Below are positions 1-64,000 of a stretch of DNA of 64,000 nt, piece after piece. Origin of the DNA: Bacteroidota bacterium. Its GTDB lineage: Bacteria > Bacteroidota > Bacteroidia > Bacteroidales > F082. Numbering within the stretch: the stretch's first letter is position 1; each line of letters begins with the position of its first letter. The notes beneath the pieces were generated by a model. The model saw only the letters and a list, made by a program, of their open reading frames with translations. It was not told the origin of the DNA and did no database searches. Location of the stretch: positions 186,001 through 250,000 of the forward strand of contig WOUZ01000002.1 of the NCBI GenBank assembly GCA_009773165.1, written 5' to 3'. A program made the position numbers and the translations under genes.

Positions 1-2
1 GA

Positions 3-158
3 AAAGCAGCAAATTGTATCAAAGTTGTCTCTAATGGCAAAACCCGATACTACAGTAGTTTCGAGGCATACTACACCCTGTTTGAACAACAGGGGCAACT
101 TGATCAGACCATATCAGATTTCAAACAACTCAATAGTTTATTGACAATAAAGAAGTGA
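3..158 (+). CDS. C-terminal end of an unidentified protein (partial)
   Basis: An open frame runs from the window edge to a TGA at 156-158 and encodes 51 residues (ending SLLTIKK). The composition is plausible for a folded, charged C-terminus with several Tyr and Gln residues, and the other two forward frames are less convincing (one is stopped early, the other runs to about 143 with less protein-like composition). I do not recognise the family from this fragment. It converges with the msrB gene on the other strand. Confidence 0.5.
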   Translation, partial: KAANCIKVVSNGKTRYYSSFEAYYTLFEQQGQLDQTISDFKQLNSLLTIKK

Positions 159-212
159 AGCTGCAATATTTCATAACATTAAAACGGGATATGAGATTGA
201 AAAGTTTCTCTA

Positions 213-740
213 TTAATTACTGTCGTCAAATGGAATAAAGTCAAGAGCTGCTGAGTTTACGCAATACCTCAAACCAGATGGAGGAGGACCATCGGGAAAC
301 ACATGCCCAAGATGGCCATCACAGGTAGCACACTTAATTTCAGTCCGAATCATGCCATAGCTGGTATCGCGAATTTCTTTGATTTTGTTTTTTTCAACAG
401 CATCAAAAAAACTTGGCCACCCTGACTTAGAATCATATTTCGTTTCAGAAGAAAATAAGACAGTCCCGCAACCTGAACAAACATAGCTGCCCTTTCCTTT
501 GTGATTAACATATTTTCCAGTAAAAGGCGGTTCAGTGCTACATTGACGCAATATTTTATATTTTTCAGGGCCAAGTTCTTTAAGCCATTCAGCCTCTGTT
601 TTTTCAATTTTTCCAATCATACCTTCAGGGATTTTATAAGTTGATTTCTCATCTTGCACCTGTTGGCTATGCGTACATTGACCAAAAAGGAAAATATACG
701 CGAGCAGTAACAGCGGCTTGAGCATTCTTATTAGTGACAT
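213..740 (-). CDS. msrB: Peptide-methionine (R)-S-oxide reductase, predicted lipoprotein
   Basis: MsrB reduces the R epimer of methionine sulfoxide in proteins. The SelR domain covers about residues 45-170. Two CxxC pairs (C88/C91 and C137/C140) are the usual structural zinc site, and the catalytic cysteine is C160 in the motif [11 protein letters not shown]. The first 22 residues form a hydrophobic leader ending in FLFGQC, which looks like a lipobox with C22 as the lipidated residue, so the enzyme is probably anchored in the cell envelope rather than cytoplasmic. Length (175 aa) fits one MsrB domain plus a leader. No MsrA domain is fused or adjacent. Family assignment is secure; localisation is inferred. 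Confidence 0.94.
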
Positions 741-906
741 TTTTACATCTTTTCATATAAACAGGATTATCTTCACTTTGTTTTCTAAATAGTGTTAAAG
801 TAATTCAAAATGCTGAATACTTGTCAATAATTGGACCTGATCAATAAATCATTAGCTTATATCAAAGCTTTTATTAATTTTGAAACGTGTAATTCACTCA
901 ACCTAC

Positions 907-3741
907 ATGATACCCTTCGATTCAATTTTCCTACGAAACATTTCTTTGGGAATTCTCTCATTTTTGATGTTTGCCGGATTGGATCTACATTCACAATCGG
1001 TGAGTGATTCGGGAAAGCCTGCTATTGAGCCTGATGTTTTTTCACATTATCAGTCTGATTCTCTAAATATAACCCAAGTGCTTTTAAATGTTGATAGCAT
1101 ACTTATCAACGATAAAAACACTGATGAAGCAAGTCTGTTGCTTCAAACTACGATGAACTCACTTGAAGATTCAAGTCTTATTGTTTTTTTTATTGATCAA
1201 ATGGGACGTTATGGTATCGCGCAACGTCAGGCATATGACTTTGAATCGGCATTGTTTTGGCATTATCAGCAACAATATTATGCCGAGCAGCACAATAGCA
1301 GTATAAACTTAGTAACTGCCCTCAATAATCTTGGCTTAATTTATCGGAGAATGGATCGTTATGCCAAAGCTATCGATGCTTATCAAAGAGCTTTAACAAT
1401 TTCTGATTCAATTTCTTATCAGCGCGGTTATGTTTTTGCCACCAATGGCCTGGGAAATATTTATTTATCTCTCGACAATCACGAAGAAGCGCTGCGAAAT
1501 TTCAGGGAATGTTTACGTATTGAGCAAATGACCAATAACCTTAACGGTGTGTCTATTAATCTGAATAACATTGGCCACGTGCATTTAAATAAAAACGACC
1601 TTGATAAAGCACTTGAGTACTTCATGCTTTCGCTCGAGGTTAATCGTGAAACAAATTCACAACGAGGCATTGCAATTTGTTATAACGATATGGGTGAAGT
1701 ATTCTTGAGAAAAGGTGATCGCGACAAAGCGCTAAACTATTTCACTCTCAGCTTACAACTCAATACTTCCATCAAAGATTTATATTATTTGGCAATCAAT
1801 AATTTAAAGATTACTCAGATATATCTTTTAAATAAGAACTTTCAAAAAGCCTTTCCATTTGCAAGTGAAGCACTTAAGTTAGCTGAACGAACAAACAACC
1901 GGTCGGCTCTTAAGGATGCCTACAAATTCCTGTATGAGATTCAAAAAGAGGCAGGAAACACAAAAGATGCAATTTACTTTCTGGAGAAATCTACAGTATT
2001 AAATGACAGCATCTTAAATGAGAATACTCAGAAAGTAGTTTACCAAATGCAGGCGATGTTCAATCGTGAGCAAACTGATAGTAAAATCGCCTTGCTTGAA
2101 AATGAAAAACAACTTGCCGATTTAAGGATTAAACGTCAATTGTTATATAATTACTTGATAATGACTGGCTTCGTATTTCTTGTTGTTGGAATTTTGTTTA
2201 TGTTGTATTTTTTGAGGTACATCAACAGAAAAAACAGACTGCTGAAAATCAAGAATAAAGAAATTGAGGAAGCCCGCGATAAGCTTAAAGAATACGCTGA
2301 TGAGTTGCTCGTTGCAAAACAAGAAGCTGAGCAAAGTAATAGACTTAAAAGTCAGTTTTTAGCTAATATGAGTCACGAAATCAGAACTCCAATGAACTCA
2401 GTAATTGGATTTACTGATATTCTTGAACGATTGATTAGCGACGCACAACAATTAAGTTATTTGGAGTCAATCCGCAGCAGTGGTCAGAACTTGCTCGTGC
2501 TGATAAATGATATTCTTGACTTATCAAAAATTGAATCAGGGAAGATCGATATTGAATTTAAACCTGTGGAATTTAGGCCATTGATTGAAGATGTTAGAAG
2601 GGTTTTTGAACCTCAGTTTCAGCAAAAAGAAATTGAATTTTTGGTCGATATCAGGTCTTCATTTCCTCGTACTATCCATTTCAGCGAAAGTTCACTACGC
2701 CAAATTATGTTTAATCTTATTGGTAATGCCATTAAGTTTACATCAGCAGGGATGGTTAAAGTTAAAGCTGAAATGACAATGCAAAATGAATTTCATGGTG
2801 ATCTTTCAATTGAGGTTTCTGATACAGGTTATGGCATGAATCAGTCAGAACTTGAGCAAATTTTTGAAGCCTTCTTCCAGTCAGCTCCTGGGAAAATAAA
2901 TATGAAAGGAACTGGTTTGGGTTTAACTATCACCAGACGCCTGGTTGAGGCTATGAGTGGGAGCATTCATGCAACAAGCAGCCTGAATGAAGGGACAAAA
3001 TTTATTTTGAATTTCCCATCAGTAACCATAATACCCGAAAGAACTCATCTTCGGCTCATCACTACTGAAAATATTCATCAGGTTATTCCTGCTCCTGTAT
3101 GTTTAGTAAGCACTGACTTGACTATCAAAACACTGGTTGATCAGATTGTGAACAAATCTGAGCTTACTTGTGACGTTTTTGCCGACCTGAATTTGTTGCA
3201 GGTTTATGGAAAGCATAAATTGTACAAAGTATTGATTATTGATATGAATGCATTGAATTACAATGAATTTGGTGACAAGTTTAATGATTTCTCTGCAGAG
3301 ATTCTTCAGCATGACCCAGTTTTTGTTTATAAAGATGAACTTCATAGAGAATTGAAAATCAGTTTGTTGGCAATACATGTATTCAAACTGCCTGAGGAAT
3401 CTGATCTAATTAAAAATAGATTATCAGAATTGATCAGTGTTAAGAATCAAAGCAATATCAAATTTGAAAGAGAAAAACTGCTGTTCATTACGAGCAATGA
3501 AACGGCTCAGCGATTAATGAAAGAGTACTTCAAAGCAAAACAAAGTCATTTTATTCATGATGCTGCACAATTTGCTGATGAAATGCATCGATATGGCCTG
3601 GCTAATAACCAAACAATTTTAGTGGATTTTAGTGGTGATCTGAAAAAAAGCATCAAAGCTTTTGATGTTGAAAAAATTATCGAACACTTGAATCTTTTTG
3701 AACTGACAACCAATGCTGCTGATTTTCTAAAAGAAAAATAG
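907..3741 (+). CDS. TPR-domain sensor histidine kinase with a degenerate C-terminal extension
   Basis: Order of parts, numbered from the upstream TTG at 880: an exported N-terminus, TPR repeats over about residues 90-370, one membrane segment at about 422-446, a coiled linker, a HisKA box with phosphoacceptor H499 (NMSHEIRTPMNS), and an HATPase domain (NLIGNAIKF, DTGYGMN, GTGLGLTI). About 230 residues follow that resemble receiver folds in pattern but show no clear phosphoacceptor Asp motif. I prefer the ATG at 907 because TAATTTTG at 875-882, a good Bacteroidota -7 element, overlaps the TTG codon, and the ATG start gives a clean signal peptide. The next gene, 32 nt downstream, is a receiver-kinase and is a likely partner. 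The signal is unknown. Confidence 0.9.
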   Translation: MIPFDSIFLRNISLGILSFLMFAGLDLHSQSVSDSGKPAIEPDVFSHYQSDSLNITQVLLNVDSILINDKNTDEASLLLQTTMNSLEDSSLIVFFIDQMGRYGIAQRQAYDFESALFWHYQQQYYAEQHNSSINLVTALNNLGLIYRRMDRYAKAIDAYQRALTISDSISYQRGYVFATNGLGNIYLSLDNHEEALRNFRECLRIEQMTNNLNGVSINLNNIGHVHLNKNDLDKALEYFMLSLEVNRETNSQRGIAICYNDMGEVFLRKGDRDKALNYFTLSLQLNTSIKDLYYLAINNLKITQIYLLNKNFQKAFPFASEALKLAERTNNRSALKDAYKFLYEIQKEAGNTKDAIYFLEKSTVLNDSILNENTQKVVYQMQAMFNREQTDSKIALLENEKQLADLRIKRQLLYNYLIMTGFVFLVVGILFMLYFLRYINRKNRLLKIKNKEIEEARDKLKEYADELLVAKQEAEQSNRLKSQFLANMSHEIRTPMNSVIGFTDILERLISDAQQLSYLESIRSSGQNLLVLINDILDLSKIESGKIDIEFKPVEFRPLIEDVRRVFEPQFQQKEIEFLVDIRSSFPRTIHFSESSLRQIMFNLIGNAIKFTSAGMVKVKAEMTMQNEFHGDLSIEVSDTGYGMNQSELEQIFEAFFQSAPGKINMKGTGLGLTITRRLVEAMSGSIHATSSLNEGTKFILNFPSVTIIPERTHLRLITTENIHQVIPAPVCLVSTDLTIKTLVDQIVNKSELTCDVFADLNLLQVYGKHKLYKVLIIDMNALNYNEFGDKFNDFSAEILQHDPVFVYKDELHRELKISLLAIHVFKLPEESDLIKNRLSELISVKNQSNIKFEREKLLFITSNETAQRLMKEYFKAKQSHFIHDAAQFADEMHRYGLANNQTILVDFSGDLKKSIKAFDVEKIIEHLNLFELTTNAADFLKEK

Positions 3742-3773
3742 AGTTTGCTGGATATAATTATAAGATGTTATAG

Positions 3774-4913
3774 ATGAATATATTAATTGTTGATGATAAC
3801 CCAAGAAATATTCAAATTGTTGGTAATATTCTTGTAGAGCAGAACTATAATATAGCTTATTCAACTGATGGTAAAAGGGCTTTGGAGCTTGCAAATAACA
3901 ACGACTTTGACTTGATTTTGCTTGATATCATGATGCCTGAGATGGATGGTTTTGAGGTATGTAAGCATTTAAGAAATAATGCAACAACTATTGATGTTCC
4001 GGTGATTTTTCTTACGGCAAAAACAGATGAAGACAGTATCCTCAAAGGCTTCAAAGCAGGAGCTAACGATTATGTAACTAAACCTTTCAATAGTTCTGAG
4101 CTTCTTGCTCGTGTTATAACACAGCTCGAGCTTCACTCGAAAAGGAAACAGCTGGATAGTTTGAACCGAAACCTTGAGATTATTGTTAAGGATAGGACAG
4201 CACAACTGGAGATAGCCAATGAGCAACTTGGGCGTATCGAAAAATCTAAAAGTGATTTTCTTTCTATTATAGGACATGAATTAAGAACACCACTCAACGC
4301 TTTGGTAGGATTGAATTCTATCATGCAAACTACTACCCTCACCGAAGAACAGCAGGAATATTTAGTATCAATGGAGCAAACGTCTAATCGACTGGCGCGA
4401 TTTTCGGAAATGGCTCTGCTCATCACTTCGCTTCAAGCCCGAAGCCAGCAACCAGAAATGTTTCCAATGAAAGTGAACATTCTTTTTGAAATGGCTTTGG
4501 ACGAGTTACAGTATCGTATCACAGAAAAAAATATAAAGCTTTTTGTAAGCCCTGTAAGTGATTCAATGCTCGTTATCGGTGATTCGGAGTTGATTCGCAA
4601 TTGCCTCGTTATTCTTATTGAAAACGCGATCAATAATTTGCCTGATGGCGGTATTATTGAATTGTATTCTTTTGAAAACGATAAAAAAGAAATCTGCCTG
4701 CAGGTAAGTGATAATGGACCGGGATTCACCAATGAGATATTGGATTTTTTTACTAATGAATTTGACCCTGTAACAATGTCAGACCGGGCTTCGAGCGGAC
4801 TTTCACTCACAGCAGTAAGGTTAATAATGGAGGCTCATGGGGGTAGAATCTCAATCAATAATAAACCAGAAGGGGGAGCTAAAGTTTATTTGCTCTTTAA
4901 GCAACCTGCCTAA
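3774..4913 (+). CDS. Response regulator receiver-histidine kinase hybrid
   Basis: The protein starts with a complete receiver domain (about residues 1-120): acidic pair D7/D8, phosphoacceptor D51 in LLDIMMPEMDG, and the conserved lysine in VTKPF. A coiled coil leads into a HisKA domain with H168 (IGHELRTPLN), then an HATPase domain with an N box (ENAINN), DNGPGF and a rather degenerate G2 region (SSGLSLTAV). There is no membrane segment, so it is soluble. A receiver placed before the kinase suggests that it is regulated by phosphorylation, probably from the membrane kinase encoded just upstream. No DNA-binding output domain is present in either protein. Confidence 0.92.
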   Translation: MNILIVDDNPRNIQIVGNILVEQNYNIAYSTDGKRALELANNNDFDLILLDIMMPEMDGFEVCKHLRNNATTIDVPVIFLTAKTDEDSILKGFKAGANDYVTKPFNSSELLARVITQLELHSKRKQLDSLNRNLEIIVKDRTAQLEIANEQLGRIEKSKSDFLSIIGHELRTPLNALVGLNSIMQTTTLTEEQQEYLVSMEQTSNRLARFSEMALLITSLQARSQQPEMFPMKVNILFEMALDELQYRITEKNIKLFVSPVSDSMLVIGDSELIRNCLVILIENAINNLPDGGIIELYSFENDKKEICLQVSDNGPGFTNEILDFFTNEFDPVTMSDRASSGLSLTAVRLIMEAHGGRISINNKPEGGAKVYLLFKQPA

Positions 4914-4968
4914 TTCAATCGTTTCTGCCTGATGTGAAAATATTTTCTTCAGGGGATTTCACACTTCT

Positions 4969-4999
4969 TTTCAACCTTAACACCTAAGGATTATCTTTG
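4969..4999 (+). promoter_or_regulatory. Predicted Bacteroidota-type promoter for the glycosyltransferase gene
   Basis: TATCTTTG at 4992-4999 matches the -7 consensus TAnnTTTG exactly. TTTC at 4969-4972, 19 nt upstream, is one base off the -33 TTTG element. The next start codon is at 5040. Confidence 0.5.
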
Positions 5000-5039
5000 C
5001 ATTTGAATTAAAGGAAATCTTACACTTACAACTATCTGT

Positions 5040-6218
5040 ATGAGAATTTTTGTTTTGCTGTCCAGAATTCCATGGCCACTTGAAAAGGGAGACAAACTTA
5101 GGGCTTTTCATCAGATAAGGTGTCTTTCAAAATCAAATGAAATCATTCTCTGTGCTTTAAATACAGATAGTTCGGCTGACAAACAAAAAGCATTCAGAGC
5201 CTTACAACCTTATTGTAAATCAGTCAATTTCATTGATTTATCAAAAACAGCAATTGTTTTAAACATCCTCATGGCATGGATATCCGGAAAGCCTCTTCAA
5301 ACAGGATATTTTTACAGCCACTCTGCTCATAAACGTATTAATCAGCTCATAAAACACCATCAGCCAGATATTATTTATGGACAACTTTTACGTGTTGCTG
5401 AATATATCCGTTATCATAAGTTGCCTAAAGTGCTTGATTATCAAGATGTTTTTTCGATGGGGATGCATCGGAGAATGCTTTTGGCCTCATTTTTTATGAA
5501 ACCTTTTTTCAAAATGGAGTTCAAACGCCTCGCTAACTACGAAACAGCGGTTTTTGATGATTTTGATCTTAAAACTATTATTAGTTTACCCGATCGTGAC
5601 CTTATTCAACATGCTCATAGAGAGGAAATTATCGTTATTCCAAATGGGGTGGATCACGATTTTTTCAAACCTATGAAAATGGACAAAAAGTATGATGTGG
5701 TTTTTACTGGAAACATGGCTTATCCACCAAATGTTAATGCTGCTTTGTTTTTATCAGAGACCATTATGCCCCTGGTTTGGAAAGAAAATCCCAAAGCAAC
5801 GCTATTGATTGCAGGGGCTACGCCCGATCGAAGTGTTGTTAATCTTGCAAATGAGCGGATTCATGTAAGTGGATGGATGGATGACATAAGGCATGCATAT
5901 GCAGGTTCGAGGGTTTTTGTAGCACCAATGCAGATGGGAACTGGTTTGCAAAATAAATTGCTGGAAGCCATGTCAATGCAGTTACCGTGTGTAACAACTC
6001 CGCTGGCAAACGACTCGTTGAAGGCGATAAATGAAGAGCACATTCTTGTAGGTGAAACGGCTGCAGAACTTTCAAGAGCTATCATCAGATTGTTGTCAGA
6101 CGCTACTTTTGCTGATGCAATCGCACTTAAGGGACATCATTTCGTTAATGATTTTTTTAACTGGGAAAGTGCAACTGCGAATCTGGAAATTGAAATGCAT
6201 AAACAGTTGAAGAAATAG
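5040..6218 (+). CDS. Glycosyltransferase, GT4-like (EpsH-associated sugar transferase type)
   Basis: A two-domain GT-B enzyme of 392 residues. The N-terminus (LLSRIPWPLEKGDKLRAFHQ) is typical of the sugar transferases first described with exosortase/EpsH systems. The C-terminal half carries IPNGVDHDFF, VFTGNMAYPPN and a MGTGLQNKLLEAMS stretch typical of the nucleotide-sugar site in GT4 proteins. It probably transfers a sugar onto a cell-surface glycan on the cytoplasmic face. It stands alone between a signalling pair and ettA, with its own promoter, so donor and acceptor cannot be deduced. No exosortase gene is visible nearby. Confidence 0.85.
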   Translation: MRIFVLLSRIPWPLEKGDKLRAFHQIRCLSKSNEIILCALNTDSSADKQKAFRALQPYCKSVNFIDLSKTAIVLNILMAWISGKPLQTGYFYSHSAHKRINQLIKHHQPDIIYGQLLRVAEYIRYHKLPKVLDYQDVFSMGMHRRMLLASFFMKPFFKMEFKRLANYETAVFDDFDLKTIISLPDRDLIQHAHREEIIVIPNGVDHDFFKPMKMDKKYDVVFTGNMAYPPNVNAALFLSETIMPLVWKENPKATLLIAGATPDRSVVNLANERIHVSGWMDDIRHAYAGSRVFVAPMQMGTGLQNKLLEAMSMQLPCVTTPLANDSLKAINEEHILVGETAAELSRAIIRLLSDATFADAIALKGHHFVNDFFNWESATANLEIEMHKQLKK

Positions 6219-6338
6219 ATTCCAATGTTGACCGCATTGAAAGTAACGGCTGATTTTATATATTTGTCAACTTAACAATTGCTTCCGGTTTTTAAGTACT
6301 AAATCATTTTTTTTGATAGAAACTAAATACATATAACA

Positions 6339-8018
6339 GTGTCAGACGATAAAAAGATAATTTTTTCGATGGTAGGAGTAAGCAAAATTGTGCCACCAAA
6401 CCGTCAAATTCTTAAAGACATATACCTGTCATTTTTTTATGGTGCTAAAATCGGCATCATAGGTTTAAATGGTTCTGGTAAGTCAACATTGCTCCGCATT
6501 ATTGCAGGTAAAGAAAAGTCGTATCAGGGAGAAGTGGTATTTTCTCCGGGTTATAGTGTTGGTATGCTGGATCAGGAACCTGATCTTGATCCCTCGAAGA
6601 CTGTAAGACAAGTAGTTGAGGAAGGAGTCCAAGAAATAGTTAACATTCTCAAAGCTTATGAAGACGTCAATAATCGTTTCATGGAACCAATGTCGGATGA
6701 TGAGATGACAAAACTCATCGAAGAGCAAGGTCGTCTAACAGATTTGATCGAGCAAAAAGACGCCTGGGAGCTCGATAACAAATTAGAACGTGCTATGGAT
6801 GCGCTTCGTTGCCCTGATGGTGATGCTTCAGTTGCGGTTTTATCAGGGGGAGAGCGTCGCCGGGTGGCATTATGCCGGTTGCTGCTGAGTGAACCCGATA
6901 TTTTACTTTTGGACGAACCTACAAACCACCTTGATGCAGAGTCTGTTGAGTGGCTCGAAATGCATCTGCAACAATATAAAGGAACTGTGATAGCCGTCAC
7001 TCACGACAGGTATTTTCTTGACCATGCTGCAGGCTGGATTCTTGAACTCGACAGGGGTGAAGGAATTCCTTATAAAGGAAATTACTCCTCATGGCTTGAG
7101 CAGAAATCGAAGCGACTTGAAATGGAAGAAAAAACAGAAAGTCGCAGGCGTAAAACATTGGAAAGAGAGCTTGAATGGGTTCGGATGGCCCCCAAAGCCC
7201 GCCATGCCAAATCAAAAGCCCGTTTGTCTTCCTACGAAAAACTTCTTAACGAAGACTCCAAACAAAAGGAAGATCGTCTGGAACTCTTTATTCCGAATGG
7301 TGATCGGTTGGGAAATAAAGTTATTGAATGTCAAAATGTTACAAAATCATTTGGTGATCGGATTCTTTTTGAAAATCTCAACTTCAGCCTACCGCCAGCT
7401 GGAATAGTAGGTGTCATCGGCCCGAATGGAGCTGGTAAAACAACCTTATTTCGCATGATCATGGGGCTTGAAAAGCCCGATTCGGGAAGCTTTGAAGTTG
7501 GTGAAACGGTTAAAATCGGATACGTTGATCAGGCCCATGAAGAGATTGATCCGGAAAAAACTGTTTTTGAAGTTATTTCAGGAGGTCATGATGACCTTAA
7601 GTTGGGAAACAGAACGATCAATTCAAGGGCTTATGTAGCGCGTTTCAACTTTCAGGGTAACGATCAGGGAAAAAAAGCCGGTGTTCTCTCAGGCGGTGAA
7701 CGTAATCGCATGCATTTGGCATTGACACTGAAACAAGAGGCCAATGTGCTGCTGCTTGATGAGCCTTCAAATGATATTGATGTGAATACGTTGAGGGCAT
7801 TGGAAGAAGGTATCGAAAATTTTGCCGGTTGCGCCGTCGTCATCTCGCACGACCGCTGGTTTCTTGATAGGATTGCGACTCATATCCTTGCTTTTGAAGG
7901 AAACTCTCAGGTTTATTTTTTTGAAGGTGGTTATACAGAATATGAGGAGAATAAGCGAAAACGACTTGGTAACATCGGACCATCACGAATTAGGTATAAA
8001 AAACTCATTTCCAGCTAA
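6339..8018 (+). CDS. ettA: Energy-dependent translational throttle protein EttA (ABC-F ATPase)
   Basis: EttA binds the ribosomal E site and gates the first elongation cycle according to ATP/ADP. The protein has two ABC domains without membrane segments: Walker A at residues 42-49 (GLNGSGKS), LSGGERRRVAL, LLLDEPTNHLDAE, the EttA-type linker with ELEWVRMAPKARHAKSKARL, a second Walker A GPNGAGKT, LSGGERNRMH and LLLDEPSNDID. Length (559 aa) and collinearity fit EttA of Escherichia coli as I remember it, better than Uup or YheS. The start is GTG at 6339, giving the expected N-terminus MSDDKKIIFSM. The second Walker B reads PSND instead of the usual PTND. Confidence 0.96.
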   Translation: MSDDKKIIFSMVGVSKIVPPNRQILKDIYLSFFYGAKIGIIGLNGSGKSTLLRIIAGKEKSYQGEVVFSPGYSVGMLDQEPDLDPSKTVRQVVEEGVQEIVNILKAYEDVNNRFMEPMSDDEMTKLIEEQGRLTDLIEQKDAWELDNKLERAMDALRCPDGDASVAVLSGGERRRVALCRLLLSEPDILLLDEPTNHLDAESVEWLEMHLQQYKGTVIAVTHDRYFLDHAAGWILELDRGEGIPYKGNYSSWLEQKSKRLEMEEKTESRRRKTLERELEWVRMAPKARHAKSKARLSSYEKLLNEDSKQKEDRLELFIPNGDRLGNKVIECQNVTKSFGDRILFENLNFSLPPAGIVGVIGPNGAGKTTLFRMIMGLEKPDSGSFEVGETVKIGYVDQAHEEIDPEKTVFEVISGGHDDLKLGNRTINSRAYVARFNFQGNDQGKKAGVLSGGERNRMHLALTLKQEANVLLLDEPSNDIDVNTLRALEEGIENFAGCAVVISHDRWFLDRIATHILAFEGNSQVYFFEGGYTEYEENKRKRLGNIGPSRIRYKKLISS

Positions 8019-8057
8019 CTATCTCACATTTGTGTCCCATTAACCGGAGATTCTCAG

Positions 8058-8528
8058 ATGATAAAAATTGATGTGCAGATGATATCAGGCTTGGCAGATA
8101 AAGCTTTATTATCGCCAAGAAGGAGGTTAAATTTTAACTTCCATCAGAATGATGCCGATACACTGCAACGCATGTTAAATGCGATGGAACCAGATACATA
8201 TATTCAACCTCACAAGCATGAATTACCTGACAAAACAGAAGCATTTTTTTGCTTGCGTGGCAGAATTCTGGTTGTTGAATATGATGACTCTGGGGCGATT
8301 ACTGATCATATTGTTTTAGATCATTCGCAAGGGCAGTTTGGATGTGAGATTGCCCCACGAACCTGGCATAGCATCATTTGTCTTGAACCGGGTTCGGTTG
8401 CCTATGAAGTAAAAGACGGTCCTTATGATGCCAAAGTTGACAAGCATTTCGCGTCATGGGCACCAAAAGAGTTTGAAGGTTCAGGACTTGATTTTAACAA
8501 GAAAATCCTTCATCAGTTAGGCTTATAA
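8058..8528 (+). CDS. WbuC family cupin-fold metalloprotein
   Basis: A single-domain protein of 156 residues with the cupin metal motif PHKHE...TEAFFCLRG at about residues 52-72 and a second histidine motif in APRTWHSI. WbuC-type proteins are found with surface-polysaccharide genes, but their reaction is not established. The gene follows ettA by 39 nt on the same strand and is followed by a terminator-like hairpin, so the two may be cotranscribed. Function should be left as unknown cupin enzyme. Confidence 0.85.
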   Translation: MIKIDVQMISGLADKALLSPRRRLNFNFHQNDADTLQRMLNAMEPDTYIQPHKHELPDKTEAFFCLRGRILVVEYDDSGAITDHIVLDHSQGQFGCEIAPRTWHSIICLEPGSVAYEVKDGPYDAKVDKHFASWAPKEFEGSGLDFNKKILHQLGL

Positions 8529-8544
8529 ACGATATAATTAAAAC

Positions 8545-8589
8545 AAAAAAGATTGCTAGTTTAGGATTCCCAATCTGGCAGTCTTTTTT
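8545..8589. terminator. Imperfect terminator between convergent genes
   Basis: The arms AAAAAAGATTGC and GCAGTCTTTTTT can pair with one G-U, giving an A/T-flanked hairpin with a long loop. It lies between the end of the WbuC gene and the end of the antiporter gene on the other strand and could serve both. Confidence 0.5.
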
Positions 8590-8604
8590 GTTAATGCAAC
8601 TTAT

Positions 8605-9906
8605 TTATAAAAATAGAAGTTGCGTAAGTATGTAAATCGGCAATAAAATAATAAGTGAAAATTTGAAAATATACCCAAAGAAACTTGGCATTGAAATGTT
8701 ATTCTCTTCCGCAATAGCTTTAACCATAAAGTTTGGTCCATTTCCAATATAAGTCATAGCACCAAAGAAAACAGCCCCCAAAGAAATAGCTGTAAGGAAC
8801 TCTTCAGAGATTCCGGCAACTAAATTTGTTGCTGTCGGGTCAACCATTCCAAGTGCTAAATTGTGGAAAGCTAAAGCTGTCGGAGCATTATCAAGGAAGG
8901 AACTTAAGCCTCCGGTTGCGTAGTAAAACATGGCAACAGAGTCAATTCCAAGGGTAGAGGCATTGTCGCGCAACCAAAGCAGGGCAGGTACCATTGTAAC
9001 AAAAATGCCCAGGAACAAGAAAGCAACTTCTATAATTGGGGTCCAGGTAAATTTATTCTCTTTACGTAACAATTGAGGTGTAAAGTAAAGCGACATTCCG
9101 GCAAATGAGAGCATTACAGCCTCACGAATAAAGCCAAAATAATGATTGTCATGAATGATGTGAAGATAGTTTTGGTTCAAAAAAGCTACAGATAAAACGA
9201 TACCTATAAGGAAAATGAAATTATAAGTTCCTGAAATACCTAGCTTTTCAATCTGTGTATGATCTTTTTCAACATTAGCTGCTGGTTCTTTTTTGTGATA
9301 ATAGGTGTCAAAAATGAAGTAGACAACTAACAATAATCCATTTACAAAAGCCCATTCTTTGGTTAAATGAAAAAACCACTCAAATGGAGCGCCACGGAGG
9401 TATAATAGAAATAATGGCGGATCACCAAGTGGGGTTAACATTCCCCCTGCATTGGCTACAACGGCAATAAAAAATAATATGGTGTGCACTTTATATTTCC
9501 TTTCGGAGTTTGTTTTTATAACCGGACGAATGAGTAACATTGCTGCACCGGTTGTTCCCATAAATGAAGCTAGTACGGCTCCTATAGCTAGAAAAAGAGT
9601 ATTTATGGCTGGCTTGGCTTCGATATCTCCTTTGAGCTGGATGCCTCCTGTAATAATAAAAAGCGAGCCCAACAAAACAATAAACGGAATGTAATCGAAA
9701 ACCAACTGATGAGTAAGTTTATCTGTTAATCCATTTGCAATCAAGTAGATGGCTGTAGGTATTCCTAAAACAAGCGAGATGATCAGCTTATTTTTATTCT
9801 CTTCCCACCAATGATGAAAAAACAGGGGCCCAATAGCTATAAATAGCAACATTATCGCAAAAGGTATGGAAGCCCAAAGCGGAATTAAAGCGTGTGTGTG
9901 TTCCAT
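8605..9906 (-). CDS. Sodium:proton antiporter, NhaD/ArsB (ion transporter) superfamily
   Basis: A 433-residue polytopic membrane protein with about 11-12 hydrophobic segments. The pattern of two inverted halves and the motifs GTTGAAMLLIRP, TPLGDPPLFL and SSFLDNAPTALAFHNL, followed by GNGPNFMVKAIAE, are those of the NhaD/CitM/ArsB superfamily. The Bacteroidota branch is usually annotated as Na+/H+ antiporter. It probably exports Na+ or Li+ in exchange for H+ across the inner membrane. A single gene with its own -7 element. The transported ion is inferred from the family only. Confidence 0.85.
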   Translation of the reverse strand: MEHTHALIPLWASIPFAIMLLFIAIGPLFFHHWWEENKNKLIISLVLGIPTAIYLIANGLTDKLTHQLVFDYIPFIVLLGSLFIITGGIQLKGDIEAKPAINTLFLAIGAVLASFMGTTGAAMLLIRPVIKTNSERKYKVHTILFFIAVVANAGGMLTPLGDPPLFLLYLRGAPFEWFFHLTKEWAFVNGLLLVVYFIFDTYYHKKEPAANVEKDHTQIEKLGISGTYNFIFLIGIVLSVAFLNQNYLHIIHDNHYFGFIREAVMLSFAGMSLYFTPQLLRKENKFTWTPIIEVAFLFLGIFVTMVPALLWLRDNASTLGIDSVAMFYYATGGLSSFLDNAPTALAFHNLALGMVDPTATNLVAGISEEFLTAISLGAVFFGAMTYIGNGPNFMVKAIAEENNISMPSFFGYIFKFSLIILLPIYILTQLLFL

Positions 9907-9933
9907 GAATTTGATTTTTTTAATATTCGGTTA

Positions 9934-9941
9934 CAAAGGTA
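9934..9941 (-). promoter_or_regulatory. -7 promoter element of the antiporter gene
   Basis: Read on the minus strand this is TACCTTTG, an exact TAnnTTTG match, 28 nt upstream of the ATG at 9906. A T-run (TTTT) sits 19 nt further upstream in place of TTTG. Confidence 0.5.
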
Positions 9942-10053
9942 GCATTCCATCCTTTTTTATAAAATTTGTTTTTAATTTAGATAGATTCTTAATTGAAGAA
10001 CACATGATCTTTTTTGAGTATGCAGGTTCTCTTTTCTACTGCAAACTATTGCT

Positions 10054-10061
10054 TACCTTTG
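10054..10061 (+). promoter_or_regulatory. -7 promoter element of hisS
   Basis: TACCTTTG matches the Bacteroidota -7 consensus. Transcription would start near 10068, leaving a leader of about 20 nt to the ATG at 10087. I see no convincing -33 element. Confidence 0.45.
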
Positions 10062-10086
10062 CGCTCTAATCGGATAATTGTCATTT

Positions 10087-11457
10087 ATGGCTCAGAAACC
10101 TTCAATACCTAAAGGAACACGCGATTTTGGACCACAGGTCATGGTACGTCGCAACTATATTTTTGATACCATACGAACGGTTTTTCAACGTTATGGTTAT
10201 CAGCCTATTGAAACACCAGCCATGGAACAGTTATCAACTTTGTTGGGAAAATATGGCGAAGAAGGAGATAAACTTTTGTTCCGAATTCTCAATTCAGGCG
10301 ATTTTTTATCCGCTTATGATAAAAATCCTGAACATCTAGAGGCTTCAAATCTACTTCCTCACATAAGTGAAAAAGGATTAAGATATGACCTTACAGTTCC
10401 TTTTGCACGTTTTGTAGTTCAATACCGCAACGACATCGTTTTTCCATTCAAGCGATACCAGATTCAGCCTGTTTGGCGTGCCGACCGACCACAAAAAGGC
10501 AGGTACCGCGAGTTTTATCAATGTGATGCTGACGTAGTTGGGAGTGATGCCTTGCTTAATGAAGCTGAATTGGTACAGATTGTGAATGATGTATTTAAGA
10601 AGCTTGGAGTTAGGGTTGTTGTAAAAATTAATAACAGGAAAATCCTGGCTGGAATAGCAAATTATATCGGCAGTCCGGAAAGTATTACAGATATTACCGT
10701 TGCTATTGATAAACTGGATAAAATAGGTATCGAAAGTGTAAATCAGGAATTAGCTGAAAAAGGTATCAGTAATGAGGCAATCGAAAAACTGCAGCCTGTA
10801 CTTTTTATGAAAGGCAACAGCCACGAGAAAATGGCGCAAATGGCGCAGCTTATTGGAGGAAACGACATTGGTGCAAAAGGTTTGAGTGAAATGAAAACCC
10901 TTTTCGAATATCTTGATCATATGTCGCTTGATGTTGAATATGAACTTGACCTGACACTTGCCAGAGGACTTAATTATTACACCGGAGCCATCTTTGAGGT
11001 GAAGGCACTTGATGCCCAAATGGGAAGTATTTGTGGCGGAGGACGTTATGATGATCTCACGGGGATCTTTGGAATGCCCGGTGTTTCCGGTGTCGGCATT
11101 AGCTTTGGAGCTGACCGTATTTACGATGTGTTGCTTGAGTTAAACCTTTTTCCCGAAACCTCTTCACAATCAACAACCGTCCTTTTTGTGAATTTCGGAT
11201 CGCAGGAAGAAAAGTTTTGCCTGCCATTGCTAGCAGCTTTGCGTTCTGCAGGTATTAACGCTGAGATATTTCCGGAAGCTGACAAGATGAAAAAGCAAAT
11301 GAAATATGCCGACTTGAAAAAAATTCCATTCGTTATTCTGGCAGGTGAATCTGAGATTCAATCAGGATTTGTCTTTGTGAAAAATATGCTTACCGGAGAA
11401 CAAATATCAGTGGGAGTTACTGGTCTTGTTGATTTTATGATTCAAACAGTCGCATAA
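10087..11457 (+). CDS. hisS: Histidyl-tRNA synthetase
   Basis: Class II aminoacyl-tRNA synthetase that charges tRNA-His. Visible signatures are PKGTRDFGP at the N-terminus, motif 2 ([20 protein letters not shown]), the histidine-binding motif [14 protein letters not shown], and motif 3 ([10 protein letters not shown]... GISFGADR), followed by an anticodon-binding domain over the last 90 residues. Length (456 aa from the ATG at 10087) is normal. An upstream in-frame TTG at 10078 would add three residues (MSF) and is less likely. The gene is monocistronic, followed by the ammonia-lyase gene after 200 nt. Confidence 0.97.
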
Positions 11458-11659
11458 ACCAAACCAATGAACTGGAATATTCATTTTCTTATCAAAGTAA
11501 ACAGAACCTCGCTCTTTTTGGTTTAATGCTTTTATTATTTCAAACGGTTTTATTAACTGATTGAAATAGAGTAGATTGTGAGTTTAAAAGTTGATTCAAA
11601 TCATGAGTCTTCTTTAAATGTTTATTTATTTCATTCATTTTTTTAGCTCAAATTGCATC

Positions 11660-13177
11660 ATGAAAACACATTATATTAGTGACGAGAAACTCACTTTTAA
11701 GCAAGTATTTGATATCATTAAGGAAGGATATCAATTGGCCCTTTCGGCTGACGCGATAAGCAAAATTGAAAAGTGTCGCGCCTATCTTGATCATAAGATC
11801 GAAACGCAAACAGCACCGGTTTATGGTATTACAACAGGTTTTGGATCATTGTGTAATACCAGCATTTCCAAAGAAGACCTTGGTACATTGCAAAAAAATC
11901 TTGTAATGTCTCATGCCTGCGGTACTGGTGACGAAGTGCCTTCTGAGATTGTGAAACTTATGCTGCTTTTAAAAGTGCAGAGTTTGTCATACGGTCATTC
12001 AGGAGTTCAGTTGAAAACTGTGCAGCGGCTGATCGATTTTTTTAACAACAATATTATTCCGGTAGTTTTTGAAATGGGATCGTTAGGTGCATCTGGCGAC
12101 CTGTCACCATTGGCACATATGAGTCTTCCATTGATTGGATTGGGAGAAGTAAGGCTTGAAGGAAAAGTGGTAGCTACCGTTGAGGTTCTTAATCATTTTG
12201 GATGGCAACCAATTGAACTTCAATCGAAGGAGGGCCTTGCGCTACTCAACGGAACTCAGTTTATGAGCGCTTATGGCGTTTATGGTTTGTTGAAAGTTTT
12301 CAGGCTTTCGATGCTGGCCGATATAATTGCAAGCTTGTCGCTTGAGGCTTTTGACGGAAGAATAGAGCCTTTTTATGATGCTGTTCATCAGATCAGGCAT
12401 CACAAAGGTCAGATTGATACTGCATCAAGAATTCGTAAGATATTGGAAGGTAGTCAGTTAATCAACCAGTCAAAAGTTCACGTTCAGGATCCTTATAGTT
12501 TCAGATGTATCCCACAGGTTCATGGAGCCTCAAAAGATTCAGTGAATTACGTTGCATACGTTTTTAGCAATGAGATCAATGCAGTAACAGATAATCCAAC
12601 AATTTTTCCTGATGAAGACTTGATTATTTCGGCAGGAAATTTTCATGGGCAGCCTCTTGCTCTTGCACTTGATAATCTAGCTATTGCATGTGCTGAATGG
12701 GGAAATATTTCTGAGAGAAGAACCTATCAGCTCGTAAGCGGGAAACGCGGTCTACCTCCTTTTTTGGTAGCCAATCCGGGATTGAACTCAGGATTTATGA
12801 TCCCTCAATACACTTCTGCAAGTTTGGTAAGTCAAAACAAGCAATTGTGTACTCCTGCGTCTGTTGACTCAATTGAATCTTCGCAAGGACAAGAGGATCA
12901 TGTGAGTATGGGTGCAAATGCTGCCACAAAGGCATTAAGAGTGATAAAAAATCTTGAACGTATTCTAGCAATTGAACTTTTTAACGCCGCACAGGCTTTG
13001 GAGTTCAGAAGACCCATGAAATCAAGCGATTACATTGAAGAATTCGTTGCCAGCTACCGCAAAAGAGTAGCTTTTATTAGTGAGGATAAACTGATGTATC
13101 CAGAAATCGAAAAATCTGTGACTTTTTTGCAGGAAGTTCCGATAACCATACCAGATGCACTCATTAAAGGAATTTAA
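11660..13177 (+). CDS. hutH: Histidine ammonia-lyase
   Basis: HAL deaminates L-histidine to urocanate using the autocatalytic MIO group. From the ATG at 11660 (505 aa) the MIO triad is A144-S145-G146 in GSLGASGDLSP. Residues matching the HAL active site as known for the Pseudomonas enzyme are Y55, H85 (in MSHACG), N197, the QDPYSFR motif, the Phe of NFHGQP and the Glu of QEDHVSMG. The SH pair at the selectivity position favours histidine over Phe or Tyr. The start at 11618 would add 14 hydrophobic residues and looks wrong. None of hutU, hutI, hutG or ftcD is present nearby, so the pathway is not clustered here. Confidence 0.9.
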   Translation: MKTHYISDEKLTFKQVFDIIKEGYQLALSADAISKIEKCRAYLDHKIETQTAPVYGITTGFGSLCNTSISKEDLGTLQKNLVMSHACGTGDEVPSEIVKLMLLLKVQSLSYGHSGVQLKTVQRLIDFFNNNIIPVVFEMGSLGASGDLSPLAHMSLPLIGLGEVRLEGKVVATVEVLNHFGWQPIELQSKEGLALLNGTQFMSAYGVYGLLKVFRLSMLADIIASLSLEAFDGRIEPFYDAVHQIRHHKGQIDTASRIRKILEGSQLINQSKVHVQDPYSFRCIPQVHGASKDSVNYVAYVFSNEINAVTDNPTIFPDEDLIISAGNFHGQPLALALDNLAIACAEWGNISERRTYQLVSGKRGLPPFLVANPGLNSGFMIPQYTSASLVSQNKQLCTPASVDSIESSQGQEDHVSMGANAATKALRVIKNLERILAIELFNAAQALEFRRPMKSSDYIEEFVASYRKRVAFISEDKLMYPEIEKSVTFLQEVPITIPDALIKGI

Positions 13178-13206
13178 GACGAAATAGTGTTTTGCGAATA
13201 AAACAA

Positions 13207-13539
13207 CTATTCTTCTTCAAATATGAGATTATAAGGCCTTTCAATAGCTTCAGCAATTTGTGTAATGGCAACAAACTTGCTCCATCGTTGAAATTCACGA
13301 CTTTCAAAAAAAACAAGCAGGGTAGGATTGGCAAAAACACTAAAGTGAGCTGTTATTTCAGGATGTGCTTCTGAATCAATGAATATTGCTGTCATTTTCG
13401 GGAAATCTTCCGTAATAAGTTCCTGTACTTTGGGCCGTAGACTCACGCACGGGGCACAACGATCGCTGTAGAAATAGAGAAGTATAGCTGCATTTTGTGT
13501 GATTTCGTTTTGTACGGAAGTTAGATCGATTTTTTGCAT
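13207..13539 (-). CDS. Thioredoxin-like protein
   Basis: A 110-residue protein with a thioredoxin fold: the active-site motif is C28-A-P-C31 in YSDRCAPCVSLRP, and the cis-Pro is in ANPTLLVF. There is no signal peptide when the ATG at 13539 is used; an upstream in-frame ATG at 13563 would add eight residues. CAPC differs from the CGPC of housekeeping thioredoxin, so the redox potential and partners probably differ. It is a single gene on the opposite strand between the two ammonia-lyase genes. TACTTTTG on the minus strand at 13560-13553 is a fitting -7 element and lies inside the longer version's upstream region. Confidence 0.85.
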   Translation of the reverse strand: MQKIDLTSVQNEITQNAAILLYFYSDRCAPCVSLRPKVQELITEDFPKMTAIFIDSEAHPEITAHFSVFANPTLLVFFESREFQRWSKFVAITQIAEAIERPYNLIFEEE

Positions 13540-13761
13540 TACATTTTTTTTGCAAAAGTACATCCTTTGATCAAAATATCTAATTGATTTTATGTTGCTG
13601 TTTATCAGTATTATAAGATTCAGAAATAAAAAAGAGTAAATGGATTGTTTACAACAAAATCAAACAGGCAGTACTTTTTATTAAATTAGCCTCGTGAATT
13701 TCCATTGTGTGGAGTCTTTCCATTCAATACATCTTAAAAACCAGATTAAAAGATTGAAATT

Positions 13762-15291
13762 ATGACACTAGTAATCAAAGGCGCAGGGCTTACCATTGAA
13801 GATGTTGTGGCAGTAGCCCGTCACGGAAAGGAAGTAGCTCTGCATCCTGAAGCTGTTGAGCGAATCATTAAATGCCGGCTCATGCTGGAAAAGAAAATTC
13901 TTGCACATGAAATCATGTATGGAGTGAACACCGGCATTGGTGAGTTTTCTGAAGTTGTTTTGAATGATGACCAGGTGAAAGACTTTCAGAAATACCTCAT
14001 TTACAATCATGCAGCCGGTATTGGTGAGGCTATGCCTTTGGAACATGTGCGTGGAGCAATGCTTGGCAGAATTAATGTTCATGCGCATGGAAACTCCGGT
14101 TGCCGACCTGAGATTACACAAACTCTGGTCGACATGCTTAATAAAGGAGTCACGCCTTTTGTTTGCCAGAAAGGAAGTGTTGGAGCTTCTGGTGATCTTG
14201 CTCCCATGTCGCAAATTGCACTACTTCTGATGGGAGAAGGAAAAGCGTTTTATAAAGGTGAATTGCTTGAAGGTACTGAGGCTATGAATGCAGCCGGTAT
14301 CCCTATTCCAGGATTACAGGCACGCGATGGTCTCGCAACAATAAATGGCTCGAATGTACTTACAGCTATGAGCGCCATTTTTTTATATGATGCCGATAGA
14401 TTTTTGCGACAGGCTGAAATTGCGGCTTCCATGTCGCTGGAAGCGTTGAAAGCCAATATGAAGCCCTACAACAGGAAACTTCATGAGGTACGCGGGTTCC
14501 GTGGTGCTGTTCGCAGCGCAATGGCTATAAATAAAATGGTTGCCGGTGGCGATCTGGCAGATGGTAGGGTAAAATCAAAAGTTCAGGATGCATATAGTAT
14601 GCGCTCTACTCCTCAAGTGATTGGTGCAGCGCACGATGCATTAGCATGGGCGCGTTCTCAGGTTGAAATAGAGCTTAATGGAGTAGGGGATAATCCCATC
14701 TTTTTCCCTGATGAAAACATTCAGTTATCAGGAGCAAATTTCCAGGGGACACCTGTCGCTCTTCCAATGGATATGGCAGGAATTGCCATAACGATGGTTT
14801 GCGTTTTGTCGGAAAGGCGTATGAACCGACTCAATAATCCTGCATTAAGTGTGGGTCTTCCTGCCTTTCTTACCAAAGGTGCTGGTATGTTTTCGGGTTT
14901 GATGTTATCGCAATATACTGCTGATATGCAAATAGTTGAACAGCGGATTCTTTCAGCTCCGGCGAGTATACAGTCCATTCCTGCTGCTGCAGATCAGGAA
15001 GATTTTGTATCAATGGGAATGAATACTGCGTTAAAAAACAACCAAATTCTTGATAATGCTTATGGCATTTTGGGAATTGAGTTGATGGCAGCAGCACAAG
15101 CGCTTGATTTTCGCGAGTATAGTTTTGGCCGAGGAACAACAAAAGCTCATGAAGTCATCCGGAAACATGTTAAATTCCTGGATATTGACCGCCCTCTATA
15201 CAACGATCACAATGCAATGAAAGCCTTAGTCAAAAGCTGTGAATTGTTGGAAGAGGTTGAAAATGAAATTGGTAACCTGAGTATTTTTTAA
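13762..15291 (+). CDS. Second MIO-dependent aromatic amino-acid ammonia-lyase (histidine ammonia-lyase-like)
   Basis: A 509-residue paralogue of the enzyme two genes upstream. The MIO triad is A142-S143-G144 in GSVGASGDLAP. The catalytic positions Y53, H83, N195, the QDAYSMR motif and the Glu of QEDFVSMG are present. It differs from the first enzyme around the substrate: NH instead of SH at 82-83, NFQGTP instead of NFHGQP, and EDF instead of EDH. It could be a divergent histidine ammonia-lyase, or act on another amino acid, or be an aminomutase. The ammonia-lyase superfamily call is firm; the substrate is open. Confidence 0.85.
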   Translation: MTLVIKGAGLTIEDVVAVARHGKEVALHPEAVERIIKCRLMLEKKILAHEIMYGVNTGIGEFSEVVLNDDQVKDFQKYLIYNHAAGIGEAMPLEHVRGAMLGRINVHAHGNSGCRPEITQTLVDMLNKGVTPFVCQKGSVGASGDLAPMSQIALLLMGEGKAFYKGELLEGTEAMNAAGIPIPGLQARDGLATINGSNVLTAMSAIFLYDADRFLRQAEIAASMSLEALKANMKPYNRKLHEVRGFRGAVRSAMAINKMVAGGDLADGRVKSKVQDAYSMRSTPQVIGAAHDALAWARSQVEIELNGVGDNPIFFPDENIQLSGANFQGTPVALPMDMAGIAITMVCVLSERRMNRLNNPALSVGLPAFLTKGAGMFSGLMLSQYTADMQIVEQRILSAPASIQSIPAAADQEDFVSMGMNTALKNNQILDNAYGILGIELMAAAQALDFREYSFGRGTTKAHEVIRKHVKFLDIDRPLYNDHNAMKALVKSCELLEEVENEIGNLSIF

Positions 15292-15339
15292 AATTACAAG
15301 TAAGCAGTAAAAATTTAGCAAACTTTCTCATCTCAAAAC

Positions 15340-15765
15340 ATGAATGAACCATCTCTTGTAAAACGTCCGCAACTACTTTCTGTAGTCTGCATATTAAGTT
15401 TCATAGGTAGCTCCCTGTCGTCAGTAAGTAATCTTTTCGTTTTCTTTAATCACAATTTACTCATTGAGACAATTAGTTCCGGAGTATTTGATGACATGGG
15501 ATTCGATCTTGGGATACTTACAGACACCAATACATCTTATTTTCTGCTTATGGGGTTATTGAATATCGTTTCATTTACCGGAGTCAGGCAAATGTGGAGT
15601 TTGCGAAAAACGGGATTTCATATTTATTCCATTTCACAGTTGCTGATGCTTATTGTGTCAACAGTTTATGTTTACAAACCATCAGGTGTTTTTCCGATGT
15701 TTGATTTAGTCTTTACTGCCTTTTTTATATTGTTTTTTCTTCGGTTCAGAGATATTATGGATTAA
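15340..15765 (+). CDS. Small integral membrane protein of unknown function
   Basis: A 141-residue protein with about four hydrophobic segments (around residues 13-33, 65-82, 93-110 and 117-135) and a short Asp-rich loop (DDMGFDLGILTDTN) between the first two. No family recognised. It is 12 nt upstream of another small membrane protein on the same strand, and the two are probably cotranscribed. It follows the ammonia-lyase gene by 48 nt, so a transport or accessory role for that enzyme is possible but unsupported. Confidence 0.7.
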   Translation: MNEPSLVKRPQLLSVVCILSFIGSSLSSVSNLFVFFNHNLLIETISSGVFDDMGFDLGILTDTNTSYFLLMGLLNIVSFTGVRQMWSLRKTGFHIYSISQLLMLIVSTVYVYKPSGVFPMFDLVFTAFFILFFLRFRDIMD

Positions 15766-15777
15766 TACTGAAAAAAA

Positions 15778-16251
15778 TTGAAAAAAAACATCCTTTCAAA
15801 TAGTTTGGTAAACAGGCTAATACTTCTGTTTACAATCGTATATTATGCTGTTTCAGGCAGTTTGAATATATGGTCATTGACTGAGTATCGGTTTATTTCG
15901 ATGGTCGGAATGAAGTATGTGAATACTTCAATATATACTGAGCAGGATGTTTTCCTATATTTCTTATTAGAATCGTTTCTTCATATCATCATTTTAGTGG
16001 CTTTGTTCATTATGTGGATGAAGCCTAAATGGTTGGTATTAGTAACGATAACAATAGTGAGTGTACTTTTGGGAGGCATTCAATTTTTTGTTGCCGGATG
16101 GAATGCTTATCCCCGAATCCTGTTTGAATTGGTGTTATTAATATTGATTGGTATAAGCTTTTCTGCGTTGGTATTGAGTCATTTATTGCGCAATAAAAAG
16201 AGTAAATTGAATACAGATAATGGCAAGCAGGAAGGGTTAACTACCACATAA
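15778..16251 (+). CDS. Small integral membrane protein of unknown function
   Basis: A 157-residue protein starting at TTG (15778), with four hydrophobic segments at about residues 11-30, 58-80, 85-105 and 112-138 and a charged C-terminal tail (NKKSKLNTDNGKQEG). There is no in-frame ATG that would keep the first membrane segment, so the TTG start is the best choice. Similar in size and layout to the preceding protein, which suggests a paired or related function. No family recognised. Confidence 0.65.
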   Translation: MKKNILSNSLVNRLILLFTIVYYAVSGSLNIWSLTEYRFISMVGMKYVNTSIYTEQDVFLYFLLESFLHIIILVALFIMWMKPKWLVLVTITIVSVLLGGIQFFVAGWNAYPRILFELVLLILIGISFSALVLSHLLRNKKSKLNTDNGKQEGLTTT

Positions 16252-16308
16252 TAAATGAAATATTGATTCTTTATATTAAGTTTTCATTTCTTTTTTTTTA
16301 ACAAACTA

Positions 16309-16338
16309 TTGTTTTCTATCTGGATTAGTGTATTTTCG
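16309..16338 (+). promoter_or_regulatory. Predicted promoter of the first susC/susD operon
   Basis: TTG at 16309-16311, a 19-nt spacer and TATTTTCG at 16331-16338 match the Bacteroidota consensus with one mismatch in the -7 box. The leader to the ATG at 16423 would be about 80 nt. Confidence 0.5.
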
Positions 16339-16385
16339 CAAACAAATTGATAGTTCTTCTATTAATTTGTAGATGCACAATTCTT

Positions 16386-16420
16386 AAATGTTTAATTAAT
16401 TCACTAACCTAAATTCTTCA
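16386..16420 (+). repeat. SusC leader repeat, copy 1
   Basis: The segment with AAATGTTTAATTAATT, then CACTAACC and AAATTCTT, directly before the first susC start codon, recurs almost unchanged before the second susC gene (24081-24117). The second copy has three extra bases (ATT) in the middle. Confidence 0.75.
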
Positions 16421-16422
16421 TT

Positions 16423-19400
16423 ATGAGAAAAATCACTTTAATGTTAGTGTTCTTACTTGTTGCAGGCATCAGTGGTGTCTTTGCGCAATCGAGAACCGTA
16501 ACTGGTAAAGTTACCAGTTCACAGGATGGGCTGGGTATTCCCGGAGTAACGGTGATGGTAAAAGGAACCACAATTGGTTCCATTTCCGACTTCGACGGGA
16601 ACTACGAAATCAATGTAAGACCTGAACATCGCACCTTGGTTTTTTCATACATCAGTATGAAATCCCAGGAAGTGGCTTTAGGCACCCAAACGAGTATTAA
16701 CATCGTTATGGAGCCCGATGTGTTCCAAATCGATGAGGTAGTCGTTACTGCAATTGGTGTTTCACGCGAAACAAAAGCACTTGGTTATGCGGTTCAATCC
16801 GTTGAATCAGAAGCAATTGTACGTTCTGCAACAACCAATCCAGTTAACGCACTCAGCGGAAAAGTAGCTGGTGTTCAAATCACCAACTCTTCCGGTGCAG
16901 CCGGAGCCTCGAGCTTCATGACCATTCGTGGTACTGCTTCTATTACTGGTAATAACCAGCCTTTATTTGTTGTTGACGGTGTGCCGATCGACAACTCTCA
17001 GCTAACTTCAGGTAATCCTGACAATGGTGGAAACAACCTCCTTTATGGTGTTGCATTGTCAAACCGTGTTGTTGATATCAACCCTGAAGATATCGAAACA
17101 GTAAACATCCTTAAGGGTGGTGCTGCTACTGCTCTTTATGGTTTGAGAGCTGCTAACGGTGTTGTCATGATCACTACTAAAAAAGGCACAGCGTCTAAAG
17201 GTGGTAAAAAAACAAGTGTTGCCTTTAACTCTTCTGTCACCTTTGATCAGGTATCTCAAATATCCGGTATGCAGGATACGTATTCACAAGGTTTAACCAA
17301 TGCATCCGGAGTCTCTGCTTATAGCCCGACAACGACAGCAAACTGGGGTCCAAAACTTTCTGACCTCCGTTTTGATGGAGCAACAAATAACCCATATTAC
17401 CCACAAGGTAATATAGTTGCAGCCGATGGTGCTCCAGCTGATGCAGCAGCCGTAACTCCTAATGACAACATAGGTAATTTCTTCCAAACCGGGGTTTCTT
17501 ATAATAATTCATTGTCATTATCAGGTGGAAACCAAAACACAACTTATTATTTGAGTGTTGCTAACTCAAACAATAAAGGTATCGTACCAAACAATACATT
17601 TGACAGAACTAACATTACCCTGTCAGGTGAGACAAAGTTTTCAGAAAAGTTTTCATCAGAAGCAAGAATTGCCTACACTAAATCAGGTGGTCTTAGAATT
17701 CAACAAGGATCAAACACTTCTGGTGTGATGCTCGCTTTGATGCGTATGCCAAACAATTTTGACATCACAGGTGGTTCTGATGATCCTGCAAATGATGAAG
17801 CAGCTTATATTCTTCCTGATGGTCGTCAACGCAACGCCTATCGTGGTGGTGGTTACGACAACCCTTTCTGGACAGTGAATATGAACCAGTTCAACGATGA
17901 TGTTAACCGCCTCACTGGTCATGCTGCATTAAATTATTATGCAAACGAATGGTTGACATTTACCTATCGTGCTGGTACTGACTGGTATAGCGATCGCAGA
18001 AAGCAATTCTTTGCCCGCAACTCACGTACTGCTCCTAATGGACGTATTTATGAGGAACAATACTTTGTAAGAGATTTTAACAGCGATTTCCTTGTTAATG
18101 TGAACAAGAAAATTAATGAAGATTTTTCATTTACTGGTCTTTTAGGTCAAAACATGTTCCAGACCCAAATACAACAACTTTTCGTTCAGGGAGACAACCT
18201 GACCGTTCCTGATTTCTATCATATCTCGAATGCAGCTTCAATTACCGCACGTGAATCAAAAGCATCCAAACGTACAGCTGCTATCTATGCTGATTTGGGT
18301 CTTTCATTCAGAAATATGGTTTACATTAATGCAACCGGACGTAATGAATGGTCGACAACATTGCCTGATGGAGAAAATTCTTTCTTCTTCCCTGCATTTA
18401 GTGGTTCGTTCATTTTTACTGAACTTCCTGGCTTGAAAGACAACAAAGTTCTACCTTTCGGAAAGTTCCGTGTTTCATATGCCAAAATTGCTAATGATGC
18501 ATTTACTTACGGTACTTTGCCTACCTATCTGCAATCAGCAACAGGTGATGGATGGACTGACGGTGTTAGTTTCCCGGGATGGGGTCTAGCCGGTTTCCAA
18601 CTTTCAACAACATTACCAAATAATGCTCTGAAACCAGAAACGATGAAATCATTTGAAATTGGTGTCGATTTACGTTTCCTGAGCAATCGTTTAGGTGTTG
18701 ATTTCTCTTATTATGATAACAAAAACGAGGATTTGATTCTTTCGGTGCCAATTGCAAAATCATCTGGATACTATGCTGCAAACATGAATGCTGCAACCAT
18801 GGTTAACAAAGGGATCGAACTTACCATCAATGGAACTCCGGTGCAAAGCAAAAACTTTAATTGGGTAATTGATGTCAATTTTACAAAGAACGTCAATGAA
18901 GTTCTTGAGCTCGCACCAGGTGTTGAAAACGTGTTCCTTGCAGGTTTTGTTGGTTCACAAACAAGAGCCGTTGTTGGTGAGTCTTACGGAAGTATTTTCG
19001 GTAATGATTGGTTGAGAGATGACAATGGTAATGTGTTGATCGTTGATGATCCAAATGCATGGAATTATGGATATCCTGAAAGCGATCCTGATGAAACAAA
19101 TCTTGGTAATGTTTTGCCAAACTGGACAATGGGTATCAACAATACGTTTACATATGGTGATCTTTCGTTGAGTTTCCTCTTCGACATTAAAAATGGTGGC
19201 GTAATGTGGAACGGTACAAAGGGTGCTATGTACTACTTTGGAACACATGAAGATACCGAATCAAGAGGCGATGGCGCAACCTATGTTTTTGAAGGTGTAA
19301 AAATGTCGAATGGTGGAGCCAATGATATCAAAGTTGCTAAAGATGTGAATTGGTATTTTAATGGTGAAGGTAGCGGATTTACCGGACCAGCCGGACAGTT

Positions 19401-19653
19401 TGTAGAAAAGACAGATTGGGTTCGTTTACGCGAATTAACACTTGCATATCGCCTGAATAAAAAGGTTGTTGACAAAACATTCCTTAACAGCGCCGAAGTA
19501 TTCTTTACTGGAAGAAACCTTTGGTTAAGCACTCCATATACAGGTGTCGATCCTGAAACAAGTTTGATTGGTGCAGACAACGGTCAGGGCTTAGATTATT
19601 TCAATATGCCCGGAACCAAGAGCTACACTTTTGGCTTGCGTCTTACTTTTTAA
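16423..19653 (+). CDS. SusC/RagA family TonB-dependent outer-membrane transporter
   Basis: The protein has a signal peptide (cleavage after VFAQ), a carboxypeptidase-regulatory-like beta-sandwich domain at about residues 25-100 (TGKVTSSQDGLGIPGVTV), a TonB-box-like stretch (QIDEVVVTA), a plug domain with the SusC signature (PLFVVDGVPI... INPEDIETVNILKGGAATALYG) and a long beta-barrel ending in a terminal Phe (YTFGLRLTF). Length (1076 aa) is normal. With the lipoprotein encoded next it forms a pedal-bin importer for oligosaccharides, peptides or other large nutrients. No glycoside hydrolase, peptidase or sigma/anti-sigma regulator is adjacent, so the substrate is unknown. Confidence 0.95.
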   Translation: MRKITLMLVFLLVAGISGVFAQSRTVTGKVTSSQDGLGIPGVTVMVKGTTIGSISDFDGNYEINVRPEHRTLVFSYISMKSQEVALGTQTSINIVMEPDVFQIDEVVVTAIGVSRETKALGYAVQSVESEAIVRSATTNPVNALSGKVAGVQITNSSGAAGASSFMTIRGTASITGNNQPLFVVDGVPIDNSQLTSGNPDNGGNNLLYGVALSNRVVDINPEDIETVNILKGGAATALYGLRAANGVVMITTKKGTASKGGKKTSVAFNSSVTFDQVSQISGMQDTYSQGLTNASGVSAYSPTTTANWGPKLSDLRFDGATNNPYYPQGNIVAADGAPADAAAVTPNDNIGNFFQTGVSYNNSLSLSGGNQNTTYYLSVANSNNKGIVPNNTFDRTNITLSGETKFSEKFSSEARIAYTKSGGLRIQQGSNTSGVMLALMRMPNNFDITGGSDDPANDEAAYILPDGRQRNAYRGGGYDNPFWTVNMNQFNDDVNRLTGHAALNYYANEWLTFTYRAGTDWYSDRRKQFFARNSRTAPNGRIYEEQYFVRDFNSDFLVNVNKKINEDFSFTGLLGQNMFQTQIQQLFVQGDNLTVPDFYHISNAASITARESKASKRTAAIYADLGLSFRNMVYINATGRNEWSTTLPDGENSFFFPAFSGSFIFTELPGLKDNKVLPFGKFRVSYAKIANDAFTYGTLPTYLQSATGDGWTDGVSFPGWGLAGFQLSTTLPNNALKPETMKSFEIGVDLRFLSNRLGVDFSYYDNKNEDLILSVPIAKSSGYYAANMNAATMVNKGIELTINGTPVQSKNFNWVIDVNFTKNVNEVLELAPGVENVFLAGFVGSQTRAVVGESYGSIFGNDWLRDDNGNVLIVDDPNAWNYGYPESDPDETNLGNVLPNWTMGINNTFTYGDLSLSFLFDIKNGGVMWNGTKGAMYYFGTHEDTESRGDGATYVFEGVKMSNGGANDIKVAKDVNWYFNGEGSGFTGPAGQFVEKTDWVRLRELTLAYRLNKKVVDKTFLNSAEVFFTGRNLWLSTPYTGVDPETSLIGADNGQGLDYFNMPGTKSYTFGLRLTF

Positions 19654-19679
19654 TCATCCTTAAAGTAACAAACAGTTAA

Positions 19680-21077
19680 ATGAAAAAAATTAATATCATG
19701 AGACATAATATCATCAAAAAAATTGGTCTGTTCCTTTTACTTGCAGTGATGGTTTCGAGCTGTAAGAAATGGATTGATACAGATTTAAACACTAATCCGA
19801 ATCGTCCGGCTGATGTAACGATGGCACTTTTGTTGCCATCAGTTCAATCATCCTTAGGATACGTAATAGGCGGAGATCACAGCCGTGTTTCTGCAATGTG
19901 GATGCAACATCTTTCAGGTGTTGACCGTCAGTCACTGGCTCTCGAACGTTATTCAGTTCTTGAATCAGATCAGAATAACCTTTGGAATACCCTGTATGGT
20001 GAAACACTCAAGAATCTTAGTATTCTTGATGCTAAAGCTCAGGCACAGAATTCTCCTCATTTTGAAGGAATTGCTAAGGTGATGACAGCTGCAACTTTGG
20101 GTTATATCACTGATGTATGGGGTGATGCTCCATTCTCTGAAGCTCTTCAGGGTGAAACGGGAAATCTAACTCCAGTCTATGACTCACAAGAAAAATTGTA
20201 TCAGACAATCAACACCCTTTTGGACGCGGCAATTGTAAAATTGGGTGAAACATCGCCAACAGGTGTTCCTGTCCCTGGAACTTCTGACCTTATGCTTGGC
20301 GGAGATGCAGCTAAGTGGTCTGCTCTTGCTAAATCATTAAAAGTGAAGTATGCTTTGCATCTTTCAAAGAAAAATGGTTTGAGTGCTGTTCGTGATCTTA
20401 TCAATGGTGGCGGTTTAATAGCTGATAATTCAGGTGATTTCCAATTCAATTTTGGTGCTTCAGCCAACGAAAATAACCCAAGGTATCAATTTGATGCTCA
20501 ACGTGGTGACATTCGTGTTGGTGCAAAAATTGTTGACATCATGAATGCTACTGGCGACCCAAGAAGAGCTGTTTATTTCGATAAGAAGGACGCTGCTGAC
20601 TACACGGGAAGTGCTCCGGGAGCTGCCGGATCAACAGCTGCATGGGCAGGTCCTGGTTATGCCGGAAATGCTGCTCCAGTATTTTTGTTCAACTATTTTG
20701 AACTAAAATTCATTGAAGCTGAAGCTTTCTTTGGTTCAGATAATGCCCGCGCTGCCGCTGCTTATAATGAAGGCGTTATAGCTTCATTGGCAAAACACGG
20801 TGTAAGCGACGCCGCCTGGGAAGCTACAAATGCAGCTGAAACAGCAAGTTCAATCACTCTCGATAAAATCATGACGGGAAAATACGTTGCCATGTTCATG
20901 AGTTCTGAATCATGGGTGGATTGGAGAAGAACAGGAATGCCTTCTTTACAGTTACCTGCTTCTAACTTAACAACAACTCCACGCAGATATTTATATCCAA
21001 CAGATGAACGTCTCTACAATGGCACTAACATGCCAGCGGGTGTACTTTCAACTGATAAACTCTGGTGGGATAACTAG
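19680..21077 (+). CDS. SusD/RagB-like outer-membrane lipoprotein
   Basis: The substrate-capturing lid of the SusC transporter encoded 26 nt upstream. The signal peptide ends in a lipobox (MVSSC, lipidated C28), followed by a mainly helical domain of the SusD-like type (NTNPNRPADV, FIEAEAFF, the C-terminal SWVDWRRTGMPSL and PRRYLYPTDE stretches are characteristic). Length 465 aa. It is exported to the cell surface. The family variant resembles the SusD-like group without obvious starch-type binding residues. The operon ends in a strong terminator right after the gene. Confidence 0.92.
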   Translation: MKKINIMRHNIIKKIGLFLLLAVMVSSCKKWIDTDLNTNPNRPADVTMALLLPSVQSSLGYVIGGDHSRVSAMWMQHLSGVDRQSLALERYSVLESDQNNLWNTLYGETLKNLSILDAKAQAQNSPHFEGIAKVMTAATLGYITDVWGDAPFSEALQGETGNLTPVYDSQEKLYQTINTLLDAAIVKLGETSPTGVPVPGTSDLMLGGDAAKWSALAKSLKVKYALHLSKKNGLSAVRDLINGGGLIADNSGDFQFNFGASANENNPRYQFDAQRGDIRVGAKIVDIMNATGDPRRAVYFDKKDAADYTGSAPGAAGSTAAWAGPGYAGNAAPVFLFNYFELKFIEAEAFFGSDNARAAAAYNEGVIASLAKHGVSDAAWEATNAAETASSITLDKIMTGKYVAMFMSSESWVDWRRTGMPSLQLPASNLTTTPRRYLYPTDERLYNGTNMPAGVLSTDKLWWDN

Positions 21078-21087
21078 AAAAAATTGT

Positions 21088-21130
21088 GCAAAAAAAAAGC
21101 GGCTGCCTTCAAAGGCAGCCTCTTTTTTTT
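21088..21130. terminator. Bidirectional intrinsic terminator
   Basis: A perfect 9-bp stem (GGCTGCCTT / AAGGCAGCC, 21101-21120) has an A-run before it and a T-run after it, so it works for the susCD operon on the plus strand and for the aldehyde oxidoreductase operon on the minus strand. The T-run overlaps the stop codon of the latter. Confidence 0.9.
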
Positions 21131-22931
21131 AAAGGAGAAATTCTAACTCCAGTTTTTGTAAGGTGCTTTCTTCCGGAATACCTGAACTTACCTTCCATCC
21201 ACGTGAAAGATAATATTCATCCATAATTTTACTAAACTCATTCCTGTCCAAAACAACATCTTTCTGAGGACCAGAAGTATAAGCGTCTTTAAAGAAACGT
21301 TCAGGAAGCATGTCGTCTTCACGGGTGAAACCCTCATTGCAGTTCATCATTCGCTCAATATTGAACATGCGTTCACCTGTATGTTGAAATTCATCTTCTG
21401 TGAGAGCGATTCCAGTAAGTGCAAAAATAAAGTGCCGGTAATGGAGGTCGTTCTTATACCACGATGATGCGAAATTACACATGCCCATCGAGTCGCGCAG
21501 AACCGACAGGTTTTGTCCGGCAATTTCGCCCCCAGTCATATGACAAGCACCTCTGTTTGCTGTAGTATATGAAATGCCGAAGCTTTTTGCATAACCTTGT
21601 ACATTCCAGGCAGCCAACTCATGACCTTTAACATGGATAGCAAAATCCGATGAACCTTTTCCAATAACAGAGGCTAAGTGTTTAACGCCTTTAGATGCTT
21701 CTTTCCCAATTCCTGTATTTTTCCCTATAAGGTGTATCAACTCTATCGAAGCACCAACGTCACCCCATTTCAGATCGATTCCATTTAAGAATGTTGAATC
21801 GATAAGTTTTTTATCGTAACACTCCATCAGAAAGCCAATTACATTGCCCAATGTTATGATGTCAATTCCGTAATCATCGGCTATTTCAATCATTTTATGC
21901 AACCCGTTGAGATCGGTAACCAAAAGATTTGCGCCAAGCATTGTACCTGTTTCATATTCAATACCTTCATTCACAATTCCTCCATATGCTCCTTTGGCAA
22001 AACCACTTTTTTTGCAGGAAAGCTGACAGGAATAGCATGCCATGTCTCGTTTCCAAACCTGCACACGGGCAGCGTGTACATTAATTTTTTCAATATCGGC
22101 AAAACTTCCTTCACTATAATTTTTAACAGCCTGACTGCCGCGGTCGGATGAAAACTGAAGTGCATTGGCAGTTCCACCATAGCGCCAGTCTTTTTTAGAT
22201 TCACTTTCAGCTCCAAACGATAGCCTGATTTGGCTCAATAAATCAACATAGTTTTTATGATCGAAAATTTCAGGCATACAAGTTCCCCTGACAACGATAG
22301 CTTTTAACTTTTTTGTCCCCATCACATACCCTGTGCCACCGCGACCAGCAGCCCGGGCTCCTGTATTGATCACACTTGAGAAAAGCACCCCATTCTCTGC
22401 TCCGGTACCAATGTATGCTGTCTCAAATCTTCTGTCACCAATTTCTTCTATTATTGCTGTCTCAAAGGAGTTTGTACCCATACCCCAAAATTTTGAAGCA
22501 TCGCGTAGTTCAATCGTTTCATTCTCAATAAATAAATAAACAGGGATTTCGGATTTGCCAATAAAAATAATCCCATCGTATCCTGCAAATTTTATTTCAG
22601 GACCAATGAAACCACCCATATTACTGTAACTAACTGTAGATGCATAAGGGTAAGTGCTGTTTTTGGGGCTCGTAATTGGCGACTTGGTAACCATGCAGGT
22701 TCTGGAAGAATTTGGTATTGGAAACCCACAAAACAAGCCTGGCATAAACATCAAGGGGTTCTCCGGACTTGCAGGATCAATTCCCGGCTCAATAAGATAA
22801 TCTTTTAAAAGCCTCATTCCCAATGCTCTGCCACCCAGAAACTGGCGATATATTTTCTCACTTACAGGAAGTTTTTTTATTTCTCCGGTGCTTAGATTAA
22901 TCTCAAGCACAATTCCATTTACACCTTTCAT
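21129..22931 (-). CDS. Aldehyde:ferredoxin oxidoreductase family protein (tungsten/molybdenum bis-pterin)
   Basis: AOR-family enzymes oxidise aldehydes to carboxylic acids with ferredoxin, or run the reverse. The N-terminal pterin-binding domain (residues 1-210, GRALGMRLL, GRGGTGYVMGTKKLKAI) is followed by the cluster-binding domains. The [4Fe-4S] ligands are C299, C302, C306 and, far downstream, C485 (SMGMC), in the expected CxxCxxxC...C spacing. The NRGACHMTGGE motif near residue 460 belongs to the active site. Length (600 aa) fits. There is no signal peptide. The polyferredoxin gene lies 13 nt upstream in the same operon and is the likely electron partner. Metal and substrate cannot be read from the sequence. 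Confidence 0.93.
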   Translation of the reverse strand: MKGVNGIVLEINLSTGEIKKLPVSEKIYRQFLGGRALGMRLLKDYLIEPGIDPASPENPLMFMPGLFCGFPIPNSSRTCMVTKSPITSPKNSTYPYASTVSYSNMGGFIGPEIKFAGYDGIIFIGKSEIPVYLFIENETIELRDASKFWGMGTNSFETAIIEEIGDRRFETAYIGTGAENGVLFSSVINTGARAAGRGGTGYVMGTKKLKAIVVRGTCMPEIFDHKNYVDLLSQIRLSFGAESESKKDWRYGGTANALQFSSDRGSQAVKNYSEGSFADIEKINVHAARVQVWKRDMACYSCQLSCKKSGFAKGAYGGIVNEGIEYETGTMLGANLLVTDLNGLHKMIEIADDYGIDIITLGNVIGFLMECYDKKLIDSTFLNGIDLKWGDVGASIELIHLIGKNTGIGKEASKGVKHLASVIGKGSSDFAIHVKGHELAAWNVQGYAKSFGISYTTANRGACHMTGGEIAGQNLSVLRDSMGMCNFASSWYKNDLHYRHFIFALTGIALTEDEFQHTGERMFNIERMMNCNEGFTREDDMLPERFFKDAYTSGPQKDVVLDRNEFSKIMDEYYLSRGWKVSSGIPEESTLQKLELEFLL

Positions 22932-22944
22932 CTATCGTTTTTTT

Positions 22945-23598
22945 TTAATTACCATAATAAGTTTGTTCGAGGACTTTTGCAATTTCATCGGGGCTCATCT
23001 CTCTCAAAGGCATATCAGAAGTGACTTCTAAAAATGATAATGCACCATAAGGACACCATTTTACACATTGAGGGTCACCATTACATAAAGTACACATACT
23101 TGTTGGGCTTCCTTCCTCATCCGGAAAAATTACTCCACCTCTTTCTTTTTTACATGCATCGCTGCATGATTGGCAACCTATACAGCGGTCTCTGTCACAT
23201 TTTATTGTATTAAGAACCTCATCTCGGTATAAAGCTTTTCTTCCATTAATAGCATCAGGTTTTACAGGACAAGCTTCAACACAAGGGGCATCATTGCAAA
23301 GAAAACAAGTTATCGGAACATCAACAGGTGGGTGGTATCTCCAAACCTTAATATTCGACATCGATGGATTTCCGTTTCCAAATAGTTGATTTCCTTCAAT
23401 TTCTATTTTGTGATTGGAGGCGGAGCAAACAGCTTCACATGTTCTGCAACCTGTACATTTGGTATAGTCAACGATAATGGCTTTTATTGTTGAATTTGAT
23501 CCTGCAAAAACAGATGCAAAAACACCCTCTGAAACCAAAACGATGCCACCAGCTCCCAAGGCAAAGTTTTTTATAAAATCTTTTCTGCTAATTTTCAT
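22945..23598 (-). CDS. Four-cluster ferredoxin-like electron-transfer protein with Tat-like leader
   Basis: A 217-residue DmsB/NrfC/YdhY-type iron-sulfur protein. Cysteines fall in four groups: C48/51/54/58, C98/101/106/110, C134 or C139/142/145/149 and C169/172/178/182, enough for four [4Fe-4S] clusters. The N-terminus (SRKDFIKNFALGAGG) resembles a Tat signal but has RK instead of the twin arginine. It is the first gene of the operon with the aldehyde oxidoreductase. A comparable pairing, YdhY with the AOR-like YdhV, is known in Escherichia coli. It probably takes electrons from the oxidoreductase and passes them on; the membrane partner is not encoded here. Confidence 0.88.
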   Translation of the reverse strand: MKISRKDFIKNFALGAGGIVLVSEGVFASVFAGSNSTIKAIIVDYTKCTGCRTCEAVCSASNHKIEIEGNQLFGNGNPSMSNIKVWRYHPPVDVPITCFLCNDAPCVEACPVKPDAINGRKALYRDEVLNTIKCDRDRCIGCQSCSDACKKERGGVIFPDEEGSPTSMCTLCNGDPQCVKWCPYGALSFLEVTSDMPLREMSPDEIAKVLEQTYYGN

Positions 23599-23617
23599 TG
23601 TTTGAGAATTATATAAT

Positions 23618-23647
23618 CAAAGATAGATTATCAGAATGGTTATTCAA
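23618..23647 (-). promoter_or_regulatory. Promoter of the ferredoxin/aldehyde oxidoreductase operon
   Basis: On the minus strand: TTG (23647-23645), 19-nt spacer, TATCTTTG (23625-23618). Both boxes and spacing fit the Bacteroidota housekeeping promoter. The ATG follows 19 nt downstream. Confidence 0.65.
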
Positions 23648-23947
23648 TTGCAAAATTCTAAGTTAGAATGTTTCTAAATAATCGCTGCGAAGGATTAACT
23701 ACCCATCATAATTCAGCTTGTTGTTTAATTGAAGTAAGTTCTTAATTTTTTTTTACTTCTAAAAACCAGGTAAAATCAATGAAAATAGCGGAAGTAGAGC
23801 GCAAATTTTGTTGTAAAAACCACAAATCTCACTATGGAAAAGGCATATATAATCAAATTGTTTAGGCATATTTAAAAAAATGTTAAAAATTGCGGGATTT
23901 TTTTAAAACATACAAATAATTTTAAATGAATGATTTAAACGATGTTT

Positions 23948-23990
23948 AAAAAAGAGAGCGTTTTTATTATTTAAGAAAACACTCTTTTTT
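23948..23990 (+). terminator. Terminator-like hairpin in the leader region of the second susC gene
   Basis: AAAAAAGAG pairs with CTCTTTTTT and the inner GTTTT pairs with AAAAC, with a small internal bulge, and the 3' arm is itself a T-run. The nearest gene ending upstream on this strand is more than 2 kb away and reads the other way, so there is no annotated transcript for it to end. It could stop a short unannotated RNA or act as an attenuator for the susCD operon. Confidence 0.5.
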
Positions 23991-24080
23991 TACAACATAT
24001 GCAAAAAACAACATATATAGTTTCGATTTATGTTCTAACATTGCAGGCTGTTTTGCACAATAATTCTTAATTTATGCAAA

Positions 24081-24117
24081 AAATGTTTAATTAATTATTC
24101 ACTAACCAAAATTCTTA
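24081..24117 (+). repeat. SusC leader repeat, copy 2
   Basis: Matches 16386-16420 (AAATGTTTAATTAATT, CACTAACC, AAATTCTT) immediately before the second susC start codon. The identity continues into the first codons of both genes. Confidence 0.75.
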
Positions 24118-24120
24118 CGT

Positions 24121-27100
24121 ATGAGAAAAATTACGATGATGCTGGTTTTGGTACTGGCAGTGATGTCGGGGAGCGTGTTCGCACAATCCAAAACAATCAC
24201 AGGTAAAGTTACCAGCTCACAGGATGGACTTGGAATTCCAGGTGTAACTATCCAAATCAAGGGGACTACGATCGGTGCGATCACCGATATTGATGGTAAT
24301 TATGCCATCAATGTCTCACCATCTCACAAAACGTTGGTGTTTTCATATGTTTCTATGAAAACTACTGAGGTAGCAATTGGCACCCAGACAAAAATTGATG
24401 TTGTCATGGAGCAGGATGTGGTGCAGATTGACGAAGTCGTTGTAACTGCACTTGGTATCTCCCGCGAAAAGAAGTCGTTGGGTTATGCCACACAGGAAGT
24501 TGGAGGCGAGGAGTTAAGCACCGTAAAACGTGACAACTTCATTAATTCACTTTCTGGTCGTGCCGCTGGGGTACAGGTTCGTTCCACCAATAACATGGGT
24601 GGTTCTTCAAACGTTGTCATTCGTGGTAACAAATCACTGACACAGAACAACCAGGCTTTGTTTATTGTTGACGGGGTTCCTGTTAACAATGACAACACTA
24701 ACAATTCCGGTCAGATTTCAGGCCGTAATGGCTTTGACTATGGTAATGCTGCTGCTGATATCAATCCTGACGATATCGAGTCGATGAACATTCTGAAAGG
24801 TGCTGCTGCAACTGCTCTTTATGGTGCACGTGCTGCTAATGGTGTTATTATCATTACCACAAAAAAAGGCAAGAAACAATTGGGTGGCAAAAAAGCTTTT
24901 GGTGTTACTGTAAGTAGTAGTATCACAACCGGCTTTTTGGATAAGAGTACTTTCCCTGCCTATCAGAAAGAATACGGTGCTGGTTATGGTACCTATTATT
25001 ACGGTGATGCACCTTATGGTGGATTTGAATATTTTTGGGATGTTGATGGTGACGGTGTAACTGATTATACTGTACCAACTTATGAAGATGCTTCAATGGG
25101 ACAGAAATTTGATCCAAGTTTCTCATTGTACCAATGGGATTCTTATGATCCTGCTTCTCCAAACTATCACAAAAAAACTCCTTGGACAGCCGGTGCCAAT
25201 GGTCCTGACTATTTCTTCCAGAATCCTTTAACATTGAGCAATAGTGTTGAAGTAAGCGGTGGAGCCGAAAATTCAACTTTCCGTTTGTCATATACCAATT
25301 TTGATCAAAAAGGTATGATGCCGAATAGTTCTTTGAAACGTAATAACTTCTTATTTAACGGATCTTATGACGTTTTAGACAACCTTACTATTTCTGCATC
25401 AGCAAATTATGTTAAAACAAATGGTTTAGGAAGAAACTCAACTGGTTACAGTGATAATATTGTTTCTTCATTCCGTCAATGGATGCAGACCAATGTTGAC
25501 TATAAAATGCAGGAAGATTTGTACAATTCTTCAGGTCGTAATATTACCTGGAACCCTGTTTCACCTTTTGACCTTGCACCAGCTTATTGGGACAATCCAT
25601 ACTGGGTAAGAAATGAAAATTACGAAACAGATGAAAGAAATCGTATCATCGGTTACTTACAGGCCGACTGGAAAATTACAGAGCATTTGAGCTTGATGGG
25701 CCGCGCTGCTGTTGATACTTATGAAGAATTGCAGGAAGAGCGTAAAGCCGTTGGATCAGGTTCAGGTGAATTTGGTGTTCAACGTCCTGATGTTACTTCT
25801 GGTTATTCGAGATTTAACAGATCCTTCATGGAAACAAATATGGACCTCATGTTGCGCTATTATAACCAACTTACTGAAGATTTAAACCTGAATGCATTTG
25901 TTGGAACTAACATCCGTCGTACCAGAGTCGATCAGGTATTTGCTTCAACGAACCTTGGTTTGATCGTTCCAGGTCTTTATTCACTTTCAAACAGTATAGC
26001 TCCAATGCTTAACCCTGAAGAAAGATTGACTGAAGTTGGTGTTAATGGTATTTTTGCCAGCGCATCTTTAGGATTCATGAATACTTTCTTCCTGGATGCT
26101 ACTATCCGTCGCGATCAAGCTTCGACATTGCCTATTGATGAAAATGCATATTTTTATCCATCTATTTCCGGTAGCTGGTTGTTCTCAAATAACCTTGAAT
26201 CTGATTGGCTACAGTTAGGTAAATTAAGACTTGGTTATGCACAAGTAGGTAACGATGCTCCTTGGGGAAGTATCCGTGATACCTATACCCAGAATACAAC
26301 TTTTGGCGGTACAGCTTTATTCAGTTTGCCAAGCACCAAAAATAATTCATATTTGAAACCTGAAAAGACATCAAGTCTTGAGGCCGGTATTGAATTGATT
26401 ACACTCAATAAACGACTTGGTTTAGACCTTTCTTTCTACAAGAACAATACTACCAATCAAATCATGCCTGTTACAGTTTCAACAGCCACAGGTTATACCT
26501 CAACATTTGTAAATGCTGGTGAAATCCAAAATCAGGGTGTTGAAATCATGTTGAATGGTGCTCCTGTTGTTAATAAAGATTTTCGTTGGGACATCACCCT
26601 TAACTGGGCTAAAAACGTGAATGAAGTTGTTTCATTGGCTGATGGAATTGAAAACCTTCAGATCGCTGCTCTTCAAGGTGGTGTGACAATCAATGCACGA
26701 AAAGGTGAACCTTATGGAACTATCCAGGGAACTGACTATGTTTACACCAATGGTGAAAAAACAGTGGGTTCAAACGGATACTACCTCAGATCATCAACTT
26801 CTGACAAGATCTTAGGCAACATTAATCCTGACTGGAATGCCGGTATGAATAACAAGTTCACTTACAAGAATTGGGCAGCTAGTTTCTTAATTGACTGGCA
26901 ACAAGGCGGTAGTGTATTTTCACTTGACTTGTATTACGGTCTTGCTACTGGTCTTTACGAAGAAACAGTATTTACCAATGATCTCGGCAATCCTGTTCGT
27001 AACCTCATCGAAGATGGTGGTGGGTTAATTCTTGAAGGCGTTTTTGAAGATGGGACAACAAACACTAAACGTGTTGAAGGTGCTGACTATCGCGTATTCG

Positions 27101-27384
27101 GTTATTCAAGAAATCCAAACGCAGCTTTTGTATATGATGCATCTTACCTAAAACTTCGTGAAGTTGTTCTTTCATATAGCCTACCATCAAGTGTGATTTC
27201 AAAAGTGAACTGGATTCATGGTGCTACTTTCAGCGTTGTTGGTTCAAACCTTTGGATTCTAAGTAAAAAACTTCCTCATGCTGATCCTGAAGCCAGTCAA
27301 AGTTCAGGTAACGTTCAGGGATGGCAGAGCGGTGTTATGCCCAGCACGCGTAACGTAGGTTTCAGCATTAATTTACAATTTTAA
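24121..27384 (+). CDS. SusC/RagA family TonB-dependent outer-membrane transporter (second)
   Basis: A 1087-residue paralogue of the transporter at 16423-19653, with the same order: signal peptide (VFAQS), carboxypeptidase-regulatory-like domain, QIDEVVVTALG, plug with the SusC signature (ALFIVDGVPVNND, INPDDIESMNILKGAAATALYGARAANG) and a C-terminal barrel ending NVGFSINLQF. The first 110 residues are very close to the first SusC, while the barrels differ extensively, so the two probably import different substrates. Pairs with the SusD-like gene 12 nt downstream. No dedicated regulator or degradative enzyme is adjacent. Confidence 0.95.
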   Translation: MRKITMMLVLVLAVMSGSVFAQSKTITGKVTSSQDGLGIPGVTIQIKGTTIGAITDIDGNYAINVSPSHKTLVFSYVSMKTTEVAIGTQTKIDVVMEQDVVQIDEVVVTALGISREKKSLGYATQEVGGEELSTVKRDNFINSLSGRAAGVQVRSTNNMGGSSNVVIRGNKSLTQNNQALFIVDGVPVNNDNTNNSGQISGRNGFDYGNAAADINPDDIESMNILKGAAATALYGARAANGVIIITTKKGKKQLGGKKAFGVTVSSSITTGFLDKSTFPAYQKEYGAGYGTYYYGDAPYGGFEYFWDVDGDGVTDYTVPTYEDASMGQKFDPSFSLYQWDSYDPASPNYHKKTPWTAGANGPDYFFQNPLTLSNSVEVSGGAENSTFRLSYTNFDQKGMMPNSSLKRNNFLFNGSYDVLDNLTISASANYVKTNGLGRNSTGYSDNIVSSFRQWMQTNVDYKMQEDLYNSSGRNITWNPVSPFDLAPAYWDNPYWVRNENYETDERNRIIGYLQADWKITEHLSLMGRAAVDTYEELQEERKAVGSGSGEFGVQRPDVTSGYSRFNRSFMETNMDLMLRYYNQLTEDLNLNAFVGTNIRRTRVDQVFASTNLGLIVPGLYSLSNSIAPMLNPEERLTEVGVNGIFASASLGFMNTFFLDATIRRDQASTLPIDENAYFYPSISGSWLFSNNLESDWLQLGKLRLGYAQVGNDAPWGSIRDTYTQNTTFGGTALFSLPSTKNNSYLKPEKTSSLEAGIELITLNKRLGLDLSFYKNNTTNQIMPVTVSTATGYTSTFVNAGEIQNQGVEIMLNGAPVVNKDFRWDITLNWAKNVNEVVSLADGIENLQIAALQGGVTINARKGEPYGTIQGTDYVYTNGEKTVGSNGYYLRSSTSDKILGNINPDWNAGMNNKFTYKNWAASFLIDWQQGGSVFSLDLYYGLATGLYEETVFTNDLGNPVRNLIEDGGGLILEGVFEDGTTNTKRVEGADYRVFGYSRNPNAAFVYDASYLKLREVVLSYSLPSSVISKVNWIHGATFSVVGSNLWILSKKLPHADPEASQSSGNVQGWQSGVMPSTRNVGFSINLQF

Positions 27385-27396
27385 TTCTTTAGTAAC

Positions 27397-28833
27397 ATGA
27401 AAAAGATAACAATCATTCTATTAATAATGGTCGGTTTTCTGGTCTCTTGTACAAAGAACTTTGAAGACTTCAATACCGACAAAAAACGTGCTGTAGAAGT
27501 TCCGGGACAGTTCTTATTTGCAAATGCTCAGAAAGCTCTGGCGGATATGTATTCCAGCACCAGTGTTAACATTAATAACTGGAAACTTTTTGCCCAATAT
27601 TGGACAGAAACGACTTATACAGACGAATCAAACTACGACGTTTTAAATCGTAACATCGGTAACACCTTGTTCAGAATTTATTATCGTGATATTCTTAATG
27701 ATTTGAAAGAAGCACGCAGACTTGTTGAACTTGAAGCAGCCGATGGTGACGAAGCTACGATTGCCAAAGCTAACAAGTTATTTATCATTGATCTTGTTGA
27801 GGTTTATGCTTATCATCAATTGGTTGATATTTTCGGTGATGTCCCTTATTCAGAAGCATTAAACATCGAAAACATTTCTCCTGTCTATGATGATGCTTTC
27901 ACTATCTACAAAGATCTTCTTATTCGTGCAAAAGCTGCTGCTGATGGATTGAATCCAGCTGCAGGTAGTTTTGGTGCTGATGACTTGATGATGGGTGGTG
28001 ACGTTGCCATGTGGAAAAAGTTTGCCAACACGCTCATCGTTAAAATGGGTGTTGCAATTTCAACTGTAGATGCTGGTTTATCAAAATCATATGTTGAAGG
28101 TGCATATGCCGGTGCTTTTGGCTTTGGTGAAGCATGCTCTTTCCAATTCCTCTCAGGAGCAAATTCAAACCCACTGTTCCAGGATTTGATCCAGAGCGGT
28201 CGTCATGACTTTGTTCCTGCAAATACGATCGTTGATATGATGAATGGAAAGGAAGACCCAAGAAGAGAAAAATACTTCGACATCAACGGTGACGTTTATA
28301 ATGGTGGAATCTATGGCGAAACCAATCCTTTCGCACAGTTCTCACATATTAACCCAAGAATTGAAGAAGAAACTTATGCCGCTGTCATGCTTGATTATAC
28401 CGAGCTTGCATTCTACCTTGCTGAAGCTGCTGAACGCGGATACAGTGTTGGTGGAGATGCCGCTACCTGGTATACAAACGGAATTCGTTCTTCCATGGAA
28501 TATTGGGAAGTTCCGACTGCAGATGCCGATGCATATCTTGCACGTGCTGATGTTGCTTATGCAACAGCGACAGGCAACTGGAAACAAAAGATTGGTACGC
28601 AGGCTTGGTTAGCTTTCTACGTTCGTGGTCTTGAAGGCTGGACTTCATACAGGAGACTTGATTTCCCTGTATTGAATCTTCCTCCGGCACCAGACGAATC
28701 AGCTGAAGGTGCTGTTCCACGGCGTCACACTTATCCTGTTAACGAACAAACCCTGAATAAAGATAACAATGCTGCCGCTGCATCAAAAATTGGTGGAGAT
28801 AAGCTAAGTACAAAGATATTCTGGGATGAATAG
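27397..28833 (+). CDS. SusD/RagB-like outer-membrane lipoprotein (second)
   Basis: The 478-residue surface lipoprotein partner of the preceding SusC. The lipobox is GFLVSC with lipidated C18. Family features are FNTDKKRAVEVPGQFLFAN near the N-terminus, YQDLVD-like helices (AYHQLVDIFGDVPYSEAL), ELAFYLAEAAERG and the C-terminal GWTSYRRLDFPVL and PRRHTYPVNEQ stretches. It shares these landmarks with the first SusD but little else. Probably expressed as one transcript with susC, ending at a strong hairpin 47 nt downstream. Confidence 0.92.
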   Translation: MKKITIILLIMVGFLVSCTKNFEDFNTDKKRAVEVPGQFLFANAQKALADMYSSTSVNINNWKLFAQYWTETTYTDESNYDVLNRNIGNTLFRIYYRDILNDLKEARRLVELEAADGDEATIAKANKLFIIDLVEVYAYHQLVDIFGDVPYSEALNIENISPVYDDAFTIYKDLLIRAKAAADGLNPAAGSFGADDLMMGGDVAMWKKFANTLIVKMGVAISTVDAGLSKSYVEGAYAGAFGFGEACSFQFLSGANSNPLFQDLIQSGRHDFVPANTIVDMMNGKEDPRREKYFDINGDVYNGGIYGETNPFAQFSHINPRIEEETYAAVMLDYTELAFYLAEAAERGYSVGGDAATWYTNGIRSSMEYWEVPTADADAYLARADVAYATATGNWKQKIGTQAWLAFYVRGLEGWTSYRRLDFPVLNLPPAPDESAEGAVPRRHTYPVNEQTLNKDNNAAAASKIGGDKLSTKIFWDE

Positions 28834-29156
28834 ATATAATGGTTAGTGCATCTTTTAAACCTATTTATTGGTTTTGCCCAAACGGTCTCAATTTTTGAGA
28901 CCGTTTTTTTTATCTCAGATTCTTAAATTTCGTGGACTTGAACTTTGCAGTCTTTCAGGTTTTACCCTGTATTTTCATTCCAATTCACCAGAACCTGAAA
29001 CCATATTGATATATGAATTGTGGCCTTAATTTTGGCTTATGTTGGATAGTGTCAACAGGGACTTCGCGCTAGACTAATCCTAATTCTGACGATTATATGT
29101 CAGACAACTGTTTTTAAGTAAGTAATGTATTCTGAATGAGTGAGGTATGGCAATTG
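28834..29156. other. Intergenic region after the second susCD operon
   Basis: Holds the operon terminator (28880-28910) and a 9-bp inverted repeat with a 30-nt spacer (TTTCAGGTT at 28953-28961, AACCTGAAA at 28992-29000). I see no coding frame, and the repeat has no T-run. Confidence 0.6.
28880..28910 (+). terminator. Intrinsic terminator of the second susCD operon
   Basis: A perfect 12-bp stem (AAACGGTCTCAA / TTGAGACCGTTT) with a short T loop and a T-run of eight at its 3' end. Confidence 0.93.
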
Positions 29157-29906
29157 TTATTTGATAAACCTGAACCATACCGGTTCTGATATGGCATTTT
29201 CAATGTGGCCAATATAGTAGCCTGCGTTGAGTTCTTCAACCGGAATCATTATTTTATCGTCCTTAATAACCTGTGACATTGACTTTACGAGTCTTCCCTG
29301 GTTGTTGTAAATATTCACCTTGTTTTGTCCTTTCATGCGATCGTCAACAACGATGGTTATATGGCTATTTACAGGATTAGGATAAACGAGAGCCTCCGCC
29401 ATATTGTTCTCCATTAATCCCAATTCGTTCCGGTGGTCATAAATAACAGTTACATTGGCTTCGATGGTTTCAGGATAACTGGTGTCATCGTAAATTGTAT
29501 AGGTTATCGACGATTTTCCTATGGGAAGTGGTGGCATTTCGAAACGACGAAAATGAACCACATGTGAGGCGAAAGTATAATCTTCAGCCCCAGCTTGAAT
29601 GGTGTCAGGGTAATTGGTTGTATCTGTTTCCGGCCAGCATTGTACGCCAAAACAAAAATAGTCGATGGTTGAATCAGCCATATAATTGACTGTTTTTCTC
29701 AAATTCAGGGAAAGGAGCTTGTCGGTATTGTTTTTCATTGTGAATTGGACGGTAAGATCGATAATTTGGGGGTCTGCACTTGCGATGATGATGGTTGAAT
29801 CGTTCACAATCTTATTCCCGTTCATCTGATCCATGAGGATTAACTGTTGGGCATTGACGAGTATTGTTGCAAGTAATAAGACTACTGAAAGGAAATGTTT
29901 GGCCAT
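29157..29906 (-). CDS. Secreted protein with type IX secretion C-terminal sorting domain
   Basis: A 249-residue protein with a Sec signal peptide (VVLLLATILVNAQ) and a type A T9SS sorting domain over the last 75 residues: YPNPVNSHITI, VNIYNNQGRLV and the final LNAGYYIGHIENA... FRFIK. The middle (about residues 20-170) looks like beta-rich repeats with several Cys, Tyr and Asp residues and no recognised catalytic motif. The protein should be exported through the T9SS and attached to the cell surface or released. The gene is monocistronic with TATTTTTG as a -7 element on the minus strand at 29933-29926. Confidence 0.85.
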   Translation of the reverse strand: MAKHFLSVVLLLATILVNAQQLILMDQMNGNKIVNDSTIIIASADPQIIDLTVQFTMKNNTDKLLSLNLRKTVNYMADSTIDYFCFGVQCWPETDTTNYPDTIQAGAEDYTFASHVVHFRRFEMPPLPIGKSSITYTIYDDTSYPETIEANVTVIYDHRNELGLMENNMAEALVYPNPVNSHITIVVDDRMKGQNKVNIYNNQGRLVKSMSQVIKDDKIMIPVEELNAGYYIGHIENAISEPVWFRFIK

Positions 29907-30214
29907 GTTTCAGGTGTTAAGTTGCCAAAAATAAACTAATTTCCTTATCAAAAGGGTTGGTAAACCAAGTTGTGTCAAGCTTTTTACTTCCGATGAAGTC
30001 GTTTTTGTTTTAAAACTCAGGTTTTTTGCCTTCTTTAATAATGATACTAATTTCTGAAGAGGCTCTTTTTTTCATCATCAGCGAAAGGGGAGATTAGAAA
30101 CAAAACCACAACCCGCCAGGTCGATTTGGCATTTTCTTTCTGCCATTCTGTTACAACTGAGTTTAACAATCTGACAAAAAAAAGCCCTCGTTGCATTGCG
30201 ACGAAGGCTTGTTG
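29907..30214. other. Gap between the T9SS cargo gene and the tRNA
   Basis: Contains the upstream region of the T9SS cargo gene and, at its right end, the tRNA terminator. No coding frame or further RNA gene is evident. Possible frames here overlap the tRNA and do not look like proteins. Confidence 0.5.
30176..30209 (-). terminator. Terminator of the initiator tRNA transcript
   Basis: On the minus strand AGCCTTCGT pairs with ACGAGGGCT (one G-U) and is followed by eight T. It begins 5 nt after the tRNA 3' end. Confidence 0.9.
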
Positions 30215-30286
30215 TAGCGGGGACCGGATTCGAACCGATGACCTTTGGGTTATGAGCCCAACGAGCTGCCTCTGCTCCACCCCGCA
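30215..30286 (-). tRNA. tRNA-fMet (initiator), anticodon CAT
   Basis: All four arms fold. The anticodon loop is CTCATAA, flanked by three consecutive G-C pairs (GGG/CCC), the hallmark of initiator tRNA. With positions 2-7 GCGGGG paired to CCCCGC, positions 1 and 72 are both U and unpaired, the second initiator hallmark. The T arm contains GGTTCGAATCC. The 3' CCA is not encoded (CAA follows the discriminator A), which is usual in Bacteroidota. The gene is a single transcription unit with its own promoter and terminator. Confidence 0.95.
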
Positions 30287-30313
30287 GTATATTTCCCCTT
30301 ATATTAGGGAGTG

Positions 30314-30344
30314 CAAAGATAATTTTTGTTTCTTTGCAAAACAA
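30314..30344 (-). promoter_or_regulatory. Promoter of the initiator tRNA
   Basis: On the minus strand: TTG (30344-30342), 20-nt spacer, TATCTTTG (30321-30314), 27 nt upstream of the tRNA. Confidence 0.6.
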
Positions 30345-30366
30345 GAATTACAAAAAATAAATATTC

Positions 30367-31251
30367 ATGACACATAAGTCAGGCTATGTCAACATCATAG
30401 GTAATCCAAACGTTGGCAAGTCAACACTGATGAACGTTCTCGTTGGCGAAAAACTGTCAATAATTACCTCAAAAGCTCAAACAACAAGGCACCGGATTTT
30501 AGGAATTGTGAATCATGATGAGTATCAGATTATTTTTTCTGATACCCCAGGTATTATTCATAATCCTGCATACAAAATGCATGAGGTGATGAATAGCCAT
30601 ATCCGCACTGCCATGATTGATGCTGATCTGATACTTTATGTTGTTGATGTCACTGAGAGGGTATCGCATGAAGAAAACATCTCGAAACTTAGGGAAACCA
30701 GCTTGCCGTTATTTGTTGTTTTGAATAAAATCGATTTGTCAAACCAGGAAGATGTAATGGCAATGATTGTAAATTGGAAGGAGATGCTGCCTTTAGCACA
30801 GGTTTTTCCAATTGCAGCAGCTCACAATTTCAATACAGAGGGTTTGCTTGATCGAATTCTTGAAATACTCCCCGAATCGCCACCCTATTTCCCAAAAGAT
30901 GAACTTACAGATAAGTCGATGCGCTTTTTTGTTTCTGAAATCATTCGGGAGAAAATATTGCTGCATTACAAGCAGGAAATTCCTTATTCAGTTGAAGTTT
31001 CGGTTGATGCATATGAAGAGAGCGAGAAATTAATAAAAATACAAGCACATATTTATGCCTCCAGAGAATCACAAAAAGCCATTCTCATTGGAAAGCAGGG
31101 ATCGGCAATCAAGCGTGTAGGTACTGAGGCTCGCCTGGATATGGAAGCCTTTATAGGAAAGAAAGTATTTTTGGAATTAAGTGTTAAAGTTGTTAAGGAT
31201 TGGCGTGATAATGAAAATCTATTGAAGCGTTTTGGCTACGAAGCTAATTAG
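30367..31251 (+). CDS. era: GTPase Era
   Basis: Era is a ribosome-assembly GTPase that binds the 3' end of 16S rRNA. The G domain shows GNPNVGKS (G1), a DTPG (G3) and NKID (G4). The C-terminal KH domain carries the conserved LIGKQGSAIKRVGTEAR and VFLELSVKVV stretches. Length (294 aa) is normal. It is followed after 89 nt by der, another ribosome-assembly GTPase, and then an Hsp15-like gene, making a ribosome-maintenance group. Confidence 0.97.
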   Translation: MTHKSGYVNIIGNPNVGKSTLMNVLVGEKLSIITSKAQTTRHRILGIVNHDEYQIIFSDTPGIIHNPAYKMHEVMNSHIRTAMIDADLILYVVDVTERVSHEENISKLRETSLPLFVVLNKIDLSNQEDVMAMIVNWKEMLPLAQVFPIAAAHNFNTEGLLDRILEILPESPPYFPKDELTDKSMRFFVSEIIREKILLHYKQEIPYSVEVSVDAYEESEKLIKIQAHIYASRESQKAILIGKQGSAIKRVGTEARLDMEAFIGKKVFLELSVKVVKDWRDNENLLKRFGYEAN

Positions 31252-31340
31252 TTTTCAATTTGTTATCATCAAAATATTTTATTTTAGGTGTGATATTGCT
31301 TTAAATATCATTCCGTAATTTTGTTATTAAAATCAGATAA

Positions 31341-32648
31341 ATGGGCAATATCGTTGCAATTGTTGGGCGTCCCAACGTAGGAAAATCAACCATTTTTAAC
31401 AGGTTGGTAAAATCAAGACAAGCCATAGTAGAAGAAACAGCCGGTGTAACGCGCGACAGGCATTATGGTATTAGTGATTGGAATGGAAAGTCGTTTCACC
31501 TTATCGATACAGGAGGTTATGTAGTTGGATCAGAAGATGAATTTGAATCGGAAATCAGAAAACAAGCCAAATTAGCTATCGAAGAAGCGGATGTAATTCT
31601 GTTTGTTGTGGATGCTTTTGACGGAATGCACGTATTGGATGAAGAGGTTGGAAATATTCTTCGTCAGTCAAAACGTGAGGTGCTCGTTGTTGCCAATAAG
31701 GTGGACAACAATGAACGAATTGTTATGGCCCAGGAATTTTATGCATTGGGATTGGGCGAAATATACCCTATTTCAGCTATCAATGGAAGCGGAACAGGTG
31801 AATTATTGGATGAAGTAGTGAAATTGCTACCTGATGCATTTGATATTGAAGACGATGGAATCCCCAGATTTACTGTTGTTGGAAGACCAAATGTTGGAAA
31901 ATCATCTATCGTCAACGCCTTTCTTGGTGTTGATCGAAATATTGTCACAGCTACAGCCGGCACAACACGTGATGCTATTGATACGCGTTTCAATGCCTTT
32001 AATATGGATTTCATTTTGGTTGACACCGCCGGAATCAGAAAGAAAAGTAAGGTTTTCGAGAATATTGAGTTTTATTCTGTCATGAGAGCCATAAGAGCCA
32101 TTGAGGAAAGCGATGTTGTACTTTTGTTGGTAGATGCAACACAAGGATTTGAAGCACAGGATATTAATATTCTTAGACTTGTTGTTAAGAATAAGAAAGG
32201 TCTTGTAATTGTTGTAAACAAATGGGATTTAGTTGAGAAGGACTCTAACACACATTTAGAGTTTGAGCAACAAATTCGTGAAAAGATGGCTCCATTTGTG
32301 GATGTTCCAATCGTTTTTACATCAGTGATACAAAAACAACGAATTTTCAAAGCGCTCGAATTAGCTTACGAAGTATATGAGAATCGTAAACGTCAGATTA
32401 CAACATCTGTCTTAAATGAAACGTTATTGCCCATCATACAGGCATCACCTCCGCCAACAGCTTCCAGAGGACATTATATCAAGATTAAATACATCACGCA
32501 GTTAAAAACCGCGACCCCACAGTTTATTTTCTTTTGTAATTTTCCAAATGATGTGAAGGATAGTTACAGCCGTTTTCTGGAAAACAAGATTCGTGAGTTA
32601 TTTAATTTCAGAGGTGTACCAATTCAATTGCATTTTAGGCAAAAATGA
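31341..32648 (+). CDS. der: GTPase Der (EngA)
   Basis: A double GTPase needed for assembly of the 50S subunit. Two G domains in tandem each show GRPNVGKS, with DTGG or DTAG as G3 and NKVD or NKWD as G4, followed by a KH-like C-terminal domain ([13 protein letters not shown]... FCNFP... [10 protein letters not shown]). Length (435 aa) is typical. The stop overlaps the next start codon (ATGA at 32645-32648), so the S4 protein gene is translationally coupled. Confidence 0.97.
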
Positions 32649-33025
32649 GCGAGACTGTTAGAATCGACAAGTATCTTTGGGCTACAAGGTTGTATAAAAC
32701 CCGCACTTTGGCCGGAGAAGCCTGCAGAGGCGGTAAAGTTAAAATGGATAGTAAAGCTGTAAAACCTTCAAAAGAGGTAAAAGAAGGCGACATCATTACA
32801 GTTCAATTGTCGGATTTAACTAAGACTGTTCAGGTAAAAATGACCGGCACTAACAGAGTGTCAGCAAAACTGGTAGATGGTCTGCTCACCGACCTCACTC
32901 CTCAGGCTGAATATGAACGTATTGAACTCCTAAAGGAGTTCAAATCAGAGAAAAGGCTAAGAGGAACAGGCAGACCAACGAAAAAAGACCGAAGGGAAAT
33001 AGATCATTTAAAAAATACGGATTGA
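32645..33025 (+). CDS. hslR: S4-domain RNA-binding protein, Hsp15-like
   Basis: A 126-residue protein with an N-terminal S4 domain ([21 protein letters not shown]... [20 protein letters not shown]) and a basic tail ([21 protein letters not shown]), the usual make-up of Hsp15. In Escherichia coli Hsp15 rescues 50S subunits carrying a nascent chain. Coupled by a 4-nt overlap to der. Family assignment is firm; the recycling role is taken from the E. coli protein. Confidence 0.88.
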
Positions 33026-33094
33026 ATCTATAACATGTTGATATAGAGTAAGTATCTCGTTAAATTAAGTTGTTTCAAATATAATGTACTCAAT

Positions 33095-34120
33095 ATGAGA
33101 AGATTCATTGTCGGAATTTACGCCATCTTATTGGTTGGAAGTGTGTTGTTTTCGGGCTGTCAGAAAGGAATGCAAAAACTGAAAAAGGCAGAAAATGGCT
33201 TTACAGTAGGTTTCTACAATCTTGAGAATTTGTTTGACACAACGAACGATCCGTTGATTAATGACGAGGAGTTTCTTCCGGAAGCTAAAGTGAGTTGGAA
33301 TTCGGAGCGTTATGAACAAAAACTAAAAAACATGTCTAGGGTTATTGCTGCAATGGATACCTTGTCATTTCCACATATTCTTGGATTGTCAGAAGTTGAA
33401 AATATGCAGGTTTTATATGACCTCGTTCAAACTGCAGCTTTAAAAAAAGCAGCATATGCAATAATCCATGTCGCTGATAATGATCCTCGTGGAATTGAAG
33501 TAGCAATGCTCTATCGCCCCGAATTTTTCATACCTCTGTTTCAAAAAACACTACAACCCGTTGTTGAAGGCAAAACAAACCGGCATATTCTATATGTGAA
33601 GGGAATCATGGCCACCGGTGATACATTGCATGTGTTTGCAAACCACTGGACATCGCGATTTGGAGGCTACGAAGAAACTAAGGCTGCCCGAAATGGAACT
33701 GCACTTTTCCTACGCAACTCAATTGACTCATTATTTAAAATAAATCCTTCTGCTCAGATTATAATTGGAGGCGACTTCAATGATAATCCGGAGGATGCAA
33801 GCATGACAGAGTTTTTAAATACCAAGTCAACACAGGATGAAATCCGACCCTCAATGTTGTATAACCTTGCTCTTGAACCACATAAAAAGGGAGAAGGAAC
33901 ACTTTATTACAAAGGATGGGATTTCTTTGATCAGATAATCGTATCATCAGCCTTGCTGTCGGGTAGCCGTCTCAAAGCTTCTCCAATCGAAATTGTTAAA
34001 AAGGAGTGGATGCTCTTTAAACCATCACAAGGCGAAGCCCGACCTAACCGAACGATGTCGGGAGGTAAGTATTATGGCGGGTTCAGTGATCATTTACCAG
34101 TCATTATTCGATTGAAATAG
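33095..34120 (+). CDS. Endonuclease/exonuclease/phosphatase family lipoprotein
   Basis: A 341-residue protein with a signal peptide and lipobox (VLFSGC, C22). The EEP fold is shown by FYNLENLFDT, the catalytic Glu in GLSEVEN, the HWTSR and GGDFNDNPED motifs and the final SDHLPVIIRL. Such secreted EEP proteins in Bacteroidota are mostly uncharacterised and may cleave nucleic acids or phosphodiesters outside the cytoplasm. Follows hslR by 69 nt on the same strand. The substrate is not known. Confidence 0.88.
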   Translation: MRRFIVGIYAILLVGSVLFSGCQKGMQKLKKAENGFTVGFYNLENLFDTTNDPLINDEEFLPEAKVSWNSERYEQKLKNMSRVIAAMDTLSFPHILGLSEVENMQVLYDLVQTAALKKAAYAIIHVADNDPRGIEVAMLYRPEFFIPLFQKTLQPVVEGKTNRHILYVKGIMATGDTLHVFANHWTSRFGGYEETKAARNGTALFLRNSIDSLFKINPSAQIIIGGDFNDNPEDASMTEFLNTKSTQDEIRPSMLYNLALEPHKKGEGTLYYKGWDFFDQIIVSSALLSGSRLKASPIEIVKKEWMLFKPSQGEARPNRTMSGGKYYGGFSDHLPVIIRLK

Positions 34121-34212
34121 TATTTGTAGAAAATACCTCAAAACATATAGTGGGAGCCTTTTTACTTTGAAGGCAAAGTTGTACTTTCGCATAAAGAAAG
34201 TCGTACAGAACC

Positions 34213-34872
34213 ATGGATACAATCAGAATTGCATTTGTTGATGAACACCCTATCGTTTGCGAAGGATTATCAGCTCTAATTTCGGATGTTCCAGATATTG
34301 AAGTGGTTTTTTGCGAGAAGGACATGGAAACAAGCATTCAGCGATTGTATCATCAGCTAGTTCATATTGTTGTGTTTGTTCTTTATAAGCCTGATCCTGA
34401 AGATGCTGATAAGATTTCTATGTTAGTAAAAAAGCACCCCAGATGTAGTGTTTTGGTGCTATCGATGTTTCGAATTGAGAATCTCATTTTTAAGATGATT
34501 AAAGCAGGTGCTAAAGGTCATTTGACAAGCGAAACCACACGGAATGAAATCCTTGAAGCTATTTATACCCTTAGGAACGGTTATGACTTTTATGCGAAGA
34601 CAATAACCAATATGATTCTTAACAACTATCTTGCTAGTAATGAAGAGGTTGAAGCACGAAAAGAAAGGGAAAAGAATCTTTCCTCCCGTGAGCTGGAAGT
34701 GTTAAAGCTTTTTGCAAAGAGTTTTACAAATAAAGAAATTGCAGATAGATTGTTTATTTCTGTTCGAACGGTTGAATCGCATAAAAATAACATTATGCGC
34801 AAAATCAACCTAAAAACTACAGTTGATATGGTTAAATTTGCCATACGAAATAATATGACAGACTTGTATTAA
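34213..34872 (+). CDS. LuxR/NarL-type response regulator with degenerate receiver domain
   Basis: A 219-residue protein with an N-terminal receiver-like domain and a C-terminal LuxR helix-turn-helix (LSSRELEVLKLFAKSFTNKEIADRLFISVRTVESHKNN split over the last 70 residues). The acidic pair D10/E11 is present, but the phosphoacceptor position reads L57 (in VVFVLYKPDP) and the conserved Lys is replaced (GHLTSE). It should therefore not be controlled by ordinary aspartyl phosphorylation. No kinase gene is adjacent. Targets are unknown. A weak -7 candidate TACTTTCG lies at 34182-34189. Confidence 0.9.
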   Translation: MDTIRIAFVDEHPIVCEGLSALISDVPDIEVVFCEKDMETSIQRLYHQLVHIVVFVLYKPDPEDADKISMLVKKHPRCSVLVLSMFRIENLIFKMIKAGAKGHLTSETTRNEILEAIYTLRNGYDFYAKTITNMILNNYLASNEEVEARKEREKNLSSRELEVLKLFAKSFTNKEIADRLFISVRTVESHKNNIMRKINLKTTVDMVKFAIRNNMTDLY

Positions 34873-34907
34873 TCTAGTTGATTTTGCACGCTTGTAAGCT
34901 AATGACT

Positions 34908-35111
34908 ATGCAGATAACACTAAATAACAGAACGGAACTAATTGATTTTGAAGTACTAAGCTTAAATCAGCTTATTGCATACAAAAACTTTACTTTTAAA
35001 TTTTTGGTGACAAAAGTGAATCATCAATTGGTGAAGAAGGACGAACGGGACCAGGTTTTAGTCAAAGATGGTGATCATGTCGAAGTACTTCATCTGATAT
35101 CCGGAGGATGA
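34908..35111 (+). CDS. thiS: ThiS-like sulfur carrier protein
   Basis: A 67-residue ubiquitin-fold protein from the ATG at 34908 (an ATG at 34902 adds two residues). It starts MQITLNNR and ends HLISGG, the diglycine tail that is adenylated and thiocarboxylated in ThiS. The VKDGDHVEVLHLI stretch matches the family. ThiS carries sulfur for the thiazole ring of thiamine. None of thiC, thiE, thiF, thiG or thiH is nearby, which is unusual for Bacteroidota. MoaD is possible, but the length and termini fit ThiS better. Confidence 0.8.
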   Translation: MQITLNNRTELIDFEVLSLNQLIAYKNFTFKFLVTKVNHQLVKKDERDQVLVKDGDHVEVLHLISGG

Positions 35112-35155
35112 AAAACTGCTTTAATCTTAGTTAAACTGTGTAAGCAACATATGTT

Positions 35156-35842
35156 ATGCCAAAAGACCCAATCATTTCTTTACACAAATTATCCATTTTC
35201 CAGCGAAAGAATTTGGTTCTTTCCAATGTAAATCTCTCGCTTCACAAAGGAGAGTTTGCCTATCTAATTGGTAAAACCGGAAGCGGTAAGTCGAGCCTTT
35301 TAAAAACTTTATACGCAGAACTGCCCGTTGTTGACGGGGAAGCCTCAATAGCCGGTTTCAATCTGAGAACTCTTAAACGCGAAGAAGTGCCTTTTTTGCG
35401 CCGAAGACTTGGCATTGTTTTTCAAGATTTTCAATTATTAGAAGATCGCTCTGTTCAGGAAAATCTACTGTTTGTGTTGCATGCTACAGGATGGACTGAT
35501 CGTAAGCTGATGGATCAACGCATTCATGAAGTGTTGTTGCAAGTGGGTCTCGTAGCAAAAGGCTATAAATACCCGCATCAGCTTTCAGGGGGAGAGCAAC
35601 AGCGCATAGCAATTGCCCGCGCCATGCTAAACCAGCCTGAAGTGATACTTGCCGATGAACCTACCGGGAATCTTGATCCTGAAACTTCCAACGGAATCCT
35701 TCGTTTGTTGATGAGCATAAGTGAGAATGGACAGGCTGTAATTATGGCTACTCATAATTATAATCTAATTTATAAGTTTCCTGCACGAGTAATAAAATGT
35801 GAAGAAGGGACCGTAATTGCCTCAGCTAATCAACTCGATTAG
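35156..35842 (+). CDS. ftsE: FtsE-like ABC transporter ATP-binding protein
   Basis: A 228-residue ATPase with Walker A GKTGSGKS at 39-46, a Q-loop ([15 protein letters not shown]), signature [14 protein letters not shown] and Walker [12 protein letters not shown]. The Q-loop [13 protein letters not shown] is close to FtsE, which with FtsX controls peptidoglycan hydrolases at division. No ftsX or other permease gene is adjacent. Its 3' end overlaps by 21 nt the 3' end of the convergent glycosyltransferase gene. FtsE is the best call; a LolD/MacB-type ATPase is the alternative. Confidence 0.8.
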
Positions 35843-36949
35843 CTTGTCAACATTCTGGCCATTGTGGTAGAGGATGTCTAATTTTTTCTTTCTGCGTTCA
35901 ATCTCTTTTTTACTGAAGCTTCTTTTGAAAAGTTTCTTTAATTGAAGCTTCATCGAAGCAGCATCATTAGCAAGAATACATAATTCATCTAAAGCGCTGC
36001 CGCTTAGCATCTTATCATTTACCACACAAAATCTTCCATTGTATAATGTATTCAGTAGTTTGAGTTTTAAACCTGTAGCTTGAAAGGTAAGAGAGATATT
36101 GATATGTGCCTGATTGATGAGTGTAAACAGTTCCTCATCAGAAGGATTAGGAATAAGTTGAATATGTGGGAATGATTCAATTTGTTTCACCAACGCCTGC
36201 GGTGGATTAAGTCCGGAAATTATAAAGGGGATTTTCAGGTCATTAAACACTTCTTCGATGAGAAATTTTACCGCAGTTCTGTTCTCAGCTACCGAAAGAT
36301 TACCATGATATAAAATATATTCGCCTTGGCCAACAAGAGCTTTTACTTCTTTATGTGGATGAAAAGCAGGGACAAAAACAACATGATCATATCTGGCGGA
36401 GAAGTATTGCTCATCTTTTTTTGAAATCGCAACTATATGACTGGCCCTTAGTAAGATACTTTCAAAACGTTTTAGTTTTCGGGCTTCATTATGATAATAA
36501 TATTTTTTGAATATGTCGGTTTCAGCCTGTGCAAGATGGTAGTAATACTCGTGCTCAATATTGTGTGTTCTAACGATAATTCTCCTTCCATTAAACCTTA
36601 AGTCATTCATTAGCAAGCATGAGTGAAGGCCTTCAAGTAAAATTGGATGATGATCCTTTAGCAGGTTTTCAGCCAGGTCAACTGAATTGCGTGAACTTAC
36701 GATGTAAGGTAAGTTTGTGAAGAGGTTTTTTTTCGAAAGGTCACGTTTGTAATAATGCACCGTCGAACAATACTTTTCAAGTTCTTTAGATTTATGACGT
36801 CCGTATTCAAATGCATGTAGATGAATGTGTATTCCTTTGGAAGATAGTGCTTTAAGTTTATAGAAAACATCAATGACCCCGCCGTAATTGGCAGGCCATG
36901 GCACATCGAACGATACAATGTGCAGATGTTTTTCAGCAGTATCCTGCAT
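35822..36949 (-). CDS. Glycosyltransferase, GT-B fold
   Basis: A 375-residue protein with the layout of a GT4-like enzyme: N-terminal VSFDVPWPANYGGVIDVFYKLKAL with the GG nucleotide-binding loop, HNIEHEYYYHLA in the middle, YHGNLSVAENR at the start of the second domain and a C-terminal sugar-nucleotide region. It is translated with the upstream glycosyltransferase (17-nt overlap), so the two probably act one after the other on a surface glycan. Specificity unknown. Confidence 0.82.
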   Translation of the reverse strand: MQDTAEKHLHIVSFDVPWPANYGGVIDVFYKLKALSSKGIHIHLHAFEYGRHKSKELEKYCSTVHYYKRDLSKKNLFTNLPYIVSSRNSVDLAENLLKDHHPILLEGLHSCLLMNDLRFNGRRIIVRTHNIEHEYYYHLAQAETDIFKKYYYHNEARKLKRFESILLRASHIVAISKKDEQYFSARYDHVVFVPAFHPHKEVKALVGQGEYILYHGNLSVAENRTAVKFLIEEVFNDLKIPFIISGLNPPQALVKQIESFPHIQLIPNPSDEELFTLINQAHINISLTFQATGLKLKLLNTLYNGRFCVVNDKMLSGSALDELCILANDAASMKLQLKKLFKRSFSKKEIERRKKKLDILYHNGQNVDKLIELIS

Positions 36950-38048
36950 ATATATTAAGTAATAATTTTTCTTCCTGTTCCCAGCATAGAGTTTCAGAAG
37001 CCAACTTACAATTTGATTTCCATTGCTCCATCATGACTTTATCATCAACCATCGCCCGTATTGATCGGGCAATTGTTTCGGGTTTATGATTGACAATGAA
37101 TGAGCCTGTTTGGTATGTATCAATGATTTTTTTTATTTCGGGAAGTGGACTTGCTAAAACCGGTACGTTCACATGTATATAGTCAAACAGCTTATTGGGC
37201 AGACTAAAACGATAATTTAGATTGGTATCTTTATCCAAGGTGATACCAATATCAGCAAGTCGCGTAAAATTCATCATTTGTTGATATGGCATGCGTGGAA
37301 GGAAACGAGTGTTATTTTCAAGATGATGCTTGTGAACAATCTTTTTAAGTTGTTCCAACACATCACCTCCGCCAATAACAAGTAGAAAACAATCTGAAAG
37401 ATAAGTCATGGCTTCGACCAATTCTTCAGCACCGCGCTGTACATTGATTCCGGCACCTTGTAAAATAAGTATTTTTTTGTCAGCCGGAAGGTTAGCCTCA
37501 GCTTTTGTAAATGTGGAATTTTGTTTGTAACGCATTGGTATATTGCGTATTACATGAACCTTTATATGATATTCGTTTCTGAATAAATCAGCGATTGATT
37601 CATTCACAGTAATCATCTCGCTGAGTTTTGGCACAATCCATTTTTCAATGGTCTTCCAGATTTTTTGAACAGTTTTTCTGTTTGTGAGTTCGGGTGTTTC
37701 AGTGAAATACTCGTGACTATCAAAAAGAACCTTAACACCTTTTATCTTGGAAATTAAATAGTTAGCCAGAAGCGTATCTAAATCATTTGAAAGCAAAAGA
37801 TCGGCTTTTCGAAACAATAAGAATAAGAAAAGACGGATGTTGTATTCGGCGTAAAAGAGTGGTCCTTTAGTAAAAATCAGCCTCATCCGGTGGTAATTAT
37901 AGGTTAATGATGGCATTTGAGGGCTGTTTTTTAAAACCCTGCCTACGAGTAATACCTTAAAGCCCGACTTTTCCAATGAAAGACAGGCTTTATGCACCCT
38001 TTGATCTGTTGCCAGATCATTGATGACCGAAACAATGACTTTTTTCAA
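36933..38048 (-). CDS. Glycosyltransferase family 4 protein
   Basis: A 371-residue GT-B enzyme. The likely start is the TTG at 38048, giving MKKVIVSVINDLATDQRVHK, the usual N-terminus of this group. A further TTG at 38102 would add 18 residues of unlikely sequence, and no ATG is available. The C-terminal half contains ILQGAGINVQRGAEELVEAM and FDYIHVNVPVLASPLPEI, typical of GT4 proteins. The 3' end overlaps the next glycosyltransferase gene by 17 nt. The reaction is inferred from the fold only. Confidence 0.82.
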   Translation of the reverse strand: MKKVIVSVINDLATDQRVHKACLSLEKSGFKVLLVGRVLKNSPQMPSLTYNYHRMRLIFTKGPLFYAEYNIRLFLFLLFRKADLLLSNDLDTLLANYLISKIKGVKVLFDSHEYFTETPELTNRKTVQKIWKTIEKWIVPKLSEMITVNESIADLFRNEYHIKVHVIRNIPMRYKQNSTFTKAEANLPADKKILILQGAGINVQRGAEELVEAMTYLSDCFLLVIGGGDVLEQLKKIVHKHHLENNTRFLPRMPYQQMMNFTRLADIGITLDKDTNLNYRFSLPNKLFDYIHVNVPVLASPLPEIKKIIDTYQTGSFIVNHKPETIARSIRAMVDDKVMMEQWKSNCKLASETLCWEQEEKLLLNIYAGYC

Positions 38049-38150
38049 GTAGAAATCTCCAATAACAATACTATGATGTTTTGATAAACTCAAAAGTTGC
38101 AAACATTATTGTTGAATAACCTATCTTTGACAAAAATTTAGCTGGCTGGG

Positions 38151-39164
38151 ATGCGCCGCAATGTTACTTTAAAACCCTATAACACGTTTGGCCTCGATGT
38201 GATGGCGGCTTATGTTGTGTCGGTAAACGACATAAACGATATTGAGCGCATCAGAAAATCGGGCTATTGGCAAGTTGAGAAGAAGCTCATTCTTGGTGGA
38301 GGAAGTAATTGTCTGTTTTTAGATGATTATTACGAAGGTTTGGTGCTGCTAATGAACAATAAAGGTATTAGCATTAACGAACTTACTGGTGATCGTGTAA
38401 TGGTTAGCGCAGCTGCTGGAGAGGATTGGACAGGTTTTGTTCAAAGAATGGTGGCTTCAGGATATGGTGGGCTGGAAAATCTAAGCATGATACCTGGCAA
38501 AGTGGGCGCTTCTCCTATGCAAAATGTGGGAGCTTATGGCGTTGAAGTGAAAGATGTTTTTTACCGGCTTCATGCCATGGATCTTGAAACTGGAAAGCTT
38601 GTTGATTTTGAGGCCTCAGAATGCGAATTTGGTTACCGGACAAGCGTTTTTAAGACAGAGTTACATGGGCGTTACCTCATCCTTTCAGTGGATTTTATCC
38701 TGCAAAAACAACCGGTTCTAAACCTCAATTATGGATCAATAAAAGAGGAGATCAGCAGGATGGGGATTCAAAATCCTGGTGTACTTGATGTTAGTATTGC
38801 AATTTCAAATATTCGCCGAAGTAAGTTGCCTGATCCGCTTCAGATAGGAAATGCCGGAAGTTTTTTTAAAAATCCGGTAGTGCACCAACTTGTTTTTGAT
38901 GATCTGAAAAGGGAGTTTCCTGATATCGTTGGCCATAGTGATAAAAATCAAACTGTTAAGCTGGCAGCTGGCTGGTTGATAGAAAAAGCTGGTTGGAAAG
39001 GTGCAAGGGTAGGTGACGTTGGAGTTCATCAGCATCAGGCCCTTGTTTTAGTTAATTATGGATCGGCAACCGGCCGTGATATTTTCGGTTTTGCAATGGA
39101 AATTCAACAATCCGTCAAGGAAAAGTTTGGGATTGTCCTTGAACCTGAGGTAAATATGATTTAA
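38151..39164 (+). CDS. murB: UDP-N-acetylmuramate dehydrogenase (UDP-N-acetylenolpyruvoylglucosamine reductase)
   Basis: MurB makes UDP-MurNAc, an early cytoplasmic step of peptidoglycan synthesis, using FAD and NADPH. Visible motifs are KPYNTFGLDV at the N-terminus, LGGGSNCLFLDDYYEG and SMIPGKVGASPMQNVGAYG for FAD binding, and AGSFFKNPVV with the catalytic Ser. Length (337 aa) fits the type I enzyme. TATCTTTG at 38122-38129 is a perfect -7 element upstream, with TTG at 38097-38099 at a slightly long spacing. Transcribed divergently from the glycosyltransferase pair. Confidence 0.96.
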   Translation: MRRNVTLKPYNTFGLDVMAAYVVSVNDINDIERIRKSGYWQVEKKLILGGGSNCLFLDDYYEGLVLLMNNKGISINELTGDRVMVSAAAGEDWTGFVQRMVASGYGGLENLSMIPGKVGASPMQNVGAYGVEVKDVFYRLHAMDLETGKLVDFEASECEFGYRTSVFKTELHGRYLILSVDFILQKQPVLNLNYGSIKEEISRMGIQNPGVLDVSIAISNIRRSKLPDPLQIGNAGSFFKNPVVHQLVFDDLKREFPDIVGHSDKNQTVKLAAGWLIEKAGWKGARVGDVGVHQHQALVLVNYGSATGRDIFGFAMEIQQSVKEKFGIVLEPEVNMI

Positions 39165-39344
39165 TTTTACACATGTTTTATTGTTAGGTTTTTCATAAAC
39201 TGAATACCTAATCAATGATTCTTATGTGATTAAATACCTGTTTTTTTAAAGTAATTGCTAGTTTATTTTCATTTAGGCTGCAATTTTTTTATGCAAATTG
39301 AATGTTCGCTTTTTTTCCATATATTCGCTGCGCATTGATAAAAA

Positions 39345-39680
39345 ATGAAAATTTCAGGAACCAAGATTTTTCACTTTTTTACCCAAAATCTGGAGGCATG
39401 GTTTTGGTTGACTGCTCTTGTTATGCTGGCATTTATGAACCCGGCTTCAACACAGCAGACACTGTGCTTGTGGCATTATTTGGGGGTTGATGCTTGTCCT
39501 GGCTGTGGGTTAGGGCATTCGATATCAGCTGCTTTTCATGGAAGAATTGGCGAATCCTTTAATTTTCATCCTTTAGGAATGATTGCTATTGTCGTGTTAT
39601 GTGCACGAATATTTACCATTTTTATTCAGTTTAAAAACTTTACAGAATTAAAAACCTATCAATATGATAAAAATTTATGA
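39345..39680 (+). CDS. DUF2752 family membrane protein
   Basis: A 111-residue protein with the DUF2752 hallmark CPGCGLGHSI (about residues 51-60) between two or three hydrophobic segments. Function of the family is not established. Its end overlaps the start of the TM2-domain gene by 17 nt, a pairing commonly seen in Bacteroidota. Confidence 0.82.
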   Translation: MKISGTKIFHFFTQNLEAWFWLTALVMLAFMNPASTQQTLCLWHYLGVDACPGCGLGHSISAAFHGRIGESFNFHPLGMIAIVVLCARIFTIFIQFKNFTELKTYQYDKNL

Positions 39681-40017
39681 ATTGATGCCTGACATTCAGG
39701 GAGAAGAAATGGCACTCTTACAGAAGTTGACGCTAGATTATCCTGAAGAAAAACTTAGAACTTTTTCGGCTATTTACAGGGCACGCAGAAAAGACCCAAT
39801 GTTGATTTTGCTTTTAATATTGTTGGGTTTACTTGGGATTGCTGGTGTTCACCGGATTGTCCTTAACCAAATCGGTATGGGAATTTTGTATTTCTTTACC
39901 GGTGGTTTGTGCCTTATCGGGACTATCGTCGATGTGGTTAATTATCAAACTTTGACAATAAATTACAATCGTCAAATGGCTCTGGAAGTGCATCATTTGA
40001 TGAATGTTGAGAAGTAA
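39664..40017 (+). CDS. TM2 domain-containing membrane protein
   Basis: A 117-residue protein with a soluble N-terminal part and two adjacent membrane helices of the TM2 family (LLLILLGLLGIAGVHRIVLN and GILYFFTGGLCLIGTIVDVV) separated by a short turn. TM2 proteins are small membrane proteins without a settled role in bacteria. Starts inside the end of the DUF2752 gene, so it is probably translationally coupled. Confidence 0.82.
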   Translation: MIKIYELMPDIQGEEMALLQKLTLDYPEEKLRTFSAIYRARRKDPMLILLLILLGLLGIAGVHRIVLNQIGMGILYFFTGGLCLIGTIVDVVNYQTLTINYNRQMALEVHHLMNVEK

Positions 40018-40050
40018 GATTTAATTAATCAATTAGAGATAAATTGCAAA

Positions 40051-41085
40051 CTACTTTGTTTTTAAAAGTAGCTTGTTAATTTTCCTTGCTATAAATGGCC
40101 CTTCATAAATAAACCCGGTGTACACCTGAACTAAATCTGCACCGGCATTCAGCTTATCAAGCGCATCCTGAGCTGTCATAATGCCACCTACTCCAATAAT
40201 TGGAAAGGCTTTGCCAGATTTTTCAGAAAGATAACGAATTACTTCGGTAGATCTGTTGCATAATGGCATACCACTCAGACCACCATTACCAATTTCAGCT
40301 GCCTTTTCTTTTTCAAATTTAATGGTATGACGCGTGATGGATGTGTTGGTTGCAACAACACCGTCAATTCTTGTCACCTTAATAATTTCAATCACTTCAT
40401 CAAGTTGCTGCTGGTTCAAATCAGGAGATACCTTAAGTAAGATAGGTTTTCTTTTTGGCTTAGTACTGTTAATTAGCTGAAGTTTGGAAAGAATTGCAGT
40501 TAATGCATCCTGATCTTGAAGCTCCCGCAGATCGCTAATATTGGGACAGCTTACATTTACAACAAAATAATCAACTACCTCAAAAAGACCTTCAAAAGTG
40601 GTTACATAATCGTTGATTGCCAGTTGGTTTGGAGTCAGGGTGTTTTTGCCAATATTACCTCCAATAATTGGTTTATGAGGTCTCTTTAATTTTTTAACTG
40701 CTTCATGTAAACCTTTGTTGTTGAAGCCCATGCGATTTATAATTGCTTTATCAGCAATCAGTCGAAATAGCCGTGGACGTTGATTGCCAGGCTGACCCAA
40801 TGGAGTAACCGTGCCAATCTCGATGTGTGAAAATCCAAAAGAAGCTAATTCGTTGAAGACTTCAGCGTTTTTATCGAAACCGGCAGCAATGCCAACAGGA
40901 TTTTTAAACCTGATACCAAAAACTTCACGTTCTAATTTAGGATGATTTACTGCTGTAATTAGCTCAACAAACGCCGAAAATCCAGGAATTTTAAAAATAA
41001 ATTTCAATGATCCTGTTACAAAATGATGGATGCTTTCAGCGTCAAATAGAAATAAAAATGGGCGAATCAGATGTTTGTAAATCAT
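40051..41085 (-). CDS. pyrD: Dihydroorotate dehydrogenase (quinone), class 2
   Basis: Oxidises dihydroorotate to orotate in pyrimidine synthesis, passing electrons to quinone at the inner membrane. The class 2 features are the N-terminal helical extension (LFDAESIHHF), the FMN-barrel motifs GVAAGFDKN and GNIGKN, the catalytic Ser in FVVNVSCPN, and IGVGGI for phosphate binding. The start is the ATG at 41085 (344 aa): a TTG at 41115 would lie in the loop of the terminator between this gene and the DUF5606 gene. That terminator's T-run ends 12 nt before the ATG. Confidence 0.95.
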   Translation of the reverse strand: MIYKHLIRPFLFLFDAESIHHFVTGSLKFIFKIPGFSAFVELITAVNHPKLEREVFGIRFKNPVGIAAGFDKNAEVFNELASFGFSHIEIGTVTPLGQPGNQRPRLFRLIADKAIINRMGFNNKGLHEAVKKLKRPHKPIIGGNIGKNTLTPNQLAINDYVTTFEGLFEVVDYFVVNVSCPNISDLRELQDQDALTAILSKLQLINSTKPKRKPILLKVSPDLNQQQLDEVIEIIKVTRIDGVVATNTSITRHTIKFEKEKAAEIGNGGLSGMPLCNRSTEVIRYLSEKSGKAFPIIGVGGIMTAQDALDKLNAGADLVQVYTGFIYEGPFIARKINKLLLKTK

Positions 41086-41097
41086 TGGGTTATGTTT

Positions 41098-41124
41098 AAA
41101 AAAATAGTCCCGCAAGGGACTATT
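41098..41124 (-). terminator. Intrinsic terminator between the DUF5606 gene and pyrD
   Basis: On the minus strand a perfect 9-bp stem (AATAGTCCC / GGGACTATT) with a TTGC loop is followed directly by a T-run of seven. It begins just after the DUF5606 stop codon and ends 12 nt before the pyrD ATG, leaving little room for a separate promoter. Confidence 0.85.
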
Positions 41125-41126
41125 GA

Positions 41127-41567
41127 TTATTCATTTGTAACTTCTTTTTCAGTTTTTTCAGTTTCAGGGGCAGCTTCTGGACTAAAATCCAACAGTTTTT
41201 TTTGATTTAAAAGTGCATACCAGCTGAATACTTTTTTCATGTCAGAAGGATAAACTGACTCAGCAGCATAATCAGGCACAGCAATCTCAAATTTTTCTGA
41301 AAGCGCTTCGTTGGAAAGTTTTTTTGCATCGAAATCGAGCTCATCGCCCATCACTTCATGTATATTCCTAAACACCTCTTTAAGAGAACGATCTTCGCCA
41401 GTTGTGAAGATGCTGATTTCCTCTAAAGAACTCATCTTGTCGTGAGTAAATGCAGCTATACGTTTTCCATCGATTAACGATTCTACCAAAACACTGTTTT
41501 TCCCTTGACCGGTAACTTTATAAAGACCGGGTTTGCCTCCTATGGCTACAATTTTACTTAAATCCAT
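41127..41567 (-). CDS. DUF5606 domain-containing protein
   Basis: A 146-residue protein from the ATG at 41567, beginning MDLSKIVAIGGKPGLYKV, typical of DUF5606. The N-terminal 60 residues are beta-rich and the C-terminus is acidic (PETEKTEKEVTNE). The family is found mainly in Bacteroidota and has no assigned function. The minus strand reads TATTTTTG at 41590-41583, a good -7 box that excludes the earlier TTG start at 41585. Confidence 0.82.
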   Translation of the reverse strand: MDLSKIVAIGGKPGLYKVTGQGKNSVLVESLIDGKRIAAFTHDKMSSLEEISIFTTGEDRSLKEVFRNIHEVMGDELDFDAKKLSNEALSEKFEIAVPDYAAESVYPSDMKKVFSWYALLNQKKLLDFSPEAAPETEKTEKEVTNE

Positions 41568-41699
41568 ATGATTAATTTTGTGCAAAAATAGTCATTTTCG
41601 GTGTTAATTAACTATTAAGAACAATTCAAATCACTTTCAAACTGCCGAAAACTAAATCAAAATACTTAATTTTGATGTGTATGAACATCAATTATTTAC

Positions 41700-42680
41700 A
41701 TGAAGTTTCCTATTTACAGCCACCTTTCTTTGTTTTTTATTCTCGCATTTGCTTCATATGCAGGATCTGGGTTCGCTCAGAGTGCCAATAGAGTCAGTTT
41801 GAATCAACACCCAGATTGGCTTGTTCCGGCAGAAAGTATTAACAAAACACGGTTTTCAATTGTGACTGGGTCATTGGCTGTTAGTTATTCAGCAGCTTTA
41901 ATCGGGTTGAATGAGTTATGGTACAAAGATTTCCCTCGATCATCGTTTCATTTTATTAACGACATTAAGGAATGGCAACAAATTGATAAAGCAGGACATA
42001 TTGTAACTCCTTATTTAGAAGCAAGATACATCATGAAGAATTATAGATGGGCTGGTGTTGATTCCCGCAAAGCAGCGATATGGGGCGGGTTTACTGCATT
42101 TATGTGTCAAAACACTATAGAGGTTTTTGATGGTTTTTCGAAAGAATGGGGTGCATCAGTAAGTGATTTAGCAGCAAATTTTTTGGGGACAGCTGTTATG
42201 ACAGGGCAGGAGTTGCTTTGGAATGAGCAACGAATATCATTGAAAGTAATGCCGCACTTTTTTAAGTACACTGATCCGGAACTTCAGCAAAGAGCTGATC
42301 AGCTGTATGGTACGAATTATATTGTACGATTTGTTAAAGACTACAATGCCATCAATGTTTGGGCAAGTATCAATCCTGCATCTTTTATCCCTTCTCAAAA
42401 AAGATTAAAGTGGTTGAATATAGCCATAGGTTATGGAGCAGGAGGGATGTTTGGAGGCTATAGCAATGAATGGTTTGATGAAGAAGGAGTATTTCATGAC
42501 AGAAAGGATGTAGTGCGCTACCGGAAATTATACCTTTCATTAGATGTTGATTTTCATCGAATCCCAACACGGTCGCGGTACCTTCGCTTGTTATTTGATG
42601 CCTTGAATATCATTAAAGTGCCTTCGCCAGCTATTGAATTCAATACGAAAGGACAGGTTTTGTTTCATCCATTTATTTAA
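41700..42680 (+). CDS. DUF2279 family (YfiM-like) exported protein
   Basis: A 326-residue protein with a signal peptide (ASYAGSGFAQS). Features are KAGHIVTPYLEAR and WGGFTAFMCQNTIEVFDGFSKEWGAS, with the conserved Asp, Lys and His residues seen in YfiM-type proteins. The N-terminal half contains hydrophobic segments. Role unknown; the protein is probably in the periplasm or outer membrane. It converges with the PabA/TrpG gene, whose end it overlaps by 4 nt. Confidence 0.78.
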   Translation: MKFPIYSHLSLFFILAFASYAGSGFAQSANRVSLNQHPDWLVPAESINKTRFSIVTGSLAVSYSAALIGLNELWYKDFPRSSFHFINDIKEWQQIDKAGHIVTPYLEARYIMKNYRWAGVDSRKAAIWGGFTAFMCQNTIEVFDGFSKEWGASVSDLAANFLGTAVMTGQELLWNEQRISLKVMPHFFKYTDPELQQRADQLYGTNYIVRFVKDYNAINVWASINPASFIPSQKRLKWLNIAIGYGAGGMFGGYSNEWFDEEGVFHDRKDVVRYRKLYLSLDVDFHRIPTRSRYLRLLFDALNIIKVPSPAIEFNTKGQVLFHPFI

Positions 42681-43258
42681 CTGGAATATTCCAGCCAGTT
42701 ACGCATCATTTCAAGTCCGTATTCTGTCATAAATGACTCAGGATGAAATTGAACAGCATGAATATCCAGTGATTTATGCCGGAATGCCATTATGAATCCG
42801 TCTTCATCATAAGAGGTTGGTATCAACGTTTCAGGTAGTGTTTGCTCATCAATCACCCAGGAATGATACCTGCCGCAATAATTTGTAATTGGCAGATTGT
42901 TAAATACATAATCATCGTTTGTTACAAATTGACATTTCGATCTGATACCGTGATAACTTTTTGGCATGAGTTTAAGTTGAGCGCCAAAATGTTGAGCAAT
43001 AGCCTGATGGCCAAGGCATACTCCAAAAAGAGGATACTTATCATGCATCAAGCTAATCAGTTGCGTCAAATTTCCTGATTCTTCAGGCAGGCCAGGTCCA
43101 GGTGATATCAAAACTTTATCAAAAGGATATGGAAGATTATCAGCGTGTATATCATTTTTAACAATTTTCAATTCAATATTGATACCAGTTTCGTATAACA
43201 ATTGAACCAAATTGAATGTGTATGAATCATAATTATCAATCAGCAGTATGCGAAGCAT
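42677..43258 (-). CDS. Glutamine amidotransferase of anthranilate/aminodeoxychorismate synthase (PabA/TrpG)
   Basis: A 193-residue class I glutamine amidotransferase from the ATG at 43258. The N-terminus MLRILLIDNYDSYTFNLVQ, the ISPGPG loop, the nucleophile C81 in GVCLGHQAI, and VQFHPES for the His/Glu of the triad identify it. It supplies ammonia to the chorismate-using partner in folate or tryptophan synthesis. No pabB, trpE or other trp gene is adjacent, so PabA and TrpG cannot be distinguished. An upstream TTG at 43354 would add 32 unlikely residues. The minus-strand box TATTTTTG at 43279-43272 is a fitting -7 element. Confidence 0.9.
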   Translation of the reverse strand: MLRILLIDNYDSYTFNLVQLLYETGINIELKIVKNDIHADNLPYPFDKVLISPGPGLPEESGNLTQLISLMHDKYPLFGVCLGHQAIAQHFGAQLKLMPKSYHGIRSKCQFVTNDDYVFNNLPITNYCGRYHSWVIDEQTLPETLIPTSYDEDGFIMAFRHKSLDIHAVQFHPESFMTEYGLEMMRNWLEYSS

Positions 43259-43403
43259 GCACTTTTTTTTACAAAAATAGTATTTAGTGGTATAAAAACC
43301 GGAAGAGTTTTCAACGTTGTCGGATATTGAGGTTTGTGAATGATTTGATCTCAATTTAGTTTATTTGGAATGTGAATAAATTAACAGATAATTGTATCTT
43401 TCC

Positions 43404-43434
43404 TTTGGCCATAGCGCTGATTGAGGTAATTTTG
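43404..43434 (+). promoter_or_regulatory. Promoter of the porin gene
   Basis: TTTG at 43404-43407, a 19-nt spacer and TAATTTTG at 43427-43434: an exact match to the Bacteroidota consensus in both boxes. The ATG is 36 nt downstream at 43471. Confidence 0.72.
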
Positions 43435-43470
43435 CGCAAATTTTCAAAGCCAGATTAATTAACGAAGAAA

Positions 43471-44721
43471 ATGATGAAGAAGGGCAACAGGTTTGGTATT
43501 TTAATCTTGTATTTTATTTTTCAGCTTAGCTTTTTACAACTGAACGCACAGGGATTAAGTGAACTTAAACAACATTTTAAGCTGACAGGGTTTATAAAAA
43601 GTAATTATTGGCTCGACAGCCGAAAGGTAGAGGGTTCGCGTGAAGATTTGTTTCTTTATTACCCCAAAAAACCACAGCTGGATATCAACGGAGATGACAT
43701 CAACAGTGGATTAAACTCAAATTATAGTGCCATCAATACCCGGCTTACACTTACCATTACCGGGCCTGATGTGTTGAATGCCAAGGTAACAGGACTAATC
43801 GAAAGTGATTATACAGGAGTTACGAATGCTGATGTTAATGGTTTGCGTTTACGGCATGCTTATATTCATCTTAAATGGGCCAATGATGAGTTGATGTTAG
43901 GTCAGTATTGGCATCCAATGTTTGTTCCGGAAGTATTTCCCGAAGTGCTGGCGTTTAATACTGGTGCACCATTTCAACCGTTTATCCGTAATCCGTTGGT
44001 AAGTTATAAGCATTATTTTGGAAAGCTATCATTACAAGCATCATTGATCATGCAAAGGGACAATAGTAGCGATGGACCACTTGGAAGGAATGCCATTTAT
44101 ATGCAGGAAGCTGCACTACCTAACAGCCATCTGCAGCTGCATTATAAAATAAACCGGCATATTTTTGGAGCAGCAATCGACTACAAGATTATACAGCCGC
44201 TCTCGGTTACTAATCAGCATGTTAAAACAAATAAATTACTTCCTTCAACATCTTTAATGGCTTTCTGGAAGTATTCAAAAGACAAGTTAACCCTTCAATT
44301 TAAATCGATCTACGGACAAAACCTTACTGAGCATCTCATGCTTGGAGGTTATGCTGTTGCCAGCCGCGATTCCTTAACAGGTGTTGAAACCTATACCCCA
44401 ACCAATCATTTTTTTATTTGGGGAGGTATTCATTATGGCGAGCGTTATCGGTTTGGGTTGTTTAGTGGTTTCGCTAAAAATTTTGGCACAAGCAAAGAAA
44501 ATATTGGTGTTTATTACACAAAGGGTGCAGACGTGGATTATTTATTCAGAATTGCCCCAAGTTTCTGTTTTCATTCAGGGCCATTGCGCCTGGGATCAGA
44601 ACTTGAATATACTGCTGCCGCCTTTGGAACACCCGACAAGCAAGGCAGGGTAGAAAAAACAAGCCTGACAAGTAATGTCAGGCTGTTGCTGGTAGCGGCA
44701 TATTTTTTTAATACTCAGTAA
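43471..44721 (+). CDS. Outer-membrane beta-barrel porin, DcaP-like
   Basis: A 416-residue exported protein (signal peptide to LQLNAQ) followed by a coil-prone stretch and a beta-rich barrel with alternating hydrophobic segments, such as FKLTGFIKSNYWLDS, LRLRHAYIHLKWAN and LMLGQYWHPMF. The end (LLLVAAYFFNTQ) lacks the classical terminal Phe. The layout resembles DcaP-like porins that pass organic acids. It is convergent with the symporter/CoA-transferase operon, so a role in its substrate uptake is possible but unproven. Confidence 0.72.
   Translation: MMKKGNRFGILILYFIFQLSFLQLNAQGLSELKQHFKLTGFIKSNYWLDSRKVEGSREDLFLYYPKKPQLDINGDDINSGLNSNYSAINTRLTLTITGPDVLNAKVTGLIESDYTGVTNADVNGLRLRHAYIHLKWANDELMLGQYWHPMFVPEVFPEVLAFNTGAPFQPFIRNPLVSYKHYFGKLSLQASLIMQRDNSSDGPLGRNAIYMQEAALPNSHLQLHYKINRHIFGAAIDYKIIQPLSVTNQHVKTNKLLPSTSLMAFWKYSKDKLTLQFKSIYGQNLTEHLMLGGYAVASRDSLTGVETYTPTNHFFIWGGIHYGERYRFGLFSGFAKNFGTSKENIGVYYTKGADVDYLFRIAPSFCFHSGPLRLGSELEYTAAAFGTPDKQGRVEKTSLTSNVRLLLVAAYFFNTQ
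44654..44684 (-). terminator. Terminator of the symporter/CoA-transferase/oxidoreductase operon, inside the porin gene
   Basis: On the minus strand a perfect 9-bp stem (AGCCTGACA / TGTCAGGCT, loop TTACT) is followed by TG and six T. It lies about 50 nt past the stop of the oxidoreductase beta-gamma gene and falls within the last codons of the convergent porin gene. Confidence 0.8.
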
Positions 44722-44732
44722 GAGTTTGCGAT

Positions 44733-46007
44733 TCAGATATTAGCGGTAAAAGTTTCAACAGGAACTTTTGTAGATAACTTGTTGCGGGAAAAAGCAGTTA
44801 GTAAAGAAGCTTCTGATAAAATCCCATAATCCTTTATTAGCTTGAAAACACTGAGCATTGCAGCATTACGCGAACCGGCTTTGCTTCGTAAATCTGTTGA
44901 AATAACAGTTGAGGCTGTTTCCGGAGTTTCAAGTGAGCTATCGAGAAGAATGACCGAGGTGTCGCTTTTTTTGATGCGAGGCATAGCATATTCCAGCCCA
45001 TCTTGCGAGGTAATCAGCATATAATCAGGCTTCGTCGAACCAGAATAATAAATTGGTTTGTCGGAGATGATGACTTCAGCTGCTGAAAAACCTACACCAA
45101 CAGTTACAGGGTAATGGCCTTTTTTTGTCGCATATAAACCTGATAACATGGCTGTCCGGGCCAGAAATTCTGCTGCTGATTGCGTGCCTTCACCTGCAGA
45201 ACCTCCTAACAAAATGCGTACAGTACCTTTTATTACAGGATCAAATTCTTTTTCAACAACAAGTTTGTCGGTTAAAAGACTATTATTAAATCCGGAATAG
45301 GTTTCGTTATGATTAACAGAGCGCTCAAGCTTGTTTTTATGCAGTTGCAATCCGGATGATTCGATCACTTGTTTAAGTTTCATTCCTGGGTTTGACTTTA
45401 CGCCATAACTAGGGCAAATCTCCATTACTTCAACAAGTGAAAAGCCAGGTTGAGAAAATGCTTCAACCAACTCATCAGAGAAATCGCCAATTCCTGAAAT
45501 CCTGCTAACATAAGCAGCGCCAACGCCTTCCATGAGCCGAACCATATCAATTGCGCCAATTGCTGAGCGGTTTGGTGCAGTAGGGGTATTAAATCCACAG
45601 GGAGTAAACTCACTTGGTTGGCCACCTGTCATACCATATAACATGTTGTTGTGTATCACAACAGTCATTGGGAAGTTATGATGGGCTGCAACTAAAAGAT
45701 GCTGCATGCCTATTGTTGCTCCGCCATCACCAATGAAAACAACAACTTTTTTGCCAGAATCTTTTGGCAAGCCTGCTGCGATACCGCCAGCAAGTGCAAC
45801 TGAGCGACCATGTAATCCGTGGACGGTATGCGATCTTAACGATTTGTCGATAATCCCATGGCATCCGATGTCAGTCACAAAAATGACATCTAACGGATTA
45901 TACCCCATTTTTTGTAAGGCTTTTTCAGTATTCTGAGCAACACCGGCATGGCCACAACCTTTGCAAAAAGGTAAGTCTTTACTGTCAATTAAAAATCTGT
46001 TATCCAT
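44733..46007 (-). CDS. 2-oxoacid:acceptor oxidoreductase, fused beta and gamma subunits
   Basis: A 424-residue protein. Residues 1-230 form the thiamine diphosphate beta subunit: C15/C18 in CKGCGH, C49 (DIGCHG) and C198 (EICPSYG) as [4Fe-4S] ligands, and GDGG at 93-96 with NNMLYGMTGGQ for TPP and Mg. Residues about 260-400 are a gamma domain (ILLGGSAGEGTQSAAEFLA). The enzyme oxidises a 2-oxoacid to acyl-CoA with reduction of ferredoxin. The alpha subunit is the gene before it (8-nt overlap). More often gamma is fused to alpha, so this arrangement is uncommon. No ferredoxin (delta) subunit is present. Confidence 0.88.
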   Translation of the reverse strand: MDNRFLIDSKDLPFCKGCGHAGVAQNTEKALQKMGYNPLDVIFVTDIGCHGIIDKSLRSHTVHGLHGRSVALAGGIAAGLPKDSGKKVVVFIGDGGATIGMQHLLVAAHHNFPMTVVIHNNMLYGMTGGQPSEFTPCGFNTPTAPNRSAIGAIDMVRLMEGVGAAYVSRISGIGDFSDELVEAFSQPGFSLVEVMEICPSYGVKSNPGMKLKQVIESSGLQLHKNKLERSVNHNETYSGFNNSLLTDKLVVEKEFDPVIKGTVRILLGGSAGEGTQSAAEFLARTAMLSGLYATKKGHYPVTVGVGFSAAEVIISDKPIYYSGSTKPDYMLITSQDGLEYAMPRIKKSDTSVILLDSSLETPETASTVISTDLRSKAGSRNAAMLSVFKLIKDYGILSEASLLTAFSRNKLSTKVPVETFTANI

Positions 46008-47127
46008 TGCTGTTTACCTCCTTAATAATTTCTTCAGGTTGTATCATTCTTCCAATTGCATTCACTCCTTTTATGTGAGAAGGGGGCTTACTTCCATAAA
46101 GAAGATGCCTGTATTGCCCATCGAGATTTTCTTCGGCAATAATAACTTTCTTGTAGGATGCTAATATCTGATGATATTTATCAGGCATTGGAAAAAGCGT
46201 TTTAGCAACCAGAAGGTCAACTTTTTCGCCTGCATCCCTCAATTTGTGCAGAGCCTCACGGCTAGCCTGTGCTGTTATATCGAAACTAAGAATGATTGTC
46301 TCAGCACTTTCTGTCTCATCTAATTCATAAAACAGAAACTCATCCAGATGTAAATCTAATTTAGCCTTCAGCCTCCTGGTATTATCCAGCGCTTCCGGTG
46401 TGGTATTCTGGAGGATTCCTTCTTTATTATGAGTACTGGCAGTGAATCTTACCTGATGTTGATTTTGAGTAACAGGAAGAAACGAAGGAATAAGATTTTC
46501 CTTTGTTTCATACGATTTGTAGAGGTTATCTCCTTCAAAAACAGCCAATTCAGATTTTTTTATTTCCGTAAGTTTTGTAAGGTCAAAGCTCATTTGTGTC
46601 ATTACCATCTCTTTCGATGTAAGTAACACAACCGGTGTTCTTAACTTAATGGCAGTTTCAACAGCTTTAGCGCTCATTTCCCAGCAATCCTGAAGGTTTG
46701 AGATACAGAATGTTGGTAATTGAAACCCGCCTGAAATGCTTCCATGAACAACAGCCAGATCGCCTTGCGCTCCGTTGGTAGCTGTTCCGGTGGCTGGTCC
46801 CAATCGTTGAACCAAAATAATTACCATCGGTAACTCCATCATCAACGCCATGTTGATAGATTCAATCATTAAGGCATATCCAGGAAATGAAGTAGCAGTA
46901 ACAGGTAGTTTGCCCAGGCTGGCATAACCTGTCATCCACTGCAAGGTTGTAATCTCATCAGGGGCAGCCATCATTGCCGGATACCGCTGATTAGCATATG
47001 AGTACAATAGGTTGGCAGGTGTAATTGGGTAGCCCACAAACACTTCTGCACCTGCCCGCACACAAGCCTCAGTAATAAGGCGTGAGCCGTCGATAAATGC
47101 CATTTGTTTATTAATAGTTTCTGTCAT
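46000..47127 (-). CDS. 2-oxoacid:acceptor oxidoreductase, alpha subunit
   Basis: A 375-residue protein with the pyrimidine-binding alpha domain (AGAEVFVGYPITPANLL, PDEITTLQWMTGYASLGKLPVTATSFPG, RLGPATGTATNGAQGDL) and a C-terminal domain (residues about 270-375). It has no gamma part, in keeping with the fusion of gamma to beta in the next gene. It forms the 2-oxoacid oxidoreductase with that gene. Overlaps the CoA-transferase gene by 17 nt and the beta-gamma gene by 8 nt. The 2-oxoacid is unknown: pyruvate, 2-oxoglutarate, branched-chain or aryl 2-oxoacids are all possible. Confidence 0.88.
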   Translation of the reverse strand: MTETINKQMAFIDGSRLITEACVRAGAEVFVGYPITPANLLYSYANQRYPAMMAAPDEITTLQWMTGYASLGKLPVTATSFPGYALMIESINMALMMELPMVIILVQRLGPATGTATNGAQGDLAVVHGSISGGFQLPTFCISNLQDCWEMSAKAVETAIKLRTPVVLLTSKEMVMTQMSFDLTKLTEIKKSELAVFEGDNLYKSYETKENLIPSFLPVTQNQHQVRFTASTHNKEGILQNTTPEALDNTRRLKAKLDLHLDEFLFYELDETESAETIILSFDITAQASREALHKLRDAGEKVDLLVAKTLFPMPDKYHQILASYKKVIIAEENLDGQYRHLLYGSKPPSHIKGVNAIGRMIQPEEIIKEVNSNG

Positions 47128-48328
47128 AAATCACGTTTTTTTCGATAAGTGATTGAATTTCTTCATGTGTTAAACCGAGGATATCTCCCAGCACAAGGGC
47201 TGAATGCTGACCGTAGTGAGGAGGTGTTTCGGGAACGGTTGCAAAGGTATGATCTTTCATGGAGAAGGCAATAGAGCGCACACCTTTTAATTGCTTGCCC
47301 TCATCATTGACTGAGTGCATCATAAGGGGAATAGCTTCTTCCTGCTCAAAAACTTCTTTCATATCAAACACACCACCGGCAGGCACTTTGAATTTTTTAA
47401 ATTCCTGAAGTAAGAAAGAACGTTCTTTTTTTGCAATCAATTCTTTCAATGTGTGTTGCAAACTCTCACGGTTTTTCACTCGCTGAAAGTTATCCTGATA
47501 GCGATCATCGCAAGATAGAGATTCATCACCGAGTATTTTGCAAAGACTAACAAATTGACTGTTGGTTCCAACTGCCAGCACCACCGGCTTATTGTCAGAA
47601 GTATAATAAACAGTGCCGTATGGGACAATATTGGGATGGTCAGAACCCATTGCTTTTGGTATGCAATTTCCTACAAGCCAGTTAGTGGCCTGATTGGCTA
47701 ACGAAGCAATGCCGCTTCTAAAAAGAGAAACATCGATATAGTCGCCTTTTCCGGTTTTCAGGCGGTTGTAAAGTGCAAGAAATATCGCCTCTTTCATCTG
47801 ATGCCCAGCCAATATATCCATCAGAGCTACAGGCATTTTAACTGGTTTGCAGTCGGCCTCGCCGTTGATCAGCGTAAAGCCGGTTTCAGCCTGAATGATG
47901 GCGTCGTAGCCAGCTCTTGCGTTTTCAAGGCCGTAACCTGTTAGATGGGCATAAATAATCTTTGGATTCAGAAGATGGAGTGTTTCAAAATCAACATGGA
48001 GTTTTTCGGCATCGCCAGGCTTATAGCTCACAAGTACGATATCGAAATGTGGAATAGCTTTATGTATGATTTCCAAGCCTTCAGGGCATTGCAGGTCCAG
48101 GGCAATTGATTTCTTGCCCCAGTTTACACAACTGAAATATGCAGAGATATCTGTCGACGGATCCTCTGTAGGAAGTTTCCAGGTTCGTGTAACATCGCCT
48201 TGTGTTTGTAGGTTTTCAACTTTGATAACGGTAGCGCCAAGCTCAGCAAGCATAGCCCCAACACCGGGACCAGCCAATACATTGGCTAGTTCAAGAACTT
48301 TTATATCATGTAATATTCCAGCTGACAT
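47111..48328 (-). CDS. CaiB/BaiF (family III) CoA-transferase
   Basis: A 405-residue enzyme from the ATG at 48328. The N-terminus (VLELANVLAGPGVGAMLAELGATVIKVE) and the catalytic D142 in GYDAIIQAETG mark the family, which moves CoA between carboxylic acids via an aspartyl-CoA anhydride. C-terminal PETPPHYGQHS and LGLTHEEIQSL are typical. An upstream TTG at 48361 would overlap the symporter gene; the ATG starts 1 nt after that stop. Placed after a sodium symporter and before an acyl-CoA-forming oxidoreductase, it should activate the imported acid. Acid unknown. Confidence 0.9.
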   Translation of the reverse strand: MSAGILHDIKVLELANVLAGPGVGAMLAELGATVIKVENLQTQGDVTRTWKLPTEDPSTDISAYFSCVNWGKKSIALDLQCPEGLEIIHKAIPHFDIVLVSYKPGDAEKLHVDFETLHLLNPKIIYAHLTGYGLENARAGYDAIIQAETGFTLINGEADCKPVKMPVALMDILAGHQMKEAIFLALYNRLKTGKGDYIDVSLFRSGIASLANQATNWLVGNCIPKAMGSDHPNIVPYGTVYYTSDNKPVVLAVGTNSQFVSLCKILGDESLSCDDRYQDNFQRVKNRESLQHTLKELIAKKERSFLLQEFKKFKVPAGGVFDMKEVFEQEEAIPLMMHSVNDEGKQLKGVRSIAFSMKDHTFATVPETPPHYGQHSALVLGDILGLTHEEIQSLIEKNVIYDRNY

Positions 48329-48329
48329 A

Positions 48330-49763
48330 TCAGGATTTTTTAGCTTTTCGTATTCGTTCAATCCAATTTCCTATGATTATAAAGATGATTGCAAAAACGA
48401 CAGCGCCATAGGTTTTGTCGATGTTGAACCACTTCATCTGAGCAGCCAGAATGCAAATAAAGATTGCCGAAGTTCCACCTAAAAATGCAAGTTTTACTGC
48501 AAAAGGACTGATCCAGCTGCGTTTATATATGCCCAGCAAAATTACAATAGCTCCAATAGCGCGAATGGCATAACTTACATAAGCAGCATCTAGAATTCCT
48601 TTTTGGAAGAAAATCGCCAAAGGGAGTGTAACGATAGTGACAAGAATTACGAGTTTTTTTGCCACGGCTAACACTTTCTTTTCATCTGCCTGCGGATTAA
48701 TAAATCCATGATAGATATCTTTTGTTGCTATTGTTACAACAGCAAAATTGACAGGTCCAACAGTTGAAAGTATAGCAGCTAAAATTCCTGCAAGCGCTAG
48801 CCCTCCAAAAATAGGATGAATGAATTCAGGGTTAGTTAATAATGTAGTTAAAACCATTTTTGGATTGACAGTTGCGCTATTAACGTAATAACCTGTTGCG
48901 CCAATTAAACCTAATAATGCTGTCATAATACCAAAAGGTGCAATCAATGCACTTGAAAGGATGCTAGCTTTTTTTGCAGTTAAAGCATCTTTTGCAGCAA
49001 AAATTGGTTGTATGCTGGCTTGAGCAGCCATACCACCCAAAACACCCCCGAGTAGCAAACTGAATGCTCCGTTGAGTCCTGCACTGAACGGGTTATAGAT
49101 ATTGCCTGGAGCGCCCTTTGCTGCCAATATCGTTTGTAATTCTTCAAAACCACCAATCTTATTCATGCCAATAATTGTAGCGATTCCAACTCCGAAGAAC
49201 ATCATAAATGTGTGTGCTACTGATGTTATTGCAAGAGCATGCATTCCTCCGATATAGGTATAAAAAGTAATCACAATTGCTGAGATAAAAATAGCGCTAA
49301 GCCAACTGATTTGAAAAATAGCACTCAATACACTGGCAGCGGTCTGCATTTGTACGTAAGCTAAAGTGATGTAAGCTACAAGAAATGCAACGGCTGAAAT
49401 CTTTTTTGCTTCGCGACCAAAAAGGAAGTCCAACATTTCACTCACCGTGTGAACGTTTTGCTGGCGGTACCACTTTGCAACTGTAAAACCAATGATTATC
49501 ATGCCAATAGCTGTCGAAAAGTTATACAAAACCGGTTGAAAGGAAAGTGTTGTGAAAGCTTTCTCGCTCACTCCAATTGTACTCATACCTCCAAGCCATT
49601 CTGCTGCAACCACGACGGCGCAAAATGTCATTCCGAGATTCCTGCCTGCTACAAGATAATCAGCCACACTGCGACTAGCAATTTTTCGTGTCAAAAACGA
49701 CAACATGATTATTCCGGCAAAGTAGGCCACAACAATCAAAAAGTAGGTGTTATACAAAATCAT
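48330..49763 (-). CDS. Sodium:solute symporter (SSS family)
   Basis: A 477-residue protein with about 13 membrane segments. Family features: DYLVAGRNLG at the N-terminus, AEWLGGMSTIGVSEKAF, GIHMSVTE-like periplasmic loops and GPVNFAVVTIATKD in the middle. SSS carriers import small carboxylates, amino acids or sugars with Na+. It is the first gene of the operon, so the substrate is probably what the CoA-transferase uses. The minus strand reads TAGTTTTG at 49813-49806, a fair -7 element 42 nt before the ATG. Confidence 0.88.
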   Translation of the reverse strand: MILYNTYFLIVVAYFAGIIMLSFLTRKIASRSVADYLVAGRNLGMTFCAVVVAAEWLGGMSTIGVSEKAFTTLSFQPVLYNFSTAIGMIIIGFTVAKWYRQQNVHTVSEMLDFLFGREAKKISAVAFLVAYITLAYVQMQTAASVLSAIFQISWLSAIFISAIVITFYTYIGGMHALAITSVAHTFMMFFGVGIATIIGMNKIGGFEELQTILAAKGAPGNIYNPFSAGLNGAFSLLLGGVLGGMAAQASIQPIFAAKDALTAKKASILSSALIAPFGIMTALLGLIGATGYYVNSATVNPKMVLTTLLTNPEFIHPIFGGLALAGILAAILSTVGPVNFAVVTIATKDIYHGFINPQADEKKVLAVAKKLVILVTIVTLPLAIFFQKGILDAAYVSYAIRAIGAIVILLGIYKRSWISPFAVKLAFLGGTSAIFICILAAQMKWFNIDKTYGAVVFAIIFIIIGNWIERIRKAKKS

Positions 49764-50141
49764 TACGTATTTAATTTGGGTTTTTTAAATGTTGTAAATA
49801 ACTGGCAAAACTATGAAATATCTCTATTGTTATATGAATAACAGTAAGCTAAATAAGCGCCAATACTGAAAGATATAACGGTTCTAAATAGTTAGGTGCT
49901 ATTTTGTCAAATTGAGATGTTCGAATTTGAACGATTCGGGTTTCTTAGATTTATTTTTCATTAAAAGCAGATTTTAGTACCAATTTTATCCCTGATATAA
50001 ATTGAAAGACGATGCTCTTTTCCTAAAACTTTTGAAAGCCCCAGAACCGGGCAAACTACTTTTAACTGATAATTTAGGTAAATTAAGGTGGCGTTCACAA
50101 GCTTGCAGACATTACCTATCTTTGCCCATTATTAAAAAGAA
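49764..50141. other. Intergenic region between divergent transport genes
   Basis: Contains a minus-strand -7 candidate for the symporter operon (TAGTTTTG, 49813-49806) and a plus-strand -7 element TATCTTTG (50117-50124) for the CDF gene. I find no coding frame in between and no clear operator. Confidence 0.5.
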
Positions 50142-51101
50142 ATGGTAGAGATAAACTCACGACAAAAGCAAATCATTAAGGCATCGGGGATCAGCATTGC
50201 GGGTAATGTTTTTCTTTCCATTTTAAAAATTATTGTTGGCTGGTTTTCAGGAAGTTTAGCTGTTGTTGCTGATGGGATCGATTCATTAAGTGATGTTTTC
50301 ACCTCAATCATTACTCTGGTCACAGCCAGAATAATAAGCCGTCCTCCAAATAGGAGACATCCTTACGGTTACGATAAAGCAGATACCATTGCATCAAAAT
50401 TAGTTGCTTTTGTTATCTTTTTTGCCGGTGCACAGCTGGCAATTTCCACGGTAAATAATTTGATGGAAGATTCGAAACGCGAAATGCCCTCAATCATCGC
50501 AATAGTGGTTGTTGTAATTTCTATTGTTGGCAAGCAATTGCTTTCCCGTTACTTAAAGAAAACCGGCGAACAAATTGACAGTCCGATGCTGAGAGCCAAT
50601 GCCCGCAACATGCAAAATGATGTTGTTATTTCAGTTTCAGTTTTAGTGGGTCTGGTAATGACGCATATTTTAAAAATGCCAATACTTGACTCGGTTACTG
50701 CTCTTGCTGTAAGTATCTGGATTATGATCATTGCTATCAGAATGATCATTACTTCGAGTCGCGAATTGATGGATGGCGTTGAGGATCAAACAATCTATTC
50801 AACGATAATAACTGCAGCTTCCAAAGTTCCACAAGCACACAACCCTCATCGTATCAGGGTAAGAAAAATGGCGCATTTTTATATGATTGCTCTGGATGTG
50901 GAAGTTGATGGTCATCTTTCATTATTTGAAGCACATGCTGTTGGTCATCAGGTTGAGGATCAGATTCGTACAGCTATTCCAAAAACATATGATGTTGTTG
51001 TGCATATGGAACCTTTTGGAGAAAATCATCCGGCAGAGGTATATGGCATATCAGAAAAAAACCTGCAAGACGAAAAGGAAGATCTTAAGGTACGAAAGTA
51101 G
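50142..51101 (+). CDS. Cation diffusion facilitator (CDF) family metal transporter
   Basis: A 319-residue protein with six membrane helices and a C-terminal cytoplasmic metallochaperone-like domain (HRIRVRKMAHFYMIALDVEVDG). CDF proteins export divalent metals in exchange for H+. The transport-site positions are D47 and D51 (IDSLSD) and, in helix V, N156 and D160 (RNMQND). An Asn where zinc-transporting members have His suggests Mn or Fe specificity rather than Zn; this is inference. HPYGYDKAD is the usual loop after helix II. Confidence 0.88.
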   Translation: MVEINSRQKQIIKASGISIAGNVFLSILKIIVGWFSGSLAVVADGIDSLSDVFTSIITLVTARIISRPPNRRHPYGYDKADTIASKLVAFVIFFAGAQLAISTVNNLMEDSKREMPSIIAIVVVVISIVGKQLLSRYLKKTGEQIDSPMLRANARNMQNDVVISVSVLVGLVMTHILKMPILDSVTALAVSIWIMIIAIRMIITSSRELMDGVEDQTIYSTIITAASKVPQAHNPHRIRVRKMAHFYMIALDVEVDGHLSLFEAHAVGHQVEDQIRTAIPKTYDVVVHMEPFGENHPAEVYGISEKNLQDEKEDLKVRK

Positions 51102-51177
51102 TTGAGTGATTTTTGTGAAATTGAGGCCATGCTCCAATTGATTTGAAAATGTATTTTTGTATAAATTATTTCCATTT

Positions 51178-52740
51178 ATGGTATTTCGAGTTATAATCAC
51201 ATTTCTTCTTTTGTTGGCTATGAATCAAAAGGCCGCTTCTCAGGTTCTTGAGCCCATAAGGATGGAGCTTCCTGCCCGGATTGATGTGCCAACCTACCAA
51301 AAGATTTTACTTGGGGAAAAAGGAGTAATGTTATTTTACGAAAGTACCGAATTCGATGATAAAGGAAAGCGTAAATGGTATTTTAACCTTTATGACACTG
51401 CTTTTAGTGAGTTATGGTTGCAGCATATTGGCATTGCAGATGGCTATGCATTGCATAGTTCAATAAAAACAGCCGATCATGTTTTATTTCTTTTTACTGC
51501 TATTGATGGAAAAAAGAATGCGCAGTCCGGTTATGAATTGATTCGGTTTGATATTGGCAACGGACATTTTCAATTGCTTAGCGGACAACTGCCGGATAAA
51601 GCAAAAATATCAGGTTTTGCTTCAGTACATCAGTTTGCATTGATCGGAGTCAACTTGCCTAAATTTCAAAGTGATTTATTACTCTACGATCTGGATCGGC
51701 TTTCGGTGACAAGTTTACCTCATCTCATTGCTGGACAATCAGTTATTCAGGCTATCGAGGCGGATCATGAGAAACAACGCTTTATGATAGGTTTCAAACG
51801 GTTCGAATCGAATAAGTTTATTGAAGAGGTGTTTCAAACCTACAATGAATTGGGACAGCAACAAAGTTCAGTCTCATATACTTTGCCACCTTTCTATTTG
51901 CATTCGTATAAGATGATGTTTGATCAGAATGGGAAACTCCTTGTTGCTGGAAGTTTTGATAACAGCGAAACAAGGAGAAATACCGCTCGTGAAGCAGCTG
52001 AACAAAATGAGCTAAGTTTTGAATCGAAGGGCCTGTTTTTTATCCAACTATCTTCTTCAGGTGTTGAAATACAACGTTTTCATCCTTTCGACAGTTTCAC
52101 CAATATTTATAAAGCGATGTCAACCGACGACCTCATGCGTGTGCGTCAAAGGCAATCACGCAAAGGTGAAAATAAGTCGGATATTGACATAACCTTTCAA
52201 TTTTATAATCCCAGGTTAATTCCCATGGGGGATAAGTATATTTATGCTGCTGAAGCCTTTAAGCCCCAATATCGAGTTGAAACCCGCATGGACTATGACT
52301 TTTATGGGAGAATGGTGCCATTTACTTACACTATTTTCGAAGGGTTTAACTACTTCTCTGTTTTATTGGCAGGTTTCGACTCCGAAGGGAGCCTGCTGTG
52401 GAGCAACGATTTAGAGTTGCGTGATATGTTATTGCCTTATTTACAGCGTATTGTTGAAGTGAAACCGGATGGAAATGACCTCGTAGTTGCTTATGTAAAA
52501 GAAGGAATGCTTACTTCGAAAATTATTGACTCCAACGGAATCGAAGTAGGGCAAACGGAGCAGTCCCGTATTGAGAACCTCTTTACCAATGATAGGCTGT
52601 TGGAAGAGAATTTTTCGGAAATTAATTATTGGTATGATCATTTTTTTTTGGTCAATGGTTATCAGCGTATTTCAAATAACCGCCTGCGTTCTGACAATTC
52701 ACGTAAGATTTTATACCTACAAAAAGTTGCATTCGAGTAA
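51178..52740 (+). CDS. Exported protein of unknown function
   Basis: A 520-residue protein with a signal peptide (MVFRVIITFLLLLAMNQKAASQ) from the ATG at 51178. The mature part alternates short beta stretches, Gly/Asp turns and Tyr-rich segments, suggestive of a beta-propeller-like fold, with no catalytic motif I recognise and no T9SS sorting tail. The -7 element TATTTTTG at 51152-51159 overlaps a possible TTG start at 51157, so the ATG is the better choice. Stands alone between the CDF gene and a methyltransferase gene. Confidence 0.8.
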   Translation: MVFRVIITFLLLLAMNQKAASQVLEPIRMELPARIDVPTYQKILLGEKGVMLFYESTEFDDKGKRKWYFNLYDTAFSELWLQHIGIADGYALHSSIKTADHVLFLFTAIDGKKNAQSGYELIRFDIGNGHFQLLSGQLPDKAKISGFASVHQFALIGVNLPKFQSDLLLYDLDRLSVTSLPHLIAGQSVIQAIEADHEKQRFMIGFKRFESNKFIEEVFQTYNELGQQQSSVSYTLPPFYLHSYKMMFDQNGKLLVAGSFDNSETRRNTAREAAEQNELSFESKGLFFIQLSSSGVEIQRFHPFDSFTNIYKAMSTDDLMRVRQRQSRKGENKSDIDITFQFYNPRLIPMGDKYIYAAEAFKPQYRVETRMDYDFYGRMVPFTYTIFEGFNYFSVLLAGFDSEGSLLWSNDLELRDMLLPYLQRIVEVKPDGNDLVVAYVKEGMLTSKIIDSNGIEVGQTEQSRIENLFTNDRLLEENFSEINYWYDHFFLVNGYQRISNNRLRSDNSRKILYLQKVAFE

Positions 52741-52851
52741 CTTGCCAGCATCGGGAGATTTCTTTTGGTACAATTATTGTAATTTTGCATTTTCTTTTTT
52801 TAAACAGATTTTACCTTGTTGAATAAAGTGTTGTTGAATTAAAACCTGATT

Positions 52852-53646
52852 ATGTCCAATTTCATTTTTAGAATAAAAACTTACCTAAAATATCAGTTCA
52901 ACAAGAAAGGCCCTCATGGCATTCATTCGCCTTTTATTTATGAATTCAGCTCAAAAGTCATTCGCGATCATTCCCGACTACCAGCCTATGTTAAGATATC
53001 AGAGGCAAAGAAGTATATGCTTTCAAATCGTAATGTGATTGAGACAGTTGATTTTGGTTCAGGGGCTGGTAACAAGTCGTTTTCGACATATAGAGTGAGG
53101 GTAAGCGAACTTGCAAAATCCCGATCAAGTTCGTTTAAATATTATGCTTTGCTTCATAGGATTGTAGCTTTTTACAAACCGGCACATATTATGGAGTTTG
53201 GGACATCAACAGGTTTAAGTGCTATAAGTATGGCCCTGGGAAATCCCGACGCTAATATTCTAAGTATGGAAGGTTGTGCCTCATTAGCAAATGTTGCGGA
53301 GGGAATTTTTCACAGGTTTAACATATCTTCAGTAGAGTTATCCATTGGAAATTTCAACAATGTGTTGGCTGCCAACCTCCAAAAAAGTGAAAAACTGAAT
53401 CTTGTGTTTTTCGACGGTAACCACCGTAAAGAACCGACCCTTGATTATTTTATCCATTGTATGACGAAAATTGACGAGAACAGCATTTTCATATTTGACG
53501 ATATTCATTGGTCGCCAGAAATGGAAGAAGCCTGGGAGGCTATCAAAGCGCATAAAGAAGTGTCACTTTCTGTTGACTTGTTCCAGTTTGGAATTGTTTT
53601 TTTTAGAAAGGGAGTAGAAAAGCAGCATTTTGTCCTTAGTATGTAA
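52852..53646 (+). CDS. SAM-dependent methyltransferase, class I
   Basis: A 264-residue soluble protein. The N-terminal KGPHGIHSPFIYEFS is typical of a Bacteroidota methyltransferase group. Motif I is MEFGTSTGLSAISMA at about residues 114-128, followed by an acidic loop (SMEGC) and the DGNHRKEPTLDYF and IFDDIHWSPEMEEAWE motifs of O-methyltransferase-like enzymes. The acceptor is unknown. TAATTTTG at 52780-52787 is a likely -7 element. Confidence 0.8.
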   Translation: MSNFIFRIKTYLKYQFNKKGPHGIHSPFIYEFSSKVIRDHSRLPAYVKISEAKKYMLSNRNVIETVDFGSGAGNKSFSTYRVRVSELAKSRSSSFKYYALLHRIVAFYKPAHIMEFGTSTGLSAISMALGNPDANILSMEGCASLANVAEGIFHRFNISSVELSIGNFNNVLAANLQKSEKLNLVFFDGNHRKEPTLDYFIHCMTKIDENSIFIFDDIHWSPEMEEAWEAIKAHKEVSLSVDLFQFGIVFFRKGVEKQHFVLSM

Positions 53647-53679
53647 TACCTTTGCATCCAACGTTAACCTCAAGGGAAT

Positions 53680-54387
53680 ATGAATAAAGTTGTTATCAGT
53701 CTTACCGGGATTTCCCGCCATTATAAAGTTGGCTCTGAAACTGTTAAAGCGCTTCGCAATGTTGACCTGGAAATAAAAAGCAATGAGTATGTTGCCCTGA
53801 TGGGGCCTTCTGGATCTGGGAAGTCAACACTGATGAACATTCTTGGCTGTTTGGATACTCCAACTTCGGGCACTTATATGCTGAATGGCCATGATGTTAG
53901 TAGCATGAATGATAATCAGCTTGCTGAGATAAGAAATAAAGAAATCGGATTTATTTTCCAGACTTTTAACCTCTTACCACGATCAACAGCACTAGAAAAT
54001 GTAATGCTTCCTCTTGTATATGCCGGCATAAATAAAGCAACCCGTGTTGAGATGGCTCAGAAAGTTATTGCTGATGTTCAGCTTACCGATCGTATGACAC
54101 ATAAGCCCAATGAGTTATCTGGTGGTCAGCGTCAACGTGTTGCAATTGCAAGAGCTTTGGTAAACAATCCATCCATACTTTTAGCTGATGAGCCTACCGG
54201 TAACCTTGATTCTAAAACATCAATCGAGATCATGGGTTTGTTGCAGGAAATTCATCGAAAAGGAAATACTATCATCGTTGTAACCCATGAGGAGGATATT
54301 GCAAAACATGCTCACAGGATCATTCGGTTGAAAGATGGTTTGGTTGAGTCAGATGAGAAGAATACAAGAATAAGCACGGTCTCTTAA
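53680..54387 (+). CDS. ABC transporter ATP-binding protein, MacB/LolD type
   Basis: A 235-residue ATPase: Walker A GPSGSGKS at 42-49, Q-loop [18 protein letters not shown], signature [14 protein letters not shown] and Walker [13 protein letters not shown], with the usual MacB/LolD length. Such ATPases drive mechanotransmission in lipoprotein release or peptide efflux. No permease gene of the family is adjacent, so its partner is elsewhere. TACCTTTG at 53647-53654 is an exact -7 element 25 nt before the start codon. Confidence 0.9.
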
Positions 54388-54484
54388 GTGTTTGCTAATT
54401 GATGTAAAACATTTCCGTCAGTTACCTGTTATTAGTTTTGCAACACTAGACCGGACGTTAGCCGGTTTACTCATTTAACAAACA

Positions 54485-55033
54485 ATGAAAATTTATACCA
54501 AAAGTGGCGATACAGGAAAAACCTCACTCATTGGAGGTACGCGTGTCCCAAAATACCATGCCAGAATTGATGCTTATGGAACTGTTGATGAGCTGAATTC
54601 TTTTGTTGGGTTGCTTCGTGACCATCTTCCAGATGATGACATTAACCGCAAAAAACTGTTAATTATTCAGGAGAAATTATTTCGACTGGAATCACATCTA
54701 GCTGAAGATCAGGAAGGAGTATTAACAAGATCAATGCCCTCGCTTGAGGAATCAGACGTGATATTTTTGGAACAGGAGATGGATGACATGAATGAGCTAT
54801 TGCCTTCATTAACACATTTCATTTTACCCGGCGGACATCCAATAGTTTCCTATTGCCATATTGCACGTACTGTCTGTCGCAGAGCCGAACGCATTACAAC
54901 CTTTTTGGCTGAGAGTTATACAGTAAAGGAAATTGACCTGAAGTACCTCAACAGGCTTTCAGATTACTTTTTTATATTGGGCAGATACTATTCTATGGTT
55001 ACAAAAAGCCCTGAAATTCTCTGGAACACATAA
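54485..55033 (+). CDS. Cob(I)yrinic acid a,c-diamide adenosyltransferase, PduO type
   Basis: Transfers the adenosyl group of ATP to cobalamin to form coenzyme B12. Motifs: MKIYTKSGDTGKTSLIGG, RIDAYGTVDELNSFVG and CHIARTVCRRAER (ATP and active-site residues), in a four-helix bundle. Length (182 aa) is typical of the single-domain PduO family. No B12-dependent mutase or dehydratase is adjacent, so its client is elsewhere; methylmalonyl-CoA mutase is the usual client in Bacteroidota. Confidence 0.93.
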   Translation: MKIYTKSGDTGKTSLIGGTRVPKYHARIDAYGTVDELNSFVGLLRDHLPDDDINRKKLLIIQEKLFRLESHLAEDQEGVLTRSMPSLEESDVIFLEQEMDDMNELLPSLTHFILPGGHPIVSYCHIARTVCRRAERITTFLAESYTVKEIDLKYLNRLSDYFFILGRYYSMVTKSPEILWNT

Positions 55034-55066
55034 CCATAGCGGGTTTAGCGAATTAGCTCTTTTTTC

Positions 55067-55096
55067 TTGACAACCGCTGAAAAAAAATTACTTTTG
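55067..55096 (+). promoter_or_regulatory. Promoter of the DUF2795 gene
   Basis: TTG at 55067-55069, 19-nt spacer, TACTTTTG at 55089-55096: both boxes match the Bacteroidota consensus. The ATG is at 55125. Confidence 0.6.
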
Positions 55097-55124
55097 CAAA
55101 AAATTTCACTAATACTTATAAACG

Positions 55125-55346
55125 ATGTACTGGACATTAGAATTAGCCTCAAAGCTTGAAGATGCTCCTTGGCCGGCCACCAAAGAAGAGCTTTTGGAAT
55201 GGGCAACACGCACTGGAGCGCCACAGGAAGTCATTGAGAATTTAATGGAGATGGAAGATGAAGGCGAGATATACGAGCGCATCGAAGATATTTGGCCCGA
55301 TTATCCGACCAAAGAAGACTTCTTTTTTCATGAAGACGAATATTAA
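55125..55346 (+). CDS. DUF2795 domain-containing small protein
   Basis: A 73-residue acidic protein with LEDAPWPATKEELLEWATRTGAPQ and the IWPDYPTKEDFFFHEDEY tail that defines this Bacteroidota version of DUF2795. It has its own promoter and terminator, suggesting a strongly expressed single gene. Function unknown. Confidence 0.88.
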   Translation: MYWTLELASKLEDAPWPATKEELLEWATRTGAPQEVIENLMEMEDEGEIYERIEDIWPDYPTKEDFFFHEDEY

Positions 55347-55354
55347 AACTTAAG

Positions 55355-55378
55355 ACCGGCCATAGTGCCGGTTTTTTT
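55355..55378 (+). terminator. Intrinsic terminator of the DUF2795 gene
   Basis: A 6-bp GC-rich stem (ACCGGC / GCCGGT) with a six-base loop followed by a T-run of seven. Confidence 0.85.
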
Positions 55379-55383
55379 ATACC

Positions 55384-55932
55384 TCAGGATATCTCAGGAC
55401 TGAAGAAACTGAAGTGAACTTTTCCATACCGACGCATGTCGAATATATGTGGATGCTCAAGAAATTGAACCCCTTTGGAGTGTTCAATAATTAATGTGCC
55501 CTCAGGATTTAGTAAATTCTTTTCAAAAATTATATCAACAACTTCTTGATATTGGGCAGGATCCATATCGTAGGGAGGATCAGCAAAAATAAGGTCAAAT
55601 GGTAGCTTTTGCATTTTAAGGAATTTAAAAGCATCAGCTCTGATAACCTGAAGATTTGTCATCGACAATAATTTTGCTGTTTCTCCAATAAACTGTGTGC
55701 ATTTAGGATGTTGATCAACCGCAAGAACGCTCCCACAACCTCTTGAAATTAGCTCATATGAAATATTACCTGTTCCGGCAAAAAGATCAAGAGCACGAAT
55801 GCCATCAAAATCAATATCATTCGAAAGAATATTGAATAAACTTTCTTTCGCAAGATCAGTAGTTGGTCTTACAGGTAACCCTATAGGAACATGGATTAAC
55901 CTACGTTGGTGTTTACCTTTTATAATTCGCAT
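55384..55932 (-). CDS. rsmD: 16S rRNA (guanine(966)-N(2))-methyltransferase
   Basis: A 182-residue methyltransferase that modifies G966 of 16S rRNA. Motifs: MRIIKGKHQRR at the N-terminus, RPTTDLAKESLFNIL, ALDLFAGTGNISYE (SAM-binding) and the catalytic FADPPYD of N-methyltransferases. Length is usual. Overlaps the DUF3822 gene by 13 nt, a pairing conserved in Bacteroidota. Confidence 0.93.
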   Translation of the reverse strand: MRIIKGKHQRRLIHVPIGLPVRPTTDLAKESLFNILSNDIDFDGIRALDLFAGTGNISYELISRGCGSVLAVDQHPKCTQFIGETAKLLSMTNLQVIRADAFKFLKMQKLPFDLIFADPPYDMDPAQYQEVVDIIFEKNLLNPEGTLIIEHSKGVQFLEHPHIFDMRRYGKVHFSFFSPEIS

Positions 55933-56792
55933 TGCAGGGCATTATACAACACAAAGTGTTGATGAACAGGAAGTTCTTCGAGCATATAACTGTATTCAAA
56001 AGATGTATTTCTCTCAGCAAAAGAGAGATTTCGGATGTATTGATATAAAATATCGTAATTGGCTGATCCTTTTTCAATCATACCGGATAAAACAACCAGC
56101 ACTGTTTCAGGGTTTAGCCGGAGTTGATCCATGCTGAAAAGCAGGAAATAAACAAAATCTTCGGGCGTGTTGAAACGAAAATTATTAACAAAGGAGAGTT
56201 TTTCATTTTTCAGCACTACCAAATCGAAACTATCATTTCTGACATGAACAAATGCTGTTTGCTCAGTTGCTTTATTCCGTTGAGCAATTAGAAGACTTTC
56301 TATCAAAACCGACTGAATATGTACCACCCGAGAGTTGGCCCAGATATCCTTTATTTTTTCCATTAAAGGATTGGAAAGGTAAAAGATATTGTGTGCATCA
56401 GCGGCTTTCATTGCGTCAGACTGTATTCTGCAATTATCCTGAAATGGCTGATTGAAAGCCAGATAGACACCTTTTTCCTTTTCCTCATATAAGGGATTTG
56501 GAACGATGGTGTTTTGAGCATGATCGATGATAACCAGCACACTATGAAAAGGATAGGTAATCCATTGACGAATCATGGAAATTTCGTCTAAAGCTGCAGC
56601 CATTTTAACTGCATTATCCAACTGTTTGATGTTGAATGCTTCCAGACCAAGATATCTGTTTTTATCTAAAGAAAAAACGACAAATGAAAAACCATCCGGC
56701 GAAAGCCGGATGGTCAGATGATAATTTCTTGTATGGTCTTCTTTAAAGGCCTTGTCGTAACGACTAATAAAAGGTCTGGAAGAAGTAATCAT
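55920..56792 (-). CDS. DUF3822 family protein
   Basis: A 290-residue soluble protein with the features of DUF3822: SPDGFSFVVFSLDKN near the N-terminus, SVLIESLLIAQRNK and VHVRNDSFDLVVLKNEKL in the middle. The fold seems to be actin/ASKHA-like in pattern, as in related families, but this is uncertain. It starts the operon with rsmD and may act with it in ribosome maturation; no biochemical evidence is known to me. Confidence 0.8.
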   Translation of the reverse strand: MITSSRPFISRYDKAFKEDHTRNYHLTIRLSPDGFSFVVFSLDKNRYLGLEAFNIKQLDNAVKMAAALDEISMIRQWITYPFHSVLVIIDHAQNTIVPNPLYEEKEKGVYLAFNQPFQDNCRIQSDAMKAADAHNIFYLSNPLMEKIKDIWANSRVVHIQSVLIESLLIAQRNKATEQTAFVHVRNDSFDLVVLKNEKLSFVNNFRFNTPEDFVYFLLFSMDQLRLNPETVLVVLSGMIEKGSANYDILYQYIRNLSFAERNTSFEYSYMLEELPVHQHFVLYNALQCEL

Positions 56793-56807
56793 GATAATGA
56801 GTTACTT

Positions 56808-57407
56808 TTACTCCCAGTTACCATCTGTCGATGGCTCTGTGAGTGAGCCAACCTTCAGGCCAGGGAATTTTTCAATTGCTTCTTCTCTCGCAACGAGGTT
56901 AAGAATACGCTGATTGTCCAAACCAGCAAGGTATACTTTGAAAGGTGCTTTAACTTCAAAAACACTCACTTTAACGCCACCACGATCGATTTCACCTGCA
57001 CCCATTTCAAAAGGAACGCCACCGGAAAAAGGTATAATTTTTAAATCTGCAAGATTAAAATTCTGATGATGTTTGAAAAGTGTATCGATAACTTTTACAT
57101 ATCCCAAAGTATCATTGATCGTTTTGGTGAAAGTTGTATCAGTTGGATCAGGAATAACATTTACAACAGGAATCTCACCTTCCTTTATGTATTGCATCAA
57201 GGAATCGAAGCTGCCTGTGTATTTACCTTTTGCATTCTTGTAAAGTGCTTGAACACTGCGAATGTCTTTCAGACGTTGTACTATTTCAACATCACGGTGT
57301 TTTTTCTCTTTCAAAAAATCAAGTGGTTGATTGATACTGTTATAAATCATGTAACCAAGAACAATGATTACCACAAATAGAACCAGTTTGATGATGTTAC
57401 TTTTCAT
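56808..57407 (-). CDS. Membrane-anchored protein of unknown function
   Basis: A 199-residue protein with one N-terminal membrane helix (IIKLVLFVVIIVLGYMIYNSI) and a periplasmic part starting with a charged helix (RDVEIVQRLKDIRSVQALYK), somewhat like pseudopilin N-termini but without a prepilin cleavage motif. It stands just upstream of the DUF3822 gene (15 nt), so it may belong to that operon. TACATTTG on the minus strand at 57437-57430 is a fitting -7 element. No family function known. Confidence 0.75.
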   Translation of the reverse strand: MKSNIIKLVLFVVIIVLGYMIYNSINQPLDFLKEKKHRDVEIVQRLKDIRSVQALYKNAKGKYTGSFDSLMQYIKEGEIPVVNVIPDPTDTTFTKTINDTLGYVKVIDTLFKHHQNFNLADLKIIPFSGGVPFEMGAGEIDRGGVKVSVFEVKAPFKVYLAGLDNQRILNLVAREEAIEKFPGLKVGSLTEPSTDGNWE

Positions 57408-57670
57408 ATTTATGAATTTTTTTCTTTTGCAAATGTATAGTTTTTATTACAACTAAAAAGCATTTAATGCGCTGTTTTATTGTTTTTCTGTTCCAAGATA
57501 ATTTATAGTCGCTTATTATTTATCCGTTTTATTATAACATAGCGGTATCAATTCATTTAATCTGACAGACAATTGAAAACTTTTGTAAACAAAGTTAATT
57601 CACAAATTAATTAACTATTATTCCTGCCTTTTGCTTCAAATAGTAATTAAAGAGGGATTTTAACAAACTA

Positions 57671-60628
57671 TTAGAAACCATTTTTATTAAGTACCTGATA
57701 CAAAACAGGCATAAGTAGCTGAGCCTTAATTGGCTTTGCAATATACCCATCGCATCCTGCTATAAAACAGGCATCTTTTTCATCGGCCATCGCAAAGGCA
57801 GTTTGAGCAATGATCGGAAGATGGGGTCTGAATTTTTTTATCGCTTTTGTTGCTTCATGACCGTTCAATCCTGGTAATTGGATATCCATTAGAACAAGGT
57901 CCAGATCGTTTATCTCATGACAAATTTCGATGGCCCTGTATCCTTCAATAGCTCTATAAACAATCATACCTGATGTTTCCAGAATAACTTTTAAAAGGTC
58001 ATAATTTGAATCAACATCTTCAACAACGAGTACTTTTTTTCCTTTTAGGTCCTTGGAAAGTTCATTTTTATGAACAAACTCAGTTTCAGTAATGAATGCT
58101 GGAATATAAGGTAAAGACACAAATACAGATGTTCCACTGCCAGCCCCAGAATCTACTCTTATATTTCCATCCATTCTTGTAACTATTTGATTTACTATAC
58201 TTAAACCAAGTCCAGCTCCGGGATAAACCATTCCACTACTTTCGTGTATTTTTGTAAAGCGCTTAAATAGCAGGTGTTGTTTCAGAATTGGAATTCCGAT
58301 GCCTGTATCTTTCATCACAATTTCAATCATCGCTTTATTATCTGAATCTTTAGCGATCTTAAATCCAAATTCAATCGATCCTTCACCAGTAAACTTGAGT
58401 GCATTGTCAAAAAGATTAATCATGATTTGTCTGATTCGCTGCTTATCGGATTGTATAATTACATCATTAGATGGTGTATTTGAAATAATTCTTAGGTGTT
58501 TCTTTCCTTTCTGATGACTAAGCTGAAGAAAATTCGGATAGAACTCTTTAAATATTTCATTGAGGTTGAGGGGCTCCTCCTGAATTGAAAAAACACCTGA
58601 TTCAATTCGGGACAGCTCTATAATATCTGCGATAAGAGTAAGCAAAGCCGAACCATTTTCCCTGATAAGTTTTACATATTTACGTGTTGTCTCTTTTGAT
58701 AGATTTTCATCTTCAAGTAGCTCGCTAAATCCAATGACAGCGTTTAAAGGGGTTCGTATTTCATGGGACATATTGCTTAAAAAAGAAGACTTGAGCTTGT
58801 CCGACTCTTCAGCTTTTTTTAATGCGTTACTAAGTTTGAGTTCAGTAAGTTTTCTTTCAGTGATATCTCTGCCAATCACAATCAAGGCTTTCCGATTTCC
58901 GTCAGGCTGAAAAAGTGGTATTTTTATTACATCAAAAACCCGCTCTTTTCCCAGGGGATCAACGATAGTTTCATCACTTCGTGTAATTTTTCGTTGCTGC
59001 CAGGCTTCCTCGTCTGATACCACGCAGGCTCTGAAGGCAATTTCATTTGAAGGACTAAAAGGAATAAGATCGATATCAGTTTTTCCCTTATAATCGATGC
59101 CAACAAGGCTAAAAATCTCCAGATCTGACTCGTTGGCAATGAGCCAACGGCCAAACCCGTCTTTGAAGCAAATAATATCAGGTAGAGCATTGATTAGAAG
59201 CGAGAGTTTTTCTTCGTGTTCTGCTATTATTGAGTTGCTTGAAGCGAGTTCGTCTCTGGCTTGTTCAAGCAATTTGTTTTGTCCTTGCAAAAGCTGATTG
59301 ATTTTTTTATGTTTTTTATACATGTTAAAATAAAGGAGCAATGCAACAAGTAAAATAAACAAGGTTAAATAACTGAAATACAATAATATTTTGTCAAGTT
59401 TGTTTTTTTCTTTTTGTTCGTCAAGGATCTTCGTTTGAGCTACATGTTCCTTTTTAAGTGTTGTTACCTCATCAACTTTCTTTTCCACTTCAAAACGCGC
59501 CTGTAGGTTCGCAACGGCTGTTGAATCGAAAAGTTCTTTCACTGAGTCGAATAAGGAATGGTAGGTTTTTAACACTTTAAACGCTTCTGCTTGATTACCA
59601 AGCACATCCCAACTTTTGTAGAGTTCTTTAAGTACTTTTATTCGTAATTCATTATCAGGAAAATAAGTGAAATCTTCTTCTGCTTTTAAAAAGGCGTTTA
59701 GTGCTTGCCTGTTGTTGTTGTTCAGGAGATGTGTCTTTCCAATACCTAACCACGAGCGGGCACGTGGTCGATCAAGTTGCTCAAATATTTTTAATGATTT
59801 GATCAAATGGAAAAAAGCACTATCAACCTGGCCTGTCTCTAAATAAATATTACCAATATTGAGATGGGCATTTCCCATGCCAACGCTGTCATTTAATTTT
59901 TTCCCAATCGTAATACAATCAGCAAACAGCTCAATCGCTTCAATATAGTTGCCCTCGGCATGGCTAATAAGTCCTAAATTGTTTTGCGAAGTCAACATCG
60001 ATGACTCATCATTTACTTCTTCAGCTATCGTATAAGCTGTTTTAAAATAGGTTGCAGATTTATCGTATGCATTTAATTTATAATACATAGCGCCAATATT
60101 ATTGTTGTTTCTGCCTATGCTCTCTTTGTTTCCAATCAATGTATTTATTTGCAATGCCTTGTTATAATATTCAATAGCCTTGACATATTGACCAAAGTCG
60201 CTGTATAAAACACCGTAATTATTATACAGTTTTGCCATCTCAATACTATCCGGAATTTGTGCATAAAGAACTAAAGCAGAGTCGTAATATGGAACAGCAA
60301 CATCAATTTGGGATAGATAATAAGCAGCCACGCCGGCACTCTTGTACGATTTAGCAAGGGATGCCGGATTTTCAATTTTTTTCGCATACTTAATTGCTTG
60401 TAAGCTAAGATCAAGTGATTTTTGGGGAGCCTTTATGTTAAAAGTTTTAGCCAGATATAAATAGTCTTCCAAAGTTTCTGGTGTCTGTTCTTCGGTTTGG
60501 AAACGGGTGTTTTCAGAATTGGTAACAGAATCACCCTGGCTATATACATCGGGTCTTATTATGGCTAATAATAATATAAGGCAATGAATGAGATAAGATT
60601 TCAAAAAACTTTTTTTAAGACATTTCAT
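57671..60628 (-). CDS. TPR-PAS hybrid sensor histidine kinase with C-terminal receiver
   Basis: A 985-residue protein: signal peptide or N-terminal anchor, TPR repeats over about residues 75-330, one membrane segment near 425-445, a coiled coil, a PAS domain at about 480-600 (LINALPDIICFKDG... VIGRDITERK), HisKA with H622 (NMSHEIRTPLNA), HATPase (DNALKFTG, DTGIGI, GAGLGLSI) and a receiver with phosphoacceptor D915 (LVLMDIQLPGLNG) and the Lys of IAKPI. It has no DNA-binding output domain. Its ATG overlaps the stop of the preceding HSDR_N-type gene (ATGA), so both are translated together. Confidence 0.93.
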   Translation of the reverse strand: MKCLKKSFLKSYLIHCLILLLAIIRPDVYSQGDSVTNSENTRFQTEEQTPETLEDYLYLAKTFNIKAPQKSLDLSLQAIKYAKKIENPASLAKSYKSAGVAAYYLSQIDVAVPYYDSALVLYAQIPDSIEMAKLYNNYGVLYSDFGQYVKAIEYYNKALQINTLIGNKESIGRNNNNIGAMYYKLNAYDKSATYFKTAYTIAEEVNDESSMLTSQNNLGLISHAEGNYIEAIELFADCITIGKKLNDSVGMGNAHLNIGNIYLETGQVDSAFFHLIKSLKIFEQLDRPRARSWLGIGKTHLLNNNNRQALNAFLKAEEDFTYFPDNELRIKVLKELYKSWDVLGNQAEAFKVLKTYHSLFDSVKELFDSTAVANLQARFEVEKKVDEVTTLKKEHVAQTKILDEQKEKNKLDKILLYFSYLTLFILLVALLLYFNMYKKHKKINQLLQGQNKLLEQARDELASSNSIIAEHEEKLSLLINALPDIICFKDGFGRWLIANESDLEIFSLVGIDYKGKTDIDLIPFSPSNEIAFRACVVSDEEAWQQRKITRSDETIVDPLGKERVFDVIKIPLFQPDGNRKALIVIGRDITERKLTELKLSNALKKAEESDKLKSSFLSNMSHEIRTPLNAVIGFSELLEDENLSKETTRKYVKLIRENGSALLTLIADIIELSRIESGVFSIQEEPLNLNEIFKEFYPNFLQLSHQKGKKHLRIISNTPSNDVIIQSDKQRIRQIMINLFDNALKFTGEGSIEFGFKIAKDSDNKAMIEIVMKDTGIGIPILKQHLLFKRFTKIHESSGMVYPGAGLGLSIVNQIVTRMDGNIRVDSGAGSGTSVFVSLPYIPAFITETEFVHKNELSKDLKGKKVLVVEDVDSNYDLLKVILETSGMIVYRAIEGYRAIEICHEINDLDLVLMDIQLPGLNGHEATKAIKKFRPHLPIIAQTAFAMADEKDACFIAGCDGYIAKPIKAQLLMPVLYQVLNKNGF

Positions 60629-61089
60629 AACGTAGGATTTTTAGATTCTGAATCCAATTTTAACATTGATTTGTATTCAGGAATATGATCCAGAAAGTAA
60701 ATTTTATCATTGAGATAGTCGTATTGAATGCAATATTGAACATATCCGTTGGTTAAAAGCAGGTAGCGAACCTGAAGCGCCATATTGTAGCGTGATGCCT
60801 GATCCAGAACGGCCTGGGTAACGGGGATATGTTTGGCTTTGCATTCAACTATCATCAGGGGTTTTGCTTCAGGAGAAAAAACGACTATATCACATCTTTT
60901 ATCTAATTGGTTTAAACGAAGTGAATGCTCAACGGAGATGAGGCCTGAAGGCATTTCTAAATCAGTAATCAATTGATACAATGTGGTTTGTCTGACTTCT
61001 TCTTCGGGAGTAAGAGCAACATATTTGCGCCGTACAGGATCGAAGACTTCTTTTTTCCCTTCGTTTTCACGAGTTTTAAACCATTGCAT
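60625..61089 (-). CDS. HSDR_N-type (PD-(D/E)XK nuclease-like) protein
   Basis: A 154-residue protein resembling the N-terminal nuclease domain of type I restriction HsdR. The core is D67 (RCDIVVF), E82-x-K84 (VECKAK) and Q97, with E30/E31 possibly completing the site. It lacks the helicase domains, and no hsdM or hsdS gene is near. Stand-alone proteins of this kind are common in Bacteroidota and of unknown role. Start codon at 61089; coupled by a 4-nt overlap to the large sensor kinase gene. Confidence 0.85.
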   Translation of the reverse strand: MQWFKTRENEGKKEVFDPVRRKYVALTPEEEVRQTTLYQLITDLEMPSGLISVEHSLRLNQLDKRCDIVVFSPEAKPLMIVECKAKHIPVTQAVLDQASRYNMALQVRYLLLTNGYVQYCIQYDYLNDKIYFLDHIPEYKSMLKLDSESKNPTL

Positions 61090-61434
61090 ATGCCTGATCG
61101 ATAAGCTTATAAATTAGCGTAAAAGTACATTTTTTCCAGGATGACCATGCTAGATTTCTCAAGATAATTCTCAGTTTTTATAACTTAGTTTTCTATTTTT
61201 AATATCCTCACATTGGTTTTTTCAGATGTCTATCTTGTTGATCGCTTTGCAATTATTAGTAATTCTGAACAGGTGTATTAGGGATTATGGATATCATGTT
61301 GATGTTTGATTTGCTTAGAGAAAAGTAAATTTTTACTACATTTGTGCAAGAAAATCACGCTGATGCTCTGGTAATTTATCCATCGATGCGATGTAAGTAT
61401 CGCAGTAATGGAACTATTCTATGGATCTCTTCAC
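61090..61434. other. Intergenic region upstream of the AMP nucleosidase gene
   Basis: Contains TACATTTG at 61337-61344, a good -7 element for the AMP nucleosidase gene, with TTTG at 61310-61313 at a long 23-nt spacing. The minus-strand promoter of the HSDR_N/kinase operon must also lie here; TACTTTTA near 61126 is only a weak candidate. No coding frame is apparent. Confidence 0.5.
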
Positions 61435-62205
61435 ATGAAAACCAAAAAAGAAATTATCGAAAACTGGCTTCCCCGCTATACGGGTCAGTCTTTAAGCTCG
61501 TTTGGAGAATATATACTCCTTACCAACTTCAATCATTACCTCGAACTGTTTGCCGAGTGGCACAACGTCCCAATTGTTGGCAAGTATAGTCCGATGCCCT
61601 GTGCTACTTCGGGTGATATTACCATCATTAATTTTAGCATGGGAAGTGCCAATGCTGCTACAATTATGGATTTACTGGGAGCGATTCATCCTAAAGCTGT
61701 TTTATTTCTTGGTAAATGTGGTGGATTGAAGAAAAAGAACAACGTTGGAGATTTCATTTTACCGATTGCCGCGATAAGAGGAGAAGGAACTTCTAATGAC
61801 TACCTGCCTGTTGAAGTGCCTGCTTTACCAGCATTTAGCCTGCAAAAAGCCATTTCGAGTGCTATTCGTGATCATGGAAGAGACTATTGGACAGGAACTG
61901 TTTACACTACAAACCGCAGGGTTTGGGAGCATGATGATGAATTCAAGGAATATTTGATCAAAACAAGGAGCATGGCTGTTGATATGGAGACAGCGACAAT
62001 CTTTGTTGTTGGATTTGCAAATGAAATACCGACAGGAGCACTATTATTGGTATCGGATCAACCGATGGTACCTGAAGGCGTTAAAACATCAGAAAGCGAC
62101 AAAAAGGTTAACCAACGCTTTGTAAATGAACATCTTAAAATTGGCATTGAATCGCTTGAGCAACTTATTAATAATGGTTCAACAGTTAAGCATCTGCGTT
62201 TTTAA
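61435..62205 (+). CDS. amn: AMP nucleosidase
   Basis: Splits AMP into adenine and ribose 5-phosphate. The 256-residue protein from the ATG at 61435 is the short form found in Bacteroidota, homologous to the C-terminal catalytic part of the E. coli enzyme. Motifs: FSMGSANAATIMDLL, LFLGKCGGLKKKNNVGDF (phosphate/ribose site), AVDMETATIF and LLVSDQP with the catalytic Asp of the nucleoside phosphorylase superfamily. An ATG at 61408 would add nine residues. holA follows after 2 nt. Confidence 0.9.
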   Translation: MKTKKEIIENWLPRYTGQSLSSFGEYILLTNFNHYLELFAEWHNVPIVGKYSPMPCATSGDITIINFSMGSANAATIMDLLGAIHPKAVLFLGKCGGLKKKNNVGDFILPIAAIRGEGTSNDYLPVEVPALPAFSLQKAISSAIRDHGRDYWTGTVYTTNRRVWEHDDEFKEYLIKTRSMAVDMETATIFVVGFANEIPTGALLLVSDQPMVPEGVKTSESDKKVNQRFVNEHLKIGIESLEQLINNGSTVKHLRF

Positions 62206-62207
62206 TT

Positions 62208-63212
62208 ATGGCCATCACCTACGAGCAAATTATTTCAGGCATTCGTAATAAAGTGTTTCATCCCCTGTATTTTTTAATGGGTGAAGAATCTTATTTTATT
62301 GATTCTATTACTGAAATGTTGGAAGAGCATGTGCTCGAGGAGTCATACAAAGCTTTCAATCTGCTTGTAATGTATGGCAGAGATGTGGATGCAATGACCA
62401 TCGTTAACCAGGCTCGTGCCTATCCTATGTCGGGTAATTACCTGTTGCTCATTGTAAAGGAGGCTCAAGACGTTAAGGATATTGAAAAACTTGAACCCTT
62501 TCTGGGGACCTTTCCTGAGAGCACAATTTTAGTCATCAATTATAAGTATAAAAAAATTGATGGCAGGAAGAGTTTTGCCAAAACAATCGATAAGAAAGGA
62601 ATACTTTTTGAAGCTAAAAAGCTTTACGACAATAATATACCAGAATGGATCAATAAGTATTTGCAGCAACGGTCATACACCATCAGTCCAAATGCAGCTC
62701 AAATAATGGCCGATTATCTCGGCAATGATTTGCATAAGATACGGAACGAAATAGAAAAACTGATGATTTCGTTACCTGTTGGCTCAAAAGTTACTGAGAA
62801 TGAAGTGGAGTCAAAAATTGGTATTTCGAAGGATTTTAATGTCTTCGAACTTCAAAAAGCTATTGGCAGGAAGGACATCGTTAAGGCAAACCAGATTATT
62901 AATTATTTTGGAGCCAACAAAAAGGATAACCCGATAATGATGGTGGTAATTATCCTTTTTTCATTTTTTGTTAAAGTGTTAAAGTATCACTATACGGCTG
63001 ATAAATCAAAGAATAACATTGCAAGTGTACTTGGAGTGAATCCCTTTTTTGTTGGTGATTATCAGGAGGCTGCTTCCAATTACAGCATTGCCTCGATCGT
63101 AAATATTATTGCTGTACTAAGAGAATATGATCTAAAATCAAAAGGTTACGGAAGTAATTCCGTCGACGATGCTGAGCTTTATCAGGAAATGATGTACAAG
63201 ATTTTACATTAA
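62208..63212 (+). CDS. holA: DNA polymerase III subunit delta
   Basis: Delta opens the beta sliding clamp within the clamp loader. The 334-residue protein has the expected N-terminal HPLYFLMGEESYFIDSI, the central FAKTIDKKG region and DYLGNDLHKIRNEIEKL, plus a helical collar domain. Starts 2 nt after the AMP nucleosidase stop, so the two are probably cotranscribed. Identification by overall pattern and family length. Confidence 0.92.
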   Translation: MAITYEQIISGIRNKVFHPLYFLMGEESYFIDSITEMLEEHVLEESYKAFNLLVMYGRDVDAMTIVNQARAYPMSGNYLLLIVKEAQDVKDIEKLEPFLGTFPESTILVINYKYKKIDGRKSFAKTIDKKGILFEAKKLYDNNIPEWINKYLQQRSYTISPNAAQIMADYLGNDLHKIRNEIEKLMISLPVGSKVTENEVESKIGISKDFNVFELQKAIGRKDIVKANQIINYFGANKKDNPIMMVVIILFSFFVKVLKYHYTADKSKNNIASVLGVNPFFVGDYQEAASNYSIASIVNIIAVLREYDLKSKGYGSNSVDDAELYQEMMYKILH

Positions 63213-63242
63213 GCCAAGCACTATTTGTTGGTAAACTATCAC

Positions 63243-64000
63243 TTAAAGTGTCTTGTGGATGATTGTTGCTGCTGCCTGTGCTGTTGGCATTATTACTAAA
63301 TCATTGATGTTCACATGTGCCGGGACAGAGGCGCAATACCATATTGCATCAGCTACATCATTGGAATTCAATGGCTTAAATCCTTTATAAACATTTGCTG
63401 CTCGGGCACTATCGCCATGAAACCTAACTTCGGAGAATTCAGTTTCCACAGCGCCAGGTGCAATTTGAGTGACCCTGATTCCATAAGAAACCAGGTCCAT
63501 CCGCATTGCTTTTGTAAGTCCGTCAACGGCATGTTTAGTGGCACAATAAACATTACCATTGGGATATGCCTCTTTTCCTGCAATCGATCCCAAATTAATG
63601 ATATGTCCAAAACCTTGTTCCACCATCATGGGGGAAATTGATCGGGTGATGTAAAGCAACCCTTTGAGATTGGTGTCAATCATGCGTTCCCAATCGTCAA
63701 TAGCTCCCGATTGTATTGGATCGAGTCCCGAAGCCAAGCCGGCATTATTAATTAACAAATCAGGTGTGATGGCATTTGTTTGTAGAAATTCCGCTAATAC
63801 AGGTCCGGAAACAGCTTGAGTCACATCGAGCTTAACAGGATAGACATTTATCCCATATTTTTCTACTAACTCAGTTTTTAAGGCCTCTAGTCGCTCAATT
63901 CTTCTTGCTGTTACGACGAGATTCCAACCTTGTTCGGCAAATTTCTCAGCGCAGGCACGACCTATTCCGCTGCTTGCTCCAGTAATAATGACTGTTTTCA
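63243..64000 (-). CDS. SDR family NAD(P)-dependent oxidoreductase (first base cut off by the window)
   Basis: A short-chain dehydrogenase of 252 residues if the missing base at 64001 completes an ATG. The sequence begins with (M)KTVIITGASSGIGRAC, the Rossmann cofactor motif, followed by NNAGLASG, the catalytic Ser in INLGSIAG and the YCATK of the Tyr-x3-Lys pair. The coding frame is open through to the edge, so a start at 63824 would cut off the cofactor site and is wrong. The pattern resembles YdfG-type serine/3-hydroxy acid dehydrogenases; the substrate is unknown. Confidence 0.92.
   Translation of the reverse strand, partial: KTVIITGASSGIGRACAEKFAEQGWNLVVTARRIERLEALKTELVEKYGINVYPVKLDVTQAVSGPVLAEFLQTNAITPDLLINNAGLASGLDPIQSGAIDDWERMIDTNLKGLLYITRSISPMMVEQGFGHIINLGSIAGKEAYPNGNVYCATKHAVDGLTKAMRMDLVSYGIRVTQIAPGAVETEFSEVRFHGDSARAANVYKGFKPLNSNDVADAIWYCASVPAHVNINDLVIMPTAQAAATIIHKTL

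Follow-up and report, generated by a model that had tools for sequence, protein, structure and literature searches.

Genes and features of the operon

The window, a stretch of 64,000 nt of a Bacteroidales contig, carries on its minus strand four consecutive genes, which encode a sodium:solute symporter (SSS; 48330-49763, 477 aa, PF00474), a family III CoA-transferase (CoAT; 47111-48328, 405 aa from ATG, PF02515) and the alpha (46000-47127, 375 aa, POR_N and PFOR_II) and beta-gamma (44733-46007, 424 aa, PF02775 and PF01558) chains of a 2-oxoacid:ferredoxin oxidoreductase (OFOR). The ATG was taken as the CoAT start; the mechanical list of open reading frames begins this gene at an upstream TTG (48361), overlapping the symporter. 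The coordinates agree with the tight packing described in an earlier sequence-only reading of this DNA, with a gap of 1 nt between SSS and CoAT and overlaps of 17 nt (CoAT/alpha) and 8 nt (alpha/beta-gamma), and the three families it had named each have Pfam matches that exceed the cut-off. It had also proposed a shared terminator, and indeed, just beyond the last stop codon, the minus strand has a hairpin with a 9-bp stem (44684-44662) and TGTTTTTTCT after it. Terminator-like sites were about as common in the whole scan as in shuffles (7 vs. 5.6 ± 2.5), so this call rests on position and stem length. The hairpin lies inside the 3′ end of a convergent outer-membrane porin-like gene (43471-44721, plus strand), which is no member of the operon and is weakly DcaP-like (PF19577, E 5e-4, under the cut-off). 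The porin-like gene stays beside the cluster in the related loci L052 and L054, and it shares a strand with a CoAT orthologue in L166.

The symporter belongs to the SSS family (PF00474, 127.6 bits, cut-off 22.8), and its best NCBIfam match was the general sss superfamily model (130.6 against a cut-off of 184). Among 295 genomes of the order, 13 have orthologues (E ≤ 1e-75), and in 10 of these CoAT and the fused OFOR are present too. Its substrate may be a dicarboxylate of the pathway proposed below (glutarate, or 2-oxo- or 2-aminoadipate).

CoAT matched PF02515 with 299.8 bits (cut-off 23.3), and its catalytic Asp171 was present in 34 of 34 aligned copies. Its best NCBIfam family was succinate-glutarate CoA-transferase (NF052585, 276.8 bits, far short of the curated cut-off of 750, yet the best of the seven families listed), and the next family reached 177.6 bits. 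CoAT resembles Agrobacterium tumefaciens CaiB, Pseudomonas putida GcdG and human SUGCT (PDB 9br6/9br7), succinyl-CoA:glutarate CoA-transferases that are all family III enzymes with a catalytic Asp. The P. putida gene sits with that of glutaryl-CoA dehydrogenase (gcdHG), whereas the genes next to that of CoAT encode the sodium symporter and the ferredoxin-type OFOR. CaiB is described as catalyzing reversible succinate-glutarate CoA transfer in lysine catabolism, with succinyl-CoA as donor and acetyl-CoA also accepted (PMC7645780), a lysine-glutarate setting in common with the one that we propose for CoAT.

In the oxidoreductase, alpha matched POR_N (113.1 bits) and PFOR_II (28.5 bits) and the second chain TPP_enzyme_C (94.4 bits) and POR (42.1 bits), all above the Pfam cut-offs. 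The two-subunit enzyme of the sequence-only reading thus stands as an alpha and a second OFOR chain, but the latter is not a plain beta chain: it joins a beta part (about residues 1-240, 46007-45288) to a gamma part (about residues 260-424, 45230-44736). The AlphaFold model of this fusion had a mean pLDDT of 85.4, and structure comparison matched its beta part to 8ys5_C (Z 26.5) and its gamma part to 3on3_B (Z 19.2). Among 84 aligned rows, the YPITP motif (alpha 33-37) was present in 82, the remaining two being gaps, and the substrate-carboxylate Arg108 of alpha and the cluster cysteines Cys15, Cys18, Cys49 and Cys198 of beta were present in all, which together with the Pfam domains and the gamma domain places the enzyme in the OFOR superfamily. 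The alpha and beta parts are homologous to those of Helicobacter pylori OorDABC (8ys5), Magnetococcus marinus OGOR (MmOGOR, 6n2n) and Sulfolobus tokodaii OFOR (StOFOR, 5b46-5b48), with which they have the TPP site, the four cysteines, YPITP and the substrate Arg in common. In contrast, gamma is fused here to the C-terminus of beta, whereas StOFOR and MmOGOR have a gamma-like part in a long alpha chain, and the cluster has no ferredoxin-like delta gene.

Lys49 of beta and Asp468 of alpha are reported to be required by StOFOR for 2-oxoglutarate and dispensable for pyruvate (PMC5020499). The corresponding positions here are Ile (83/84 rows; Met in one) and Ser (84/84), and the beta position is Lys or Arg in 5b46, 5b48, 8ys5 and 6n2n. 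With Ile at this position, a basic residue for a distal carboxylate would have to sit elsewhere, and our guess would be Arg227 of alpha, present in all 84 rows. The pocket positions examined were nearly uniform across the alignment. In the NCBIfam search, the oxidoreductase chains exceeded the cut-off of no oxidoreductase family, those of the 2-oxoglutarate models included (beta, NF007207, 111.3 against 364; alpha, NF007206, 176.8 against 579). Neither these missed cut-offs nor the absent basic residue at the Lys49-beta position supports assignment as a KorAB/Oor 2-oxoglutarate:ferredoxin oxidoreductase. Four other POR_N loci of the same genome could serve the usual 2-oxoacids.

Gene order and pathway genes in relatives

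The grouping of the four genes is more than chance in relatives: all four were present in 30 of 86 related loci, and in these 30 they lie on one strand in identical order. This bears out the earlier view of one unit in which the transport of an acid is joined to CoA transfer and to a 2-oxoacid oxidoreductase of the ferredoxin type, and it shows the unit to be co-directional and widely conserved. A lack of synteny in related genomes, which that reading had named as a refutation, was thus not observed. One close relative (L054) has CoAT, alpha and beta-gamma without SSS. The SSS and CoAT pair also occurs without the oxidoreductase in L163 and L165, so the pair could act on another acid.

The gene of glutaryl-CoA dehydrogenase (GCDH) lies less than 1 kb from the fused OFOR in 18 of the 86 loci, divergent in 15 and co-directional in three. 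These loci span Bacteroidota and Ignavibacteriota, and their GCDH proteins are 70-82% identical to that of the window's genome, which is encoded at C2:18011-19189 and matches the PDB glutaryl-CoA dehydrogenase 3eom (3.7e-130). GCDH adjoins or is near the four genes in L058 and L065, the latter having acyl-CoA dehydrogenase, GCDH, SSS, CoAT, alpha and beta-gamma on one strand. In the tree of alpha and beta-gamma, CoAT-adjacent and GCDH-adjacent rows interleave (11 and 6 changes); given this and the near-uniform pocket, both groups of OFORs are likely to use one substrate.

The window's genome also has an adjacent pair of lysine-ketoglutarate reductase (LKR)-like and putative saccharopine dehydrogenase (SDH) genes on contig C9. 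The SDH gene matched PF16653 (253.2 bits) and PF03435 (78 bits), and the LKR-like gene, named from its architecture and position, matched PF05222 (91.6 bits), a family common to alanine dehydrogenase; no NCBIfam model names either gene. We surveyed 295 genomes of the order, of which 21 have the fused OFOR and 274 do not, with a GCDH threshold of E ≤ 1e-100. GCDH was present in 14/21 fusion genomes vs. 45/274 others (p 1.6e-6), SDH-like genes in 20/21 vs. 140/274 (p 3e-5) and LKR-like genes in 18/21 vs. 139/274 (p 1.4e-3). With high-identity groups only, SDH remained enriched (15/21 vs. 67/274, p 2e-5) and the link of LKR was weak (10/21 vs. 75/274, p 0.046). The E1 component of 2-oxoglutarate dehydrogenase (OGDH) was found in 19/21 fusion genomes, including that of the window, and might itself act on 2-oxoadipate. 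Among OGDH-bearing genomes, enrichment was found neither for LKR plus SDH (16/19 vs. 77/106, p 0.22) nor for high-identity LKR (9/19 vs. 46/106, p 0.47), and no LKR or SDH gene was found in the flanking stretches L032-L131.

The four genes share a site, between MurF/AnmK and c6/nucleoside phosphorylase/CinA, with another operon: some relatives have the four-gene set there, and two genomes (G032 and G146) have a five-gene operon of aminomutase (KAM), the two CoA-transferase subunits (CTA and CTB), an aminotransferase (PLP3) and thiolase.

A proposed glutaryl-CoA node in lysine catabolism and its alternatives

The neighbourhoods suggest that OFOR and CoAT meet at glutaryl-CoA, which makes a node around this metabolite the preferable reading of the operon, and we consider, with a probability of roughly 0.57, that it belongs to lysine catabolism and that its OFOR is a 2-oxoadipate:ferredoxin oxidoreductase. 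Two lines of evidence, the neighbourhoods and the operon exchange, suggest this activity, and we infer all substrates of the route and its direction of flow. The best NCBIfam family of CoAT, the pathway genes in the window's genome and the enrichment of such genes in fusion genomes also favour the reading. The OGDH E1 of most fusion genomes, the missing LKR and SDH enrichment among OGDH-bearing genomes, the low CoAT score, the Ile at the Lys49-beta position and the occurrence of SSS and CoAT without OFOR speak against it. Lysine would be converted through saccharopine and 2-aminoadipate to 2-oxoadipate, which the alpha/beta-gamma enzyme would oxidatively decarboxylate with CoA to glutaryl-CoA, the electrons passing via its single [4Fe-4S] cluster to ferredoxin. 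CoAT would reversibly interconvert this CoA ester and free glutarate (succinyl-CoA + glutarate = succinate + glutaryl-CoA), and the symporter would be the membrane carrier of glutarate or of a closely related compound. Glutaryl-CoA would proceed to crotonyl-CoA by GCDH where the gene is present, as in the window's genome, and its carbon would exit as glutarate in genomes without GCDH.

GCDH at the above threshold is absent from 6/10 four-gene genomes of the order, which counts against the node in that what becomes of glutaryl-CoA in them would need explaining. The corresponding figure is 1/11 for genomes with OFOR but without SSS and CoAT (p 0.024), as if CoAT and GCDH were alternative outlets. 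This would suit a glutarate-releasing fermentation, in which CoAT moves CoA from glutaryl-CoA, formed from 2-oxoadipate, to succinate or acetate, ATP is gained from succinyl-CoA or acetyl-CoA, and glutarate exits, perhaps via SSS working outward. The enzymes are those of the glutaryl-CoA node, with the flow through CoAT and SSS reversed. A butyrate-kinase gene and, by eye, a phosphate butyryltransferase-like gene stand in the place of CoAT upstream of SSS, alpha and beta-gamma in L128 (NCBIfam identifies butyrate kinase for the L119 relative), which agrees with such a fermentation, as do the reversibility of CaiB and its use of acetyl-CoA (PMC7645780). We nevertheless regard glutarate release as unlikely, at about one chance in four, since the SSS and CoAT pair without OFOR fits uptake and activation better. 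SSS proteins, moreover, normally work as importers.

The sequence-only reading had, as a speculation, passed the CoA of the oxidoreductase product simply to the imported acid, which the neighbourhoods, pointing to glutaryl-CoA as a shared metabolite, do not support. In that case the OFOR would be a general pyruvate/2-oxoglutarate or branched-chain enzyme whose acyl-CoA, e.g., succinyl-CoA, lets CoAT activate an unrelated acid. Gene order and coupling, the succinyl-CoA donor of the related CaiB (PMC7645780), the lack of any NCBIfam oxidoreductase family over cut-off and the butyrate kinase near SSS-OFOR in L119, L121 and L128, which would suit branched-chain acids, are consistent with it. However, the GCDH genes beside OFOR in 18/86 loci, the Ile and Ser at the StOFOR positions (PMC5020499) and the four other POR_N loci argue against a general enzyme, which we hold to be improbable.

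Similarly improbable, and if anything slightly more so, is that the acid handled by SSS and CoAT is another dicarboxylate, such as itaconate, citramalate or 3-hydroxy-3-methylglutarate, and that the two just happen to be co-transcribed with a 2-oxoadipate OFOR. Succinate-hydroxymethylglutarate CoA-transferase 9br7 (5.8e-58) is among the closest solved structures to CoAT, SSS and CoAT are present in genomes G198 and G097, where OFOR is missing and no GCDH is listed, and in G027 a CoAT without OFOR shares its strand with genes of a DcaP-like porin and of citrate-lyase-like proteins (a CitD-CitE fusion and CitF); against this stand the single order of all four genes in 30 loci and the GCDH genes of L058 and L065. 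A reductive route, in which imported glutarate is activated to glutaryl-CoA and reduced ferredoxin drives its carboxylation, yielding 2-oxoadipate from which lysine or 2-aminoadipate is made, would draw on the reversibility in principle of OFORs, on a complete line from uptake to 2-oxoadipate and on the 6/10 four-gene genomes lacking the dehydrogenase, but is very improbable, as both the GCDH neighbourhoods and the exchange with a thiolase-ending operon point to degradation.

Known 2-oxoadipate routes and the exchanged operon

The mitochondrial saccharopine pathway includes LKR, SDH and GCDH steps, which it has in common with the proposed route, as it does the conversion of 2-oxoadipate to glutaryl-CoA. 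This conversion is attributed in lysine catabolism to the DHTKD1 complex (PMC9367764), which is NADH-forming, whereas the two-chain OFOR proposed here would reduce ferredoxin. If this is true, an OFOR performs a step that well-studied organisms carry out with a different enzyme, and an oxidoreductase named only "2-oxoacid:acceptor" in databases gains a substrate. To our knowledge, the hydroxyglutarate synthase (HglS) route of P. putida uses no CoA, ferredoxin or glutaryl-CoA, in contrast to our proposal, although it likewise consumes 2-oxoadipate from lysine. HglS is described as acting on 2-oxoadipate in bacterial lysine catabolism (PMC7286885). If our reading holds, little-cultured Bacteroidales, Ignavibacteria and Chloroflexota would add to lysine breakdown a branch that is linked to ferredoxin and thereby conserves electrons of low potential. 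Our searches of open-licence PMC papers turned up no 2-oxoadipate:ferredoxin oxidoreductase, although one may nonetheless be in print.

The exchanged operon resembles the Bacillus lysine operon kamA-yodPQRST, which has an aminomutase, a two-subunit CoA-transferase and a class III aminotransferase. The Bacteroidales operon differs in its very divergent aminomutase, its lack of an acetyltransferase gene and its additional thiolase. We put forward, tentatively and at somewhat less than even odds, a twofold proposal: that Bacteroidales and several other phyla have a dedicated beta-gamma-fused 2-oxoadipate:ferredoxin oxidoreductase, which brings lysine carbon to glutaryl-CoA and saves low-potential electrons, and that relatives swap the operon at the identical site for a second, undescribed route, in which a radical-SAM aminomutase converts 2-aminoadipate to 3-aminoadipate, followed by 3-oxoadipate, 3-oxoadipyl-CoA and finally succinyl-CoA and acetyl-CoA. 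Such an in-place swap of two unlike operons would be a direct example of two solutions to the same step of a pathway. A KamA-like gene was present in 0/21 fusion-OFOR genomes, and in an even sample of 145 genomes, nine of the ten with a KamA-like gene also had LKR-like and SDH-like genes.

Organization and spread of the cluster

The four-gene cluster (44733-49763, minus strand) is real and conserved. Its gene positions, the 1-nt gap and the overlaps of 17 and 8 nt are all as the sequence-only reading described them, and the families named there, a sodium:solute symporter (SSS), a family III CoA-transferase (CoAT) and two chains of a 2-oxoacid:ferredoxin oxidoreductase (OFOR), all pass Pfam cut-offs. 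The proposed operon end was likewise found, as a hairpin and T run within the 3' end of a convergent porin-like gene (43471-44721, weak DcaP match) that ends 11 nt from the 3' end of the operon. A promoter scan, with Bacteroidota-type promoters outside its scope, gave no excess of sigma-70-like sites (11 vs. 13.5 +/- 3.8 expected). The last gene is not a plain beta subunit: Pfam and AlphaFold fold comparison identify a beta-gamma fusion, with TPP_enzyme_C at 46-194 and POR at 271-371 by Pfam. In the AlphaFold model (41 sequences, mean pLDDT 85.4, pTM 0.64), residues 1-240 aligned to the OFOR beta chain 8ys5_C (Z 26.5, 2.7 A, 237 residues) and residues 260-424 to the OFOR gamma chain 3on3_B (Z 19.2, 2.3 A, 157 residues). 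This fold comparison by its own statement scarcely tests outside residues 1-230; three gamma structures nonetheless cover 260-424.

Beta-like matches at E<=1e-20 occurred in 153 of the 295 genomes of the order, of which 21, including the window's genome, carried near-full-length fusion matches (4e-119 or better), and a clean gap separated this group from the next match at 4e-28. When 84,980 species genomes were scanned, 122 relatives turned up, and the best 80 of these came from Bacteroidota, Ignavibacteria, Chloroflexota, WOR-3, Fermentibacteria, Bipolaricaulota, Eisenbacteria and one Thermoplasmata bin. Together with 6 non-duplicate loci from the 20 of the order, they made 86 distinct loci, 30 of which held the complete four-gene set on one strand and in identical order; elsewhere alpha and beta-gamma stayed together beside other partners. 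One record with the four genes, L110, belongs to a named strain, Perlabentimonas gracilis M08_MB. All neighbourhood counts are lower bounds, because many contigs stop within a few kb, and the mechanical ORF caller misnames genes in GC-rich loci (the SSS genes of L119 and L121 were missed by it and recovered by tblastn).

Substrates suggested by the OFOR pocket and the CoA-transferase

We propose, with a probability of roughly 0.57 for the statement as a whole, that the cluster has its place at glutaryl-CoA within lysine breakdown and that its OFOR is a 2-oxoadipate-specific enzyme. In an 84-row alignment, the substrate arginine and all four cluster cysteines were intact, and the alpha motif YPITP was present in 82 rows, the other 2 being gaps. 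For the Sulfolobus tokodaii enzyme (StOFOR), excerpts of PMC5020499 describe beta Lys49 and alpha Asp468 as required for 2-oxoglutarate and dispensable for pyruvate. At the place of Lys49 the family has Ile in 83 of 84 rows, whereas the solved 2-oxoglutarate-active OFORs that were aligned have Lys or Arg; the places of Asp468 and Leu123 are Ser and Met, respectively, in every row. With pocket positions this close to invariant, the fusion OFOR family looks uniform in its substrate and, judged from the alignment, unlike known 2-oxoglutarate enzymes. Taken alone, the same positions may be compatible with a pyruvate-like pocket. We consider specificity for 2-oxoadipate more likely than not, and our guess is that the conserved alpha Arg227 holds the distal carboxylate. 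No 2-oxoadipate:ferredoxin oxidoreductase turned up in searches of open-licence literature, and one may still be in print.

The best NCBIfam family for CoAT was succinate-glutarate CoA-transferase, at 276.8 bits, which is 99 above the next family and far below the cut-off of 750. According to excerpts of PMC7645780, the Agrobacterium tumefaciens enzyme CaiB reversibly converts glutarate and succinyl-CoA to glutaryl-CoA and also works with acetyl-CoA, and GcdG of Pseudomonas putida, a relative, is induced by lysine or glutarate. The same paper gives glutaryl-CoA as a compound that BioZ uses for biotin. A pairing of formyl-CoA transferase with oxalate oxidoreductase was rejected, the former on a CoAT score of 159.4 bits for oxalate formyl-CoA transferase and the latter on YPITP in place of the YPIRP that excerpts of PMC5020499 give for oxalate oxidoreductase.

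Lysine-pathway genes and glutaryl-CoA dehydrogenase

The window's genome carries a lysine-ketoglutarate reductase (LKR)-like gene followed by a saccharopine dehydrogenase (SDH) gene (L144 12588-11281 and 11220-9883), one stand-alone glutaryl-CoA dehydrogenase (GCDH), whose top PDB matches are glutaryl-CoA dehydrogenases (3eom, 3.7e-130), four further POR_N loci, an E1 of 2-oxoglutarate dehydrogenase (OGDH) and one family III CoA-transferase. A second gene of the SDH family (PF16653) stands alone on another contig (G000:C12, L145 7677-8843) and is perhaps a carboxynorspermidine synthase. No LKR or SDH gene was physically linked to the cluster in stretches L032-L131 at E<=1e-10.

In one-sided tests that disregard kinship among the 295 genomes, GCDH was found in 14 of the 21 fusion genomes against 45 of the 274 others (p 1.6e-6), SDH-like genes in 20 against 140 (p 3e-5), LKR-like genes in 18 against 139 (p 1.4e-3) and OGDH in 19 against 106 (p 3e-6). 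Substitution of the OFOR for an absent OGDH was rejected on the E1 found in 19 of the 21. The LKR list mixes identities of about 46-66% with a group at 32-39%, and the SDH list mixes identities mostly of 53-79% with one at 35-41%; there may be other enzymes among both low-identity groups. When only high-identity matches were counted, enrichment persisted for SDH (15/21 vs. 67/274, p 2e-5) and for LKR and SDH together (10/21 vs. 50/274, p 0.003), and LKR itself was barely enriched (10/21 vs. 75/274, p 0.046), which slightly lowers our confidence in the proposal. Among OGDH-bearing genomes, GCDH (13/19 vs. 25/106, p 2e-4) and high-identity SDH (13/19 vs. 41/106, p 0.016) were still enriched, but LKR with SDH at loose thresholds (16/19 vs. 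77/106, p 0.22) and high-identity LKR (9/19 vs. 46/106, p 0.47) were not.

A GCDH gene lay less than 1 kb from the OFOR in 18 of the 86 loci, divergent in 15 and co-directional in 3, and its protein was 70-82% identical to the GCDH of the window's genome; of the OFOR's partners, this one provides the clue to the proposed pathway. One strand of L065 carries acyl-CoA dehydrogenase, GCDH, SSS, CoAT, alpha and beta-gamma. In L058, a distance of about 7 kb separates the four genes from a thiolase-like fragment, acyl-CoA dehydrogenase and GCDH. By genome, GCDH was present in 4 of the 10 with the four genes and in 10 of the 11 whose OFOR lacks the other two genes (two-sided p 0.024), a pattern that would suit CoAT and GCDH as alternative outlets. 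In G244, one of the ten, the symporter sits at the end of a different contig.

On a tree of alpha plus beta-gamma, obtained by a short search with SH-aLRT support only and weak in its deepest forks, a neighbouring CoAT (34 of 84 rows) required 11 changes and a neighbouring dehydrogenase (18 rows) 6, and none of 500 shuffles reached so few. Each neighbourhood is therefore clustered, yet has been gained or lost several times. The CoAT label denotes CoAT within 1 kb, and the window is one of its 34 rows; it also covers L054 and L098, in which SSS was not found, and L131, in which the contig stops; 22 rows have no label, three of them (L053, L117 and L122) with a CoAT interrupted by a contig end, and three of 87 rows (L089, L099 and L115) were left out for alpha fragments that were too short.

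Exchange with a second operon, and loci with other partners

The symporter was found at E<=1e-75 in 13 of the 295 genomes; besides the ten with all four genes, these are G198, G048 and G097. In G048 it lies upstream of a five-gene operon (L164 8210-15551, G048:C33; also in L179-L186) encoding a KamA-like radical SAM protein, 3-oxoacid CoA-transferase A and B (both over cut-off), a glutamate-semialdehyde-aminomutase-like PLP enzyme and a thiolase. The KamA-like protein has an intact CxxxCxxC motif and is distant from lysine 2,3-aminomutase (2a5h, 1.9e-15). Strong matches to it occurred in 9 of 44 chosen genomes, with the same five genes in the same order at all 9 loci and the symporter ahead of them in G048 only; none of the 21 fusion genomes had the gene. 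When 145 genomes were sampled evenly, it was present in 10 (loci inspected for four), 9 of which carried LKR-like and SDH-like genes, the exception being G061 (70% complete); high-identity LKR was found in 8 and high-identity SDH in 5.

The two operons also share a position. Four loci (L096, L109, L111 and L112) show the order MurF-AnmK-SSS-CoAT-alpha-beta-gamma-c6-nucleoside phosphorylase-CinA, with MurF, AnmK and CinA named by eye from sequence; L104 and L116 match this order except for AnmK, and L106 and L122 do so partly. Between the MurF- and CinA-side flanks of L185 (G032) and L184 (G146, without AnmK) stands the five-gene operon, in reversed orientation, and both genomes share a genus handle with G241, the genome of L109 and its four-gene operon. 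A simple account would be that both operons dispose of one lysine-derived compound: 2-oxoadipate would be consumed by the OFOR, and 2-aminoadipate would pass through aminomutase, transaminase, CoA-transferase and thiolase, a possible 2-aminoadipate aminomutase route read from the gene families alone.

Other loci depart from the proposed reading. SSS and CoAT form a pair without the fusion OFOR in L163 8635-11294 (G198) and L165 7361-10111 (G097), and both genomes are also absent from the genome-wide GCDH match list. In L166 3998-9381 (G027:C27:69001-87000), a CoAT orthologue (55%) shares one strand with a DcaP-like porin, a CitD-CitE fusion and CitF. In these three genomes at least, the substrates of CoAT and the symporter may be different acids. 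The L166 porin is 55% identical to the porin at 43471-44721 in the window, and its grouping with CoAT and the Cit genes is a hint that the acid activated by CoAT goes through this porin.

Further partners were seen beside the OFOR. A caprolactamase-like CapA/CapB pair lies upstream of alpha in L061, L069, L071 and L072, where the neighbouring acyl-CoA dehydrogenase is of a non-GCDH type (30-34% identical), and HMG-CoA-synthase-like and thiolase-like genes occur in L061, L067, L069 and L071. Butyrate kinase is found near the OFOR in L119, L121 and L128; in the last, a Fermentibacteria bin, this gene and a phosphate-butyryltransferase-looking gene (together 5284-7430) replace CoAT directly upstream of SSS-alpha-beta-gamma.
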